In this document: positions 1 to 41,310 of the stretch, piece by piece | How positions within the stretch are numbered: the first letter of the stretch is position 1 | Layout of the letters: each line of letters starts with the position of its first letter | Source of the DNA: a virus | Strand: one strand, 5' to 3' | Length of the DNA stretch: 41,310 nucleotides | IMG/VR virus record: IMGVR_UViG_3300031507_000018 | Location: 1-41,310 of that record | The notes under the pieces: generated by a model | The model's database searches: none | Told to the model about the DNA's origin: nothing | Seen by the model: only the letters and a program-made list of their open reading frames with translations | Position numbers and translations under genes: made by a program

Positions 1-23
1 CACCCGGTGTTCGGCTCGACCTG
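1..23. repeat. terminal direct repeat, left copy
   Basis: These 23 bases are identical to 41288-41310. Merging the two copies produces a continuous HNH endonuclease reading frame across the junction, which supports a circular sequence or a terminally redundant phage genome. A third, near-identical copy (one mismatch) lies in the paralogous HNH gene at 31342-31364, so a repeat-induced contig break is also possible. Confidence 0.9.
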
Positions 24-62
24 GTACTTCGCCTCGAACTTGACGATCTCGCAGACGTCCAT
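1..62 (-). CDS. HNH endonuclease 1, 5' part (gene continues at 41310-40903)
   Basis: This is the N-terminal piece of an HNH homing-type endonuclease whose remainder lies at the other end of the window. From ATG at 62 it reads MDVCEIVKFEAKYQVEPNTG and then runs off base 1. Joined through the 23-base terminal repeat it continues in frame into the CWLWIG segment at 41290-41273, giving about 148 residues in all. The start sits three bases after the stop of the upstream 236-residue protein, inside the tightly packed minus-strand block. The piece before the junction is closely similar, in DNA too, to the start of the second HNH gene (31342-31380), so the two are recent paralogues. Confidence 0.8.
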   Translation of the reverse strand, partial: MDVCEIVKFEAKYQVEPNTG

Positions 63-65
63 GGC

Positions 66-776
66 CTACCTGCCGGCCCTTCCACCGAACGCGTCGGGCT
101 CTCCCGTCGGCTCCGCCGGTGCAGCGGCGGCCGGCCCGAGCGCTTCGCGTAGTGCAGCGACAGCATTGCCCACCTCTTCCTCGTCGAGCGGCTCTGCATG
201 CTCATGCGACCACTTCAGGTAGTACCGCCACGTCGAGCACAGCTCCTCGGCCGCTCGCCGCAGGGCTGGCGTCTCGTCTCTCACGGGCGCCGCCGTACCT
301 GTCGCGCTCGTCCAGCCCGTGAATGTGGTGCCGGTCGCGTCCTCACCCAGGCCGACGGCGGGCGCCGGTGCAGCGGGTTCGATGGCCGCGAGGATGTCGT
401 AGGCTTGTCGCAGCGTGCCACGTAGCTCGTCGGCACACTCAGCCCAGTTGCCCATGTTGCGCTCGCGTGACCAGCCAGCACGCAACACCCTCATCGCTTT
501 TGCGACGTGGTCCTGGTCGGAGGCCCTATCGGCGGGCGCCGGTGCAGCGGAGGGGTGGGCTCCGAACTCGCCTCGCTCGATTGAGTCGGCGAGACCGCGC
601 TGGTCGTCGAACTCCTCTGCTCCGCCGTCACGAATAGCTGCGGCGATGCCGCACCGAACGCGTCGCTCGACATCGTCGGCCCGCCCTTCTCTCGTAGCGG
701 GGGCCGCCGCACTGGGAGGGTAGCCGCGTTCGGCTCTGGCCATCTCCTCGTACTCGTTCGGCTCGTCATCGGGCAT
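66..776 (-). CDS. Ala/Pro-linked modular protein of unknown function, 236 aa
   Basis: I do not recognise a family. The protein looks like beads on a string: helical, charged segments separated by four Ala/Pro-rich linkers, near residues 21-30 (SAAAPATREG), 76-84 (SAAPAPADR), 135-142 (PAAPAPAV) and 217-226 (PAAAAPAEPT). The segments between include a Trp-containing stretch with RAGWSRERNMGNW and a C-terminal helical stretch with STWRYYLKWSHEHAEPL. Two linkers are encoded by an exact 21-base repeat (356-376 and 530-550). The ATG at 776 overlaps the end of the upstream XF1762-like gene by 11 bases. Nothing shows a catalytic site; it could be a multi-module host-interaction protein, which is only a guess. 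Confidence 0.75.
   Translation of the reverse strand: MPDDEPNEYEEMARAERGYPPSAAAPATREGRADDVERRVRCGIAAAIRDGGAEEFDDQRGLADSIERGEFGAHPSAAPAPADRASDQDHVAKAMRVLRAGWSRERNMGNWAECADELRGTLRQAYDILAAIEPAAPAPAVGLGEDATGTTFTGWTSATGTAAPVRDETPALRRAAEELCSTWRYYLKWSHEHAEPLDEEEVGNAVAALREALGPAAAAPAEPTGEPDAFGGRAGR
356..550. repeat. dispersed 21-base repeat encoding Ala/Pro linkers
   Basis: CGGCGGGCGCCGGTGCAGCG followed by G occurs exactly at 356-376 and 530-550, and its last 14-15 bases recur at 113-127. All three copies lie inside the same gene and encode, on the minus strand, AAPAPA-type linkers. The coordinates given span the two exact copies. Confidence 0.8.
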
Positions 777-1516
777 GGGTCACCTCCGGGTGCTGCGTTG
801 CTCGCAGGTCTTTCGTTGCGGGTTTGCGGTTGAGCCACATGCGCCAGCGGCGTTTCGGCCCCTCGGGCTGGTCCCGGCGCCGGCCAGGGCGTGACCCCTC
901 GCGCCCCTCGCCGTGTGTCGGCTGGATGCCCTCGTCGATCCATCCTGCCGCACGCAGCGACACGCCGGACTCTTCTGGAAGCGTGAAGGTCTGAATGCTG
1001 TCGAAGCCCATCGCATCGGCCGCGCGAGCACAGCGCGAGTAGAGGAAGCTGCACGCGTTGCGGTGACCGTTCGTCGAGACGCGAGACACCTCGGCGATGC
1101 GGTACTGGTCGGTGTTCCTGGCACGCGGGCGAGCAACGACGCCGATGCCGACGATTTCGGAGCCGCTCACAGCACCGATGGCGAACCGGAAGCCCTGCAC
1201 GCGCTTGTGGTGGCGGTGCCAGCGGCGGATGCCTTCGTTCGCCTGGTCTCGCGTGAGCGGCATCGCGGCCAGATGACTGCCCCTACCCACGCTCGCGGCC
1301 CCCCTCTGGTGTAGCGGGGGCCGCCGCGTGCTCGCTCTTGCAGTCATCGTCCCGGCCGATGCAGTCCAGCGAATGCTCGCTCGGACGCCACGCCGCCGAC
1401 TGCATTCCACCGCCGCAGAATCGGCAGTACCCGCGCTTGTTGCGGAGCGTCGCGACAGGCAGCGCGAACGGTTCGGGCTCCGCTTCGGGCCCCTCTGGTG
1501 TAACGGGGGCCGGGGT
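684..1516. repeat. second dispersed linker repeat, encodes A-P-[AV]-T-x-E-G
   Basis: A C/T-rich motif followed by a run of G (CCCTCTGGTGTA, then A or G, then CGGGGGCC) occurs at 1303-1325 and 1490-1512. A diverged copy lies at 684-710. All three are in frame and encode (A)AP(A/V)TPEG or APATREG on the minus strand, in two neighbouring genes. The span covers all copies; most of the sequence between them is ordinary coding DNA. Confidence 0.7.
766..1263 (-). CDS. XF1762-family protein (GNAT-like fold), 165 aa
   Basis: It resembles the XF1762 family of small phage and plasmid proteins, related to N-acetyltransferases. Residues 7-31 carry the family signature WHRHH followed by VQGFRFAIG; residues 61-86 carry the second one, RVSTNGHRNACSFLY and then RAADAMGF. 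The C-terminal 50 residues are basic and Arg/Lys-rich, longer than the core family. I start at ATG 1263; GTG at 1290, preceded by AGAGGGGGG, is a credible alternative that would add nine residues and overlap the upstream gene. The substrate is unknown for the family. It lies in the early block between a zinc-type small protein and the modular 236-residue protein. Confidence 0.8.
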   Translation of the reverse strand: MPLTRDQANEGIRRWHRHHKRVQGFRFAIGAVSGSEIVGIGVVARPRARNTDQYRIAEVSRVSTNGHRNACSFLYSRCARAADAMGFDSIQTFTLPEESGVSLRAAGWIDEGIQPTHGEGREGSRPGRRRDQPEGPKRRWRMWLNRKPATKDLRATQHPEVTHAR

Positions 1517-1543
1517 ACGGTCGGTCGGGTCTTGAATGCTCAC
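1283..1543 (-). CDS. small zinc-finger-like protein with linker repeats, 86 aa
   Basis: A GTG start at 1543 overlaps the TGA of the upstream gene (GTGA). The middle carries C40-x2-C43, H57, C61 and C68, a possible zinc-binding arrangement (CRFC, then DCIGRDDDC). Both ends are low-complexity linkers containing the APVTPEG and APATPEG repeats. No enzymatic motif is visible. Phage proteins of this size with paired cysteines are often DNA- or protein-binding; the actual role is unknown. Confidence 0.7.
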   Translation of the reverse strand: MSIQDPTDRTPAPVTPEGPEAEPEPFALPVATLRNKRGYCRFCGGGMQSAAWRPSEHSLDCIGRDDDCKSEHAAAPATPEGGRERG

Positions 1544-2163
1544 AAGTGCACCATCCTTCCGCGCCGTGCCAGGTCCTCCAGGTCGTCGGCAGCCTGCTCC
1601 TCGACCCACGCAGCTTCACCCTCATCGAGGCCGTACTCCTGCGCGATATCCTCGACCGCGGCTCGCAGGGCCACTCCGTACGACACCCGCTCGACCACGA
1701 CGACCACCGGGTCCCGCCGACGGCCGCACCCACAGGCGCAGTCACAGGGGCCGTGGGGAGTCTCCTCACCGGCGGCGGGAGCAGAGCCGAAAGAGGCAGG
1801 GACGCTGCCATCGGACGCGTTCGCACAACGCCCACTCTGCTCATCCGCCGCCGGGTTGGAGACTTCGACGTCAGGGCATTTCCCCACCGGAGCGATGCTC
1901 CCGATAGGCGTGCGCCCGCATGCTGCACCTCCTTCATTCGTGTATGCGCGCTGCACGTGCCCGCTCAGCACGGGGCCGATGAGGGCCTCGCACGCTGCGT
2001 CGGCCTCCGCATCGGAGACGACCGCATCCTCGAGGATCGCCCTCGCTCGAGCGATCGCAGCGTCGGCCTTCGCGACGTGCTCCCGGCACTCGCGGCCGAG
2101 CTCGGCGATCTGCTCGTGGCTGAGCAGGACGGTGCCGGTGACGAGGGCGATGCGCTCAGCCAC
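1540..2163 (-). CDS. unknown protein with cysteine cluster, 207 aa
   Basis: GTG start at 2163, overlapping the upstream stop by eight bases. Residues 1-70 are helical and charged (HEQIAELGRECREHVAKAD). A Gly/Ser/Pro-rich middle leads to a dense cysteine cluster, CDCACGCGRRR, at about residues 142-152. An acidic helical C-terminus follows (EYGLDEGEAAWVEEQAADDL). The cluster could bind a metal. I recognise no family. It belongs to the leftmost early operon and is translationally coupled to both neighbours. Confidence 0.7.
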   Translation of the reverse strand: MAERIALVTGTVLLSHEQIAELGRECREHVAKADAAIARARAILEDAVVSDAEADAACEALIGPVLSGHVQRAYTNEGGAACGRTPIGSIAPVGKCPDVEVSNPAADEQSGRCANASDGSVPASFGSAPAAGEETPHGPCDCACGCGRRRDPVVVVVERVSYGVALRAAVEDIAQEYGLDEGEAAWVEEQAADDLEDLARRGRMVHL

Positions 2164-2467
2164 GGGTCACCTCCGACGCGAGCAGCCGAGCGACGGCGCG
2201 GCCGAGGTCGGTGGGCTTGACGTGCCACCGCTCGGGGTCTTGCATGAAGTGCTCACCACGCATGTATCCGTTGTCGGTGAGCACCACGAGCCCGCGGGCG
2301 TCGAGCCACTTCGCGGCACGGACGTCGCAGCGCCACACAAACGTGCCGCCAGTGCGAACGATACGGACGAGTACCAGCTCGCGCGCGGCCGTCAGCGTCG
2401 CCAGCAGCGCTCGCGCTTGCTCTTCGAGTGAGCGCGCGGAATCGGAAGTCGTAGCCGTGTCGGTCAT
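2156..2467 (-). CDS. first gene of the early block, possible winged-helix-like protein, 103 aa
   Basis: ATG at 2467 is preceded by GGCAGGAGAGAG, a good ribosome site, and lies about 45 bases downstream of a sigma70-like promoter. The N-terminal half is helical. The C-terminal half has the rhythm of a winged helix: AAKWLDARGLVVLTDNGYMRGEHFM, written here as AAKWLDARGLVVLT and then DNGYMRGEHFM, followed by VKPTDLGRAVARLL. A role as an immediate-early regulator would suit its position, but the fold is judged only by eye. Confidence 0.7.
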   Translation of the reverse strand: MTDTATTSDSARSLEEQARALLATLTAARELVLVRIVRTGGTFVWRCDVRAAKWLDARGLVVLTDNGYMRGEHFMQDPERWHVKPTDLGRAVARLLASEVTRG

Positions 2468-2477
2468 CTCTCTCCTG

Positions 2478-2507
2478 CCCCGGTTGCAGCGGGGTCCCGT
2501 TGCCGGG
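2478..2507 (-). promoter_or_regulatory. leader inverted repeats ahead of the first early gene
   Basis: CCCCG at 2478-2482 pairs with CGGGG at 2490-2494, and alternatively CCCGG at 2479-2483 pairs with CCGGG at 2503-2507. The two stems are mutually exclusive and end close to the ribosome site of the gene starting at 2467. They could modulate translation or attenuation. No run of T follows, so a classical terminator is unlikely. Confidence 0.35.
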
Positions 2508-2518
2508 CGTCTCTGTTG

Positions 2519-2546
2519 TTTCTACATCGATCGGTGTTCTCGTCAA
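2519..2546 (-). promoter_or_regulatory. sigma70-like promoter for the early minus-strand block
   Basis: On the minus strand, TTGACG (2546-2541) and TAGAAA (2524-2519) are separated by 16 bases. The first matches five of six and the second four of six consensus positions. Transcription would begin near 2512 and reach the ATG at 2467 through a leader of about 45 bases. It is the best such pair I found in the control region. Confidence 0.5.
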
Positions 2547-2715
2547 GGCCCATTACGGGACTGCTTGCGGAACGGCCCTCGCGGGGGCATGTTCGCAGAG
2601 CCGGCGGTGCTCATCTCCCGCGGGCCGAGCCCCTCTGTTGCAGGTCGGGCTCCAGCGGCCTCCGGTGCGAAAGTGCTGGGGGCCGTTGTCGATCGCGCAG
2701 CGCGATTCCAACGCG

Positions 2716-2803
2716 TTGTCATTCTTGCCAATATATGGGAGACCGAACGGTCAGTCTCCAGTCTGTTGGAAATCCGGTCATTCCCTTGTCATTCTGTGTC
2801 ACA
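2716..2803. promoter_or_regulatory. cluster of direct repeats and palindromes, candidate operators
   Basis: TTGTCATTCT occurs twice, at 2716-2725 and 2786-2795, exactly 70 bases apart, and its core GTCATTC occurs a third time at 2777-2783. Between them lies GAGAC (2739-2743) with its complement GTCTC (2754-2758), nesting ACCG-AA-CGGT at 2742-2751. TGTG-T-CACA is at 2795-2803. Such spacing suits repressor binding or an initiator-binding array. Confidence 0.45.
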
Positions 2804-2868
2804 AAATCCTCCGAGTGCGTCTGCGCTGTTAACTTCGATCAGGATGTCCTGCTCGGAGGCGCTGGCCT

Positions 2869-2932
2869 GTAGCTAGACGAGGCGGAGCCGAGTCCCGGAG
2901 GGAGCGGAGCGAGCGGAGGCCGAACCAGCTAC
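2869..2932 (+). ncRNA. potential structured RNA or 5' leader element
   Basis: GTAGCT (2869-2874) pairs with AGCTAC (2927-2932). Inside, 2876-2894 forms GAC-GA-GGC, a GGA loop, then GCC-GA-GTC: two short helices stacked through a tandem G-A mismatch, a common RNA motif. The remainder (2895-2926) is purine-rich with GGAGCGGAGC-type repeats. It lies directly upstream of the first plus-strand small gene. It is too short for a tRNA, and I recognise no known riboswitch. Confidence 0.3.
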
Positions 2933-2972
2933 GATCTGTGATCGCTAGATCTCGCGCGCGACCCGAGCGAAA

Positions 2973-3131
2973 ATGACGATCCGGTACAAGACCCGCTCGG
3001 GCCTGGTCCGCCGCTCACCCTGGGCAGCCGCCGACGTCCGATCTGGCCGGTGGGACGCCTACCTGCGGTGGGCCAGGAGAGAGGTCGACTTGCCGGTCAA
3101 GCTGTCGTTCCTGCGCGGGTTCGGCCGGTAG
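2973..3131 (+). CDS. small protein of the MTIRYKTR family, copy 1, 52 aa
   Basis: ATG at 2973; the product begins MTIRYKTRSGLV. It is a paralogue of the 58-residue product at 7942-8118: both start MTIRYKTR and share a later pattern G-x-[WY]-D-x-x-L-x-W-x4-V-D-L-P (here SGRWDAYLRWARREVDLP). Its presence twice in one small genome argues that it is truly translated despite its size. No function is known to me. It is the first plus-strand gene after the control region. Confidence 0.55.
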   Translation: MTIRYKTRSGLVRRSPWAAADVRSGRWDAYLRWARREVDLPVKLSFLRGFGR

Positions 3132-3181
3132 CGCTTGCACGCTGACTCGGGCTTTGTCACGTTCAAGGGTGAGAGGCCCGC

Positions 3182-3355
3182 ATGTACCGAGGCAACGTCT
3201 TCATTGACACCCGCCCGCGCCGCAACCTGAGCACGCTGGAGATGCGCGAGTTCTGGCGCCATGCCGAGGAGACCGCGGCCGAGGTCGACTCATGGCCCGA
3301 GTGGAAGCGGGCGGGGATCGACATCGCAACCGAACGCAAGGAGCCACGCCGATGA
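3182..3355 (+). CDS. small hypothetical protein, 57 aa
   Basis: ATG at 3182, preceded by GAGAGG at a good distance. The product (MYRGNVFIDTRPRRNLSTLE at its start) is charged and predicted helical, with WRHAEETAAEVDSWPEWKRA in the middle. The stop overlaps the next start (ATGA at 3352-3355), which supports both. No family recognised. Confidence 0.6.
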   Translation: MYRGNVFIDTRPRRNLSTLEMREFWRHAEETAAEVDSWPEWKRAGIDIATERKEPRR

Positions 3356-3555
3356 CGGAGCCGAAGACGCTGGACGAGGCGATCGAGATCGTCATGCAAG
3401 GTGTCCGACGGGGCGTAGTCGCATTCACGCAGCACATGGCCTGCGGGGAGACATGCCCGACGGACTGGGAGTGCGGGGAGAAAAGCAAGTGCCTGAAGCC
3501 TGAGCGGCTGGCCCTCACGTGTACGCGAAGGCGAGGCCGTGGGCTACTACGATAA
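3352..3555 (+). CDS. small cysteine-containing protein, 67 aa
   Basis: ATG at 3352, four bases inside the previous gene. The first half is helical (EPKTLDEAIEIVMQGVRRGV). The second has CGETCPTDWECGEKSKC, four cysteines within 17 residues plus an upstream His, a possible zinc site. It overlaps the next GTG start by 17 bases. Function unknown. Confidence 0.6.
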   Translation: MTEPKTLDEAIEIVMQGVRRGVVAFTQHMACGETCPTDWECGEKSKCLKPERLALTCTRRRGRGLLR

Positions 3556-3793
3556 GCAGGCGGAGCGAGTCGCGAAGGCATGCGCCGAACTGGATGCGGC
3601 CGCGCTCGAAGTCGTGCTCGTGTGGCCACGCGGAGAGCCGCCGCAGCTCGGACGAAGGCCGAAGGCAAAACAGCCTGCTACTTCGGAAGTCACCTCACAC
3701 TACGCGCGTAGCTCTGCCCACGCCAGGCCCGACACGCGCGAACCTGGCCGCACCGTGGAGCTCGAGCTCGGCGAGTCGCCGCGATCGCGCTGA
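3539..3793 (+). CDS. small basic protein, convergent with the lysis cassette, 84 aa
   Basis: GTG start at 3539 within the end of the previous gene. The first 30 residues (YYDKQAERVAKACAELDAAA) are helical; the rest is Pro/Arg-rich and may be disordered. The last 104 bases run antisense to the end of the lysozyme-like gene at 3690-4052, so the two 3' ends overlap. The coding character is weaker in the overlap, and a frameshift or a shorter real product is possible. Confidence 0.45.
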   Translation: MGYYDKQAERVAKACAELDAAALEVVLVWPRGEPPQLGRRPKAKQPATSEVTSHYARSSAHARPDTREPGRTVELELGESPRSR

Positions 3794-4052
3794 CCAGCGG
3801 GACGTCGATCGACCAGGCCGGCGCCCAGCTCGGGAGGTGCTCGGCCGTGAAGGCCCACACCATGCCGTGAGGCCCGCGGGTCCCGTTGCCCTCGCCCAGG
3901 GAGCGCTCCATCCACGCGTCGCCTTGGTGCACACCCACGAGGCCCACCGGGCAGCCTGACTCCCTGACGCACACGCGCTCCAGCCACGGGCCTCCGACGA
4001 GCAGGGAGGCCAGCCTGGCATCGAGGAGCAAGCGCAGGGCGAGGAGCAGCAC
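3690..4052 (-). CDS. lysozyme/transglycosylase-like protein, candidate endolysin, 120 aa
   Basis: GTG start at 4052 preceded by GAGGGGAG at ideal spacing, two bases before the previous stop. The N-terminus is strongly hydrophobic (MLLLALRLLLDARLASLLVG), possibly a signal-arrest segment. Next comes VCVRESGCP, with a candidate catalytic Glu, then VGVHQGDAW, GNGTRGPHGMVWAF and SIDVPLVSAIA. This layout recalls short transglycosylase-type phage lysins: an E in a Cys-bracketed motif, then a G-x-x-GM segment. It is the last gene of an inverted cassette that starts with a holin. The identification rests on motif shape only; the Arg-rich C-terminus is unusual. Confidence 0.5.
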   Translation of the reverse strand: MLLLALRLLLDARLASLLVGGPWLERVCVRESGCPVGLVGVHQGDAWMERSLGEGNGTRGPHGMVWAFTAEHLPSWAPAWSIDVPLVSAIAATRRARAPRCGQVRACRAWRGQSYARSVR

Positions 4053-4053
4053 G

Positions 4054-4341
4054 CTACTCCCCTCGCAGAAGCCGACGTCGCCGGGTCGGAGGAGCGGACA
4101 GCTGGGTGGTTGAGTCGTCCGGGCCTGCGATATCGCCCAGGTCCAGCACCCCGGTATCCCCAAGGGCCAGGTGGTCTCGCACTGCCTTGGCTCGCCGCTG
4201 AAGCTGCTCCCTCGATGCGTCCATCGCCGTCGCGAGGACCGGCAGGTCACCCAGGCCGCGGGAGTCAGCGACGCGCTCGAGCCATTCGAGGTGAGCGTCC
4301 AGGTCGGCGAGCAGGAGCTCGAGCGGGTCGATGTCGGTCAC
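4054..4341 (-). CDS. helical acidic/basic small protein of the lysis cassette, 95 aa
   Basis: GTG start at 4341 overlaps the upstream TGA (GTGA). Residues 1-60 are predicted helical and amphipathic (LELLLADLDAHLEWLERV, then ASREQLQRRAKAVRDHL). The tail is Ser/Thr/Pro-rich and ends in RRRRLLRGE. No membrane segment or signal peptide is visible. Position between the membrane coiled-coil protein and the lysozyme-like protein suggests an accessory lysis role. Confidence 0.65.
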   Translation of the reverse strand: MTDIDPLELLLADLDAHLEWLERVADSRGLGDLPVLATAMDASREQLQRRAKAVRDHLALGDTGVLDLGDIAGPDDSTTQLSAPPTRRRRLLRGE

Positions 4342-4706
4342 CGGCTCTCCCCTGGCCCAGTGTCCGACGTGGGCCGCGGCGTCCGGCCGCGCAGGGGCTG
4401 GTGCCGCCCCGACGGCGGCCGGAGTTGCTCGACAGGCGTCAGGTCGGACGAGAGGACTTGCTCGATCTTGCCCAGCCGGACCTCGGTGTCCTGGAACCGA
4501 TCGGCGTCATCGTGTCGGTGCTCCGTGGCCGCGTCCTCGTGCTTGTCGAGCCGCTTGACGATTGACCGGAGCGCCTCGGCCATCGTCCCGAGCCGACTCA
4601 TGATCGTCGCGTAGGCGGCCCCGCCTGCGGCCGCGGTGACGAGCAGGGTCGCGACCACCCCGACGGCGAGAGTCCCGGAGGACAGGTCGACGGCCTCGGC
4701 GATCAC
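4338..4706 (-). CDS. single-pass membrane coiled-coil protein of the lysis cassette, 122 aa
   Basis: GTG start at 4706 overlaps the holin stop (GTGA). A single transmembrane segment (GTLAVGVVATLLVTAAAGGA, about residues 11-33) is followed by a charged helix with heptad character (MSRLGTMAEALRSIVKRLDK through RFQDTEVRLGKIEQVL, to about residue 85) and a Pro/Arg-rich tail. An N-anchored helix next to a holin fits an i-spanin or a holin-regulating (antiholin-like) protein. No matching outer-membrane spanin is seen in the cassette. Assignment is by architecture, not homology. Confidence 0.65.
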   Translation of the reverse strand: MIAEAVDLSSGTLAVGVVATLLVTAAAGGAAYATIMSRLGTMAEALRSIVKRLDKHEDAATEHRHDDADRFQDTEVRLGKIEQVLSSDLTPVEQLRPPSGRHQPLRGRTPRPTSDTGPGESR

Positions 4707-4936
4707 CGGGGCAGCGCCTCGTTGGACGGCGACTCGGCCCACGCCTTGGCGACCTCGGCCGCCTTCGGACTGGGCAGGCTCAGGTGGTGCGCGGCGTCGA
4801 CCAGGCCCTGCGCTCCGAGGTAGACCATCACCAACTCGGCCACCATCGTCCAGTCCCCGGCCATGCCAGCGGTGATGCACGCGGCCACAGTGGCCCACAG
4901 CTTCTTCGAGGTGAGGGCTTCCCGGAGCTTCGCCAT
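4703..4936 (-). CDS. phage holin, 77 aa
   Basis: Short basic N-terminus (MAKLREALTSKKLW), then two hydrophobic segments at about residues 13-28 (WATVAACITAGMAG) and 31-47 (MVAELVMVYLGAQGL), followed by a hydrophilic tail. The KLR-SKKLWATVA start and YLGAQGLVDAA region resemble a common family of small phage holins that begin with K-K-x-W and end the second helix with Y-x-G-x-Q-G-x-A-D. ATG at 4936 is the first gene of the inverted lysis cassette; its start codon lies in a CCATGG that also offers a plus-strand ATG. It would form the membrane lesion that times lysis. Confidence 0.7.
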   Translation of the reverse strand: MAKLREALTSKKLWATVAACITAGMAGDWTMVAELVMVYLGAQGLVDAAHHLSLPSPKAAEVAKAWAESPSNEALPR

Positions 4937-5297
4937 GGGGTCGAGGCTGACACGATTCGCATGCTCGACGCAACCAGTAGTTGCAAACTACCCTCATCTG
5001 TGCTCACACTGCGGACAGGTGCTTGACGTGGCCAAGGAACGCGACCGGGAGTGCCGACACGGCACCGCAGGGGCCCGCCATGAGCCGGCCCTGTGCTCGG
5101 TATGCTCCTGGGGCTTGGCCTACGTCCCGAACCATCGCCGCGTCATGGACGGCCGAGAGGGCGACATCATCGCGGCCGTCTACCTGCAGCACGGCTACAC
5201 GGTCGAGCGCTTCGCAGCTCCGCGTGTCGAGCCGGCCAACCCGTCGAAGTCATGTGGCAATCCGTTCAAGTGGAACGCCCCGCGAGGCCGCACATGA
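4935..5297 (+). CDS. zinc-ribbon-like protein, start uncertain, up to 120 aa
   Basis: Two cysteine pairs, LCSHCGQV near residue 23 and ALCSVCSW near residue 53, separated by CRHGTAGARH, suggest a zinc ribbon. Then YVPNHRRVMDGREGDIIAA and YLQHGYTVERFAA follow. ATG at 4935 is the only standard start that keeps both pairs, but it puts a perfect inverted repeat (4977-4991) inside the gene. CTG at 4998, GTG at 5019 or GTG at 5028 are alternatives. The stop overlaps the next ATG (ATGA at 5294), so the frame is well supported even if the start is not. Confidence 0.6.
   Translation: MGSRLTRFACSTQPVVANYPHLCSHCGQVLDVAKERDRECRHGTAGARHEPALCSVCSWGLAYVPNHRRVMDGREGDIIAAVYLQHGYTVERFAAPRVEPANPSKSCGNPFKWNAPRGRT
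4977..4991. promoter_or_regulatory. perfect inverted repeat, candidate operator
   Basis: GTAGTT-GCA-AACTAC is a perfect six-base inverted repeat with a three-base centre. It lies about 40 bases upstream of the holin start and at the beginning of the late plus-strand operon, where divergent transcription must be set. A repressor site is the natural reading; no clear sigma70 hexamers flank it. Confidence 0.5.
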
Positions 5298-5668
5298 GCG
5301 ACCCGGCGCAGGACATGCAATCGCGCGCACGCTACCTGGCGATGGCCCAGGGCAGCAACACGCAGGTTGCAGCGGGCCTGGTGGTCGACTTCGGCTTGGC
5401 TTACGCGAGCGCTCTGGAGTTCGTCGGCGGCATGTCCGAAGAGCTACAGACCATGCGCTGGGCTGGCCAGATGCTTGCGAAGGAGCGGGACTACCGGCTC
5501 ATGCTCGGCGAAGACCTGGGCAAGGTCCACGGTGCCCACCTGGCGGCTCAAGAGCGGTTCGGCCGGGCCTACCTGGGCCTCGGAGAGCGCGAAGAGGTTG
5601 CCAAGCTGGTCGAGGAAGCCCAGCGCAAGCTCGCGAAGAGCGGGCGGAAGCTGCAGGTGGCCGGATGA
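5294..5668 (+). CDS. helical protein upstream of terminase, small-terminase candidate, 124 aa
   Basis: ATG at 5294 in an ATGA overlap. The product is almost entirely helical: QSRARYLAMAQGSNTQVAAG, a middle with EELQTMRWAGQMLAKERDYR, and a basic C-terminus EEAQRKLAKSGRKLQVAG. Position two genes before TerL and a helical/basic layout fit a small terminase subunit, but no helix-turn-helix is convincing. The next gene is an equally placed candidate. Confidence 0.65.
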   Translation: MSDPAQDMQSRARYLAMAQGSNTQVAAGLVVDFGLAYASALEFVGGMSEELQTMRWAGQMLAKERDYRLMLGEDLGKVHGAHLAAQERFGRAYLGLGEREEVAKLVEEAQRKLAKSGRKLQVAG

Positions 5669-5904
5669 GTCCTGGCGAGCGAGCGCTGTTCTGCGCCTGC
5701 ATGGGCCGCATGCCTGACTCCGACGAGGATCTGCGCATGGCATTGGAACGCGTCACGGACTTCGTGCAGGCGGTGAAGGCGAAGCAGCCTGAAGCCCTCG
5801 CCGTGGTCGATGCGTTCGTGCAGGACTTCGGCCTGACCGAAAAGGGCGAAACCGCGGAGATAACCAGCGAGAAGCCCTCATCCAGCGAGGTCAAGCCATC
5901 GTGA
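5665..5904 (+). CDS. small protein directly before TerL, small-terminase candidate, 79 aa
   Basis: ATG at 5665 overlaps the previous TGA, and its own TGA overlaps the GTG start of the terminase (GTGA). Residues 20-62 are helical (EDLRMALERVTDFVQAVKAK, then ALAVVDAFVQDFGL); the last 17 are Ser/Glu-rich. Direct coupling to TerL suggests a packaging role. It is short for a complete small terminase, so it may work with the 124-residue neighbour. Confidence 0.65.
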   Translation: MSPGERALFCACMGRMPDSDEDLRMALERVTDFVQAVKAKQPEALAVVDAFVQDFGLTEKGETAEITSEKPSSSEVKPS

Positions 5905-7370
5905 CTCCCCTCGCCGAGATGGCGCTGTCGCTGGCCCTCGAAGCCCACGCTGTCGAAGCAGCCCGCATCGAGGACGTCCGGCCCACCGTGGACGTCCGGG
6001 CCTACCTCTCGCCAGCCCAGCAGCGGATGTTCGACTGCGACGCCTCGGTAGCAGCTGCGAACGCCGGCCGCCGTGGAGGCAAGACGGTCGAGGGCGCGTG
6101 CGAGCTCATCGAGCCGGCCCGCACCTTCCCGAACAGCCTCTGCGTCTACCTCTCGCTGACCAGCCGGAGCGCGCGACGGATCATGTGGCCTGTCCTCAAG
6201 GAGACCCTGCGGGGCCTCCACATGGAGGACGTGCGGCTCAACGAACACACGATGGAGGCGACCTTCCCCAACGGGTCGATCATCGTCCTGGCGGGCACCG
6301 ACGACCTGCGCACGATCGAGAGCTGGCGCGGGACCAAGCTACGCGTGGTGGTCGTCGACGAGGCCGGGAGCCAGCCCGTGTTCCTCGAGTACCTGCTGTG
6401 GGACATTCTCAAGCCGGCGCTGTCGGACCTGCGCGGCAAGCTGCGGGTGATCGGTACGCCTTCACCGCGGATGACGGGCCACTGGTTCGACATGACCGGT
6501 GAGCAGTCAAGCATGGGGATCCCCGTGTTCCGCTGGACGATGCTCGACAACCCGCACTTCCCGGACCCGGAAGGCTACCTCGCCAGCGTCCTGGCCGAAC
6601 GAGGTTGGACAGCCGACCACCCGACCTACCGTCGCGAGTACCACGCCGAGTGGTGTGACGACCCGGGCGCCTTGGTCTACCCGTTCGACCTGCACCGCAA
6701 CCAGGTCTCGAGTTTGCCGACGGTGAGCCCGAACGGCCTACCGCTCCGCGAGGCGGACTGGCGCCACACGATCGGCGCCGACGTCGGTGTCGTCGATGCG
6801 TGCGCCTTCTCGGTGACCGCATGCCACCCACTGTTGACCGACGATTACATCGTGTTCGTCGAGAAGCGCACGGGCATGCTGACGGATCAGTTCCGCAAGC
6901 GCCTCGTCGAGATCCGCGACTTGTACAAGCCTGCCCGTCGGCCCCGTGTCGACACGGGCGGCATGGGCAAGGTGTATGCGGAAGACTGCACGCGTCGAGG
7001 CGTCGCCGTCGAGCCGGCCGAGAAGCGCGAGAAGGAAGCGAACATCCGCCTCTTCCGCGACAGGCTGCTCGCCGGCCGGACCAAGGTGCTCGAGGGCAAG
7101 TGCGACCCGCTGCTCGACGAGTGGGCGTCGCTTGGGTGGGACGCTGATCGCCGATTGCCCAGCGACGACCACGACGACCACGCAGCCGACGCGACGCTGT
7201 ACTCGTGGCGCGACCTACAGCACTACCGCGAGGCCGATGCTCCGCGCGCGCTCACTCCGGCCGAGCGACTCGCCGCCGAAGAGCAAGCCTGGATCGACGC
7301 CCGCCTGAAGTCCTCCAGCCGCACCACCCACTATACCGACCGAAGCCGCGCTGCTTCGGCGAGGAGATGA
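5901..7370 (+). CDS. terL: terminase large subunit, 489 aa
   Basis: The DNA-packaging motor: an ATPase that pumps DNA into the prohead and a nuclease that cuts the concatemer. Walker A is GRRGGKT (residues 56-62), Walker B VVVVDEA (149-155, catalytic E154) and the coupling motif is RVIGTPSP (182-189). The RNase H-like nuclease domain shows IGADVG with D294, VDTGGMG with D351, and the acidic cluster DDHDDHAADA (422-431). Length is normal. A GTG start overlaps the upstream TGA, indicating translational coupling. It heads the head-assembly genes. Confidence 0.95.
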   Translation: MTPLAEMALSLALEAHAVEAARIEDVRPTVDVRAYLSPAQQRMFDCDASVAAANAGRRGGKTVEGACELIEPARTFPNSLCVYLSLTSRSARRIMWPVLKETLRGLHMEDVRLNEHTMEATFPNGSIIVLAGTDDLRTIESWRGTKLRVVVVDEAGSQPVFLEYLLWDILKPALSDLRGKLRVIGTPSPRMTGHWFDMTGEQSSMGIPVFRWTMLDNPHFPDPEGYLASVLAERGWTADHPTYRREYHAEWCDDPGALVYPFDLHRNQVSSLPTVSPNGLPLREADWRHTIGADVGVVDACAFSVTACHPLLTDDYIVFVEKRTGMLTDQFRKRLVEIRDLYKPARRPRVDTGGMGKVYAEDCTRRGVAVEPAEKREKEANIRLFRDRLLAGRTKVLEGKCDPLLDEWASLGWDADRRLPSDDHDDHAADATLYSWRDLQHYREADAPRALTPAERLAAEEQAWIDARLKSSSRTTHYTDRSRAASARR

Positions 7371-7373
7371 GCC

Positions 7374-7439
7374 ATGGCGAAGAGCAAGCCAAAACCGAAG
7401 CCGCGTCCCAAGCCGAAGGGCGGAGGCTACGTCTGCTGA
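7374..7439 (+). CDS. 21-residue Lys/Pro peptide
   Basis: ATG at 7374, after GAGGAGATGAGCC, which contains a strong ribosome site (GAGGAG at 7361-7366). The product is MAKSKPKPKPRPKPKGGGYV ending in C. The TGA (7437-7439) shares a base with the ATG of the next gene. The good ribosome site and the coupling argue for a real leader-like peptide; it may instead serve only to deliver ribosomes to the acetyltransferase-like gene. Confidence 0.45.
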   Translation: MAKSKPKPKPRPKPKGGGYVC

Positions 7440-7945
7440 TGGACTTGGCGATCCGCCCGCTGCAGGCTGACGAGCATGTCCTCGTCGCCGACTCGTGGAC
7501 CCGCTCCACGGTGGCCCCGCGTCAAGGCGAGGACACTCGCAGTGGCATGCGCTACGTCTGTCGCGTCGGCCTAGAGGGGACCAACGTCCGGATCCTGGGC
7601 TGGGCATGGTTCGACATGCACCGCGCGTGGGTCCATCGCTTCCTTGCGGACCCGGCGTCCGTGGTGCTGGTCGCCGTCCTGCCGCAGAAGCCGAGCGAAG
7701 CCCTGGGCTGGGTTGCCCTGACGCCCCCATGCGAGCAGCCGCTGGTGGTCCACTACTGCTACACGATCTGCCCGAGTCGTCGCCGAGGCGTTGCCGCTGC
7801 GCTCATGCGCGCCGCCTACGATAGACGTGACGGCCGCAAGCCCCGCTATTCGCACTCCGGCCACCTCGGCCAGATGCTGATCGACAAGGTCGAAGCCGAA
7901 CACCGAACGGCAGCGCCGATGCGCTCCGAGGCCGTCATGCGCTGA
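7439..7945 (+). CDS. GNAT-family acetyltransferase-like protein, 168 aa
   Basis: The N-terminus (MDLAIRPLQADEHVLVADSW) is the usual first strand and helix of a GNAT fold. A central strand ASVVLVAVLP and ALGWVALTPP are followed by HYCYTICPSRRRGVAAALM, where RRRGVAAAL (114-122) matches the acetyl-CoA loop R/Q-x-x-G-x-G/A. Phages of this general type often carry such a protein between terminase and portal; its target is not known. ATG at 7439 overlaps the TGA of the 21-residue peptide. Confidence 0.7.
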   Translation: MDLAIRPLQADEHVLVADSWTRSTVAPRQGEDTRSGMRYVCRVGLEGTNVRILGWAWFDMHRAWVHRFLADPASVVLVAVLPQKPSEALGWVALTPPCEQPLVVHYCYTICPSRRRGVAAALMRAAYDRRDGRKPRYSHSGHLGQMLIDKVEAEHRTAAPMRSEAVMR

Positions 7946-8118
7946 CGATCCGCTACAAGACGCGCGCTTCATTCGCCGCCGGTGTCCATGAGTCGATCGC
8001 CGACGTCGTCCGCCCGGCGGTGATGCGTGGTGAATACGACGATCAGCTTGGGTGGTGGTGCGCGAGTGTCGACCTGCCGAGCTACGTGCCGAGCTACCTC
8101 GATCGGAGGCTCGCATGA
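7942..8118 (+). CDS. small protein of the MTIRYKTR family, copy 2, 58 aa
   Basis: The frame opens at CTG 7942, in a CTGA overlap exactly analogous to the ATGA/GTGA couplings elsewhere, and its TGA overlaps the portal ATG. Read with CTG as start it gives MTIRYKTRASFAAGV, matching the N-terminus of the product at 2973-3131. The shared pattern continues as RGEYDDQLGWWCASVDLP. The paralogy and the double coupling make translation likely. GTG 8020 inside the frame would lose the conserved start. Confidence 0.5.
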   Translation: MTIRYKTRASFAAGVHESIADVVRPAVMRGEYDDQLGWWCASVDLPSYVPSYLDRRLA

Positions 8119-10016
8119 GCACCGAGTACAAGCGCGACCAGCGTTGGTGGCGGGCCGAAGATGACGTCCACGAGCCCCTCGTTGCCCTCGTGTCGTCGAT
8201 CATCAACGACGGCGGATCGGCTCGGCGCACGTGGCTCGAGGCCATGCGCTCGGTCTACCTGGACGAGCCGCTCGAAGCCCAGCAGCGCCTCGCGTTCGAG
8301 GACATCGGCTACGAGTGGCCCGAGGTTCGTACGCCCTGGCCGGCCCTGCGCTGCGGCGTCGATGCGGTCCACAGCAAGATCGCCAAGACCCATCCTCGAG
8401 GGTTGGTCGAGACGATCGACGGCGACTGGGGCATGCAGTGCCGCGCCGAGGCGCAAACCGCATGGCTCGACGGGATGATGAGCGAGCTCGGCGTCGACGA
8501 GATCGGCGAGCGCTGCTTCCTCGACGCCCTGATCAGCGGCACCGGCTCCGTGTGGGTCGGCCAGAAGCACGGACGCCCGTGCATCGAGCGCGTGAAGGCC
8601 CGCGACATGTTCGTGGACCCGCTCGAGGAGGCGAACGACTGCATCCGCTCCCGCTACCGCGCCCGACCGATGGACGTCGACGTCCTGTGCGAGACGTTCC
8701 CGAAGAAGGCCGAGGAGATCCGCAAGGCCAAGCGCATGGAGCCCACCGGCGAGCACGTCACACAGGGCGAAACGAGCGACATGATCCTCGCCTTCGAAGC
8801 CTGGCGCCTCGCCGACGGGCCGAAGGCGAAGGGGCGCCACGTCATCGCGATCGACGGCGTGACGCTACTCGACGACAGGACGTGGAAGGGCAAGCGCTTC
8901 CCGTTCTCCGACGTGCACTGGTCGCATGACCCGGATCGCTTCTGGGGAATCGGCCTCGTCGAGCAGATGCTGCAGCCGCAGGGCGAGCTCAACGACATCG
9001 CCAAGACCAACAGCAACGCCCGACATCTCCTCGTCCCGCAACTTCACGTCGAGAGCGACGGCAGCGGCCACGGGATCCAGGTCGAGCAGCTCAACAACGA
9101 CGTCGGCTATGTCTACGTACGCGCGCAAGGAACGCAGCCGCCGACTCTGCTCGACCCGGGCTCGATCCATTTCTCGATGGCCCAGCTCGAGGAGCTCTAC
9201 ATCCAACGAGTGTGGAACCTGGCCGGGATCAACCGACTCGACACGCAGTCCGAGAAGCCGGCCGGCCTGAACTCCGGCAAGGCGATCCAGAATTTCGCCG
9301 ACGTCACGTCCGAGCGCTTCGCCGTCGCAAACCGTTCGTGGGAGCGGTTCTTCATCGACATTTGCGAGCTACTCCGCGAAGTCGCTGACGAGATCTGCGC
9401 CACCGAATCCGAGGAGACCAAGCTCGAGGTGATGGGCGGCAAGGACCAACTCGAGTCGATCGCCTACTCCGACATCGTGATGGGCGACCACCCGAGCCGG
9501 ATCCGCGTGTTCCCGGTCTCCAAGCTCAGTGACAGCATCAGCGCGAAGATCGACGAGGTCGAGCGCATGGTGAACGCGCAGATGATCCCGGACATGGACG
9601 AGGCGCGGGAGCTGATGGACATCCCGGACCTGAAGCGGTTCAACACGATCGCCTCCGCGGGCCGCCGACTGGTCCGCAAGATCATCGACAAGGCGCTCAA
9701 GAAGGGCGAGGCGACGTCGCCCAACCCGTACATGCCGCTGGCCTACCTGGTCCGCTACGGCACGCTCTCCGCCGACTTGGCGCAGGAGCAGAACGCCCCG
9801 GACGATCACGTGCAGTGCCTGCGCGACATCGTCCAAGCGGCGATCGAGATGAAGCAGGGCCTCGAAGCCGAGCAAGCCGCGAAGACAGCCGCCGCAGCTC
9901 CGCCGCCGATGGCCCCACCGATGCCGATGCCACCGACGGGTGGCCCGATGCCCGCCCCACCGATGGGCCCACCACCGATGCCGGGACTCGCCGTGGTCCC
10001 GCCGCCAGGAGCCTGA
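8115..10016 (+). CDS. portal protein, 633 aa
   Basis: The dodecameric portal at the capsid vertex, docking site for terminase and tail. Length, position between terminase and scaffold, and segments such as SGTGSVWVG, ERVKARDMFVDP, FPFSDVHWSHDPDRFWGIGL and LNSGKAIQNFADVTSERFA match podovirus-type portals. The C-terminal 45 residues are a Pro/Met-rich tail (PPPMAPPMPMPPTGGPMPAP), low-complexity and probably disordered, followed by a stop just before the scaffold start. Confidence 0.85.
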   Translation: MSTEYKRDQRWWRAEDDVHEPLVALVSSIINDGGSARRTWLEAMRSVYLDEPLEAQQRLAFEDIGYEWPEVRTPWPALRCGVDAVHSKIAKTHPRGLVETIDGDWGMQCRAEAQTAWLDGMMSELGVDEIGERCFLDALISGTGSVWVGQKHGRPCIERVKARDMFVDPLEEANDCIRSRYRARPMDVDVLCETFPKKAEEIRKAKRMEPTGEHVTQGETSDMILAFEAWRLADGPKAKGRHVIAIDGVTLLDDRTWKGKRFPFSDVHWSHDPDRFWGIGLVEQMLQPQGELNDIAKTNSNARHLLVPQLHVESDGSGHGIQVEQLNNDVGYVYVRAQGTQPPTLLDPGSIHFSMAQLEELYIQRVWNLAGINRLDTQSEKPAGLNSGKAIQNFADVTSERFAVANRSWERFFIDICELLREVADEICATESEETKLEVMGGKDQLESIAYSDIVMGDHPSRIRVFPVSKLSDSISAKIDEVERMVNAQMIPDMDEARELMDIPDLKRFNTIASAGRRLVRKIIDKALKKGEATSPNPYMPLAYLVRYGTLSADLAQEQNAPDDHVQCLRDIVQAAIEMKQGLEAEQAAKTAAAAPPPMAPPMPMPPTGGPMPAPPMGPPPMPGLAVVPPPGA

Positions 10017-10019
10017 CCG

Positions 10020-10958
10020 ATGAGCGACTCAGCAGCCGCAGCCGAATCCCCCGTCACGACGTCCACGCAGGACCAAGCCGTAGCCCTGCTCCGTGGTGCC
10101 AACGCCGATCCTCCCGTTGCACCGTCGGAGCCGACCGAGACGCCGGCCGCTCCACCGGCACCCGAAGCCCCCGCCGAAGCGCCTGCACCGGACGACGTCG
10201 CGGAGCTGATCACCCAGCTCGAAGCACGCGCGGCTCAGCGTGCAGCGAAGCAACAGCCGGACACGGCCGCCCTCCTCGCCAAGATCGACGCGCTCGAAGC
10301 CCGACTCGCACAGCCCACCGCTCCCGTTCACCACGACTTCGCCGCGCTTGTGCGAGAGCACGGCCACGTCAAAGCCCTGGAGATCGTCGGCCTCGACCCG
10401 CTCGAGTACTTCGACAAGTTCAAGCAAGTCGCCCGCGACCCTGCGGCACTCGATCGCGCTCGGGCACAACGTGCCGAGGCCGATCGGCTTGCGAAGCTGG
10501 AAGAGCAACTCGGCAAACAAGGCAAGACGATCGAGGAATGGCACGCGGCCGAAGCCGCGAAGGCCGAAGCCGCGCAGTGGTCCGCCTACGTCAGCATGGT
10601 CGGCACCGTCGACCCGATCCTCGCCAAGCTTCCACGCAACGACATCGTTGCGGCGACGCAGCGAAAGATCGCGCAGATTCACGAGCAGTACGGGCCCGAA
10701 GCTGCGGGCCAGATCACCGATGCCCAGCTCGCGAAGCTGGTCGCGAAAGACTACAGGTCATTGAGAGACCTGCTCGCTGGGATCGAGCCCAGCGCAGTAC
10801 CAACACCGCAAGTGCCCGCGATCGATGGGGCGAGACAGCCGGCAACGGCAACCCTCTCCAACGACCTCGCGTCGCAGGCATCGGGACAGACGCGCGTCCT
10901 CAACGAAGAGGAACGCACGGAGGCAGCGATCGCGCTGCTCAAGCGAGCCCAAGGCTAA
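10020..10958 (+). CDS. capsid assembly scaffold protein, 312 aa
   Basis: A highly charged, Ala/Glu/Lys-rich helical protein immediately before the major capsid gene. The N-terminal 65 residues are Pro/Ala-rich (APPAPEAPAEAPAPDD), the centre is coiled-coil-like (LLAKIDALEARLAQ, RAEADRLAKLEEQLGKQGK), and the C-terminus ends in the basic helix TEAAIALLKRAQG. This composition and place are those of scaffolds that guide prohead assembly and are then lost. No protease is recognisable, so release without cleavage is likely. Confidence 0.75.
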   Translation: MSDSAAAAESPVTTSTQDQAVALLRGANADPPVAPSEPTETPAAPPAPEAPAEAPAPDDVAELITQLEARAAQRAAKQQPDTAALLAKIDALEARLAQPTAPVHHDFAALVREHGHVKALEIVGLDPLEYFDKFKQVARDPAALDRARAQRAEADRLAKLEEQLGKQGKTIEEWHAAEAAKAEAAQWSAYVSMVGTVDPILAKLPRNDIVAATQRKIAQIHEQYGPEAAGQITDAQLAKLVAKDYRSLRDLLAGIEPSAVPTPQVPAIDGARQPATATLSNDLASQASGQTRVLNEEERTEAAIALLKRAQG

Positions 10959-10985
10959 CGCACGAGGTCGTCCCATCGGACGACA

Positions 10986-12200
10986 ATGACCGCAGACGCA
11001 ACATCTCTCGCAGCCGCAATCAAGGTGATGTACCCGCAGCGGGCAATCAAGGAGGCCTACCTCCGCGAGTGCCCGACCTTCGGGATGATCAAGCACTCCA
11101 CCCGCTGGAAGGGCAACCCGATGCACATCGCGTTGGCCCTCACCGGCACGCCGGGCTCGCACACGTTCGCCAACGCCCTGACCAACAGTGGCCAGGTGGT
11201 GAACCGCGGGTTCGACGTCACCATCGTGCGCGACTACAACGTCGTGCAGATCCAGACCGAGACGATCCGCATGACGTCCGGCGAGGAGGGAGCCCTCGTC
11301 GCCGGCATCAAGCAGCAGGCTGACGGCGCTCTGTACACGCAGAAGAAGACGCTCGGCGTCGACTTCTTCCGCTCGGGCACAGGCTCGCGCGGCCGGATCG
11401 CTTCCGGCGCGGATACGGTGACGCTCACGCTCACGGATCCGTTCGACGCGTACAACTTCGAGGTCGGCGACGTCCTCGTGAGCAACGACGGCGACGACGC
11501 GACCACCCCGAGCACCAACGCGGGGACGATCAGCGCGATCGACTACGACGCCGGCACGCTGACCGCGGCGGCTCAGTGGCATGCGGACTTCGACACGAAC
11601 GACTACCTCTTCCGCGACGGCGACGTGGGCCTCTCCATGGCCGGCCTCGCGGCGTGGGTTCCGTCCTCGGCTCCGGCTGCGACGGCGTTCTTCGGCCTCG
11701 ACCGGACCACGAGCACTCGCTTGTCCGGCGTTCGGTACGACTACACCGTGGCCGGTGACGGCACGATGGAGCGGTACCTCATCAACCTCGTGACCCGCGT
11801 CTGCCGTCTCGGCGGCAACCCGGACATGATCGTGATGAGCCCGATCCGCTGGGGCAACTTCGAGAACGAGCTCGGCGACAAGGCTCGCTACGATCGGGTG
11901 ACGTCGACCTCGGATGCGTCCGTCGGCTTCGACGTGATCACGATCATGGGGCCGCGCGGCAAGGTGAAGGTGTTGGCGGACCCGTACTGCCCGCACAACC
12001 GCGTGTACGCGCTCACCACGAGCACCTTCTGCTTCTACACGCTCGGCGACATGGGCTGGCTCGACGACGACGGCAAGGGCCAGTGGCTGCGCCAGTACAA
12101 CGCCGACGCGCTCCAGGCTCGCCTGGGCTGGTATGGCAACCTGACCTGCGAGTTCCCCGGGGCCAACGGCACGGGAAGCGTCGCCCTGCTCAACGCCTGA
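10986..12200 (+). CDS. major capsid protein, 404 aa
   Basis: Position after the scaffold, size, and composition identify the main shell protein. Visible features are an N-arm (SLAAAIKVMYPQRAIKEAYL), a probable E-loop region with NPMHIALALTGTPGSHTFAN, and a C-terminal part with MIVMSPIRWGNFENEL, VKVLADPYCPHNRVYAL and a final DALQARLGWYGNLTCEFPG, all common in HK97-fold coat proteins of podoviruses. An Asp/Thr-rich insertion (about residues 136-190, DTVTLTLTDPFDAYNFEVGD) may be an accessory beta-domain. Confidence 0.85.
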   Translation: MTADATSLAAAIKVMYPQRAIKEAYLRECPTFGMIKHSTRWKGNPMHIALALTGTPGSHTFANALTNSGQVVNRGFDVTIVRDYNVVQIQTETIRMTSGEEGALVAGIKQQADGALYTQKKTLGVDFFRSGTGSRGRIASGADTVTLTLTDPFDAYNFEVGDVLVSNDGDDATTPSTNAGTISAIDYDAGTLTAAAQWHADFDTNDYLFRDGDVGLSMAGLAAWVPSSAPAATAFFGLDRTTSTRLSGVRYDYTVAGDGTMERYLINLVTRVCRLGGNPDMIVMSPIRWGNFENELGDKARYDRVTSTSDASVGFDVITIMGPRGKVKVLADPYCPHNRVYALTTSTFCFYTLGDMGWLDDDGKGQWLRQYNADALQARLGWYGNLTCEFPGANGTGSVALLNA

Positions 12201-12218
12201 TCGGACGACTGACCGACC

Positions 12219-12908
12219 ATGGCACGCGCACGCACCTTGCTCGAGCTCCGTACCGAGGTGCGTGCGCTGACCGATACCGTCGACGACGAGCACGCCTCGG
12301 ACGCGATCGTCAACGTGTGGATCAACCAGGGGATCGCCGAGCTGTGGCGCAAGCTCGTGCTCGTCGGTGCCTACCGCTACGCGCTGCAGGAGACGATCGC
12401 GACCACGGCGGGAACGTTCTCCTACGATCTGGAGGACGACTTCCTGTCGATCCTCTCGGTGTGGCGCGTCGTCGGAACGCAGCGGCTGCCGTTGCAGAAC
12501 GTCAACCCAGTGGAAGCGCCGTACCGCAGCAGCGACACGCGCAACACCAACGGTCTGCCGCGCTACTGGATCCCCGGTGGCGGCCTCGACGGGTCCGGGA
12601 CGGCGATCTACTTCGACCCGGACCCGGGCACGTACACCTACGGGTACTGGTACATCCAGACGGCGCAGAATCTCGCGGCGGATGACGACACGTTCGACGG
12701 GATCTGCGGCTTCGAGGATTGGGTGGTGCTCTACGCTGCCCTGCGAGTGTTCATTCGACAGCAAGATCCGGAGCAAGCCGGGATCGTGCAGGAGATGGCG
12801 CGGATCGAATCGTCGATCATGGCGTCTGCTGCTCGCCGCGACGTGGGACACGCCCCACGGATCGCCGATGTGCGTCCCCGGCGTGGTGCCTTCCGAGGCT
12901 ACCGCTAG
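12219..12908 (+). CDS. head-tail adaptor (connector) protein, 229 aa
   Basis: It directly follows the capsid gene and shows the pattern of adaptor proteins that sit under the portal: an N-terminal helix LLELRTEVRALTD, then VWINQGIAELWRKLVLVGAY, FSYDLEDDFLSILSVWRV, the strand-rich LPRYWIPGGG and IYFDPDPGTYTYGYWY, and a helical end with EDWVVLYAALRVFIRQQDPE. The final 30 residues are Arg-rich. This gp4/gp6-like role is inferred from motif rhythm and context. Confidence 0.7.
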   Translation: MARARTLLELRTEVRALTDTVDDEHASDAIVNVWINQGIAELWRKLVLVGAYRYALQETIATTAGTFSYDLEDDFLSILSVWRVVGTQRLPLQNVNPVEAPYRSSDTRNTNGLPRYWIPGGGLDGSGTAIYFDPDPGTYTYGYWYIQTAQNLAADDDTFDGICGFEDWVVLYAALRVFIRQQDPEQAGIVQEMARIESSIMASAARRDVGHAPRIADVRPRRGAFRGYR

Positions 12909-12944
12909 CGCATACGTGCGCCGCAGAAACGCAGCACTCCCACC

Positions 12945-13493
12945 ATGGCCAACAGCACTTTTCCGCTCCGAATCGGAGCACGCAACGGCAGCAACCCCGG
13001 GGTGATCCGCTCACTCAAGGGTAACCGGATCCCGCACTCCTTCGTGGGCGGATTCGACTGGGTCCTGAAGTTCGACATCCTGCTCGCGGGCACGCTCTCC
13101 GCGGCGACGTCGCAGGAGTTCGACCTGCACACCTACCAGCTCGCCAACCCGAGCGCGCTGGGGTCCGGGTGCCTGTTCCCGGCGAACGTCAAGATCACCG
13201 GTTCGACGCTCTACATCGTCGAGCTGTTCTCCGGCGGAGCGGTCTCGGCATGTACGCTGGAGTTCGGCGACGCGGGAGATCCGAACGGCCTGCACACGGC
13301 CGTCGACGTCTTCACCGGCAGTGCGCTCGGCTACCGAGCGAACACGACCGCGGCGGCCGAGTACGGCAAGCACTTCGAGGCGGCCTTCGTGCCTTCGGTG
13401 ACGATTCGGACGACCACGGCGAACGTCAACACCCTCACCGCCGGTGAGTTCTGGATCGGCTTGGACTTCGAGCCGGTCCCGGGGGTGAGCTGA
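12945..13493 (+). CDS. virion structural protein, short paralogue, 182 aa
   Basis: A beta-rich protein starting MANSTFPLRIGARNGSNPGV. It shares its beginning and its whole C-terminal half with the next gene: FPANVK, then a DxxGLxT segment, YGKHFEAAFVPSV and a final EPVP. Such proteins next to the adaptor are often capsid decoration or head-fibre proteins. It overlaps the next ATG by one base. The pair is clearly a duplication, with the other copy carrying a large insertion. Confidence 0.7.
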   Translation: MANSTFPLRIGARNGSNPGVIRSLKGNRIPHSFVGGFDWVLKFDILLAGTLSAATSQEFDLHTYQLANPSALGSGCLFPANVKITGSTLYIVELFSGGAVSACTLEFGDAGDPNGLHTAVDVFTGSALGYRANTTAAAEYGKHFEAAFVPSVTIRTTTANVNTLTAGEFWIGLDFEPVPGVS

Positions 13494-14620
13494 TGGCCAA
13501 CTCCAGCTTCTACGCCATGGTCGCGCCGGGCGCGAAGAACGGCGGCAACACGGCGATGATGAACGCGATCGACAGCGCCAAGCTGCCCTTCGCTTTCGCG
13601 CCCAAGCTCACCTACGAGCAGACGATCAAGTGGTCCGACCTGATCGCCCTGACCACGGTGGCGCAGGTCGACGTCCTGACGATCACCGGGACTGTGGTCT
13701 TCGGGACGTACACGGTGACGTTCACCAACGCGGTCACGGGCGCGCTCATCACGTCCGTGTCGACGACCGTGCACGAGGACACCGTCACGATCGGCGGCAC
13801 GGCCTCCGACGGCAACTACGACACGCTCTTCGTGACGCCGGTTCCACCGGTGCGCGCGCGAACGGTTCGCTCGACCACGCCGGCGACGAACGACAACCTC
13901 GCGACCCAGCACGCCGCTGACATCACCGACTTGGTCCCGTCGGGCTTGGCGGGGATCGTGACGTCGGCCTCGGCGGCAACGAACGTCGTGACGATCGTCT
14001 ACGCCGCGGGGATCGCAGCGCAGAACCTGACGTGCACGGAGACCACAGCGACCGGCACGATCACCGCCTCGTGCGCCTCGACGACGACCACGATCGCCGC
14101 GGCCCTCGAAGCGCTGATCCAGACGGCTCGCGCCACCACCCTCGCGGCCTACGTGGCGAACGAGACGACCAGCACGAACACGGTGACGGTGACCTACGTG
14201 GCCGGCGTGCAGGTGACGATGTCCGTCACGTTCGCCGGAGCTGTCTCCGGGGCGATCGCGACCACCAACACGGGCACGGTGACGCTGGGGGGCGTGGGGA
14301 ACTACTTCCCAGCGAACGTGAAGGTCGACGGGGCGATCGCCAACGTCTCCACGGCGTTCGACGTCGCCTCGGGGACTCCGACGATCACCATGGTCCTCGG
14401 TGGCACCTTCGACGCGGGGGCAGACGCGGACGGCCTGATGACGAGCTCGAGCCTGGCCACGGCGGCTGTGCTCGAGACGCCGTCGGCCGCGAGCTTCGGC
14501 AAGCACTTCGAGTCGGCGTTCCCGCCGGTCGTGGTGATCACATCCGATGTGCTGTTCACGACCCTTGTACAAGGAGAGGTGTCCGTGATGATCCACTACA
14601 CGCCGGTTCCGACGTTCTGA
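13493..14620 (+). CDS. virion structural protein, long paralogue with inserted beta domain, 375 aa
   Basis: The start (MANSSFYAMVAPGAKNGG) and end (YFPANVKVDG, SFGKHFESAFPPV, HYTPVPTF) match the 182-residue neighbour. Between about residues 64 and 265 it carries an extra Thr/Val-rich region containing repeated beta units (VDVLTITGTVVFGTYTVTF; GIVTSASAATNVVTIVYAAG; YVANETTSTNTVTVTYVAGV). That type of unit is frequent in surface-exposed phage proteins. A decorated, longer variant of the same head or neck protein is the simplest reading. Confidence 0.7.
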   Translation: MANSSFYAMVAPGAKNGGNTAMMNAIDSAKLPFAFAPKLTYEQTIKWSDLIALTTVAQVDVLTITGTVVFGTYTVTFTNAVTGALITSVSTTVHEDTVTIGGTASDGNYDTLFVTPVPPVRARTVRSTTPATNDNLATQHAADITDLVPSGLAGIVTSASAATNVVTIVYAAGIAAQNLTCTETTATGTITASCASTTTTIAAALEALIQTARATTLAAYVANETTSTNTVTVTYVAGVQVTMSVTFAGAVSGAIATTNTGTVTLGGVGNYFPANVKVDGAIANVSTAFDVASGTPTITMVLGGTFDAGADADGLMTSSSLATAAVLETPSAASFGKHFESAFPPVVVITSDVLFTTLVQGEVSVMIHYTPVPTF

Positions 14621-14622
14621 CC

Positions 14623-15834
14623 ATGGTCGACCGCCGAGCACACGCCTTCCTCGATCCCGCTGCGTCGGAGCCCGTGCACCGACAGCAGGTCGAGGCGGCG
14701 TTGCAGCGGCTTGCCAGACTGATCGCAGCGAACACGACGGCCGACGGGGCGCTGGAGAACCGCGTCATCGACCTGGAAGACGCCCCGGGCGGCTACACAG
14801 CGGAGAACGCCCGCGATGACGTCGGGGCCGCGCTCGTTGCTGGGACGGGGATTTCAATCACCGTCTCGGACGTCGGCGACACGATCACGATAGCCAACAC
14901 GATCGCGGCCGTCACCGACGAGCACATTCAGGACGTCGTCGGTGCGATGGTGGTGGCCGGGACGGGGATTAGTGTCAGCTACAACGACGCGGGCGCGACC
15001 GAAACGATCACCTGCACGATCACCCAGTACACGGATGAAATGGCCCGCGACGCGCTGGGCACGGCTCTGATCGCGGGCACGGGGATCACGATCACGCCCA
15101 ACGACGGTGCGGACACGATCACGATCACCAACACCGTGTCCGCGACAACGCAGGAGCAGGTCGAGGACTGGGTGGGCGCCCTGGTCATCGAGGGGCACGG
15201 CATCGACATCACCTACAACGACGGGGCGGGCACGCTGACAGTGGCCGTCGACGAGACGGAGATCGATCTGACCGCCGACAACATCGTCGAAGGCTCGGGC
15301 GTCATTGTCCTCGCGCGCTCGGCTACGGCACAGGCCGTCACCAACACCGCAGCGGTCACGGACATACTCGCGTACACGATCCCCGCAAACACGCTCACCG
15401 CGGCTCGAAAGCTCCGCGTGAAGATGGGCGGCACCTACGTGAACAACTCCGGCGGCACGCGAGCCCCGGTATGGTCGATCGTTCTACCAGGCGCAGGTGG
15501 GACGATCTGGGGCGACACGGCATCCGCGAACGGGGCGTCGGCGCTCGAGCGCCCCTGGTCGATCGAGTTCGAGATCGCATGCGTGTCATCGACGCTCGTG
15601 CACATGGTCGGCGCCTTCCGATGGGGGCCAACCAACGTGCCGACGACGGGCCTCGGGTTTCTCGGATCGGGCGGCGGGTTGCTGATCGACGCCGCGATCA
15701 CCAGCGCGACCGCGGGCACGACCGTCTCAGCCCTGACGAGCGATCGACTGCTGTCGGTGAACTTCAACCACCCGACCAACACGGCAACGCAGACGCTGAC
15801 CCGTACGGAGTACAGCGTGGAGCTACTGCCATGA
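14623..15834 (+). CDS. tail-fibre-like protein with four tandem repeats, 403 aa
   Basis: Residues 1-57 form a helical attachment region (HRQQVEAALQRLARLIAANT). Residues 58 to about 210 are four repeats of 39 residues of the form Y-T-D-E-x-A-R-D-x-[VL]-G-x-A-L-[VI]-A-G-T-G-I, then a T-I-T-I strand pair. These shaft repeats are common in phage fibres and trimerise. Residues 215-403 form a globular beta-rich domain (MGGTYVNNSGGTRAPVWSIV, MVGAFRWGPT), the likely receptor-facing part. It lies within the head/tail genes rather than with the terminal fibres. Confidence 0.75.
   Translation: MVDRRAHAFLDPAASEPVHRQQVEAALQRLARLIAANTTADGALENRVIDLEDAPGGYTAENARDDVGAALVAGTGISITVSDVGDTITIANTIAAVTDEHIQDVVGAMVVAGTGISVSYNDAGATETITCTITQYTDEMARDALGTALIAGTGITITPNDGADTITITNTVSATTQEQVEDWVGALVIEGHGIDITYNDGAGTLTVAVDETEIDLTADNIVEGSGVIVLARSATAQAVTNTAAVTDILAYTIPANTLTAARKLRVKMGGTYVNNSGGTRAPVWSIVLPGAGGTIWGDTASANGASALERPWSIEFEIACVSSTLVHMVGAFRWGPTNVPTTGLGFLGSGGGLLIDAAITSATAGTTVSALTSDRLLSVNFNHPTNTATQTLTRTEYSVELLP
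14794..15252 (+). repeat. four tandem 117-base coding repeats (fibre shaft)
   Basis: Units begin near 14794, 14911, 15028 and 15145 and encode 39-residue repeats centred on GTGI[ST]I or, in the last, GHGIDI. DNA identity is moderate, so the duplication is not recent. The last unit is the most diverged (VIEGHGIDITYNDGAGTLTV). Confidence 0.75.
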
Positions 15835-15839
15835 GCGCG

Positions 15840-16160
15840 CTACCGGCAGTGACCGAGGAAACCACCGTCTGGGACGTCACAGTGCAAGCCTCCGCCCGTG
15901 CAGTCGTAGTTGGTCCTGCATCTACACTCGGTGTAGGCGCCGAGGATGTCATCGCATCCACCGGTGCACCAGTCGGGGCACTCCAGCGGGTCGAACGACT
16001 CCGACGAGCTGCTATCCTCGCTACTCGACGAGGTGCCGTCGGAGCTCGAGCTGCTCTCCTGTGCGCTCGTTGTCATCGGGAGCGTCGTGCCGGCGACGTG
16101 ATCGTCAGGCCCTTCGGAGAAGCATCCGCTCAGCACCAGGCACAGAAGCACGCGTCGCAT
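15840..16160 (-). CDS. antisense lipoprotein with serine linker and cysteine-rich domain, 106 aa
   Basis: A secreted lipoprotein gene inserted antisense inside the late operon. The signal peptide MRRVLLCLVLSGC has lipobox L10-S-G-C13. A serine-run linker (about residues 35-54, SSSSSDGTSSSSEDSSSS) leads to a compact C-terminus with eight cysteines (61, 65, 69, 79, 81, 87, 94, 105). GGGAGG lies nine bases before the ATG at 16160. The style matches lipoproteins of Nannocystis/Plesiocystis-like myxobacteria, suggesting a gene captured from the host (a moron). Phage lipoprotein morons often block superinfection by masking receptors; that role here is inference. It stops six bases from the end of the opposed fibre gene. 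Confidence 0.85.
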   Translation of the reverse strand: MRRVLLCLVLSGCFSEGPDDHVAGTTLPMTTSAQESSSSSDGTSSSSEDSSSSESFDPLECPDWCTGGCDDILGAYTECRCRTNYDCTGGGLHCDVPDGGFLGHCR

Positions 16161-16231
16161 CTCTCTCAGCCTCCCACGATCCGAACCGCTGTCCAGGCTG
16201 TGCGCGCGTTCAGCGTGCAGGACGGTGTTCC

Positions 16232-16645
16232 GTGCCGTTGAACTTCCAGAACGTCCCGCTGGCCCTGGTCGGAGTCGACCAGAAGCGCCACCGTCTCACC
16301 CGCGGCGCAGGCACGCTCGACCGGGCGATCAACGTCACCTTCGAGAAGGTCGGCGAGCAGGTCGTTGCGTCCAAGCGACTCGGCTACCAGCGGGTCGACT
16401 GCACGGAGAGCGTCGGATCTTTCGCAGCGGATTCTGTGTGGACGGCCTGCGCGGCGACGCCCGGTGGCGAACTCGTCTTGTTCGGCCATCGTTGGGTGTT
16501 CGGTGTGGTGTCACCCGACGAACTCCTGCGCGGTGAGGATTCGATCGTCCTGCGCGGGCCGGCAAACCGCGGCAACGCGCGCGCTACATTCGTCTCACAG
16601 TCGCGGATCTCCCAGTCGGTCACCGACGACACGGAGATCGCATGA
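16232..16645 (+). CDS. tail protein, N-terminal module encoded separately, 137 aa
   Basis: GTG start at 16232. Residues 14-50 (DQKRHRLTRGAGTLDRAINV, then EKVGEQVVASKRLGYQRV) follow a pattern typical of the beginning of large podovirus tail/stabiliser proteins: a statement of selected residues, a gene list of N-V-x-F and a K-R-x-G-Y strand. Here this module ends and the 1214-residue protein begins in an ATGA overlap, so the usual single protein appears split in two. It would help form the short tail or its junction with the adaptor. Confidence 0.65.
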   Translation: MPLNFQNVPLALVGVDQKRHRLTRGAGTLDRAINVTFEKVGEQVVASKRLGYQRVDCTESVGSFAADSVWTACAATPGGELVLFGHRWVFGVVSPDELLRGEDSIVLRGPANRGNARATFVSQSRISQSVTDDTEIA

Positions 16646-19600
16646 GCTTGCTCGGTTCCACGTCGCGGATGTACGTCGGCCATGAGCAGGCCGACTCGGC
16701 GGGCCTGTCCGCGGATGGCCTGTTCTACCGCTGCTACGTCTGGCTCTCCCGCGTCGACTGGACGATCGAGGCGCGCTGCGTCCTCGTGCAGCCGAACGGT
16801 GACGAGGTCGACGTCTTCCACACTGTTGTTGCCCGCGCGTCGTCGACGGAGATCACCGACACCAACGGGGTACCGCTTGACTCGCCGAAGATCATCGCGG
16901 TGGGGACGACGTTCTTCGTTCACTGGCTGCAGGCTACGGACATCACGGGCGGCGACCCGATTGTCGTCCGCAACTGGCGACTCCACCGCGCCTCGATGGA
17001 CATGACGGCGTTTTCGATCTCGACGTGGACGGACCTAAGTTCCGTAGGCTTGCTCGAGTCGCACATGCTCTACGACGTCTGCCCGATCATCGGCAGCGAT
17101 ACGGACTTCATCGTCACGCAGTGCACAGCACTCACGACTGTCCGCGTGGCCCGGTTCGAGCCGCCCTACGGATGGCTTGACTTCGAGTGGGCGGTGAACA
17201 CGACGGCGACGCAGAACCTCGCGCCGATGGTCCTGGGCGTCTATGCGCACCGCGACGACAACGACGTCGTAATCTCCTATCAGTGGGATCAGGCTGCTGG
17301 CGCCGGCTTGTACTCGCGGCGACTCGACGTAGACGACGGCGCAAATGTCTCAGCCGAAGTCCTGATGTTTCCACAGCTCGAGGCGGACGGGGACACAGCC
17401 GAGGACAACCCGCACTGGGTTCAGGTCGGCCACTGCCGTGTCGCGCAGAACCGCGTGGCCGTGGTCGGCGAGGTGCAGACGGCGACCAACGTCGCATTCG
17501 CGACATCGGTTCCGACGGCGCCGTGGATCCATCACATCGCCTACCGGCAGATCAACAGTGACTCCTGTGCTCGCGTGGGCAACGAGCACTGGTGCGCGAA
17601 TCTCCACATGGCCTCGCGCCCATGGAGCTACGCAAGCGGGACGTCTGTTACGTCCCCGACGCTCGACGTCTACTGCACCTTCACCTACCGATCTGCCACG
17701 GAGCAGAGTGAGTGGGCGCAGGCCTATGCGTTCGTCTGCAACCTCGACTTCGTGATGTGGGATCAGGTCAGCGACGGCGCCGGATTGCGGCCGCGGCCGA
17801 TCGTGACGATCACCGGCGACAGCATCGGGATCCCCGACGCGCGCGCGTCTGGTTGGCAATCGGAGAGCGCGGCGGACGACGCTGAGATCGTCCACCAGAC
17901 GGGCCCAACCAAGCGACGCAACCACGTCCCCTACGCGAGCTCGGCACCGCCGACGGGGCCTGATGTCAAGACGCGCACGATCGCCATGCCGTTCTTCGCG
18001 ACGGTCGGCACGGTATCCGACGTGCGCGATGCAGCCGGAGACGGCTTCTCGAACGACGTCTACCAGAGCACTCAACCTGACTGGGCCGGAGTTCGCGGGA
18101 TCGTCGTCTACATGGAGAACCCGTGGACGGTCTACCGAGACACGACCGACCCGGAGCAGCCGGTCCCCAACTTCTCGGCGATCTACCCCAGGGCGATGCA
18201 CCAGAGCGTCCCATGGGGCCGCGGCCTGTTCATCGCCGGTGGGACGCCGCAGCTCTATGACGGAGCAGCGCTCGTCGAGGTCGGGTTCCCGTGGGCGCCG
18301 GAGATCCTCGCCTACTCGACCGATACGGTCGGCGAGATCGGCCACAACGACGCCAGTGATACGACGGATCTCGACACGCCCAACGGCACGTATTCCTACT
18401 ACGTGTGCTTTTCGTGGATCGATCGGCAGGGCCAGATCCACCGCTCAGGCCCAAGCAACATCGTCACGCTGACGATGCCAAACAGCGATGACTCCGTGTT
18501 GCTCAACGTGCGCTGCTGCGGCCTGTCGCTGAAGGACGCTTCGGCCTTCTACCCTCGCGCGCAGGCGATTGCGATCGAAGTCTTCCGCACCCTGACGACG
18601 CCCAACACCGTGTTTTATCGCTGCTACGCCGTTCTCGTTCCGGCAGCGACAATCGCCCAGGCTCCACGCGACACCCCGATCAACGACCCGGAAGCCTTCC
18701 GCGGGTGGACCGACGTGCTCGACGGCGCGAGCGATGACTGGCTCGAGGAGCAGGGGCTCGGGCCGTACCAGTACGACACTGACGGTGACTTCGTAGCGGT
18801 GTCGGGCCCTACGCCGGTCACATGGCCAGCGTGCCACTCTCCCGCGCTGCATCAGAACCGGATCGTAGTTGCCGACGCACTCGACCCGACGCGTTTCATC
18901 TACAGCGACGAGAACATCCCCGAGGAAGGCGCTGCGACCTACGCGGCGCCGGTGATCGGGACCGCCACGTTCTTCCGCAGCGGCGAGGTGCTCGAGACCA
19001 CGGGGTTCGCCTCGATTGGTACCGTCTTGTACCAGTTCACCCGCAACACCATCTTCGCGGACACGGCGGTCGACGCCGGCGGAGGCGTGCTCTCCTGGTC
19101 GTCAACCGTCGTGCACGACGCGCTTGGGTGTGTCGACCCGAAGACGATCGTGCTGTTCCCGCTCGGCATCGGCTTCCAGTCGCAGAAGGGCTACTACGTC
19201 ATCGCGCGATCCGGTGAGGCAAGCTACGGAACGCTTGCGCGTTCGCGAGACCAGCCGCAGTCCCTCGGTGGTGCGGCGATCGAAGACGACATCCGCGAGG
19301 CCGGCAACATCCGCGCGGCATCACACAACCCGAGCAAGCATCGCATCGATCTGGTCTGCAACGGTCGCCCTGTCGTCACGCAGACGTGGACGCTCGAGCT
19401 GATCTCCGACGAGACCGGTGGCGATTGGACGATCAGCGGCCTGTCGTACCCGATCGCGTATCCAGCCGAAGCGAACGAGGAGACAGCGGAGATCGCAGTC
19501 GGACTCGCAGCCCTGATCCAGGAGCTGATCGACGCAGACGCGCCGAGCACACTACAGTTCGAGGTGGCGTCCGTAGAGGGGATCGGCAGCGCGGTCGAGA

Positions 19601-20286
19601 TCGTGATGCAGCCGGACGTTTCGGTAACCTTGACCGGCGACGGTCCGGGGACGGGCATCGTAGCTGCGTCGGTGCAAGATGACCTCGAAACGCAGCCGTG
19701 GATCCTCTCCTACCACTACGACGTCGAGCAGTGGAGTCGCGCAGACTTGGTCCAGACTTCGACGATCAGCCGCCAGGCCGAGATCGTCGACGGTTGCTAC
19801 TGGCCCGGTGACGCAGGTCCGCGTCATGTTGCGCTCGGGCAGGGCGGCGTGCTGATCCAACGACTTCCGACCGACACGCTCGCGTACGCGGACCAGACGT
19901 CGACGGGTAATGTGGGGATCCCCCTCGACATCACCACGTCGTGGATCCACTTCGGCGGCCTCGCCGGCTACGTCCGCATCCGCTCGGCGGGGATCCTCAC
20001 CGAGCGCGAGGAGAATGGGGCGATGCACGTCGATCTCGAGTACGACGTGGACGGCTCGTTGACCGGGCAGGCGATCCAGCCGTCGACGTACGACTGGACG
20101 AGCCCGGCACCGGCGTACCTGCGAGTGCGGCCGCGGGTGCAGAAGCTGGGCTCGATGCGGATGCGGATCTACGAAGACTCGGGAGTGACGACGGCGGGGA
20201 ACACCGTGTCGATCGTCGGGCTGGTGTTCGACGTCGGGCTGTTGCCCGGCATGCGCAGAGTGGCCGACGGCCAGATCGGAACGTGA
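16642..20286 (+). CDS. very large tail/nozzle-type protein, 1214 aa
   Basis: The largest gene, following the N-terminal module with a 4-base overlap. The sequence is beta-rich and Trp/Tyr-rich throughout, with blades such as ENPWTVYRDTTDPEQPVPNF, GRGLFIAGGTPQLYDGAALV and NTIFADTAVDAGGGVLSWSS, in the manner of beta-propeller nozzle proteins of short-tailed phages (gp12/gp10-like). Residues of about 910-1010 hold an embedded Thr/Val-rich beta unit related in style to those in the 375-aa and 267-aa proteins. A tubular tail or nozzle role is inferred from size, fold rhythm and position before the ejection proteins. Confidence 0.7.
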   Translation: MSLLGSTSRMYVGHEQADSAGLSADGLFYRCYVWLSRVDWTIEARCVLVQPNGDEVDVFHTVVARASSTEITDTNGVPLDSPKIIAVGTTFFVHWLQATDITGGDPIVVRNWRLHRASMDMTAFSISTWTDLSSVGLLESHMLYDVCPIIGSDTDFIVTQCTALTTVRVARFEPPYGWLDFEWAVNTTATQNLAPMVLGVYAHRDDNDVVISYQWDQAAGAGLYSRRLDVDDGANVSAEVLMFPQLEADGDTAEDNPHWVQVGHCRVAQNRVAVVGEVQTATNVAFATSVPTAPWIHHIAYRQINSDSCARVGNEHWCANLHMASRPWSYASGTSVTSPTLDVYCTFTYRSATEQSEWAQAYAFVCNLDFVMWDQVSDGAGLRPRPIVTITGDSIGIPDARASGWQSESAADDAEIVHQTGPTKRRNHVPYASSAPPTGPDVKTRTIAMPFFATVGTVSDVRDAAGDGFSNDVYQSTQPDWAGVRGIVVYMENPWTVYRDTTDPEQPVPNFSAIYPRAMHQSVPWGRGLFIAGGTPQLYDGAALVEVGFPWAPEILAYSTDTVGEIGHNDASDTTDLDTPNGTYSYYVCFSWIDRQGQIHRSGPSNIVTLTMPNSDDSVLLNVRCCGLSLKDASAFYPRAQAIAIEVFRTLTTPNTVFYRCYAVLVPAATIAQAPRDTPINDPEAFRGWTDVLDGASDDWLEEQGLGPYQYDTDGDFVAVSGPTPVTWPACHSPALHQNRIVVADALDPTRFIYSDENIPEEGAATYAAPVIGTATFFRSGEVLETTGFASIGTVLYQFTRNTIFADTAVDAGGGVLSWSSTVVHDALGCVDPKTIVLFPLGIGFQSQKGYYVIARSGEASYGTLARSRDQPQSLGGAAIEDDIREAGNIRAASHNPSKHRIDLVCNGRPVVTQTWTLELISDETGGDWTISGLSYPIAYPAEANEETAEIAVGLAALIQELIDADAPSTLQFEVASVEGIGSAVEIVMQPDVSVTLTGDGPGTGIVAASVQDDLETQPWILSYHYDVEQWSRADLVQTSTISRQAEIVDGCYWPGDAGPRHVALGQGGVLIQRLPTDTLAYADQTSTGNVGIPLDITTSWIHFGGLAGYVRIRSAGILTEREENGAMHVDLEYDVDGSLTGQAIQPSTYDWTSPAPAYLRVRPRVQKLGSMRMRIYEDSGVTTAGNTVSIVGLVFDVGLLPGMRRVADGQIGT

Positions 20287-20289
20287 ACC

Positions 20290-21492
20290 ATGGCGCTGTA
20301 TGACGCAAGTGTTTCCGCGAGCCCGAACCTGTGGGACCAAGGTGCAGACGCCAAGCAGAACATGCTGAAAGGCCTTGGCAGCAACCGGCCGATGATCGGC
20401 CAGAACAACTACGCCGGCAATGCGCAGGCGTACGGCCAGACGGGCCTCGCCGGGCAGATGCAGGCGATGGAGATGTTCCGCAACAACGCGAACGGCACCG
20501 GCGGCCCGTCACTCGCGCAACTGCAGATGCAGCAAGGGATGGAGCAGTCGCAGCGCGGCGCGATGGGCCTCATGGGCCAGACGCGCGGAGGCAACCTGGC
20601 GGGTGCGTACTCGCAGGCCCTCGGTGCGCAGTCGGGCGCGATGGCCAACACGAACCAGCAAGCCGGGATGCTCCGCGCGCAGGAGCAACTCGCCGCCCAG
20701 CAAGCCTACGCGGGCATGTCCAACCAGATGGCCGGGCAGGGCCTCGCATACGACCAACTGAATCTACAGAACGCGCTTGGCCAGGACCAAAACTCGCTTG
20801 GGTGGTACTCGGCGAAACGCGGGATGGACCTGCAGCAGACGCAAGCGAACCGAGGGTTCTACACGGACCTGATCAAGACCGGGATGGGGGTCGTCGGCGA
20901 CGTCGCGAAGATGGGAGCCATGTCCGACGTCCGCGCGAAGGAGGACATGCAGCCATACGACCCGGCCGCCGCAGCAGCGGAGGTGCAGCCGCTCGCATAC
21001 CGCTACAAGCCCGGCATGGGCCAGCCGGAAGGTCAGCAACTCGGCGTCTCGGCTCAGCAGCTCGCCGGCACGTCACTGGGCTCGACGCTCGTCCAGCAGG
21101 GGCCCGACGGGATGCTCAACATCGACGGCGGCCGAGCGGGGATCGCCGCTCTCGCAGCCTCGGGGGAGAACTCCCGGCGATTGCGGATGATGGAGCAGCA
21201 ACTTGCACAGGGGAGCGAAGGCGGCTCGATGGCCCAGCGCTACGGCACCCGCGACGAGGGCATGGCGAACGAACGCCGGGCGCAGATGCTGTCGGACGAC
21301 ATCTCCGCGCAGCGTGGCCTCGCCTCGGTACGCCGTGACCAGCCACCGGAGTACGACTTCAGCGGCTCGCCGCAGATGCGCCGCGGCGGAGCGCAGACGA
21401 TCGACCCGTTCTCGCAGAGCACCGTCGGGCCGAACACGACTCAAGGGCTCGCGGGGCTGCGGGCCCGCTACTTCCCGGAGCTGGCTCTCTGA
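20290..21492 (+). CDS. internal virion/ejection protein with S74-like segment, 400 aa
   Basis: Residues 1-200 are Gln/Met/Ala-rich and helical (LQMQQGMEQSQRGAMGLMGQ), as in DNA-ejection proteins. Residues 211-258 carry MSDVRAKEDMQPYDP, LAYRYKPG and QLGVSAQQLA, the hallmark of intramolecular-chaperone (peptidase S74-like) domains, whose consensus runs SD-x-R-x-K and then G-x-x-AQ. The rest is hydrophilic. Finding this segment in the middle of a helical virion protein rather than at a fibre C-terminus is common in some podoviruses, and its cleavage is uncertain. Confidence 0.7.
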   Translation: MALYDASVSASPNLWDQGADAKQNMLKGLGSNRPMIGQNNYAGNAQAYGQTGLAGQMQAMEMFRNNANGTGGPSLAQLQMQQGMEQSQRGAMGLMGQTRGGNLAGAYSQALGAQSGAMANTNQQAGMLRAQEQLAAQQAYAGMSNQMAGQGLAYDQLNLQNALGQDQNSLGWYSAKRGMDLQQTQANRGFYTDLIKTGMGVVGDVAKMGAMSDVRAKEDMQPYDPAAAAAEVQPLAYRYKPGMGQPEGQQLGVSAQQLAGTSLGSTLVQQGPDGMLNIDGGRAGIAALAASGENSRRLRMMEQQLAQGSEGGSMAQRYGTRDEGMANERRAQMLSDDISAQRGLASVRRDQPPEYDFSGSPQMRRGGAQTIDPFSQSTVGPNTTQGLAGLRARYFPELAL

Positions 21493-22007
21493 TGGCCGTA
21501 CCCCGTCCACGGCCGACGCTCGCGATGCTCGTTGCCGGTGAGCAGACACGCCGCGCGTTGGAGTACGCCGTGCGCGAGCACGAGCGGCAGGTCGCGGCGC
21601 AGGAGGAGGCCGACATGGTCCGCAGACTCGGCCCGGGCACCGGCCCCGGCGGTGTGCGGGTCCGGCCTCCGATGAACACGACGCAGCGTGACGCCGTGGT
21701 CGCACCGGCCGGCCTGGCCCAGACCGCCCCGCTGCACCGGCAGAATCCACGCGGATACGCTCCTGGCCAACAGCAAGTCGCCTTGACACCAGCGCAGCAA
21801 GAGGCCCTTGACGCCCAGCACGACTACCAGGCCGACTGGATGAGCCGCGACGAAGCGGGCAGGCTGCATCTGAACCGCCAGTCGGCGACCGAGCGCGGTA
21901 TGGCTCCGACGCCCTCGGCGATCGTGCGGGAGATCGAGCGCGAAGATGCGAACCGCTACGTCCCCAAGCCGACGAATAAGCCGAAGCCGATGAAGGTGAG
22001 GATCTGA
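21492..22007 (+). CDS. small virion-module protein, 171 aa
   Basis: ATG at 21492 overlaps the previous stop by one base. The N-terminal 45 residues are helical (LEYAVREHERQVAAQEEADM); the remainder is Pro/Gln-rich and charged, ending in KPTNKPKPMKVRI. It lies between two ejection-type proteins. Likely a minor internal virion protein; no family recognised. Confidence 0.65.
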   Translation: MAVPRPRPTLAMLVAGEQTRRALEYAVREHERQVAAQEEADMVRRLGPGTGPGGVRVRPPMNTTQRDAVVAPAGLAQTAPLHRQNPRGYAPGQQQVALTPAQQEALDAQHDYQADWMSRDEAGRLHLNRQSATERGMAPTPSAIVREIEREDANRYVPKPTNKPKPMKVRI

Positions 22008-23767
22008 TGGCGTACGGAGACAATCCCTGGGACGCAGAGCACCTCTACAGCTCCGAGGCCGAGCGGCAAGCAGCGTACACGCGGCAGAAGGAAGCCGAGG
22101 TGCAGGCGTTCGAGCAGGACCATCCCGGCGTGTGGGGCCTCGCGAACACGACGGCGAACCTGCCCGACGCGGAGAACGTGCTGCGATCACAGGTCTCCGA
22201 CTACGAAGCCGAGCAGATGGCCCAGGAGGACGAGGCCGTCCGCCAGGGCATCGCCCCATCGCCGATGGCCTTCGCAGAGGGTTCCGGGATCGCATCGGGC
22301 GCTGCGCGATCGAACGCTGCACAGCTCCGCGATCAGGCTGGACAGACCTACCAAGCCCCGTCCGCGCCGAACCCGGTCTACCCGATCCGTCAGGAGCACG
22401 CACAGACCTACGAGAACCTCGCCGGGCAGCAGCACGAGGCGAAGGACCTCACCGCCCAAGCGGCGATCTACCAGCAGTCCTCCGAGGCCGACGCGTACGA
22501 GCGCGAAGCCGGTCGGCAGCAAGCGCAGATCGACGGCCAGCAAGCGAAGCTGATCCGGGACCAGCAACGCCGCGAGCAGGCGATGGAAGCCGAGCGGCAC
22601 GTCTTCGAGCAGATCCAGAACGCCAGCGACAAGCTCGTGAAGACGCCCGACCAGGATCGCGGCCGCTACTGGGCGTCGCGGAAGTGGTGGCAAAAAGCCC
22701 TCTGGGCGATCTCCGCGATCGGAGACAGCGTGCGTGGCCTCGATCCGATGGCGGCGCTGAACTCTGCGATCGAAGGCGACATCCGCGACCAAGCCGCGAA
22801 CTACGGGGCCCGCAAGGACAACCTCGACGCGGCCCGTGCACAGCTCGGTGACGTTCGCTCCCTCTACGCGGATCTGCGTTCGACGATCGGCGACGAAGAC
22901 ACGACGCACGACGCGATGCGACTCGCCCGCTACGAGCAAGCGAAGGCGATGATCATGGCCGAGCAGCTCCGCAACGGGATCCCGCTGCAGGCCGCGCTCG
23001 CGAACGAGGGGATCCTCGAGCTGGACCAGAAGATCAACGACACAACGGAGCTGATCCGTTCGCGCCTCGCCACTACGCCGGAGCGCATCGGCGGCGGCAC
23101 GCGCTACGTGCTCCCGGCCGAGCAGCGCCGCTCGCTCAACAAGCGAGCCGACGCCGAGGATGCTCACGCGCGTGCGTTGCAGATGAAGGGGATCGACGTC
23201 GGCGCAGGCGCGGCATCGCAGGAGCGCGCAGGGCAGATCGACATCGAGAAGGAACAGGCCAAGCACGGACCCGGCGCACCGAAGGAAGCGGCTCAGCGGC
23301 GCATCGACGTAGATCAGGCGAAGTGGCTTACCGAGAAGGTCGAGCCCTTCCGCAACGAAGAGCGCATGATCGCGAAGTACCTGGAGACGTACAAGGACGA
23401 GATCCCCGGACTCGTGTTCGGCCTCGGTTGGCAGAAGAAGCTCCGCACCGACGATATGATCCGAGCAAAGGAGCGGCTCAAGCGGATCGTGATGGTCCGT
23501 CTGCGCCGCGAGTCTGGTGCTGCGATCTCCGAAAAGGAGTTGAGCAACGACGCCGACTCGCTGCTCGAAGCGATGGACGAAGACGACGTGCGCAACATGC
23601 TGCAGGACCGGCTCGAAGAAGCGCGCGCGCGGATCGACTACTTCGAACGCGCACCCGAAGAACAGACGGTCGAACGCGTGAATCGAGCCAAGGGCGCAGA
23701 GCGAGCCCCGATCGCCTCCGGCGGCTCGGGCCTGCCGGACGTGTTCGACGAGTACGGCGACGAGTAG
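22007..23767 (+). CDS. long helical internal virion/ejection protein, 586 aa
   Basis: Almost wholly helical and charged, rich in Gln, Glu, Ala and Arg, with a coiled-coil stretch at residues 130-230 (EREAGRQQAQIDGQQAKLIR). A single aromatic-hydrophobic patch at about residues 222-240 (YWASRKWWQKALWAISAIGD) could touch membranes. No lytic motif visible. Position and composition fit a protein carried in the head and ejected with the DNA. Confidence 0.7.
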   Translation: MAYGDNPWDAEHLYSSEAERQAAYTRQKEAEVQAFEQDHPGVWGLANTTANLPDAENVLRSQVSDYEAEQMAQEDEAVRQGIAPSPMAFAEGSGIASGAARSNAAQLRDQAGQTYQAPSAPNPVYPIRQEHAQTYENLAGQQHEAKDLTAQAAIYQQSSEADAYEREAGRQQAQIDGQQAKLIRDQQRREQAMEAERHVFEQIQNASDKLVKTPDQDRGRYWASRKWWQKALWAISAIGDSVRGLDPMAALNSAIEGDIRDQAANYGARKDNLDAARAQLGDVRSLYADLRSTIGDEDTTHDAMRLARYEQAKAMIMAEQLRNGIPLQAALANEGILELDQKINDTTELIRSRLATTPERIGGGTRYVLPAEQRRSLNKRADAEDAHARALQMKGIDVGAGAASQERAGQIDIEKEQAKHGPGAPKEAAQRRIDVDQAKWLTEKVEPFRNEERMIAKYLETYKDEIPGLVFGLGWQKKLRTDDMIRAKERLKRIVMVRLRRESGAAISEKELSNDADSLLEAMDEDDVRNMLQDRLEEARARIDYFERAPEEQTVERVNRAKGAERAPIASGGSGLPDVFDEYGDE

Positions 23768-23770
23768 CCC

Positions 23771-26638
23771 ATGCCGGTCAAGGTCTACAACCGCGCGAGT
23801 CAGACCGTCGAGGAAGTCTCCTCGTCCGAGGCACAACGCGGCGTCCAACAGGGCGACTACGACCTGGCCGAGAAGCAGGTGCGGATCGCCCGCGGCCAAC
23901 GCACCGCGACGATCCCCGCGACAGAGCTGCTCCGCGCCCTGGGTCAAGGTGGCCGACTCGTTGACGACGATGAAGCCGGCCGCGTCAAGTTGCAGCGCGA
24001 GGAGAGCGACGTCGGCTCCCAGGCGATCGCCACCGGCGAGGCCGCTCTGGCTGGCGCGACCCTGGGCCTGTCCTCCCTCGCCGAATCCAACCTGTTCGGC
24101 GTGGACCCGGAGCGGATGCGGGCGCGCCGAGAGGCTGCCGGCCCCGTGGCCACCGGCGCCGAGGTGGTCGGCGCAGCCCTTCCCGCCGTCCTGTCCGCTG
24201 GAAGCTCCACAGGCGCCTCCGCTGCCGCCACAGCCGGCCGGGCTGGCCTGGCCGCTCGGGTTGCCTCGGCGACGCCCAGCGGCTTCCTGGCTCGCCAAGC
24301 TGCCCGTGCCGGCGAAGGTCTCGCGGCTCGCATGGGGACCGGGGCCGCCAGCAAGATCGTCCCGATCGCCGGCCGGGAGTTCATCGAAGGTGCTGGCCAG
24401 GGGATCGGGGCTCAGATCGACGAGGACGTTCTCGGGGACCGGGAGCTCGCCGCCGATCGGCTTGCCTCCGCGGGCCTCATGGGTGGCCTGTTCGGCACCG
24501 GTGCCGGCGTCGGTGTCCACGGCTTGGCGAAGGTTGCCTCCGGCGCAGTCCGAGCGCCGATCTCCGGGATGCAGAAGGTGCTTGGCCGGGGCAACGCGGC
24601 GTCCGGGGGTGTGGCGTCGCGGGAAGTCGCCGAGATGGTCGCTGACTCGGCCACCCGGGAACTGTCGCCGCAGGCCAAGCTGTGGGAGCGCAACGCCGTC
24701 GCGCAGGGCATCGACCCAGAGACGTCCAACCGCCTCGCGCGCATGGGCGACTCTGCCGAGGGTCGGCGGGACATCCTCCGGCTCGAGCGCGATCGGCCGA
24801 AGATCGAGCGCGCCGCTGCCGAGCTCGTCGCCGAGCGGGTACCGCGGATCCACACCGCGATGGACGACGCCCAGCGGCTGGCCGGTGGCGAGAGCAAGGC
24901 CCGCTACTGGGAACGCCTCGGGCCGAAGACCGCCGAAGCTCGGCGCGCCGCCACCGGAGAGACCGAAGCTCTGTTCACCCGTCAGCGTGGGGAGATCCAG
25001 CGACTCGTCAGCGAGAACGTCGACCCGCGCTTCCCCGGCGCCTTCCGCTACCACCCGTCGATCCTGCGCGAAGCCGACGACGCCTTGACCAAGCTCGAGC
25101 GCGACTTGACCGAAGCCCACGCGCTGCAGGGCCGCGACGTCGCCACGCGCTCAGCCATGGCTGCCGACGCGTACAAACGCCGGCTTGGTCAGATCATCGA
25201 TGACAACGGCGGATGGGGGAACGCCCGCCACGCGACGCCGGAGATCCGCGGCGCGAATCAGCAGCTCCGCACCCTCTACTCCGACGTTCGCGATCACCTC
25301 GAGCGGCAGGACCTGTGGGGAGACGCCGCCGAGGCGCAGGCGAAGATCAACGGTGCCTACAAAGCGAAGGCCGCAGCCGACGACGCCTACCGCGAGACGA
25401 CTGCCGGATCGGGCCTCGGGACGATCGTCAACCCCGACGGGTCGATGAACGTGGGCAAGGCGCTGAAGCTCGTGCGCGCCCATGGTCGCACCGGTGGCGA
25501 CGTCACAGTCGCTCGCCTCATGGATGCGATGGATGCTCGCGTGGCCTACTTCGACGAACTCGCCCGCCACGTCGACATGGACGGGGCTGGCAGCAAAGCA
25601 ATCGCGTCGGTGCGGAAGGACGTCGCAGAACTGCGCTCCGAGTTCACCCGCCAAGCGAAGGACGCCGGAAAGCTCGACGATCTGATCGAGGCTCGCAAGG
25701 TCGAAGGCAACGCCTCCCCTTCGCTGCTCACCACCGGCACCAGTCTCGCGGGCCTGATCGGCTTCGGGATCGGTGGACCGCTCGGTGCGATCGGCGGAGC
25801 CGCCCTCGTGGCGGCGCGCCAGCCCCACACGACACTTCACCGCTACGCCGCGATCATGGACGCACTCGATCGCGCGGACGTCCGCCTCGATGGCGTCGTC
25901 TCCCGGATGTTCGGCAAGGCCGGTGAGATCAAGCTCCCGAAGATCGATCTCCCCCGAGCCCCTGTAGGCACGATCGCAGGCCAGCTCTCCCGCAAGGAAC
26001 ACGACGATCGCCGCGAGACGGCCGTGGCGAAGGCGACCGACTACCTCGGCAGCTCCGAAGCCCTCGCACAGGCACTGGCGGTCCCGCTCTACGACGTCCC
26101 GCCTGCGATCGCCTCGACGATCCAGGAGCGAGCTCAAGTCGCCGCGTCGTTCCTGCAGGCGAAGGCGCCGAAGGTCTACAAGCGCGGCAAGACCAAGCTC
26201 GTCGACCCGGTGTCATCCGCTTCGTTCGCTCGCTACCTCGAGGCTGTCACCGACCCGATCGGCGCGCTCGAGCGCTTCCAGTCGGGCCGGATCACCGCGG
26301 AGACGGCCGAGGCGATCCGCATCGTCTACCCAGCTCTGTTCCTCGATCTGCAGGAGCGGATCCAGACCGAGATGGCGCGCGCGCAGGGCGAAGGCCGGGA
26401 GATCCCCTACGACAAGCGGATCCGCTACGGCCAACTCTTCGCCGCGACAACCGATCCGAGCCTGGTCCCCGCCGTTGCGATGGAGATGCAGATCGCGATC
26501 GGTGCAGATTTCGACGAGCCCACCGCTGCCGAAGTGATGGCGGCGGGCAAGACCAACAAGCCCGGGAAGCTCGAGCCCGGAGGTGGTGACTCGATGCAAA
26601 CTGCGGGCGATCGCTCCGCAAACTGGAGGATGTCATGA
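23771..26638 (+). CDS. large internal virion/ejection protein, 955 aa
   Basis: The last and longest ejection-type protein. After about 75 residues comes an Ala/Gly-rich hydrophobic region (about 80-270) with glycine-zipper-like runs (EVVGAALPAVLSAGSSTGAS; LASAGLMGGLFGTGAGVGVH), able to insert in membranes. Long helices follow, and a second hydrophobic patch at about 656-682 (TSLAGLIGFGIGGPLGAIGG). This arrangement suits a channel across the host envelope during DNA entry. No muramidase motif is apparent. Its stop overlaps the next ATG. Confidence 0.7.
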   Translation: MPVKVYNRASQTVEEVSSSEAQRGVQQGDYDLAEKQVRIARGQRTATIPATELLRALGQGGRLVDDDEAGRVKLQREESDVGSQAIATGEAALAGATLGLSSLAESNLFGVDPERMRARREAAGPVATGAEVVGAALPAVLSAGSSTGASAAATAGRAGLAARVASATPSGFLARQAARAGEGLAARMGTGAASKIVPIAGREFIEGAGQGIGAQIDEDVLGDRELAADRLASAGLMGGLFGTGAGVGVHGLAKVASGAVRAPISGMQKVLGRGNAASGGVASREVAEMVADSATRELSPQAKLWERNAVAQGIDPETSNRLARMGDSAEGRRDILRLERDRPKIERAAAELVAERVPRIHTAMDDAQRLAGGESKARYWERLGPKTAEARRAATGETEALFTRQRGEIQRLVSENVDPRFPGAFRYHPSILREADDALTKLERDLTEAHALQGRDVATRSAMAADAYKRRLGQIIDDNGGWGNARHATPEIRGANQQLRTLYSDVRDHLERQDLWGDAAEAQAKINGAYKAKAAADDAYRETTAGSGLGTIVNPDGSMNVGKALKLVRAHGRTGGDVTVARLMDAMDARVAYFDELARHVDMDGAGSKAIASVRKDVAELRSEFTRQAKDAGKLDDLIEARKVEGNASPSLLTTGTSLAGLIGFGIGGPLGAIGGAALVAARQPHTTLHRYAAIMDALDRADVRLDGVVSRMFGKAGEIKLPKIDLPRAPVGTIAGQLSRKEHDDRRETAVAKATDYLGSSEALAQALAVPLYDVPPAIASTIQERAQVAASFLQAKAPKVYKRGKTKLVDPVSSASFARYLEAVTDPIGALERFQSGRITAETAEAIRIVYPALFLDLQERIQTEMARAQGEGREIPYDKRIRYGQLFAATTDPSLVPAVAMEMQIAIGADFDEPTAAEVMAAGKTNKPGKLEPGGGDSMQTAGDRSANWRMS

Positions 26639-27438
26639 CAGACCAGGCCCGCACGTGGAAAAAGCTCCGAGTCAAAACCGACGCAACGACCGATGACGTC
26701 GACTGGGTGGGGACGAACGTCACACCCAACCGCCTGACGTTTCTCGTCGGTGGCACGACCACCGCGGGCGTCTACTCGATCAACCTGTTCGGCAAGGTGC
26801 GCAACGCCAAGACCAGCCAGCAGTTCGACGTGGACTTCACCGCGACGTTCACCCGCGCGGCGGAGAACGACGCGTCGATCGCCACCGACCTGCAGGCCGA
26901 CTTCGACGCAGCGACCGCGACCGCGACAAGCCCGGTGCTGCTCTCCACGCTGGGGATCGTCTCGACGCGCAACTCGGCCACGCTGACGATCGTCTTCCCT
27001 CCGGGAGCGGACATCACGGCCACCGTGGTCGCTCCGGCACCGGGCACGATCACCGCGGCCCTCGGCCTGGTCGTTCCGATCTGCGCTTCCGCTCCGCACT
27101 TCGGACGTGCAGGTGAGTCGTCGATGAACGGCGTGGTGGTCATCGTGAACCAGCTCAACGCCAGCAACGCGATCGTGGCCGTCGGCACCGGGACGCAGCC
27201 GACCTTCGACATGCAGGGCGTGGAGATCTGCGAAGTCGAGGTCGTCGACAGTCGCGGCGATCGGACCTACCAGACCCGCTACGGCCGCACGACGACGCTC
27301 ACTGGCTGCGTCGCGGGGAACGAGTACCAGCTTCCCCTCCGCGGGGCGGCGAACTGGACGGTGCGGATCACCAACGACGCCGATCTGGTCGCGACCACGA
27401 CGCAACTCGAAGTCATCTACCGCGACGCGGCGACGTGA
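26635..27438 (+). CDS. beta-rich virion protein, 267 aa
   Basis: A Thr/Val-rich beta protein. A unit at about residues 75-145 (DASIATDLQADFDAATATAT, STRNSATLTIVFPPGADITA, PGTITAAL) is of the same type as those in the 375-aa protein. The C-terminal half has NGVVVIVNQLNASNAIVAVG and RTYQTRYGRTTTL. It opens a group of four genes after the ejection proteins, probably tail fibre or spike components. No family recognised with confidence. Confidence 0.65.
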   Translation: MTDQARTWKKLRVKTDATTDDVDWVGTNVTPNRLTFLVGGTTTAGVYSINLFGKVRNAKTSQQFDVDFTATFTRAAENDASIATDLQADFDAATATATSPVLLSTLGIVSTRNSATLTIVFPPGADITATVVAPAPGTITAALGLVVPICASAPHFGRAGESSMNGVVVIVNQLNASNAIVAVGTGTQPTFDMQGVEICEVEVVDSRGDRTYQTRYGRTTTLTGCVAGNEYQLPLRGAANWTVRITNDADLVATTTQLEVIYRDAAT

Positions 27439-27441
27439 GGC

Positions 27442-28662
27442 GTGGAGATCTTCGCCCTCTCGCCGTTCGCCTTGGAGCCGATCGCCCTCGGGCCCTCTGC
27501 TCTCACGGCGGACTACGGCCAGAGTGTCGAGGCCGACCCGAACGTCACACTTCACCTCAGCCGCACGCTTGCCGACGTCACGCTGACCAGTGCAGCGAAC
27601 GTCGTCGCGCATGTCGTCGGCACCCTCTCGCAGACGCTCGCATCGGTCACACTGACGAGCGCTGCGGACGTGCAGACGCCGGTCGGTGAGACGATCCGCT
27701 TCGCGATGCCGGCCGCGACGTACTCCACGACCGTCGCCGACTTCCGCACCGGCACGAGCGGGTCCAACTACTTCGGGGCGTTCATCGCGATCCCCAGCGG
27801 GTCGATCGGCAACCACGCCTGGTACTTCACCCACAACGGCTTCGGGTGGAACCCGCAGGCGTACAACGCCGCGCTCTCCGGCTACACGATGCACGCGATC
27901 GACCTGGCCGCCGGAGGCCGCACTGCCGCGCAGGTCGCCACGGCCGTGCGCTCGGCGATCGACGGAACTGCACTCTACGCTGCCGCGGGAGGCTCGAGCG
28001 CGAACGTGGAGATCACCGACGACATCGACGCCGACGGCTGCTTCACCGGCTCGAGCTCGCCGGGAGCCGCCGGGGCCTTCGGATGCCGCGAAGACGTCCC
28101 GGTGTTCGACGGCAACCCGATCGGCGTTGGCCTGCAAGCGTTCGCCTCGTTCACCGCTGGCCCTGCGCTGGTGACCGGCCTCGCGACGCGACTCAACTCC
28201 GCAGGCGACCCGGTTCGGTTGTGCCTCTACACGGGCGGCACGGCGGCCTCGGGTGGAGGTGGAGTCGTCAACCCGACGCCGGACTGGGATGACACCGTGC
28301 TGTTCTGCGAGGCGGCCACGACCGGCTCGGGGACCGGGTGGGTCTGCCAGGCCCTCGTCCCCGGCGAGGTCGACGTGCTCGCCGACAACACGGCGGTGCA
28401 GTACGTGCTCAAGGGCGAGACGTCCAGCACGCACGGGTCGTTCACTACGATGGGCAGCGTGAGCGACTCCGACCTGGGTCAGCAGCAGCTCTCGACGATC
28501 GACACCGGCGACATGGATCCCGATCCGTCGCTCACCTTTCCCGCCTCGCTCGAGGGCTTCTCCCTGGCCGGGTCGTTCTCCGTCGTCCTGATGATCGCCT
28601 TCGAGTACCGAGTCGCCCCGCAGCGTGGAGACGCAGGCGGGATCACCCTGACCGTCCTGTAG
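27442..28662 (+). CDS. fibre/appendage-like protein with duplicated 15-residue motif, 406 aa
   Basis: GTG start at 27442. Residues 40-54 (SRTLADVTLTSAANV) and 63-77 (SQTLASVTLTSAADV) are a repeated motif frequent in phage appendage proteins. The rest is a large beta-rich, Gly/Ser/Thr-rich domain with five or more cysteines (GCFTGSS, FGCREDV, RLCLYTGG, LFCEAA, WVCQALV). It probably contributes to host recognition. Stop is followed by a clear AGGAG ahead of the next gene. Confidence 0.65.
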   Translation: MEIFALSPFALEPIALGPSALTADYGQSVEADPNVTLHLSRTLADVTLTSAANVVAHVVGTLSQTLASVTLTSAADVQTPVGETIRFAMPAATYSTTVADFRTGTSGSNYFGAFIAIPSGSIGNHAWYFTHNGFGWNPQAYNAALSGYTMHAIDLAAGGRTAAQVATAVRSAIDGTALYAAAGGSSANVEITDDIDADGCFTGSSSPGAAGAFGCREDVPVFDGNPIGVGLQAFASFTAGPALVTGLATRLNSAGDPVRLCLYTGGTAASGGGGVVNPTPDWDDTVLFCEAATTGSGTGWVCQALVPGEVDVLADNTAVQYVLKGETSSTHGSFTTMGSVSDSDLGQQQLSTIDTGDMDPDPSLTFPASLEGFSLAGSFSVVLMIAFEYRVAPQRGDAGGITLTVL

Positions 28663-28670
28663 GAGCCACC

Positions 28671-29084
28671 ATGCCCACGCTACGATTCGGAAGCGTCTTG
28701 CGAACTGCCCGAGCCAACCAGACTGAGACGACGATCAACACGTCGCCGCTCCTGCGCCTGTTCGCCACCGGTGGGAGTCCTCCGGCGAACCCGGCAGCAG
28801 CTGACCCGGCAGGTCTGGTCGTCGAGATTACGCTGCCCGCCGACTGGCTCACCGCTGGCGCTACCGGGGTGAAAACGATCAACGGATCATGGGCCGATGT
28901 GGCGATCGACGACGGAACGATCGACTGGTTCAGGATTCGCGACTCCGGCGATGTCGCCTGCCACATCGAGGGCGACGTAACGGTCACCGGCGGCGGTGGA
29001 GCCATGACGGTGAACCGCGTCGCCGTGCTGACCGACGACGAGGTCTCCGTGACGACGTTCACGCTGACCGAGGGGAACGCATGA
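28671..29084 (+). CDS. small beta-rich virion protein, 137 aa
   Basis: ATG at 28671, preceded by AGGAG (28662-28666). The product (MPTLRFGSVLRTARANQTET at its start) reads like an appendage protein common beside phage fibre genes: LVVEITLPADWL, DDGTIDWFRI, CHIEGDVTVTGGGGAMTVNR. Its stop overlaps the next ATG. Likely a tail-fibre partner or chaperone-like virion protein. Confidence 0.65.
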   Translation: MPTLRFGSVLRTARANQTETTINTSPLLRLFATGGSPPANPAAADPAGLVVEITLPADWLTAGATGVKTINGSWADVAIDDGTIDWFRIRDSGDVACHIEGDVTVTGGGGAMTVNRVAVLTDDEVSVTTFTLTEGNA

Positions 29085-29812
29085 CCGCTCGAGTTACACC
29101 CGCTGCCGTCACCGCTGCAGCAGTCACCGCCGCCGCGATCACCCCTGCCGGCTTCGATGACGGTACGCATGCGTTTGACGGCCTGGGTGACCACTTCGGC
29201 GGGTCAGCTCTGCAGTCGAAGTGGACGCTGTACGAAGGCGACGGGACGGCGTCGATCTCGGTCTCCGGCGGCGAGATGGGGATGACGATCAACGCGGGCG
29301 GCGCCGCGGACTCGTTCTGGTTCGACGCAAACGAGGGCTGCCTCCTCTACCAGCTCGTGGCGGGGAACTTCGACGCGATCGCCACGATCCGCGTCCGCAA
29401 CTCGGCTGACTCGGGTCTTCCAACCGTCGGCGACGGCAACTATCGGATCGCCGGGCTCGCAGCGCACGACCCGGACCGCTCGACGACGCTGTCCTACGTG
29501 CACATCGGCCTCGGGTGCACGGCGAGCGCCGCGATCACGTGTGAGACAAAGAACACGATCGCGAGCGTTTCCGACTTCGACGAGGCGCCAGCGGCCACCG
29601 GCGCCGGTCAGGTCCGCATCGTCCGTGCCGGCCAGGTCTTCACCATGTACTACCGGGCGTCGCCATCGGTAGCGTGGACGCTGGAGAACACCTATGACCG
29701 CACGGCATCACCGATGCCGGCGACGCTCCAGCTAGGCTTCGTTGTCTATGCGTCGGTCGCCGGGCACGACATCCGAATCTTCGTCGACGACTTCACGATC
29801 ACCCGGCCCTAA
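29081..29812 (+). CDS. terminal receptor-binding-type protein, LamG/concanavalin-like, 243 aa
   Basis: A short Ala/Thr repeat (PAAVTAAAVTAAAITPAG, residues 7-24) is followed by a single beta-sandwich-type domain: LGDHFGGSALQSKWTLYEGD, GLLYQ-type core strands, VRIVRAGQVFTMYYRASPS and IRIFVDDFTITRP. This arrangement is that of jelly-roll sugar-binding domains (LamG/DUF1349-like). As the last late gene it may be the receptor-binding tip. Its final 14 bases overlap the end of the opposed gene, with no room for a terminator between operons. Confidence 0.65.
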   Translation: MTARVTPAAVTAAAVTAAAITPAGFDDGTHAFDGLGDHFGGSALQSKWTLYEGDGTASISVSGGEMGMTINAGGAADSFWFDANEGCLLYQLVAGNFDAIATIRVRNSADSGLPTVGDGNYRIAGLAAHDPDRSTTLSYVHIGLGCTASAAITCETKNTIASVSDFDEAPAATGAGQVRIVRAGQVFTMYYRASPSVAWTLENTYDRTASPMPATLQLGFVVYASVAGHDIRIFVDDFTITRP

Positions 29813-30068
29813 CCTCGGCAGCCGTGCACGTCGGCACCCAGCAGTCGCACCCGCTGCGGCCAGGAGTGACCTCGCAGACAGGGCACTGTTCACGGCCGAG
29901 TTGGTAGGTCTCCTCGGCATCGAGATCGACCTCGTCGCACGCGTAGCGGCACACGCACCACCGCTTCTTCCCGGCGACGCCCCACATCGAGAAGGACCGC
30001 TCGCCTCCGCACTGGACGCACGGTACGGACTGAGGGGAGCGGTCGGTGCCGAAGAACGGCGCGGTCAT
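29799..30068 (-). CDS. double zinc-ribbon-like protein, last gene of the minus block, 89 aa
   Basis: Two cysteine groups: C17-x2-C20 with C38, C40, C44, and C62-x2-C65 with C74, C76, C81. They suggest one or two zinc sites. A hydrophobic/aromatic hinge (SFSMWGVAGKKRWCVC) lies between. ATG at 30068 overlaps the upstream stop. It is the distal gene of the long minus-strand block and converges on the receptor-binding gene. Function unknown; nucleic-acid binding is plausible. Confidence 0.65.
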   Translation of the reverse strand: MTAPFFGTDRSPQSVPCVQCGGERSFSMWGVAGKKRWCVCRYACDEVDLDAEETYQLGREQCPVCEVTPGRSGCDCWVPTCTAAEVRAG

Positions 30069-30400
30069 GGCGGGTCCAGCTCGTCAGCACGAACGCGGAG
30101 CTGATCGGCAACCTCGTCCATCGCGTCGATGGTACCGCGCACAAACGCGGACGGGTCTCCCTCGCCGCTGTCGTCGACGTCCTTCCACCCGGCATCACCG
30201 CGGATTGTTGCGATGGCGTCGGCCTGGCGCCGCAGCTCGGCAGCGACGGCCTTGTCGCGGACTACGGCATCGGCACCCGACTGGGTGTCGATGATGCGGA
30301 GCACCACTCGCAGGTCATCGACGACCGTCCTCGTCACGTCGCGCGTGGTCGCCGCCTGGGCCCGGAGCTGTCGGATTACCTCGGCATCATCGTCGGTCAT
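30065..30400 (-). CDS. unknown helical protein, paralogous to its neighbour, 111 aa
   Basis: Fully helical and charged. The segment DKAVAAELRRQADAIATI and the ending QLRVRADELDPP match DKAIAAELRSVAERLEAT and DIRARADDLDQP in the upstream 185-residue protein, so the two share a C-terminal module. ATG at 30400 overlaps the previous stop (ATGA). No function recognised. Confidence 0.65.
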   Translation of the reverse strand: MTDDDAEVIRQLRAQAATTRDVTRTVVDDLRVVLRIIDTQSGADAVVRDKAVAAELRRQADAIATIRGDAGWKDVDDSGEGDPSAFVRGTIDAMDEVADQLRVRADELDPP

Positions 30401-30954
30401 GGCTGGTCCAGATCATCCGCACGAGCGCGGATGTCCATGGCGACGAACTTCCTGCAACGAAGGTGAGTCGCTTCGAGTCGCTCGGCTACGGATCGCAGTT
30501 CGGCAGCGATGGCCTTGTCGGTGCCTGCGCGCATCGCATCCATCATCGTCTGGAAGTCAGCAAGAGCCGACGCCAGGTCCACCAGGCCGAGGGCCTCGGC
30601 GACTCGGGAGCGCCAGGCGAGCCACTCGGGGAGGAGCATCGACGCATTGTGGCCACCATCGATGACCTCGTCCAAGGCCGCCGCCGCATCGTACACGCAC
30701 TCGTCATCGTCGAGGCTGTGCTGAAACTCGCTGCGCTCCAGCCACGGAGGGATGGTCGTCTCGTCGGCAGCTTCCTCGCGCATCAACGACTCGTACGCTG
30801 CGATGAGCGAGGCGTCCTCCGTCAGTGCCCACCGGCCCCACGGCCCAGTACGACCGTCGCGGAGAGAAACGAAGTAGCCTTCCGGCTGCTTGATGACGCG
30901 GATGTTGTCTCCGACGCCCACCTGCTGCGTGCTGTTCTTCTTCTCGTCGGTCAT
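30397..30954 (-). CDS. unknown two-part protein, 185 aa
   Basis: ATG at 30954 overlaps the HNH stop. Residues 15-60 form a compact beta-like part (NIRVIKQPEGYFVSLRDGRT, GPWGRWALTEDASLIAAYES); residues 90-185 are helical, with the DKAIAAELR module shared with the next gene. The front part resembles small phage proteins that display a parameter-like sheet, but no family is certain. Confidence 0.65.
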   Translation of the reverse strand: MTDEKKNSTQQVGVGDNIRVIKQPEGYFVSLRDGRTGPWGRWALTEDASLIAAYESLMREEAADETTIPPWLERSEFQHSLDDDECVYDAAAALDEVIDGGHNASMLLPEWLAWRSRVAEALGLVDLASALADFQTMMDAMRAGTDKAIAAELRSVAERLEATHLRCRKFVAMDIRARADDLDQP

Positions 30955-31403
30955 CGGGGCTCCGGATGCTGGCCTGCTCGAGGTCGTCGCGAGGGTTGGT
31001 AGAGACGCCATTTGTGTCGCTTGCACGCCCTGCAAAAGCGATTCACACGACCGCTAGAGTAGCCGGTGTTAGCGGCGTCGTACGCGTGGCCTTGCGGGCA
31101 GTGAGTGCGGTTTCTCTGGAGGTCCCCTTGCGTACCTCGACGTATGTTCTCCTGCAGCGTCACGGCTTCCAGATGGTCGGGGTTGCAGCAGCAGCGCTGC
31201 CGGCACAGGCGGTCGAGTTGCAGGCCGGCGGGGATCGGTCCGCGGTGATGCTCATACGCCATCCGATGGGCAGCGACTCCGCGTCTACCAAGGGAGAAGC
31301 GGCCGTATCCGCCTCGGTCGATGGTTCCGATCCACAGCCAGCACCCGGTGTTCGGTTCGACCTGGTACTTCGCCTCAAACCGCGCAAGCGTCTTCTCGTC
31401 CAC
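30951..31403 (-). CDS. HNH homing-type endonuclease 2, 150 aa
   Basis: The phage-type HNH fold: N-terminal EPNTGCWLWIGTI, the core HRMAYEHHRGPIPAGLQLDR, LCRQRCCCNPDHLEAVT, and a zinc-knuckle C-terminus (THCPQGHAYD, NRFCRACKRHK). The usual first catalytic His of LDHLC is Arg here (LDRLC), so cutting may be impaired. GTG at 31403 overlaps the start of a 110-codon frame that begins MIKLASREEL, as though this gene were inserted there. Paralogous to copies at 32501-33016 and across the window ends. Confidence 0.85.
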   Translation of the reverse strand: MDEKTLARFEAKYQVEPNTGCWLWIGTIDRGGYGRFSLGRRGVAAHRMAYEHHRGPIPAGLQLDRLCRQRCCCNPDHLEAVTLQENIRRGTQGDLQRNRTHCPQGHAYDAANTGYSSGRVNRFCRACKRHKWRLYQPSRRPRAGQHPEPR

Positions 31404-31492
31404 ATGATCAGGACACCCAGCCGCGCCCGGTGTTCCGTTTCTACGACAGCCATCGCGGCGTCGAGTTCCTCTCTGGAGGCGAGCTTGATCAT
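31160..31492 (-). pseudogene. short frame (MIKLASREEL...) overrun by the HNH gene
   Basis: ATG at 31492 follows the previous stop closely. The first 30 residues (MIKLASREELDAAMAVVETE at the start) look like a genuine helical protein. From about 31403 on, the frame runs inside HNH gene 2 in another phase and loses protein-like character. The likeliest explanation is a small gene truncated by insertion of the HNH endonuclease. It could also be a leader that couples translation to it. Confidence 0.4.
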
Positions 31493-31493
31493 G

Positions 31494-31697
31494 CTACGAG
31501 AACTCCTCGCCGTGCTCGATCAGACTCGTGCGGAAGTGCTCCACAATCTCGTCCATCGTGATCTCGCCCTTGCGCACCGCTTCCTCGATCGCGCCGAGTG
31601 GTAGGTCGTCGTCTTCCTTGCGGTCGTAGGCGATCAGGTTCAGGGCGCAGTCGCTCACCGTGTCGAGGATCATCTGCCGCCGCTTCGTCTGGCTCAC
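31494..31697 (-). CDS. YDRKEDD-family small protein, copy A, 67 aa
   Basis: GTG start at 31697 overlaps the upstream TGA (GTGA). The product is a clear paralogue of the one at 31975-32178, sharing IAYDRKEDD, LPLGAIEEAV, KGEI, DEIV, FR and EHG at the same positions and the same length of 67. Charged and helical, without signal or metal site. The two copies flank a 94-residue gene, suggesting duplication of a small regulatory or structural protein. Confidence 0.7.
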   Translation of the reverse strand: MSQTKRRQMILDTVSDCALNLIAYDRKEDDDLPLGAIEEAVRKGEITMDEIVEHFRTSLIEHGEEFS

Positions 31698-31978
31698 GTC
31701 GCCCCATCCTCGCTCCGGCGCTGCCGGGCTGCAACCGCCTCCGCTTGCGCTTCGAGCTGGTCCATGCTCTCGGCGAGGAAGGCCTCGTGCGTCGTGATCT
31801 CCTCGATGCCCCACCCGAGCAGCTCGAACAGGTCGAGCGCGCACCGGATCGCTCGCACCTGCTTCGCGGGGAGGCCGAGTTTCACTCCTCTCTCGGCGAG
31901 GATGTCGAACACGGCTCGGAGGCGGGCCGCGTTGGCGTCAGCGAGGCGTTGCTCGGATGTCTTGCGGGTGGCCATCAC
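31694..31978 (-). CDS. small helical protein between the YDRKEDD paralogues, 94 aa
   Basis: ATG at 31978; both ends overlap neighbours by 4-5 bases. The N-terminus is basic and helical (TRKTSEQRLADANAARLRAV), the centre hydrophobic (CALDLFELLGWGIEEI), and the end charged (AEAVAARQRRSEDGAT). No recognisable family; partner or toxin-antitoxin-like relation with the flanking proteins is only a suggestion. Confidence 0.6.
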   Translation of the reverse strand: MMATRKTSEQRLADANAARLRAVFDILAERGVKLGLPAKQVRAIRCALDLFELLGWGIEEITTHEAFLAESMDQLEAQAEAVAARQRRSEDGAT

Positions 31979-32178
31979 TTCACTCCTTGCGGGAAGTCGC
32001 CGTGCTCGAAGAGGGCCCTGCGAAACGCGGAGACGATCTCATCGATCTTGATCTCGCCCTTCTCGACAGCCTCCTCGATCGCGCCGAGCGGGAGACCGTC
32101 GTCCTCCTTTCGGTCGTACGCGATGAAGTACAGCGCCGCGTCGCTCGCTTCCGCGAGGATGTTCTGTCGTCGTGTCAT
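31975..32178 (-). CDS. YDRKEDD-family small protein, copy B, 67 aa
   Basis: ATG at 32178, four bases inside the upstream gene. IAYDRKEDDGLPLGAIEEAV, then KGEIKIDEIVSAFR, is nearly identical to copy A; the differences concentrate at both ends (MTRRQNILAEASDAALY here). Both copies lie in one operon. The function is not known to me; conservation of the acidic core suggests an interaction surface. Confidence 0.7.
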   Translation of the reverse strand: MTRRQNILAEASDAALYFIAYDRKEDDGLPLGAIEEAVEKGEIKIDEIVSAFRRALFEHGDFPQGVK

Positions 32179-32504
32179 GCCGCCTCCTTCGCCACCACGG
32201 GGAGGCCGAGCTTCTTCTCCGCGTGGTCGGCGAGAGCCTTGTACTCGGAGTACGCCGTGCCGATGAGCTGCTCGCGCTTGCTCTTGAGCCAGTTCATCGC
32301 CCGCGCCCATCGAGCGATACGGCCGGTGAGCCAGGCCTTGCGCCGGTCGGTCTTCGCCTTCGCGAGGCGGCGGCGGAAGTCTCCGATCTTCCCGTTCATG
32401 TAGCCGACCAGCATGTCGATGCCGTGGGCTGCGAGGTGGTCGATGATCCAGCGGCCGATCTTGCGCGCCAGGTTGAGCAGGCCGTTGCGGGTGAGTGTGT
32501 TCAT
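32175..32504 (-). CDS. basic amphipathic helical protein, 109 aa
   Basis: ATG at 32504 overlaps the HNH stop. It starts with an amphipathic segment (NGLLNLARKIGRWIIDHLAA), followed by Lys/Arg/Trp-rich helices (DFRRRLAKAKTDRRKAWLTG, IARWARAMNWLKSKREQLIG). The profile suits a peripheral membrane or nucleic-acid binding protein. It lies in the amidase neighbourhood, so a lysis-accessory role is possible. No family recognised. Confidence 0.65.
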   Translation of the reverse strand: MNTLTRNGLLNLARKIGRWIIDHLAAHGIDMLVGYMNGKIGDFRRRLAKAKTDRRKAWLTGRIARWARAMNWLKSKREQLIGTAYSEYKALADHAEKKLGLPVVAKEAA

Positions 32505-33016
32505 TCTGCAGCTTCCTTGTCGTCACTGCCCTCGTCTTCGACTGGGATCGGCTCTCCGGGCATGTTGAGGCCGAGTCGGTTCTTTCGTCGTCTAGTGGCC
32601 GCGTCGCGCTCACAGGCTCTACATCGGCGAGCGCCTGTAGATCTGACGAACGTGTTGCGCTCGTCGAACGTGTGCCCGCGCAGGCAGTGGGTCTTGCTCC
32701 TGTTCAGGCGTCCACAGGCAACCTTGTCACACCTGGCCATGTTCTCCGCGTGCGTGACCGGTTCTAGGTGAGCCGGGTTGCAGCAGCATCTCTGACGGCA
32801 GAGGTGATCGAGTTGCAGTCCCTTGGGTATCGGGCCGATGTAGTGCTCATAGCTGAGCCGATGTGCGTAGCCCATGCGCGGCCCAGGCCCTCGCTTGCTG
32901 CCAATCACAAGCTCACCATATCCTGCCGACGTCTGTGCACCGACCCACAGCCAGCACGCCGTGTTGGGCTCGATGTGTACGTACTTCTCGAAGCGCTGCA
33001 GCTGTTCCGGTGTCAT
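32501..33016 (-). CDS. HNH homing-type endonuclease 3, 171 aa
   Basis: ATG at 33016 has GGAGG five bases upstream and overlaps the amidase stop (ATGA). The HNH motif is complete: LQLDHLCRQRCCCNPAHL (about 68-84), then EPVTHAENMAR, and the zinc part THCLRGHTFD and RRCRACERD. It is the most intact of the three paralogues. An acidic tail (PIPVEDEGSDDKEAAE) is particular to this copy. Probably a mobile element exploiting the amidase-region DNA. Confidence 0.85.
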   Translation of the reverse strand: MTPEQLQRFEKYVHIEPNTACWLWVGAQTSAGYGELVIGSKRGPGPRMGYAHRLSYEHYIGPIPKGLQLDHLCRQRCCCNPAHLEPVTHAENMARCDKVACGRLNRSKTHCLRGHTFDERNTFVRSTGARRCRACERDAATRRRKNRLGLNMPGEPIPVEDEGSDDKEAAE

Positions 33017-33630
33017 TCCAACCTCCATGACACCGGGATCGGTAGACCGGTTCCCAGGTGGAGGTCGCGAACATCCGCAAGTCCAAGGTCCATGCGCACG
33101 CGCTCGGCGACGTGCTTCCAGATCCGCGAGCCCGGGTCCGTCGTCCGGCTCTTGTGGCCCTGACGATGCGCCCAGATGCCTCGCACAGCCCCACCGAGCT
33201 CGCTCACCTGGCCGATGTAGAAGCGGCACAGGTCGACCGCCGCGACGAGCTGGACGTCCGTGGCTTCGTGCACGAGGTCGGCCATATGCTTTCCCTCGGC
33301 GATCTCTGCGGAGCTACGCCAGAACGTCGACGCGTCCCCTTCGGTGCCGGCTGCTCGGCAAGCGATCTCGATCCCGATCGTCCCGCCGTTGAGCGCGTTG
33401 CCGTGGTAGACGACGCTGGTCGGGTGGTGCAGCAGCGACACCGATCCGTCGCGGTGCACCATCGCATGCGCGGGCACCTTCGACAGGCCCTTGTGTGTGG
33501 GTGGAAAGTCGGCCGTGGCGGTCTGGTGCAGCGTGACCCCGACGATCTGGCCGGGCTTGCGGGTACGCTGGACTTCGCCGCGGGAGTCCTTCGGTCGGGG
33601 CGTGTCGCGTAGGTCGTTGACGATGTTCAT
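33013..33630 (-). CDS. N-acetylmuramoyl-L-alanine amidase (endolysin), 205 aa
   Basis: An amidase_2/PGRP-type zinc enzyme that cuts the bond between muramic acid and the stem peptide. GVTLHQTA supplies H35; VPAHAMVHRDGSV and YHGNALNGGTIGIEI are the family core; GIWAHRQGHKSRTTDPG gives H155, K160 and D165, completing the zinc site. No signal peptide or cell-wall-binding domain is seen, so holin-mediated release is likely. It lies in the early block, away from the holin cassette. Its stop is coupled to HNH gene 3. Confidence 0.85.
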   Translation of the reverse strand: MNIVNDLRDTPRPKDSRGEVQRTRKPGQIVGVTLHQTATADFPPTHKGLSKVPAHAMVHRDGSVSLLHHPTSVVYHGNALNGGTIGIEIACRAAGTEGDASTFWRSSAEIAEGKHMADLVHEATDVQLVAAVDLCRFYIGQVSELGGAVRGIWAHRQGHKSRTTDPGSRIWKHVAERVRMDLGLADVRDLHLGTGLPIPVSWRLE

Positions 33631-33815
33631 CGGTTCCCTGCTGCTTCCCGCGCCGGCCTGAGCAGCGCGTTGATCCGTTCGTTCTCCTCGGCCTGCCGCG
33701 CCTCTTCGCGGGCTCGGTCCTGCTCGAGCATCACCGCCATCCGGTCACGTCGGGCGCGCTGGTACTCGTCGATCGATCTCTGCGCCTTTCCGACAGACTT
33801 CGTGTAGTTGGGCAT
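33627..33815 (-). CDS. small charged helical protein, 62 aa
   Basis: I start at ATG 33815 (MPNYTKSVGKAQ), since upstream codons are Arg/Pro-rich and unconvincing. The product is one long charged helix (RSIDEYQRARRDRMAVMLEQ, then EEARQAEENERINALL), coupled to the amidase by an ATGA overlap. It could regulate or accompany the amidase; nothing shows this directly. Confidence 0.6.
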   Translation of the reverse strand: MPNYTKSVGKAQRSIDEYQRARRDRMAVMLEQDRAREEARQAEENERINALLRPAREAAGNR

Positions 33816-33822
33816 CGGGCTC

Positions 33823-34098
33823 CTAGAAAGTGAAATAGCCGGAGCCGATCGCAGGGACGGTCTCGTCGGCCTTGCGCGGCTTGGGGTAGTGGGCCGGCGC
33901 AACGGCGACCTGCGGCACGTCGAGTTCATCGAGCCTCTCGGCGAGGCACTGCTCGACGAAGTCCGCGACGCTGCCGATCGTGCGAGGGCCGCCGGGCGTC
34001 TTCTTCAGGACGCGATCGTGGCCTTGGAGTGCGAGCCGGATCCGCTCGTAGGTGGTGCCCTTGACGGAGATCGAGCGGCGTGTCTGCTTTTTGCTCAC
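33823..34098 (-). CDS. ribbon-helix-helix-like DNA-binding protein, 91 aa
   Basis: GTG start at 34098 overlaps the upstream TGA (GTGA). Residues 8-24 (RSISVKGTTYERIRLAL) and 43-58 (SVADFVEQCLAERLDE) form the strand-helix-helix pattern of the RHH (Arc/MetJ) superfamily, in which the strand RRSISVKG would contact DNA. The C-terminal 30 residues are Pro-rich. A middle-gene transcription regulator is the most likely role. The inverted repeats at 2739-2758 or 4977-4991 are possible targets. Confidence 0.65.
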   Translation of the reverse strand: MSKKQTRRSISVKGTTYERIRLALQGHDRVLKKTPGGPRTIGSVADFVEQCLAERLDELDVPQVAVAPAHYPKPRKADETVPAIGSGYFTF

Positions 34099-34418
34099 GT
34101 CCCACCTCCTGGCAGGGGCCGGGCCCCGGACGCGAACCCGCGGACGTAGCTGGATGCCACGTCGAAGCCGTCGCTCAGGTTGACCACGCCGCGCTGGGCA
34201 TACTCGCGAGACTTCTCCTCCAACCACGCCGCGATGCGCTCCAGTGCTTCGGTGACGTAGGGCTGGGCTTCCTCGCGAGCGATGCGGTGGGCCTCGGCGT
34301 GGACGACCTTCACTCCGCCGCGCCAGCACCGTTCGCCGTCGAGGTAGGTGGTCCCGTCGTCCTCCCGCGTAGCGCAGGAGTACCAGCCCTTCGGCGCCTT
34401 GCTCGTGTCGATACTCAT
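34095..34418 (-). CDS. unknown protein, 107 aa
   Basis: ATG at 34418, coupled at both ends. A short beta part (KGWYSCATREDDGTTYLDGE) is followed by a long helix (AHRIAREEAQPYVTEALERI, AAWLEEKSREYAQRG). Family unknown. Small proteins with this front are common in phage early operons. Confidence 0.6.
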   Translation of the reverse strand: MSIDTSKAPKGWYSCATREDDGTTYLDGERCWRGGVKVVHAEAHRIAREEAQPYVTEALERIAAWLEEKSREYAQRGVVNLSDGFDVASSYVRGFASGARPLPGGGT

Positions 34419-35464
34419 CGCTGCTTCCTCCCATCAAACGTGCACGCACTCTCGATGTACTCGTGGGGACTCGGAGGACGGGAGCAGTAGCAGAGCGCTT
34501 CCGCCAGGTCCGTCCGGTAGAATCGCCTCACTAGCTCGCGCAGCGCGGCGACGTGGTCCTCGTCGTCACCGCGCTCCCACATATTCGCAGTCGCCGTCAG
34601 CTCGCCGAGCAGCGCATGCAGATCACTCTCGATTCCGGTGTCTTTGCATGCGGCGCAAGACGTCGGCTCGCCGCGGGCGTCGAGCTGGCCGGTGACACGG
34701 CTGCCGTTGCAGTACATGCATGGCGGTGACTCTCCGAAGCCCAGCCGCTTTGCGATGCACTCCTGCATGCCGGGAGGGGCGGCGAGTCCTTGCTGTGTCT
34801 TCTCGACGCGCAACCGTCGGACGATGCCGCGTACTTCGTCGATCGACTCGCGCACGACCGCGCGGTCCTTCTCGTCGACCTGCCATCCATCGAGCACGCC
34901 GAACTGGTGGACGCGCGCGACGGCGCGGTCGCACGCCTCCAACTCGTCGACGAGTCGCCGCTTCTCGTCTGCGACACGAACAAGCGTCGCGTGTTTCTCA
35001 TCCAGTCCGCGCTCTGCTGCTTCCAGTTGCCCCGCCAACTCGGCGAGGTTCTGCCGGAGGCCGGCGCACTCGGCGGCTAGTTCGTCGCGTTCTTCCCTGG
35101 CCTCACGAGCGATGACGGCAGGGCGCTTTCCGTTCGCACGCTGGATGGTGACGATGAGCTTCTGCGGCGGGTCGACCTTGTCGGCGATGACCTCTACCTC
35201 GATGTAGTTTGGTGCTTCACCGAGCGACTGCATGAAGCTGGCCGCCATCGCGCGGACGGCCCAGTGCTGAACGCCGATGTGCATCCCGTCTCCGGTGAGG
35301 CCCATGTCGACGAGCATCGGCTCGCCGCTTAGGACGGCCTCTGCGTGTGCAAGCCTGCTCTCGGCTTCGTCCGCTCGGGCTTCAGCTGCCTTCATCCTCA
35401 CGAGGGCCTCCCGGTAGGCGGCCGGGTCGAGGAACATGGGAGGGAGGGTGTCGGAGTCGGTCAT
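34415..35464 (-). CDS. coiled-coil protein with zinc knuckle, 349 aa
   Basis: Residues 18-45 and 117-185 form coiled coils (REALVRMKAAEARADEAESR; ERDELAAECAGLRQNLAELA; EKRRLVDELEACDR). Residues 248-275 carry a four-cysteine zinc site: CMYCNG (C249, C252) and CAACKDTG (C270, C273), similar to DnaJ/zinc-ribbon knuckles. The C-terminus ends with a CYCSRPPS motif. It is the largest unknown of the minus block. A nucleic-acid or complex-organising role is plausible; no enzymatic motif seen. Confidence 0.65.
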   Translation of the reverse strand: MTDSDTLPPMFLDPAAYREALVRMKAAEARADEAESRLAHAEAVLSGEPMLVDMGLTGDGMHIGVQHWAVRAMAASFMQSLGEAPNYIEVEVIADKVDPPQKLIVTIQRANGKRPAVIAREAREERDELAAECAGLRQNLAELAGQLEAAERGLDEKHATLVRVADEKRRLVDELEACDRAVARVHQFGVLDGWQVDEKDRAVVRESIDEVRGIVRRLRVEKTQQGLAAPPGMQECIAKRLGFGESPPCMYCNGSRVTGQLDARGEPTSCAACKDTGIESDLHALLGELTATANMWERGDDEDHVAALRELVRRFYRTDLAEALCYCSRPPSPHEYIESACTFDGRKQR

Positions 35465-35808
35465 GGGGCGACCTGCTCTTCGATGAGCGCCGCGAGTTCG
35501 TCAGCCTCGGCAAGTGTGCACTCGCCGTCCTCTCGGCTGTTACGAGGGCTGCAGAAGAATGCTCGGTCGCCATCGATGCGGATAGCGCAGCGCTTGAACC
35601 TCTCGCCGCGTCGGGCGCGGATGGCTGTCGCGATGGCCCGCATCTCGTCGCCTGTACCCTCGACATCTGCGTCGCTGAAGCGGGCCGAGCACCGCAGCGC
35701 AGAGCTACTCGGACTGGTGCGCTCCGTCCACTTGCGGCCGTCGTGCTCCGCTCGCTCGATGACGTACCAGTCGCCTATGTCGTCGCACTTCCGAATCGTG
35801 AGTCGCAT
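35461..35808 (-). CDS. unknown small protein, 115 aa
   Basis: ATG at 35808 follows a 47-base gap, one of the few in this strand. The product opens with strands (MRLTIRKCDDIGDWYVIERA) and has a helical, acidic end (LAEADELAALIEEQVAP). Five cysteines are scattered, without a clear pair. It overlaps the coiled-coil gene by four bases. No family recognised. Confidence 0.6.
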   Translation of the reverse strand: MRLTIRKCDDIGDWYVIERAEHDGRKWTERTSPSSSALRCSARFSDADVEGTGDEMRAIATAIRARRGERFKRCAIRIDGDRAFFCSPRNSREDGECTLAEADELAALIEEQVAP

Positions 35809-35822
35809 CTATCGTCTCTCCT

Positions 35823-35835
35823 CCGCCAGTGGCGG
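35823..35835 (-). terminator. short hairpin between operon halves
   Basis: CCGCC-AGT-GGCGG forms a five-base-pair stem in the 47-base gap between the methyltransferase and the next gene. It lacks a T-run on either side, so it is at best a weak terminator or an mRNA-processing site. Confidence 0.3.
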
Positions 35836-35855
35836 CTCAGTGTTGGGGTGGGTGG

Positions 35856-36380
35856 TCACGGCCGGATGACTCGTCCGAGCGGTGAGAAGGCAGACCGGAA
35901 CAGGTCGGGGCGAACGCCCCAGTATGGCAGCGCGATCGGCCGATCGAAGGACCACGATCGCCGCGTCTGCATGGCGGCCTCGACGACGCCAGGCGGCGGC
36001 GAAAACTTGATCCGGTGGTCAGGGAAGCAGATCGCGTCCGCTGTCCAAACGTCCTTCCACCAGCTCACCGACGGGTCGCAGAGCAGACAGCCGACCACGC
36101 CGCCTTCGTGCGCCGCCATCCGCTTCGCCCACGGGCCGGTGTCGCTGAACGGAGGGTTGCAGTAGACGCGGCCGCTCCACTCCTGGTCCTCCGGCTCGAT
36201 GCACTGGGCGACGGTGTAGCGCTTGCGTGCGGGGACGAGGGAGCGAGCGTTGCTGCACGGGTCCAGGTCGATGCCGCCGGGCCACAGGCGCAGCACGGCG
36301 TCGACGATCTCCTGCGGCGTACACCACGAGTCGCGGTCGTCCACCTCGATGTGCTCCTCGTCGAAGAGTGCGAGCGTCAC
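35856..36380 (-). CDS. phage-type DNA N6-adenine methyltransferase, 174 aa
   Basis: The phage Dam-type methyltransferase family: DSWCTPQEIVDAVLRLWPGG at residues 17-36, IDLDPCSN (37-44), then EWSGRVYCNPPFS with catalytic NPPF (75-78). It transfers methyl to adenine, often protecting the phage DNA from host restriction or controlling packaging. Length matches the family. The recognition sequence cannot be read from the protein. It is coupled to the upstream NinG/HNH-like gene. Confidence 0.85.
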   Translation of the reverse strand: MTLALFDEEHIEVDDRDSWCTPQEIVDAVLRLWPGGIDLDPCSNARSLVPARKRYTVAQCIEPEDQEWSGRVYCNPPFSDTGPWAKRMAAHEGGVVGCLLCDPSVSWWKDVWTADAICFPDHRIKFSPPPGVVEAAMQTRRSWSFDRPIALPYWGVRPDLFRSAFSPLGRVIRP

Positions 36381-36820
36381 AGCGGCCTCCCGAGCGAGAG
36401 GCTCACCGGAAGGTCATCGCGGACCTTCGCGGCCCACGCTGCATCAACGACACCTCCGCCGCGCATGAAGGCGAGTAGTTCCTCGACATCGACTCCGACG
36501 CGCTGCCAGAATGCCGGGCCCTCGCTATGACGAGCATCGTGGTGCATCCAGCACAGCGGCACCGTCGACTCGTCCTTCCCGCCGGCTCCGCGTGAGTGCT
36601 CGTGGTGCGCGACAATGCGACCTCCGGTCCCCTCGACGCCGTGGCCATAGGTGATGCACGCCGGGCAGCGGCTCGCCTCGCAGCGCTTCGATTGCGGCCC
36701 GAATGCCTCGTCCCGGCGCTTCGCCGCACGGATGGCGTTGCGGGGCTTCAACCGCACCAGTCGGCGGAGGCCGGCTCCCCGGGTGAGAGGGGAGCGACGG
36801 GTGAGGGCGGTGCGCTTCAC
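36377..36820 (-). CDS. HNH/NinG-like recombination nuclease, 147 aa
   Basis: The N-terminus (MKRTALTRRSPLTRGAGLRR) is the basic start typical of NinG/Rap and related HNH-like phage proteins. Cys pairs CEASRCPAC (C47, C52, C55) precede IVAHHEHSRGAGGKDESTVP and LCWMHHDARHSEGPAFW (histidines at 72, 73, 93 and 94), an HNH-type metal centre. Such enzymes process recombination intermediates. It lies beside the methyltransferase and a few genes from the RusA-like and PD-(D/E)XK proteins. Confidence 0.75.
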   Translation of the reverse strand: MKRTALTRRSPLTRGAGLRRLVRLKPRNAIRAAKRRDEAFGPQSKRCEASRCPACITYGHGVEGTGGRIVAHHEHSRGAGGKDESTVPLCWMHHDARHSEGPAFWQRVGVDVEELLAFMRGGGVVDAAWAAKVRDDLPVSLSLGRPL

Positions 36821-37047
36821 GGGTCCACCTCGATTCGATACGCGTACCAGTACTTGCTACCGCGCTCCGCCTTCCACACCTTGCTCGGTGGCTCGTCGCA
36901 TGAGACCCAGGGCTCGACGTGCCCATTGTCTGGCTCCGCGATGAGCTTGCGCATCGCAGCGAGCGCGCCGTCCTCTGACGCGTGCACGCTCTTCACGCTC
37001 TCGCCCTCGTAGTCGTAGCCCTCCTCGACAATCCACACGTGTGTCAT
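36817..37047 (-). CDS. DUF7336-like small protein, 76 aa
   Basis: It begins MTHVWIVEEGYDYEGESVKS, then ASEDGALAAMRKLI, the usual pattern of a small family of phage and bacterial proteins in which V-x-I-V-E-E-x-Y-D-Y-E is followed by an S-x-E-x-A-L helix. The C-terminus is aromatic (KYWYAYRIEVDP). Function of the family is unknown. Coupled on both sides. Confidence 0.65.
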   Translation of the reverse strand: MTHVWIVEEGYDYEGESVKSVHASEDGALAAMRKLIAEPDNGHVEPWVSCDEPPSKVWKAERGSKYWYAYRIEVDP

Positions 37048-37535
37048 TCGGCCTCCAGTACGTTCAGCAGCTGTACGAGGTACTCACTCCACGTGACGCC
37101 CTCTTCGATCGCCGGCCAGTGGCTCGGTGCGGACTCCGGGCACTCCGGCAGTGGTGGGGTCCTCCGGTCCGGCGCGCGCGGTCGGCCGTGCAGCCGGGTG
37201 CGGACTTCGATCGGGATCGCGTTCCACGCCTCCCGCTCCAGGCCCTCGTCGGCAGGCTTGTTGGCTCGCCAGAACTCCTCGGCCCGGAGGTTCGCAGAGT
37301 CGGCCTGCCACGCCGTCAGGCGGGCATCGTGCTGGGCCCAGCAGGACATCAGGTGGGCGTGGTCGACGTCCTGCGGGGAGACGTAGTCGAAGTCTCTGCG
37401 AGCGCTCACGAGCTCGGCGTGCAGGCTCTGCCACCACGAGGCGGCGTGCTCGATCTGCTCGGCTTGGGTCGGAGAGTGGGTGACCATCAGGCGGAGGCGG
37501 CGGAGGGTCCCGGAGAGGTCGAAGGCTTCAGTCAT
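37044..37535 (-). CDS. unknown protein, 163 aa
   Basis: ATG at 37535 overlaps the upstream stop. Helical N-terminus (SGTLRRLRLMVTHSPTQAEQ, ASWWQSLHAELVSARRDFDY), Trp-rich centre (LMSCWAQHDARLTAWQADSA), and a Pro-rich end with a final helix (VTWSEYLVQLLNVLEAE). No domain recognised. Confidence 0.6.
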   Translation of the reverse strand: MTEAFDLSGTLRRLRLMVTHSPTQAEQIEHAASWWQSLHAELVSARRDFDYVSPQDVDHAHLMSCWAQHDARLTAWQADSANLRAEEFWRANKPADEGLEREAWNAIPIEVRTRLHGRPRAPDRRTPPLPECPESAPSHWPAIEEGVTWSEYLVQLLNVLEAE

Positions 37536-37993
37536 GGCGTCCTCCTCAGCCAGTCCGGCACGTCATCGTCCACCGGCGGAGCACCACGCTTCGCCGCGTC
37601 TGCTTGGGCGTCTGCTAGGCGTCTCTCGAAGTGCGCCAGCCGGAACGGCGTCTCCGAGTTGAGCCACTTCCACTCGCTCTTCTCGCGAGCCTCGGCGGCC
37701 ATGTGCTCGAGCACCTGGTAGCACTCGGCTTCCCCGTTGGGGCGAGCGCGGAGCAGGGCCAGGACGTGTTGCGCGTCGCCCAGGCGGGAGCCTCGGACGC
37801 CCTCGGCTCGCAGGGCGTTCAGGCGGAACATGACCCGGCGCGCGGCGGCCTCGACCACGATGGCGGCATCGGCGGTCGGGTGGGTGAGGACCAGATCAGG
37901 GGACGTCCGTGCGTGCTGCTCGATCGCCTCGTCGACCCGGCGGATCATCGCCTCCAGGTCTGCGCGGAGCAGGGCGAGGAGCGGGTCACGCAT
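37532..37993 (-). CDS. unknown helical protein, 153 aa
   Basis: I start at ATG 37993 (MRDPLLALLRADLEAMIRRV), overlapping the previous stop; codons further upstream lack protein character. The product is nearly all helix (AAIVVEAAARRVMFRLNALR; REKSEWKWLNSETPFRLAHF) with a short acidic/Pro end. No family recognised. Confidence 0.6.
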   Translation of the reverse strand: MRDPLLALLRADLEAMIRRVDEAIEQHARTSPDLVLTHPTADAAIVVEAAARRVMFRLNALRAEGVRGSRLGDAQHVLALLRARPNGEAECYQVLEHMAAEAREKSEWKWLNSETPFRLAHFERRLADAQADAAKRGAPPVDDDVPDWLRRTP

Positions 37994-38198
37994 CGCGGCC
38001 TCCGAGGAGAGCGAGCATTCGGTCGCGCCAGTCGTGCGCACCTGCGATCGTCATGCGAGCAGGCGGCACCTGGAACGCTTCGGCGATGAGGTCGCCCACA
38101 CCTTCGTTGAGCAACCAGACGTCGCCCCATTCCTCGCGGCACAGATCTGGGTCGAGCTGCACGAAGCCCGGTGGTGCTTGATTGCGGTCCATGCTCAT
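37986..38198 (-). CDS. small hypothetical protein, 70 aa
   Basis: ATG at 38198, with GGGGAGGA ahead, overlaps the RusA-like stop. The product (MSMDRNQAPPGFVQLDPDLC at its start) has EEWGDVWLLNEGVGDLIAEA and a WRDRMLALLGG end. Compact, mixed fold; family unknown. Confidence 0.6.
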   Translation of the reverse strand: MSMDRNQAPPGFVQLDPDLCREEWGDVWLLNEGVGDLIAEAFQVPPARMTIAGAHDWRDRMLALLGGRDA

Positions 38199-38593
38199 TC
38201 CTCCCCTCGCCAGAACAGATCGACCACGGACCACAGCGATCTCTCCTCGGGGATCACCAGGACATCCAACCGAGGAGAGCCGACGCCGACGATCCGCCGA
38301 GCGACGAGCATGCTGACTTGCTTGTCGTTCGCCAGTGCGCCTCCGTGCTGCAGGGAGTCGAGCACGCACTTCGCAGTCGCATCGACGTCGACACCGCGCT
38401 CGTCGGCGACGTACGTGTCGAGAAAGACGGTGGCCGCGCCGGCGATCGGATGCCAGAATCGGCGGTTGCGCTCCGAGATAGTGCGCAAGACCATCTCATC
38501 GAGCGTCCGCTGGTAGCGAGCGCGGGCAGGGCCGACATGGTGTCGGGGATTGTTGCTCGCGAGCACGGGCGGAAGGTGGTGGGTGAAGCGCAT
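38195..38593 (-). CDS. RusA-like Holliday junction resolvase, 132 aa
   Basis: GVDVDATAKCVLDSLQHGGA (from residue 67) with ANDKQVSMLVARRI is the RusA family active-site region, where aspartates bind metal and cut four-way junctions. The usual DxDN motif reads DVDA here. I start at ATG 38593, in a TGATG overlap with the upstream nuclease. It would resolve branched concatemers before packaging. Confidence 0.75.
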   Translation of the reverse strand: MRFTHHLPPVLASNNPRHHVGPARARYQRTLDEMVLRTISERNRRFWHPIAGAATVFLDTYVADERGVDVDATAKCVLDSLQHGGALANDKQVSMLVARRIVGVGSPRLDVLVIPEERSLWSVVDLFWRGEE

Positions 38594-39255
38594 CAGAAGT
38601 CCATCACCGAGTAGTCCGGTGGGGGCTTTTTGTTGGCGGCTGCCGGGTCCGGGTCCATCGCATCGAGGCAGCCGCGGAGGCGGGCGAACGCGAGGAGCGA
38701 TCGCAGGCACCCGACGACGTCATCGCGCATGTTCGGGTAGGGGAACATCACGACGTCGTCGATCGCCTTGGCGTAGAACGATCCGTCTTTCGCCTCTTCG
38801 AGCTGGACTTGCCGGTAGGTCACTCGCTCGACGCCGAACATGAGGCAGTAGCAGCGCCACTGCATCGACTCGGCGTGCTTGTCCGCGGCGATCGGCTTGG
38901 TGCTGGTCTTGAGCTCCAGCATGTCGAGGCCAAGCAGCCAATCGGCGTGGCCGGTGACGCGCACTGGAGTCTCGTCGACGTCGAGCACGATGCTGCCGGG
39001 GACTTCCGGCAAGGCGCCTTCCGTGCCCGAGCTGGCCTCGGCGATCGAGGCGACGTCGAAGATGATCGGCCCGTTGTACGTACCGGCGATCGCCGCGTGA
39101 AAAGCCGACCCGAGCGCAGCCGCTTCCGACGGAGCGGAGTCGTCATCCGCACCGCGACGCAGTCTCGCCTCCATCTCCTCGGCTGTGATGAAGTCGACGT
39201 CCGGGTCCATGTAGAGCCGGAAGCTGTCGACCGTGCTGGCGCGGACGGTGATCAC
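38593..39255 (-). CDS. PD-(D/E)XK exonuclease (RecB/Cas4-like), 220 aa
   Basis: GTG start at 39255, GTGA-coupled to the Sak4-like gene. GSAFHAAI (49-56) gives the first motif histidine; TGHADWLLGLDMLELKTSTK holds D105, E114 and K116, the catalytic D-E-x-K; TYRQVQLEEA follows. Such nucleases resect ends for single-strand annealing or invasion and are commonly paired with Sak-type recombinases. No CxxC iron-sulphur ligands are seen. Confidence 0.8.
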   Translation of the reverse strand: MITVRASTVDSFRLYMDPDVDFITAEEMEARLRRGADDDSAPSEAAALGSAFHAAIAGTYNGPIIFDVASIAEASSGTEGALPEVPGSIVLDVDETPVRVTGHADWLLGLDMLELKTSTKPIAADKHAESMQWRCYCLMFGVERVTYRQVQLEEAKDGSFYAKAIDDVVMFPYPNMRDDVVGCLRSLLAFARLRGCLDAMDPDPAAANKKPPPDYSVMDF

Positions 39256-40181
39256 TCCGCCACCGCCTCTGCCGGCTCCGGGTCGATGAACCGACCTTGC
39301 CCCTTCTTCCCCTCGTACTTCAGATCCAGCTCCTTCGCGCGCGCCGCGATGATGTGCTTGACCTGCGGGCCGAGCGGAGGCTTGAGCGCGGCTGCGTCGG
39401 CAACGAGCGCGTTGATCTCCTCGGCGTTCGTCGCCTCGGTCGCGCGGGTGTTCCACTCGTCGATCGCGTCGACCACGATCCGCTGCTCGTCGCTCAGCCG
39501 GTTGAGGGCTTCCTTCGCCTGCGCGATCACGGTCGCGAGGAAGTCACGGTGCGTGGTGAAGTCCGGCACCGTGAGCGGCTCGAAGCGACCGGGGTTTTTG
39601 CCGAGCCACCGATCGGTCGGCGAGAAGTCGAGAACCGTCGAACGATTCACGCTGTGCATGTACGCGACGCCGTCCGCCCGCTTGAACACCTCGCCGTGAC
39701 TGCTGCCCTGGATGTCCGCGCGGAAGATCAACTCGTCGCCTTTCTTGTCCTCGCGATCGTGGGCGATCAGCACGACATCCTTCCCGAGCGACGTCAGCCA
39801 GCCGAGCCACGTCGCGTAGGCGGACTTGAGCGCGCCGTAGCCCTGCAGCGACAAGGCTCCACCGTAGCCCTGCATCTTCGGGTTACCCTTGATGATGTTC
39901 GCCGCCATCACGTCGAGGCATCGGCCCACCGTGTCGACAACGATCGTCTTGTACTCGGCCAGGTCCTCGGCCGTCATCGCGGCGACGTCGGCCCAGGAAG
40001 AGACCTGCACGGTGTCCTTCCGGAATCCGGAACGATGCGCGCCCTTGTCGAAGTCGAGCAGGAGCGGTGCTTCTGCGGTGCAGCCGATCGACGTCTTACC
40101 AATCCCCGGCGAGCCGTAGATGAGGAGGGTGATGGTCTGAACCGCGATGCGGTCCGCGCTACGTGTGATCTGGATCGTCAT
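39252..40181 (-). CDS. Sak4-like RecA-fold recombinase ATPase, 309 aa
   Basis: Walker A GSPGIGKTS (residues 23-31) and Walker B EYKTIVVDTV (76-85), then LGKDVVLIAHDREDKKGDEL, match phage ATP-binding recombination proteins of the Sak4 type. LLLDFDKGAHR and the MQGYGGALSLQGYGALKSAY stretch are also characteristic. The last third is helical with a Lys-rich region. It promotes single-strand annealing in known members. With the PD-(D/E)XK and RusA-like genes it forms the recombination module. Confidence 0.8.
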   Translation of the reverse strand: MTIQITRSADRIAVQTITLLIYGSPGIGKTSIGCTAEAPLLLDFDKGAHRSGFRKDTVQVSSWADVAAMTAEDLAEYKTIVVDTVGRCLDVMAANIIKGNPKMQGYGGALSLQGYGALKSAYATWLGWLTSLGKDVVLIAHDREDKKGDELIFRADIQGSSHGEVFKRADGVAYMHSVNRSTVLDFSPTDRWLGKNPGRFEPLTVPDFTTHRDFLATVIAQAKEALNRLSDEQRIVVDAIDEWNTRATEATNAEEINALVADAAALKPPLGPQVKHIIAARAKELDLKYEGKKGQGRFIDPEPAEAVAE

Positions 40182-40324
40182 CGTGTGAACCTCTGTGCTT
40201 CGTACTCTGCGCCGGAGAACTCACCGGCCTTACGCTCGCTGGACCGCTGACTCTGGTCCCGCTCCCACTCGACGACACACCGCAGGTGGACCCGCTCTCC
40301 GTCGGGGATTCGTTCTACGATCAT
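40178..40324 (-). CDS. 48-residue hypothetical protein
   Basis: ATG at 40324, preceded by GAGGAACGG. The product begins MIVERIPDGERVHLRCVVEW and ends in a charged, Ser/Arg-rich segment. Both ends overlap neighbours (ATGA). No family recognised. Confidence 0.5.
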   Translation of the reverse strand: MIVERIPDGERVHLRCVVEWERDQSQRSSERKAGEFSGAEYEAQRFTR

Positions 40325-40554
40325 CGTCCGTTCCTCGCTGCTCGTTGAGCATCCGACTCTGCTCGAGCGAACGATTTCGCCGAGCCACGGACACCACGCT
40401 CTGTCGCCCAGTGCCACGGCCTGGACATGTGCTCGTAGAACGACACCACCGCGATGACCTCACGGTGCAAGTCGCGAATGAGTAGCGTGCAGTCGCCCGC
40501 ACGCGCCTCGGCCCGCTTGGCCTCTTCGGAGAACTCGCCGCGGGAGAGGGTCAC
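40321..40554 (-). CDS. small hypothetical protein, 77 aa
   Basis: GTG start at 40554 overlaps the upstream TGA (GTGA). Mixed fold: SRGEFSEEAKRAEARAGDCT, then LLIRDLHREVIAVVSFYEHM and a basic helix SAKSFARAESDAQRAARNGR. No family recognised. Confidence 0.55.
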   Translation of the reverse strand: MTLSRGEFSEEAKRAEARAGDCTLLIRDLHREVIAVVSFYEHMSRPWHWATERGVRGSAKSFARAESDAQRAARNGR

Positions 40555-40805
40555 GACTCCTCCGCCTCTGCGTCGCCAGCCCTGATGGCGTCCGCGTCTC
40601 GCTGCAGCGCTCGCTCGCTGAGTCCGGTGGCGATGTCGTTCACGAACGACTCCGGCGACGGCACTCGGTTCCATCCCATCGCGAGTCGCAGCGTTCGATT
40701 CATGTGCAGCCCGCTAATCGCCGACGCGACGGCCTCGGCATCTTCACGCGGCGCCTCGGCGAGAAGCGTTAGGATCTCGATGAAGAGCTGGCCACGAGTC
40801 GTCAT
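40551..40805 (-). CDS. small hypothetical protein, 84 aa
   Basis: ATG at 40805. Helical, with a hydrophobic N-terminus (TRGQLFIEILTLLAEAP) and an acidic end. NRTLRLAMGWNRVPSPESFV is the middle. Coupled to both neighbours, no recognised family. Confidence 0.6.
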   Translation of the reverse strand: MTTRGQLFIEILTLLAEAPREDAEAVASAISGLHMNRTLRLAMGWNRVPSPESFVNDIATGLSERALQRDADAIRAGDAEAEES

Positions 40806-40906
40806 CGGCCACCCCGCAGCAGTCCGTGGACCAAGCCGGCGCCCACGAAGAACGCCAGGGCGATGAGAAGGGCGCAGAGGAACGCGGTGTCGTCGAGGTG
40901 GGTCAT
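40802..40906 (-). CDS. 34-residue single-pass membrane protein
   Basis: ATG at 40906 overlaps the HNH 1 stop, and its TGA overlaps the next ATG. The product is MTHLDDTAFLCALLIALAFF, then VGAGLVHGLLRGGR: one hydrophobic helix with a polar N-end and an Arg-rich C-end, so N-out/C-in by the positive-inside rule. Both couplings support translation. Function unknown; small phage membrane peptides often target host envelope proteins. Confidence 0.6.
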   Translation of the reverse strand: MTHLDDTAFLCALLIALAFFVGAGLVHGLLRGGR

Positions 40907-41310
40907 CGCGACGCCTCCGCCTTCCGTGCTTGGTACCGGCGTGTGGCCGCAGACTGGCATGCTCTGCACGTTCGCTTTCCGGGTCGACCGCCGAGGTTGC
41001 GGCCCGAGTACTCGTGACCCTGGGGGCAGTGCGTGATGTTCCGCCAGCGCTCTGCCGCGCCTCCTCTCCTCACGTTCTCGCTATGCGTGACGGCCTCCAA
41101 GTGGTCGGGGTTCACGCACTGCCTGGTACGACATAGGTGGTCGATCTCCAGGGCAGACGGGATCGGGCCTTTGTAATGCTCGTAGCTCACGCGATGCGCG
41201 AGGAGCTTCCTATGTGTGCCAGCACGCTTGCTACCGCACCAGAACATCCCGTAGTGCTCGTTCTGAGTGTTGCCGATCCACAACCAGCACCCGGTGTTCG
41301 GCTCGACCTG
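40903..41310 (-). CDS. HNH endonuclease 1, 3' part (gene begins at 62 across the circle)
   Basis: The window ends inside this gene. From 41310 down it reads QVEPNTGCWLWIGNTQNEHY, LEIDHLCRTRQCVNPDHLEA, VTHSENVRRG, and a zinc part THCPQGHEYSG and KRTCRACQSAA. The catalytic IDHLC and NPDHL motifs are intact. Joined to 1-62 through the terminal repeat it makes about 148 residues. It is closest to HNH gene 2 in its first 30 residues, while the rest differs more. Confidence 0.85.
   Translation of the reverse strand, partial: QVEPNTGCWLWIGNTQNEHYGMFWCGSKRAGTHRKLLAHRVSYEHYKGPIPSALEIDHLCRTRQCVNPDHLEAVTHSENVRRGGAAERWRNITHCPQGHEYSGRNLGGRPGKRTCRACQSAATRRYQARKAEASR
41288..41310. repeat. terminal direct repeat, right copy
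   Basis: Identical to 1-23. See the left copy for meaning. Confidence 0.9.

What the first reader, a model, noticed from the sequence alone, without database searches (positions are those of the whole stretch)
15840..16160. Host-style lipoprotein moron antisense within the late operon, pointing to a myxobacterial host
A complete lipoprotein gene with its own ribosome site runs against the late operon between a fibre gene and a tail gene. Seen: lipobox L-S-G-C13, a serine-run linker, eight cysteines in the last 46 residues. Known: lipoprotein morons in other phages (for example T5 Llp) block receptors and exclude superinfecting phage. Inferred: the Ser-run plus Cys-rich style resembles Nannocystis/Plesiocystis-type Myxococcota lipoproteins, so this gene may mark the host and give it immunity. 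Phages of that group are little described.
Basis: partly seen in the sequence, partly recalled or inferred. Interest (0 to 1): 0.8.

Follow-up and report, generated by a model that had tools for sequence, protein, structure and literature searches.

The report
Small antisense phage lipoprotein beside fibre
A phage without close known relatives carries, backwards between two tail genes, a small gene for a fat-anchored, cysteine-rich surface protein; its position matches that of the proteins phages T1 and T5 use to stop a second phage entering the same cell, but its sequence matches nothing held here and its host is not known.

Summary
A 106-codon ORF lies at 15840-16160 on the minus strand, with an SD-like GGGAGG, a short type II signal peptide (MRRVLLCLVLSG|C13), a Ser/Asp/Glu linker in mixed codons and eight Cys in the last 46 residues. 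Its third-position GC (0.80) fits the phage's genes; the competing plus-strand ORF (15831-16241) has an inverted pattern (0.57). Shuffled windows give about 0.08 such SD-plus-lipobox ORFs each. The gene lies 5 bp tail-to-tail with a repeat-bearing tail-fibre gene, on the strand of the recombination/modification (presumed early) genes. In T1 and T5, the superinfection-exclusion lipoprotein genes cor and llp are likewise antisense beside the tail-tip/receptor-binding block; in temperate N15 and phi80, cor is on the tail strand. Best explanation: a Cor/Llp-like receptor-blocking lipoprotein, by analogy only (no sequence similarity; four likely disulfides rather than one). The myxobacterial host is not supported by anything I could test: no homolog in genomes, viruses, phages or plasmids; Sak4 points to Pseudomonadota, Mom and HNH genes to actinophages. 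Myxococcota could not be searched systematically, so the host is open.

The parts
15840..16160 (-). lipoprotein gene, 106 aa (signal peptide 1-12, lipidated Cys13, acidic Ser-rich linker about 14-57, Cys-rich domain 58-106)
   Evidence: ORF, SD, lipobox, GC3 0.80, shuffles, Cys enrichment
16170..16175 (-). Shine-Dalgarno-like GGGAGG, 9 nt upstream of the ATG
   Evidence: sequence read directly
16161..16231 (.). 71-bp gap between the lipoprotein start (-) and the next tail gene's GTG (+); must hold the leader of both, no sigma-70-like promoter found
14623..15834 (+). tail-fibre-like protein with four repeats of about 39 aa (AGTGI-type), convergent with the lipoprotein gene, stops 5 bp apart
   Evidence: repeats; phrog_697 structural protein; tail protein of Erythrobacter phage XM05 and YadA-type structural proteins of cyanophages
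16232..16645 (+). next late-operon gene, 137 aa, unknown, probably structural; coding pattern clear
   Evidence: GC3 and codon score
15831..16241 (+). competing plus-strand ORF opposite the lipoprotein gene; judged a shadow ORF
   Evidence: inverted codon-position GC (0.77, 0.59, 0.57), no family hits

Best explanation
The gene makes a small lipoprotein that is exported by Sec, lipidated on Cys13 and anchored in the host's outer membrane (or cytoplasmic membrane, if the host is Gram-positive), with a flexible acidic Ser-rich tether and a compact disulfide-bonded head. It is most likely expressed early, from the minus strand that carries the recombination and DNA-modification genes, rather than with the late operon. 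There it would occupy or jam the receptor recognised by the neighbouring fibre, so that the infected cell, and later its debris, no longer adsorbs related phages (superinfection exclusion, as Cor and Llp do). Shown: gene, signal, domain layout, position, strand. Inferred: membrane location, early timing, receptor blocking.
For: Gene and signal. Position next to a fibre gene. Same layout for proven exclusion lipoproteins: T1 cor is on the minus strand, 21 bp tail-to-tail with the plus-strand genes that follow the tail-tip gene; T5 llp is divergent from and directly beside the receptor-binding gene oad. In temperate N15 and phi80, cor is on the tail strand, so antisense placement was seen in the two virulent phages, where expression apart from the late operon is wanted. 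The literature places the cor locus immediately downstream of the tail-fibre gene and ties it to receptor identity (PMC13164509), and shows Llp blocking FhuA (PMC9586334). The window's minus strand holds the Sak4, RusA, Dam and Mom-like genes, usually early genes.
Against: No sequence similarity to Cor or Llp (best phmmer E 0.076 in a four-sequence set), and a different design: three or four Cys in those, ten here. No relatives, so no conservation of the gene or its position can be shown. No promoter found. The fibre is not proven to be the receptor-binding protein; a Peptidase_S74 protein at 20290-21492 is another candidate. Phage lipoproteins can also be spanins or lysogenic-conversion factors.
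Confidence: 0.5

Rival explanations
1. A host-derived cargo (conversion) gene: a bacterial surface lipoprotein picked up by the phage that alters the host's surface for adhesion, protease resistance or predation, not specifically phage exclusion.
For: Bacterial-style modular lipoprotein with linker and Cys-rich head; antisense, separately expressed placement is typical of cargo genes (established knowledge).
Against: No bacterial homolog found; no integrase or repressor recognised among the genes searched, so lysogeny, where conversion pays, is not indicated (the gene set was not exhaustive); GC close to the phage's own, so no sign of recent import.
Confidence: 0.25
2. An outer-membrane spanin subunit (o-spanin, Rz1-like), acting in lysis.
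For: O-spanins are small phage lipoproteins with short signal peptides (established knowledge).
Against: It lies 17 kb from the amidase at 33013-33630 and is not nested in or beside an i-spanin-like gene; Cys-rich and Ser-rich rather than Pro-rich; no PHROG lysis hit.
Confidence: 0.07
3. A shadow ORF; the plus strand (15831-16241) is the gene, or the region is non-coding.
For: ATGA overlap of the plus ORF with the fibre stop; GC-rich DNA is full of antisense ORFs; the codon score of the lipoprotein frame is only near neutral (-0.02), perhaps because of its odd amino-acid make-up; signal peptide short.
Against: Plus ORF codon-position GC inverted (GC3 0.57) and score negative (-0.18); SD plus lipobox about 0.08 expected per shuffled window; Cys enrichment P about 2e-7.
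Confidence: 0.1

Closest known systems
Cor superinfection-exclusion lipoprotein of phage T1 (Drexlerviridae)
   Same: small lipoprotein gene, antisense, tail-to-tail (21 bp there, 5 bp here) at the edge of tail genes that follow the tail-tip/fibre gene
   Different: no sequence similarity; 75 aa with three Cys against 106 aa with ten; no linker of Ser residues; T1 has two accompanying membrane-protein genes, none seen here
Llp lytic-conversion lipoprotein of phage T5
   Same: lipoprotein gene on the opposite strand directly beside the receptor-binding protein gene; acts by jamming the receptor FhuA (PMC9586334)
   Different: divergent rather than convergent; annotated promoter; 77 aa, three Cys; no sequence similarity
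Ltp-type lipoproteins of Streptococcus thermophilus temperate phages
   Same: surface lipoprotein that excludes superinfecting phage (PMC3952083, abstract)
   Different: Gram-positive host and temperate phage; relation not tested by sequence here
Cys-rich, Ser-linker lipoproteins of Polyangia (Nannocystis, Plesiocystis)
   Different: no member could be fetched or matched with these tools

Membership tests
Bacterial lipoprotein (type II signal peptide) | positively charged n-region, hydrophobic core, lipobox [LVI][ASTVI][GAS]C | tested here: met
   MRR-VLLCLVL-SG-C, lipobox LSGC
Bacterial lipoprotein (type II signal peptide) | signal peptide of usual length (Cys at 15-35 in the PROSITE rule, recalled) | tested here: not met
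   Cys at 13, core of seven residues; the length is a usual, not an absolute, feature, hence 'predicted lipoprotein' rather than certain
Cor/Llp superinfection-exclusion lipoproteins | sequence similarity to Cor or Llp | tested here: not met
   T1 Cor tblastn finds 169 phage records, the window lipoprotein none
Cor/Llp superinfection-exclusion lipoproteins | gene beside the receptor-binding/tail-fibre gene | tested here: met
   fibre-like gene ends 5 bp away; that this fibre binds the receptor is inferred
Cor/Llp superinfection-exclusion lipoproteins | blocks adsorption of superinfecting phage | not testable with these tools
   needs the host and phage
Phage moron (strict sense) | own promoter and terminator, expressed apart from flanking genes | tested here: inconclusive
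   opposite strand, but no sigma-70 promoter or terminator found; host promoters unknown
Phage moron (strict sense) | present in some relatives, absent in others at the same site | tested here: inconclusive
   no structural relatives found to compare
Myxococcota lipoprotein | homologs in Myxococcota genomes | tested here: inconclusive
   collection-wide scan of 84,980 species gave none at E 1e-3, but it needs an exact 8-residue match; no Myxococcota genome could be drawn for tblastn

The most novel reading that the evidence does not exclude
The phage does infect a myxobacterium, and its lipoprotein is a disulfide-rich exclusion factor of a new family. [quoted passage not shown]
Probability: 0.05. 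Interest if true: 0.85.

Novelty: new variant of a known kind. Interest (0 to 1): 0.4.

Why it matters
If right, it is an exclusion lipoprotein in the Cor/Llp position but with an unrelated, disulfide-rich design, in a podovirus-like phage lineage with no relatives found. It would show that placing an antisense lipoprotein gene beside the fibre recurs independently, which gives a practical rule for finding exclusion genes in uncultured phages by position rather than sequence.

Tried and rejected
Homolog searches for the lipoprotein in viral contigs, genome contigs, phages, plasmids, PDB, Pfam, NCBIfam and PHROGs: nothing credible. Structure prediction of the lipoprotein (pLDDT 51.5) and of the fibre's C-terminal part (pLDDT 46): too poor for a fold search, so none was run. 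Relatives by terminase, portal, capsid, 1214-aa tail protein and fibre: none in IMG/VR. Sak4 relatives share no structural gene with the window apart from very weak terminase matches in two records. A weak match in a Xanthomonas genome (E 0.0024, frame with a stop) was taken as chance. The plus-strand ORF as the real gene was rejected on codon-position GC. Literature on Nannocystis phages: nothing relevant among the 10 papers listed of 13.

Full report
What is there. The window is a whole virus record of 41,310 bases (completeness of the genome not known). The head genes resemble SU10 (capsid, adaptor) with a P22-like portal and a distant terminase. The late genes run on the plus strand from about 5.9 to 29.8 kb. 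The recombination and modification genes (Sak4, RusA, Dam, Mom-like) and the amidase are on the minus strand. The lipoprotein gene at 15840-16160 is the exception inside the late block: it lies on the minus strand.

Is it a gene? Length is no argument, since the window has 230 ORFs of at least 80 aa. Four things are. (1) GGGAGG stands 9 nt before the ATG and no alternative ATG, GTG or TTG start lies upstream in frame. (2) MRR-VLLCLVL-SG-C is a lipoprotein signal, short but with a perfect lipobox; SD plus lipobox is expected 0.08 times per shuffled window. (3) The third-position GC of 0.80 is close to that of this phage's clear genes (0.82-0.92), whereas the opposite ORF shows 0.57. (4) Eight Cys in 46 residues against a background of 1.4% gives P about 2e-7, and the Ser stretch is spelled with four codons. 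The codon score of the frame is near neutral (-0.02), as one may expect for a protein so rich in Ser and Cys, and is the weakest point.

What is next to it? The plus-strand gene that ends 5 bp away encodes four repeats of about 39 residues of the AGTGI type. It matches phrog_697 (structural protein), a tail protein of Erythrobacter phage XM05 and YadA-type structural proteins of cyanophages. The gene on the other side (16232-16645) and the 1214-aa gene after it are clearly coding but match nothing.

Relatives. None for the lipoprotein anywhere searched. None for the structural genes in IMG/VR. The Sak4 gene has relatives, the closest (52%) in Xanthomonas, then Stenotrophomonas and other Pseudomonadota. 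The Mom-like and HNH genes are closest to those of Streptomyces phage Samy, Clavibacter phages and other actinophages. These genes move between phages, so the host remains open.

How it probably works. In T1, cor is a minus-strand lipoprotein gene ending 21 bp from the plus-strand genes that follow the tail-tip gene. In T5, llp is on the opposite strand directly beside the receptor-binding gene oad. In the temperate phages N15 and phi80, cor is on the tail strand. Cor and Llp block the receptor FhuA (PMC9586334; PMC13164509), and the cor-adjacent locus tracks receptor identity (PMC13164509). The window's gene has the same kind of product, neighbour and antisense placement, on the strand of presumed early genes. 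I therefore take it as an exclusion lipoprotein by analogy, at 0.5. It is not a member of Cor/Llp: no similarity and a different cysteine plan.

The myxobacterial claim. Nothing here tests it well: the genome-wide scan needs exact 8-residue matches and no Myxococcota genome could be drawn. Negative draws from three phyla (733 genomes) say only that it is not widespread there. I put a myxobacterial host at about 0.3.

Verdict. A real, orphan lipoprotein gene in the position of known exclusion genes. Interest 0.4: a good positional analogy and an unusual protein, but function and host are inferred.

Noticed in passing
766-1314 (-): Mom-like DNA modification gene (phrog_1384, E 2e-27), closest to Streptomyces phage Samy and Microbacterium phage Min1; the phage may modify its DNA against restriction.
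   Followed up: partly
30951-31403, 32501-33229, 40903-41283 (-): Three paralogous HNH-endonuclease-like genes spread through the minus-strand block; the one searched resembles actinophage HNH endonucleases.
   Followed up: partly
5901-29812 (+): The structural module (terminase, portal, capsid, large tail proteins) has no relative found in IMG/VR by single-protein scans, only SU10-like and P22-like profile matches: apparently an undescribed podovirus-like lineage.
   Followed up: partly
20290-21492 (+): Protein with a Peptidase_S74 intramolecular chaperone match placed in the middle (212-258 of 400), a second fibre or spike candidate.
   Followed up: no
4338-4997 (-): One hydrophobic, transmembrane-like segment followed by a possible coiled coil, no family match; possible holin or inner-membrane spanin far from the amidase.
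   Followed up: no
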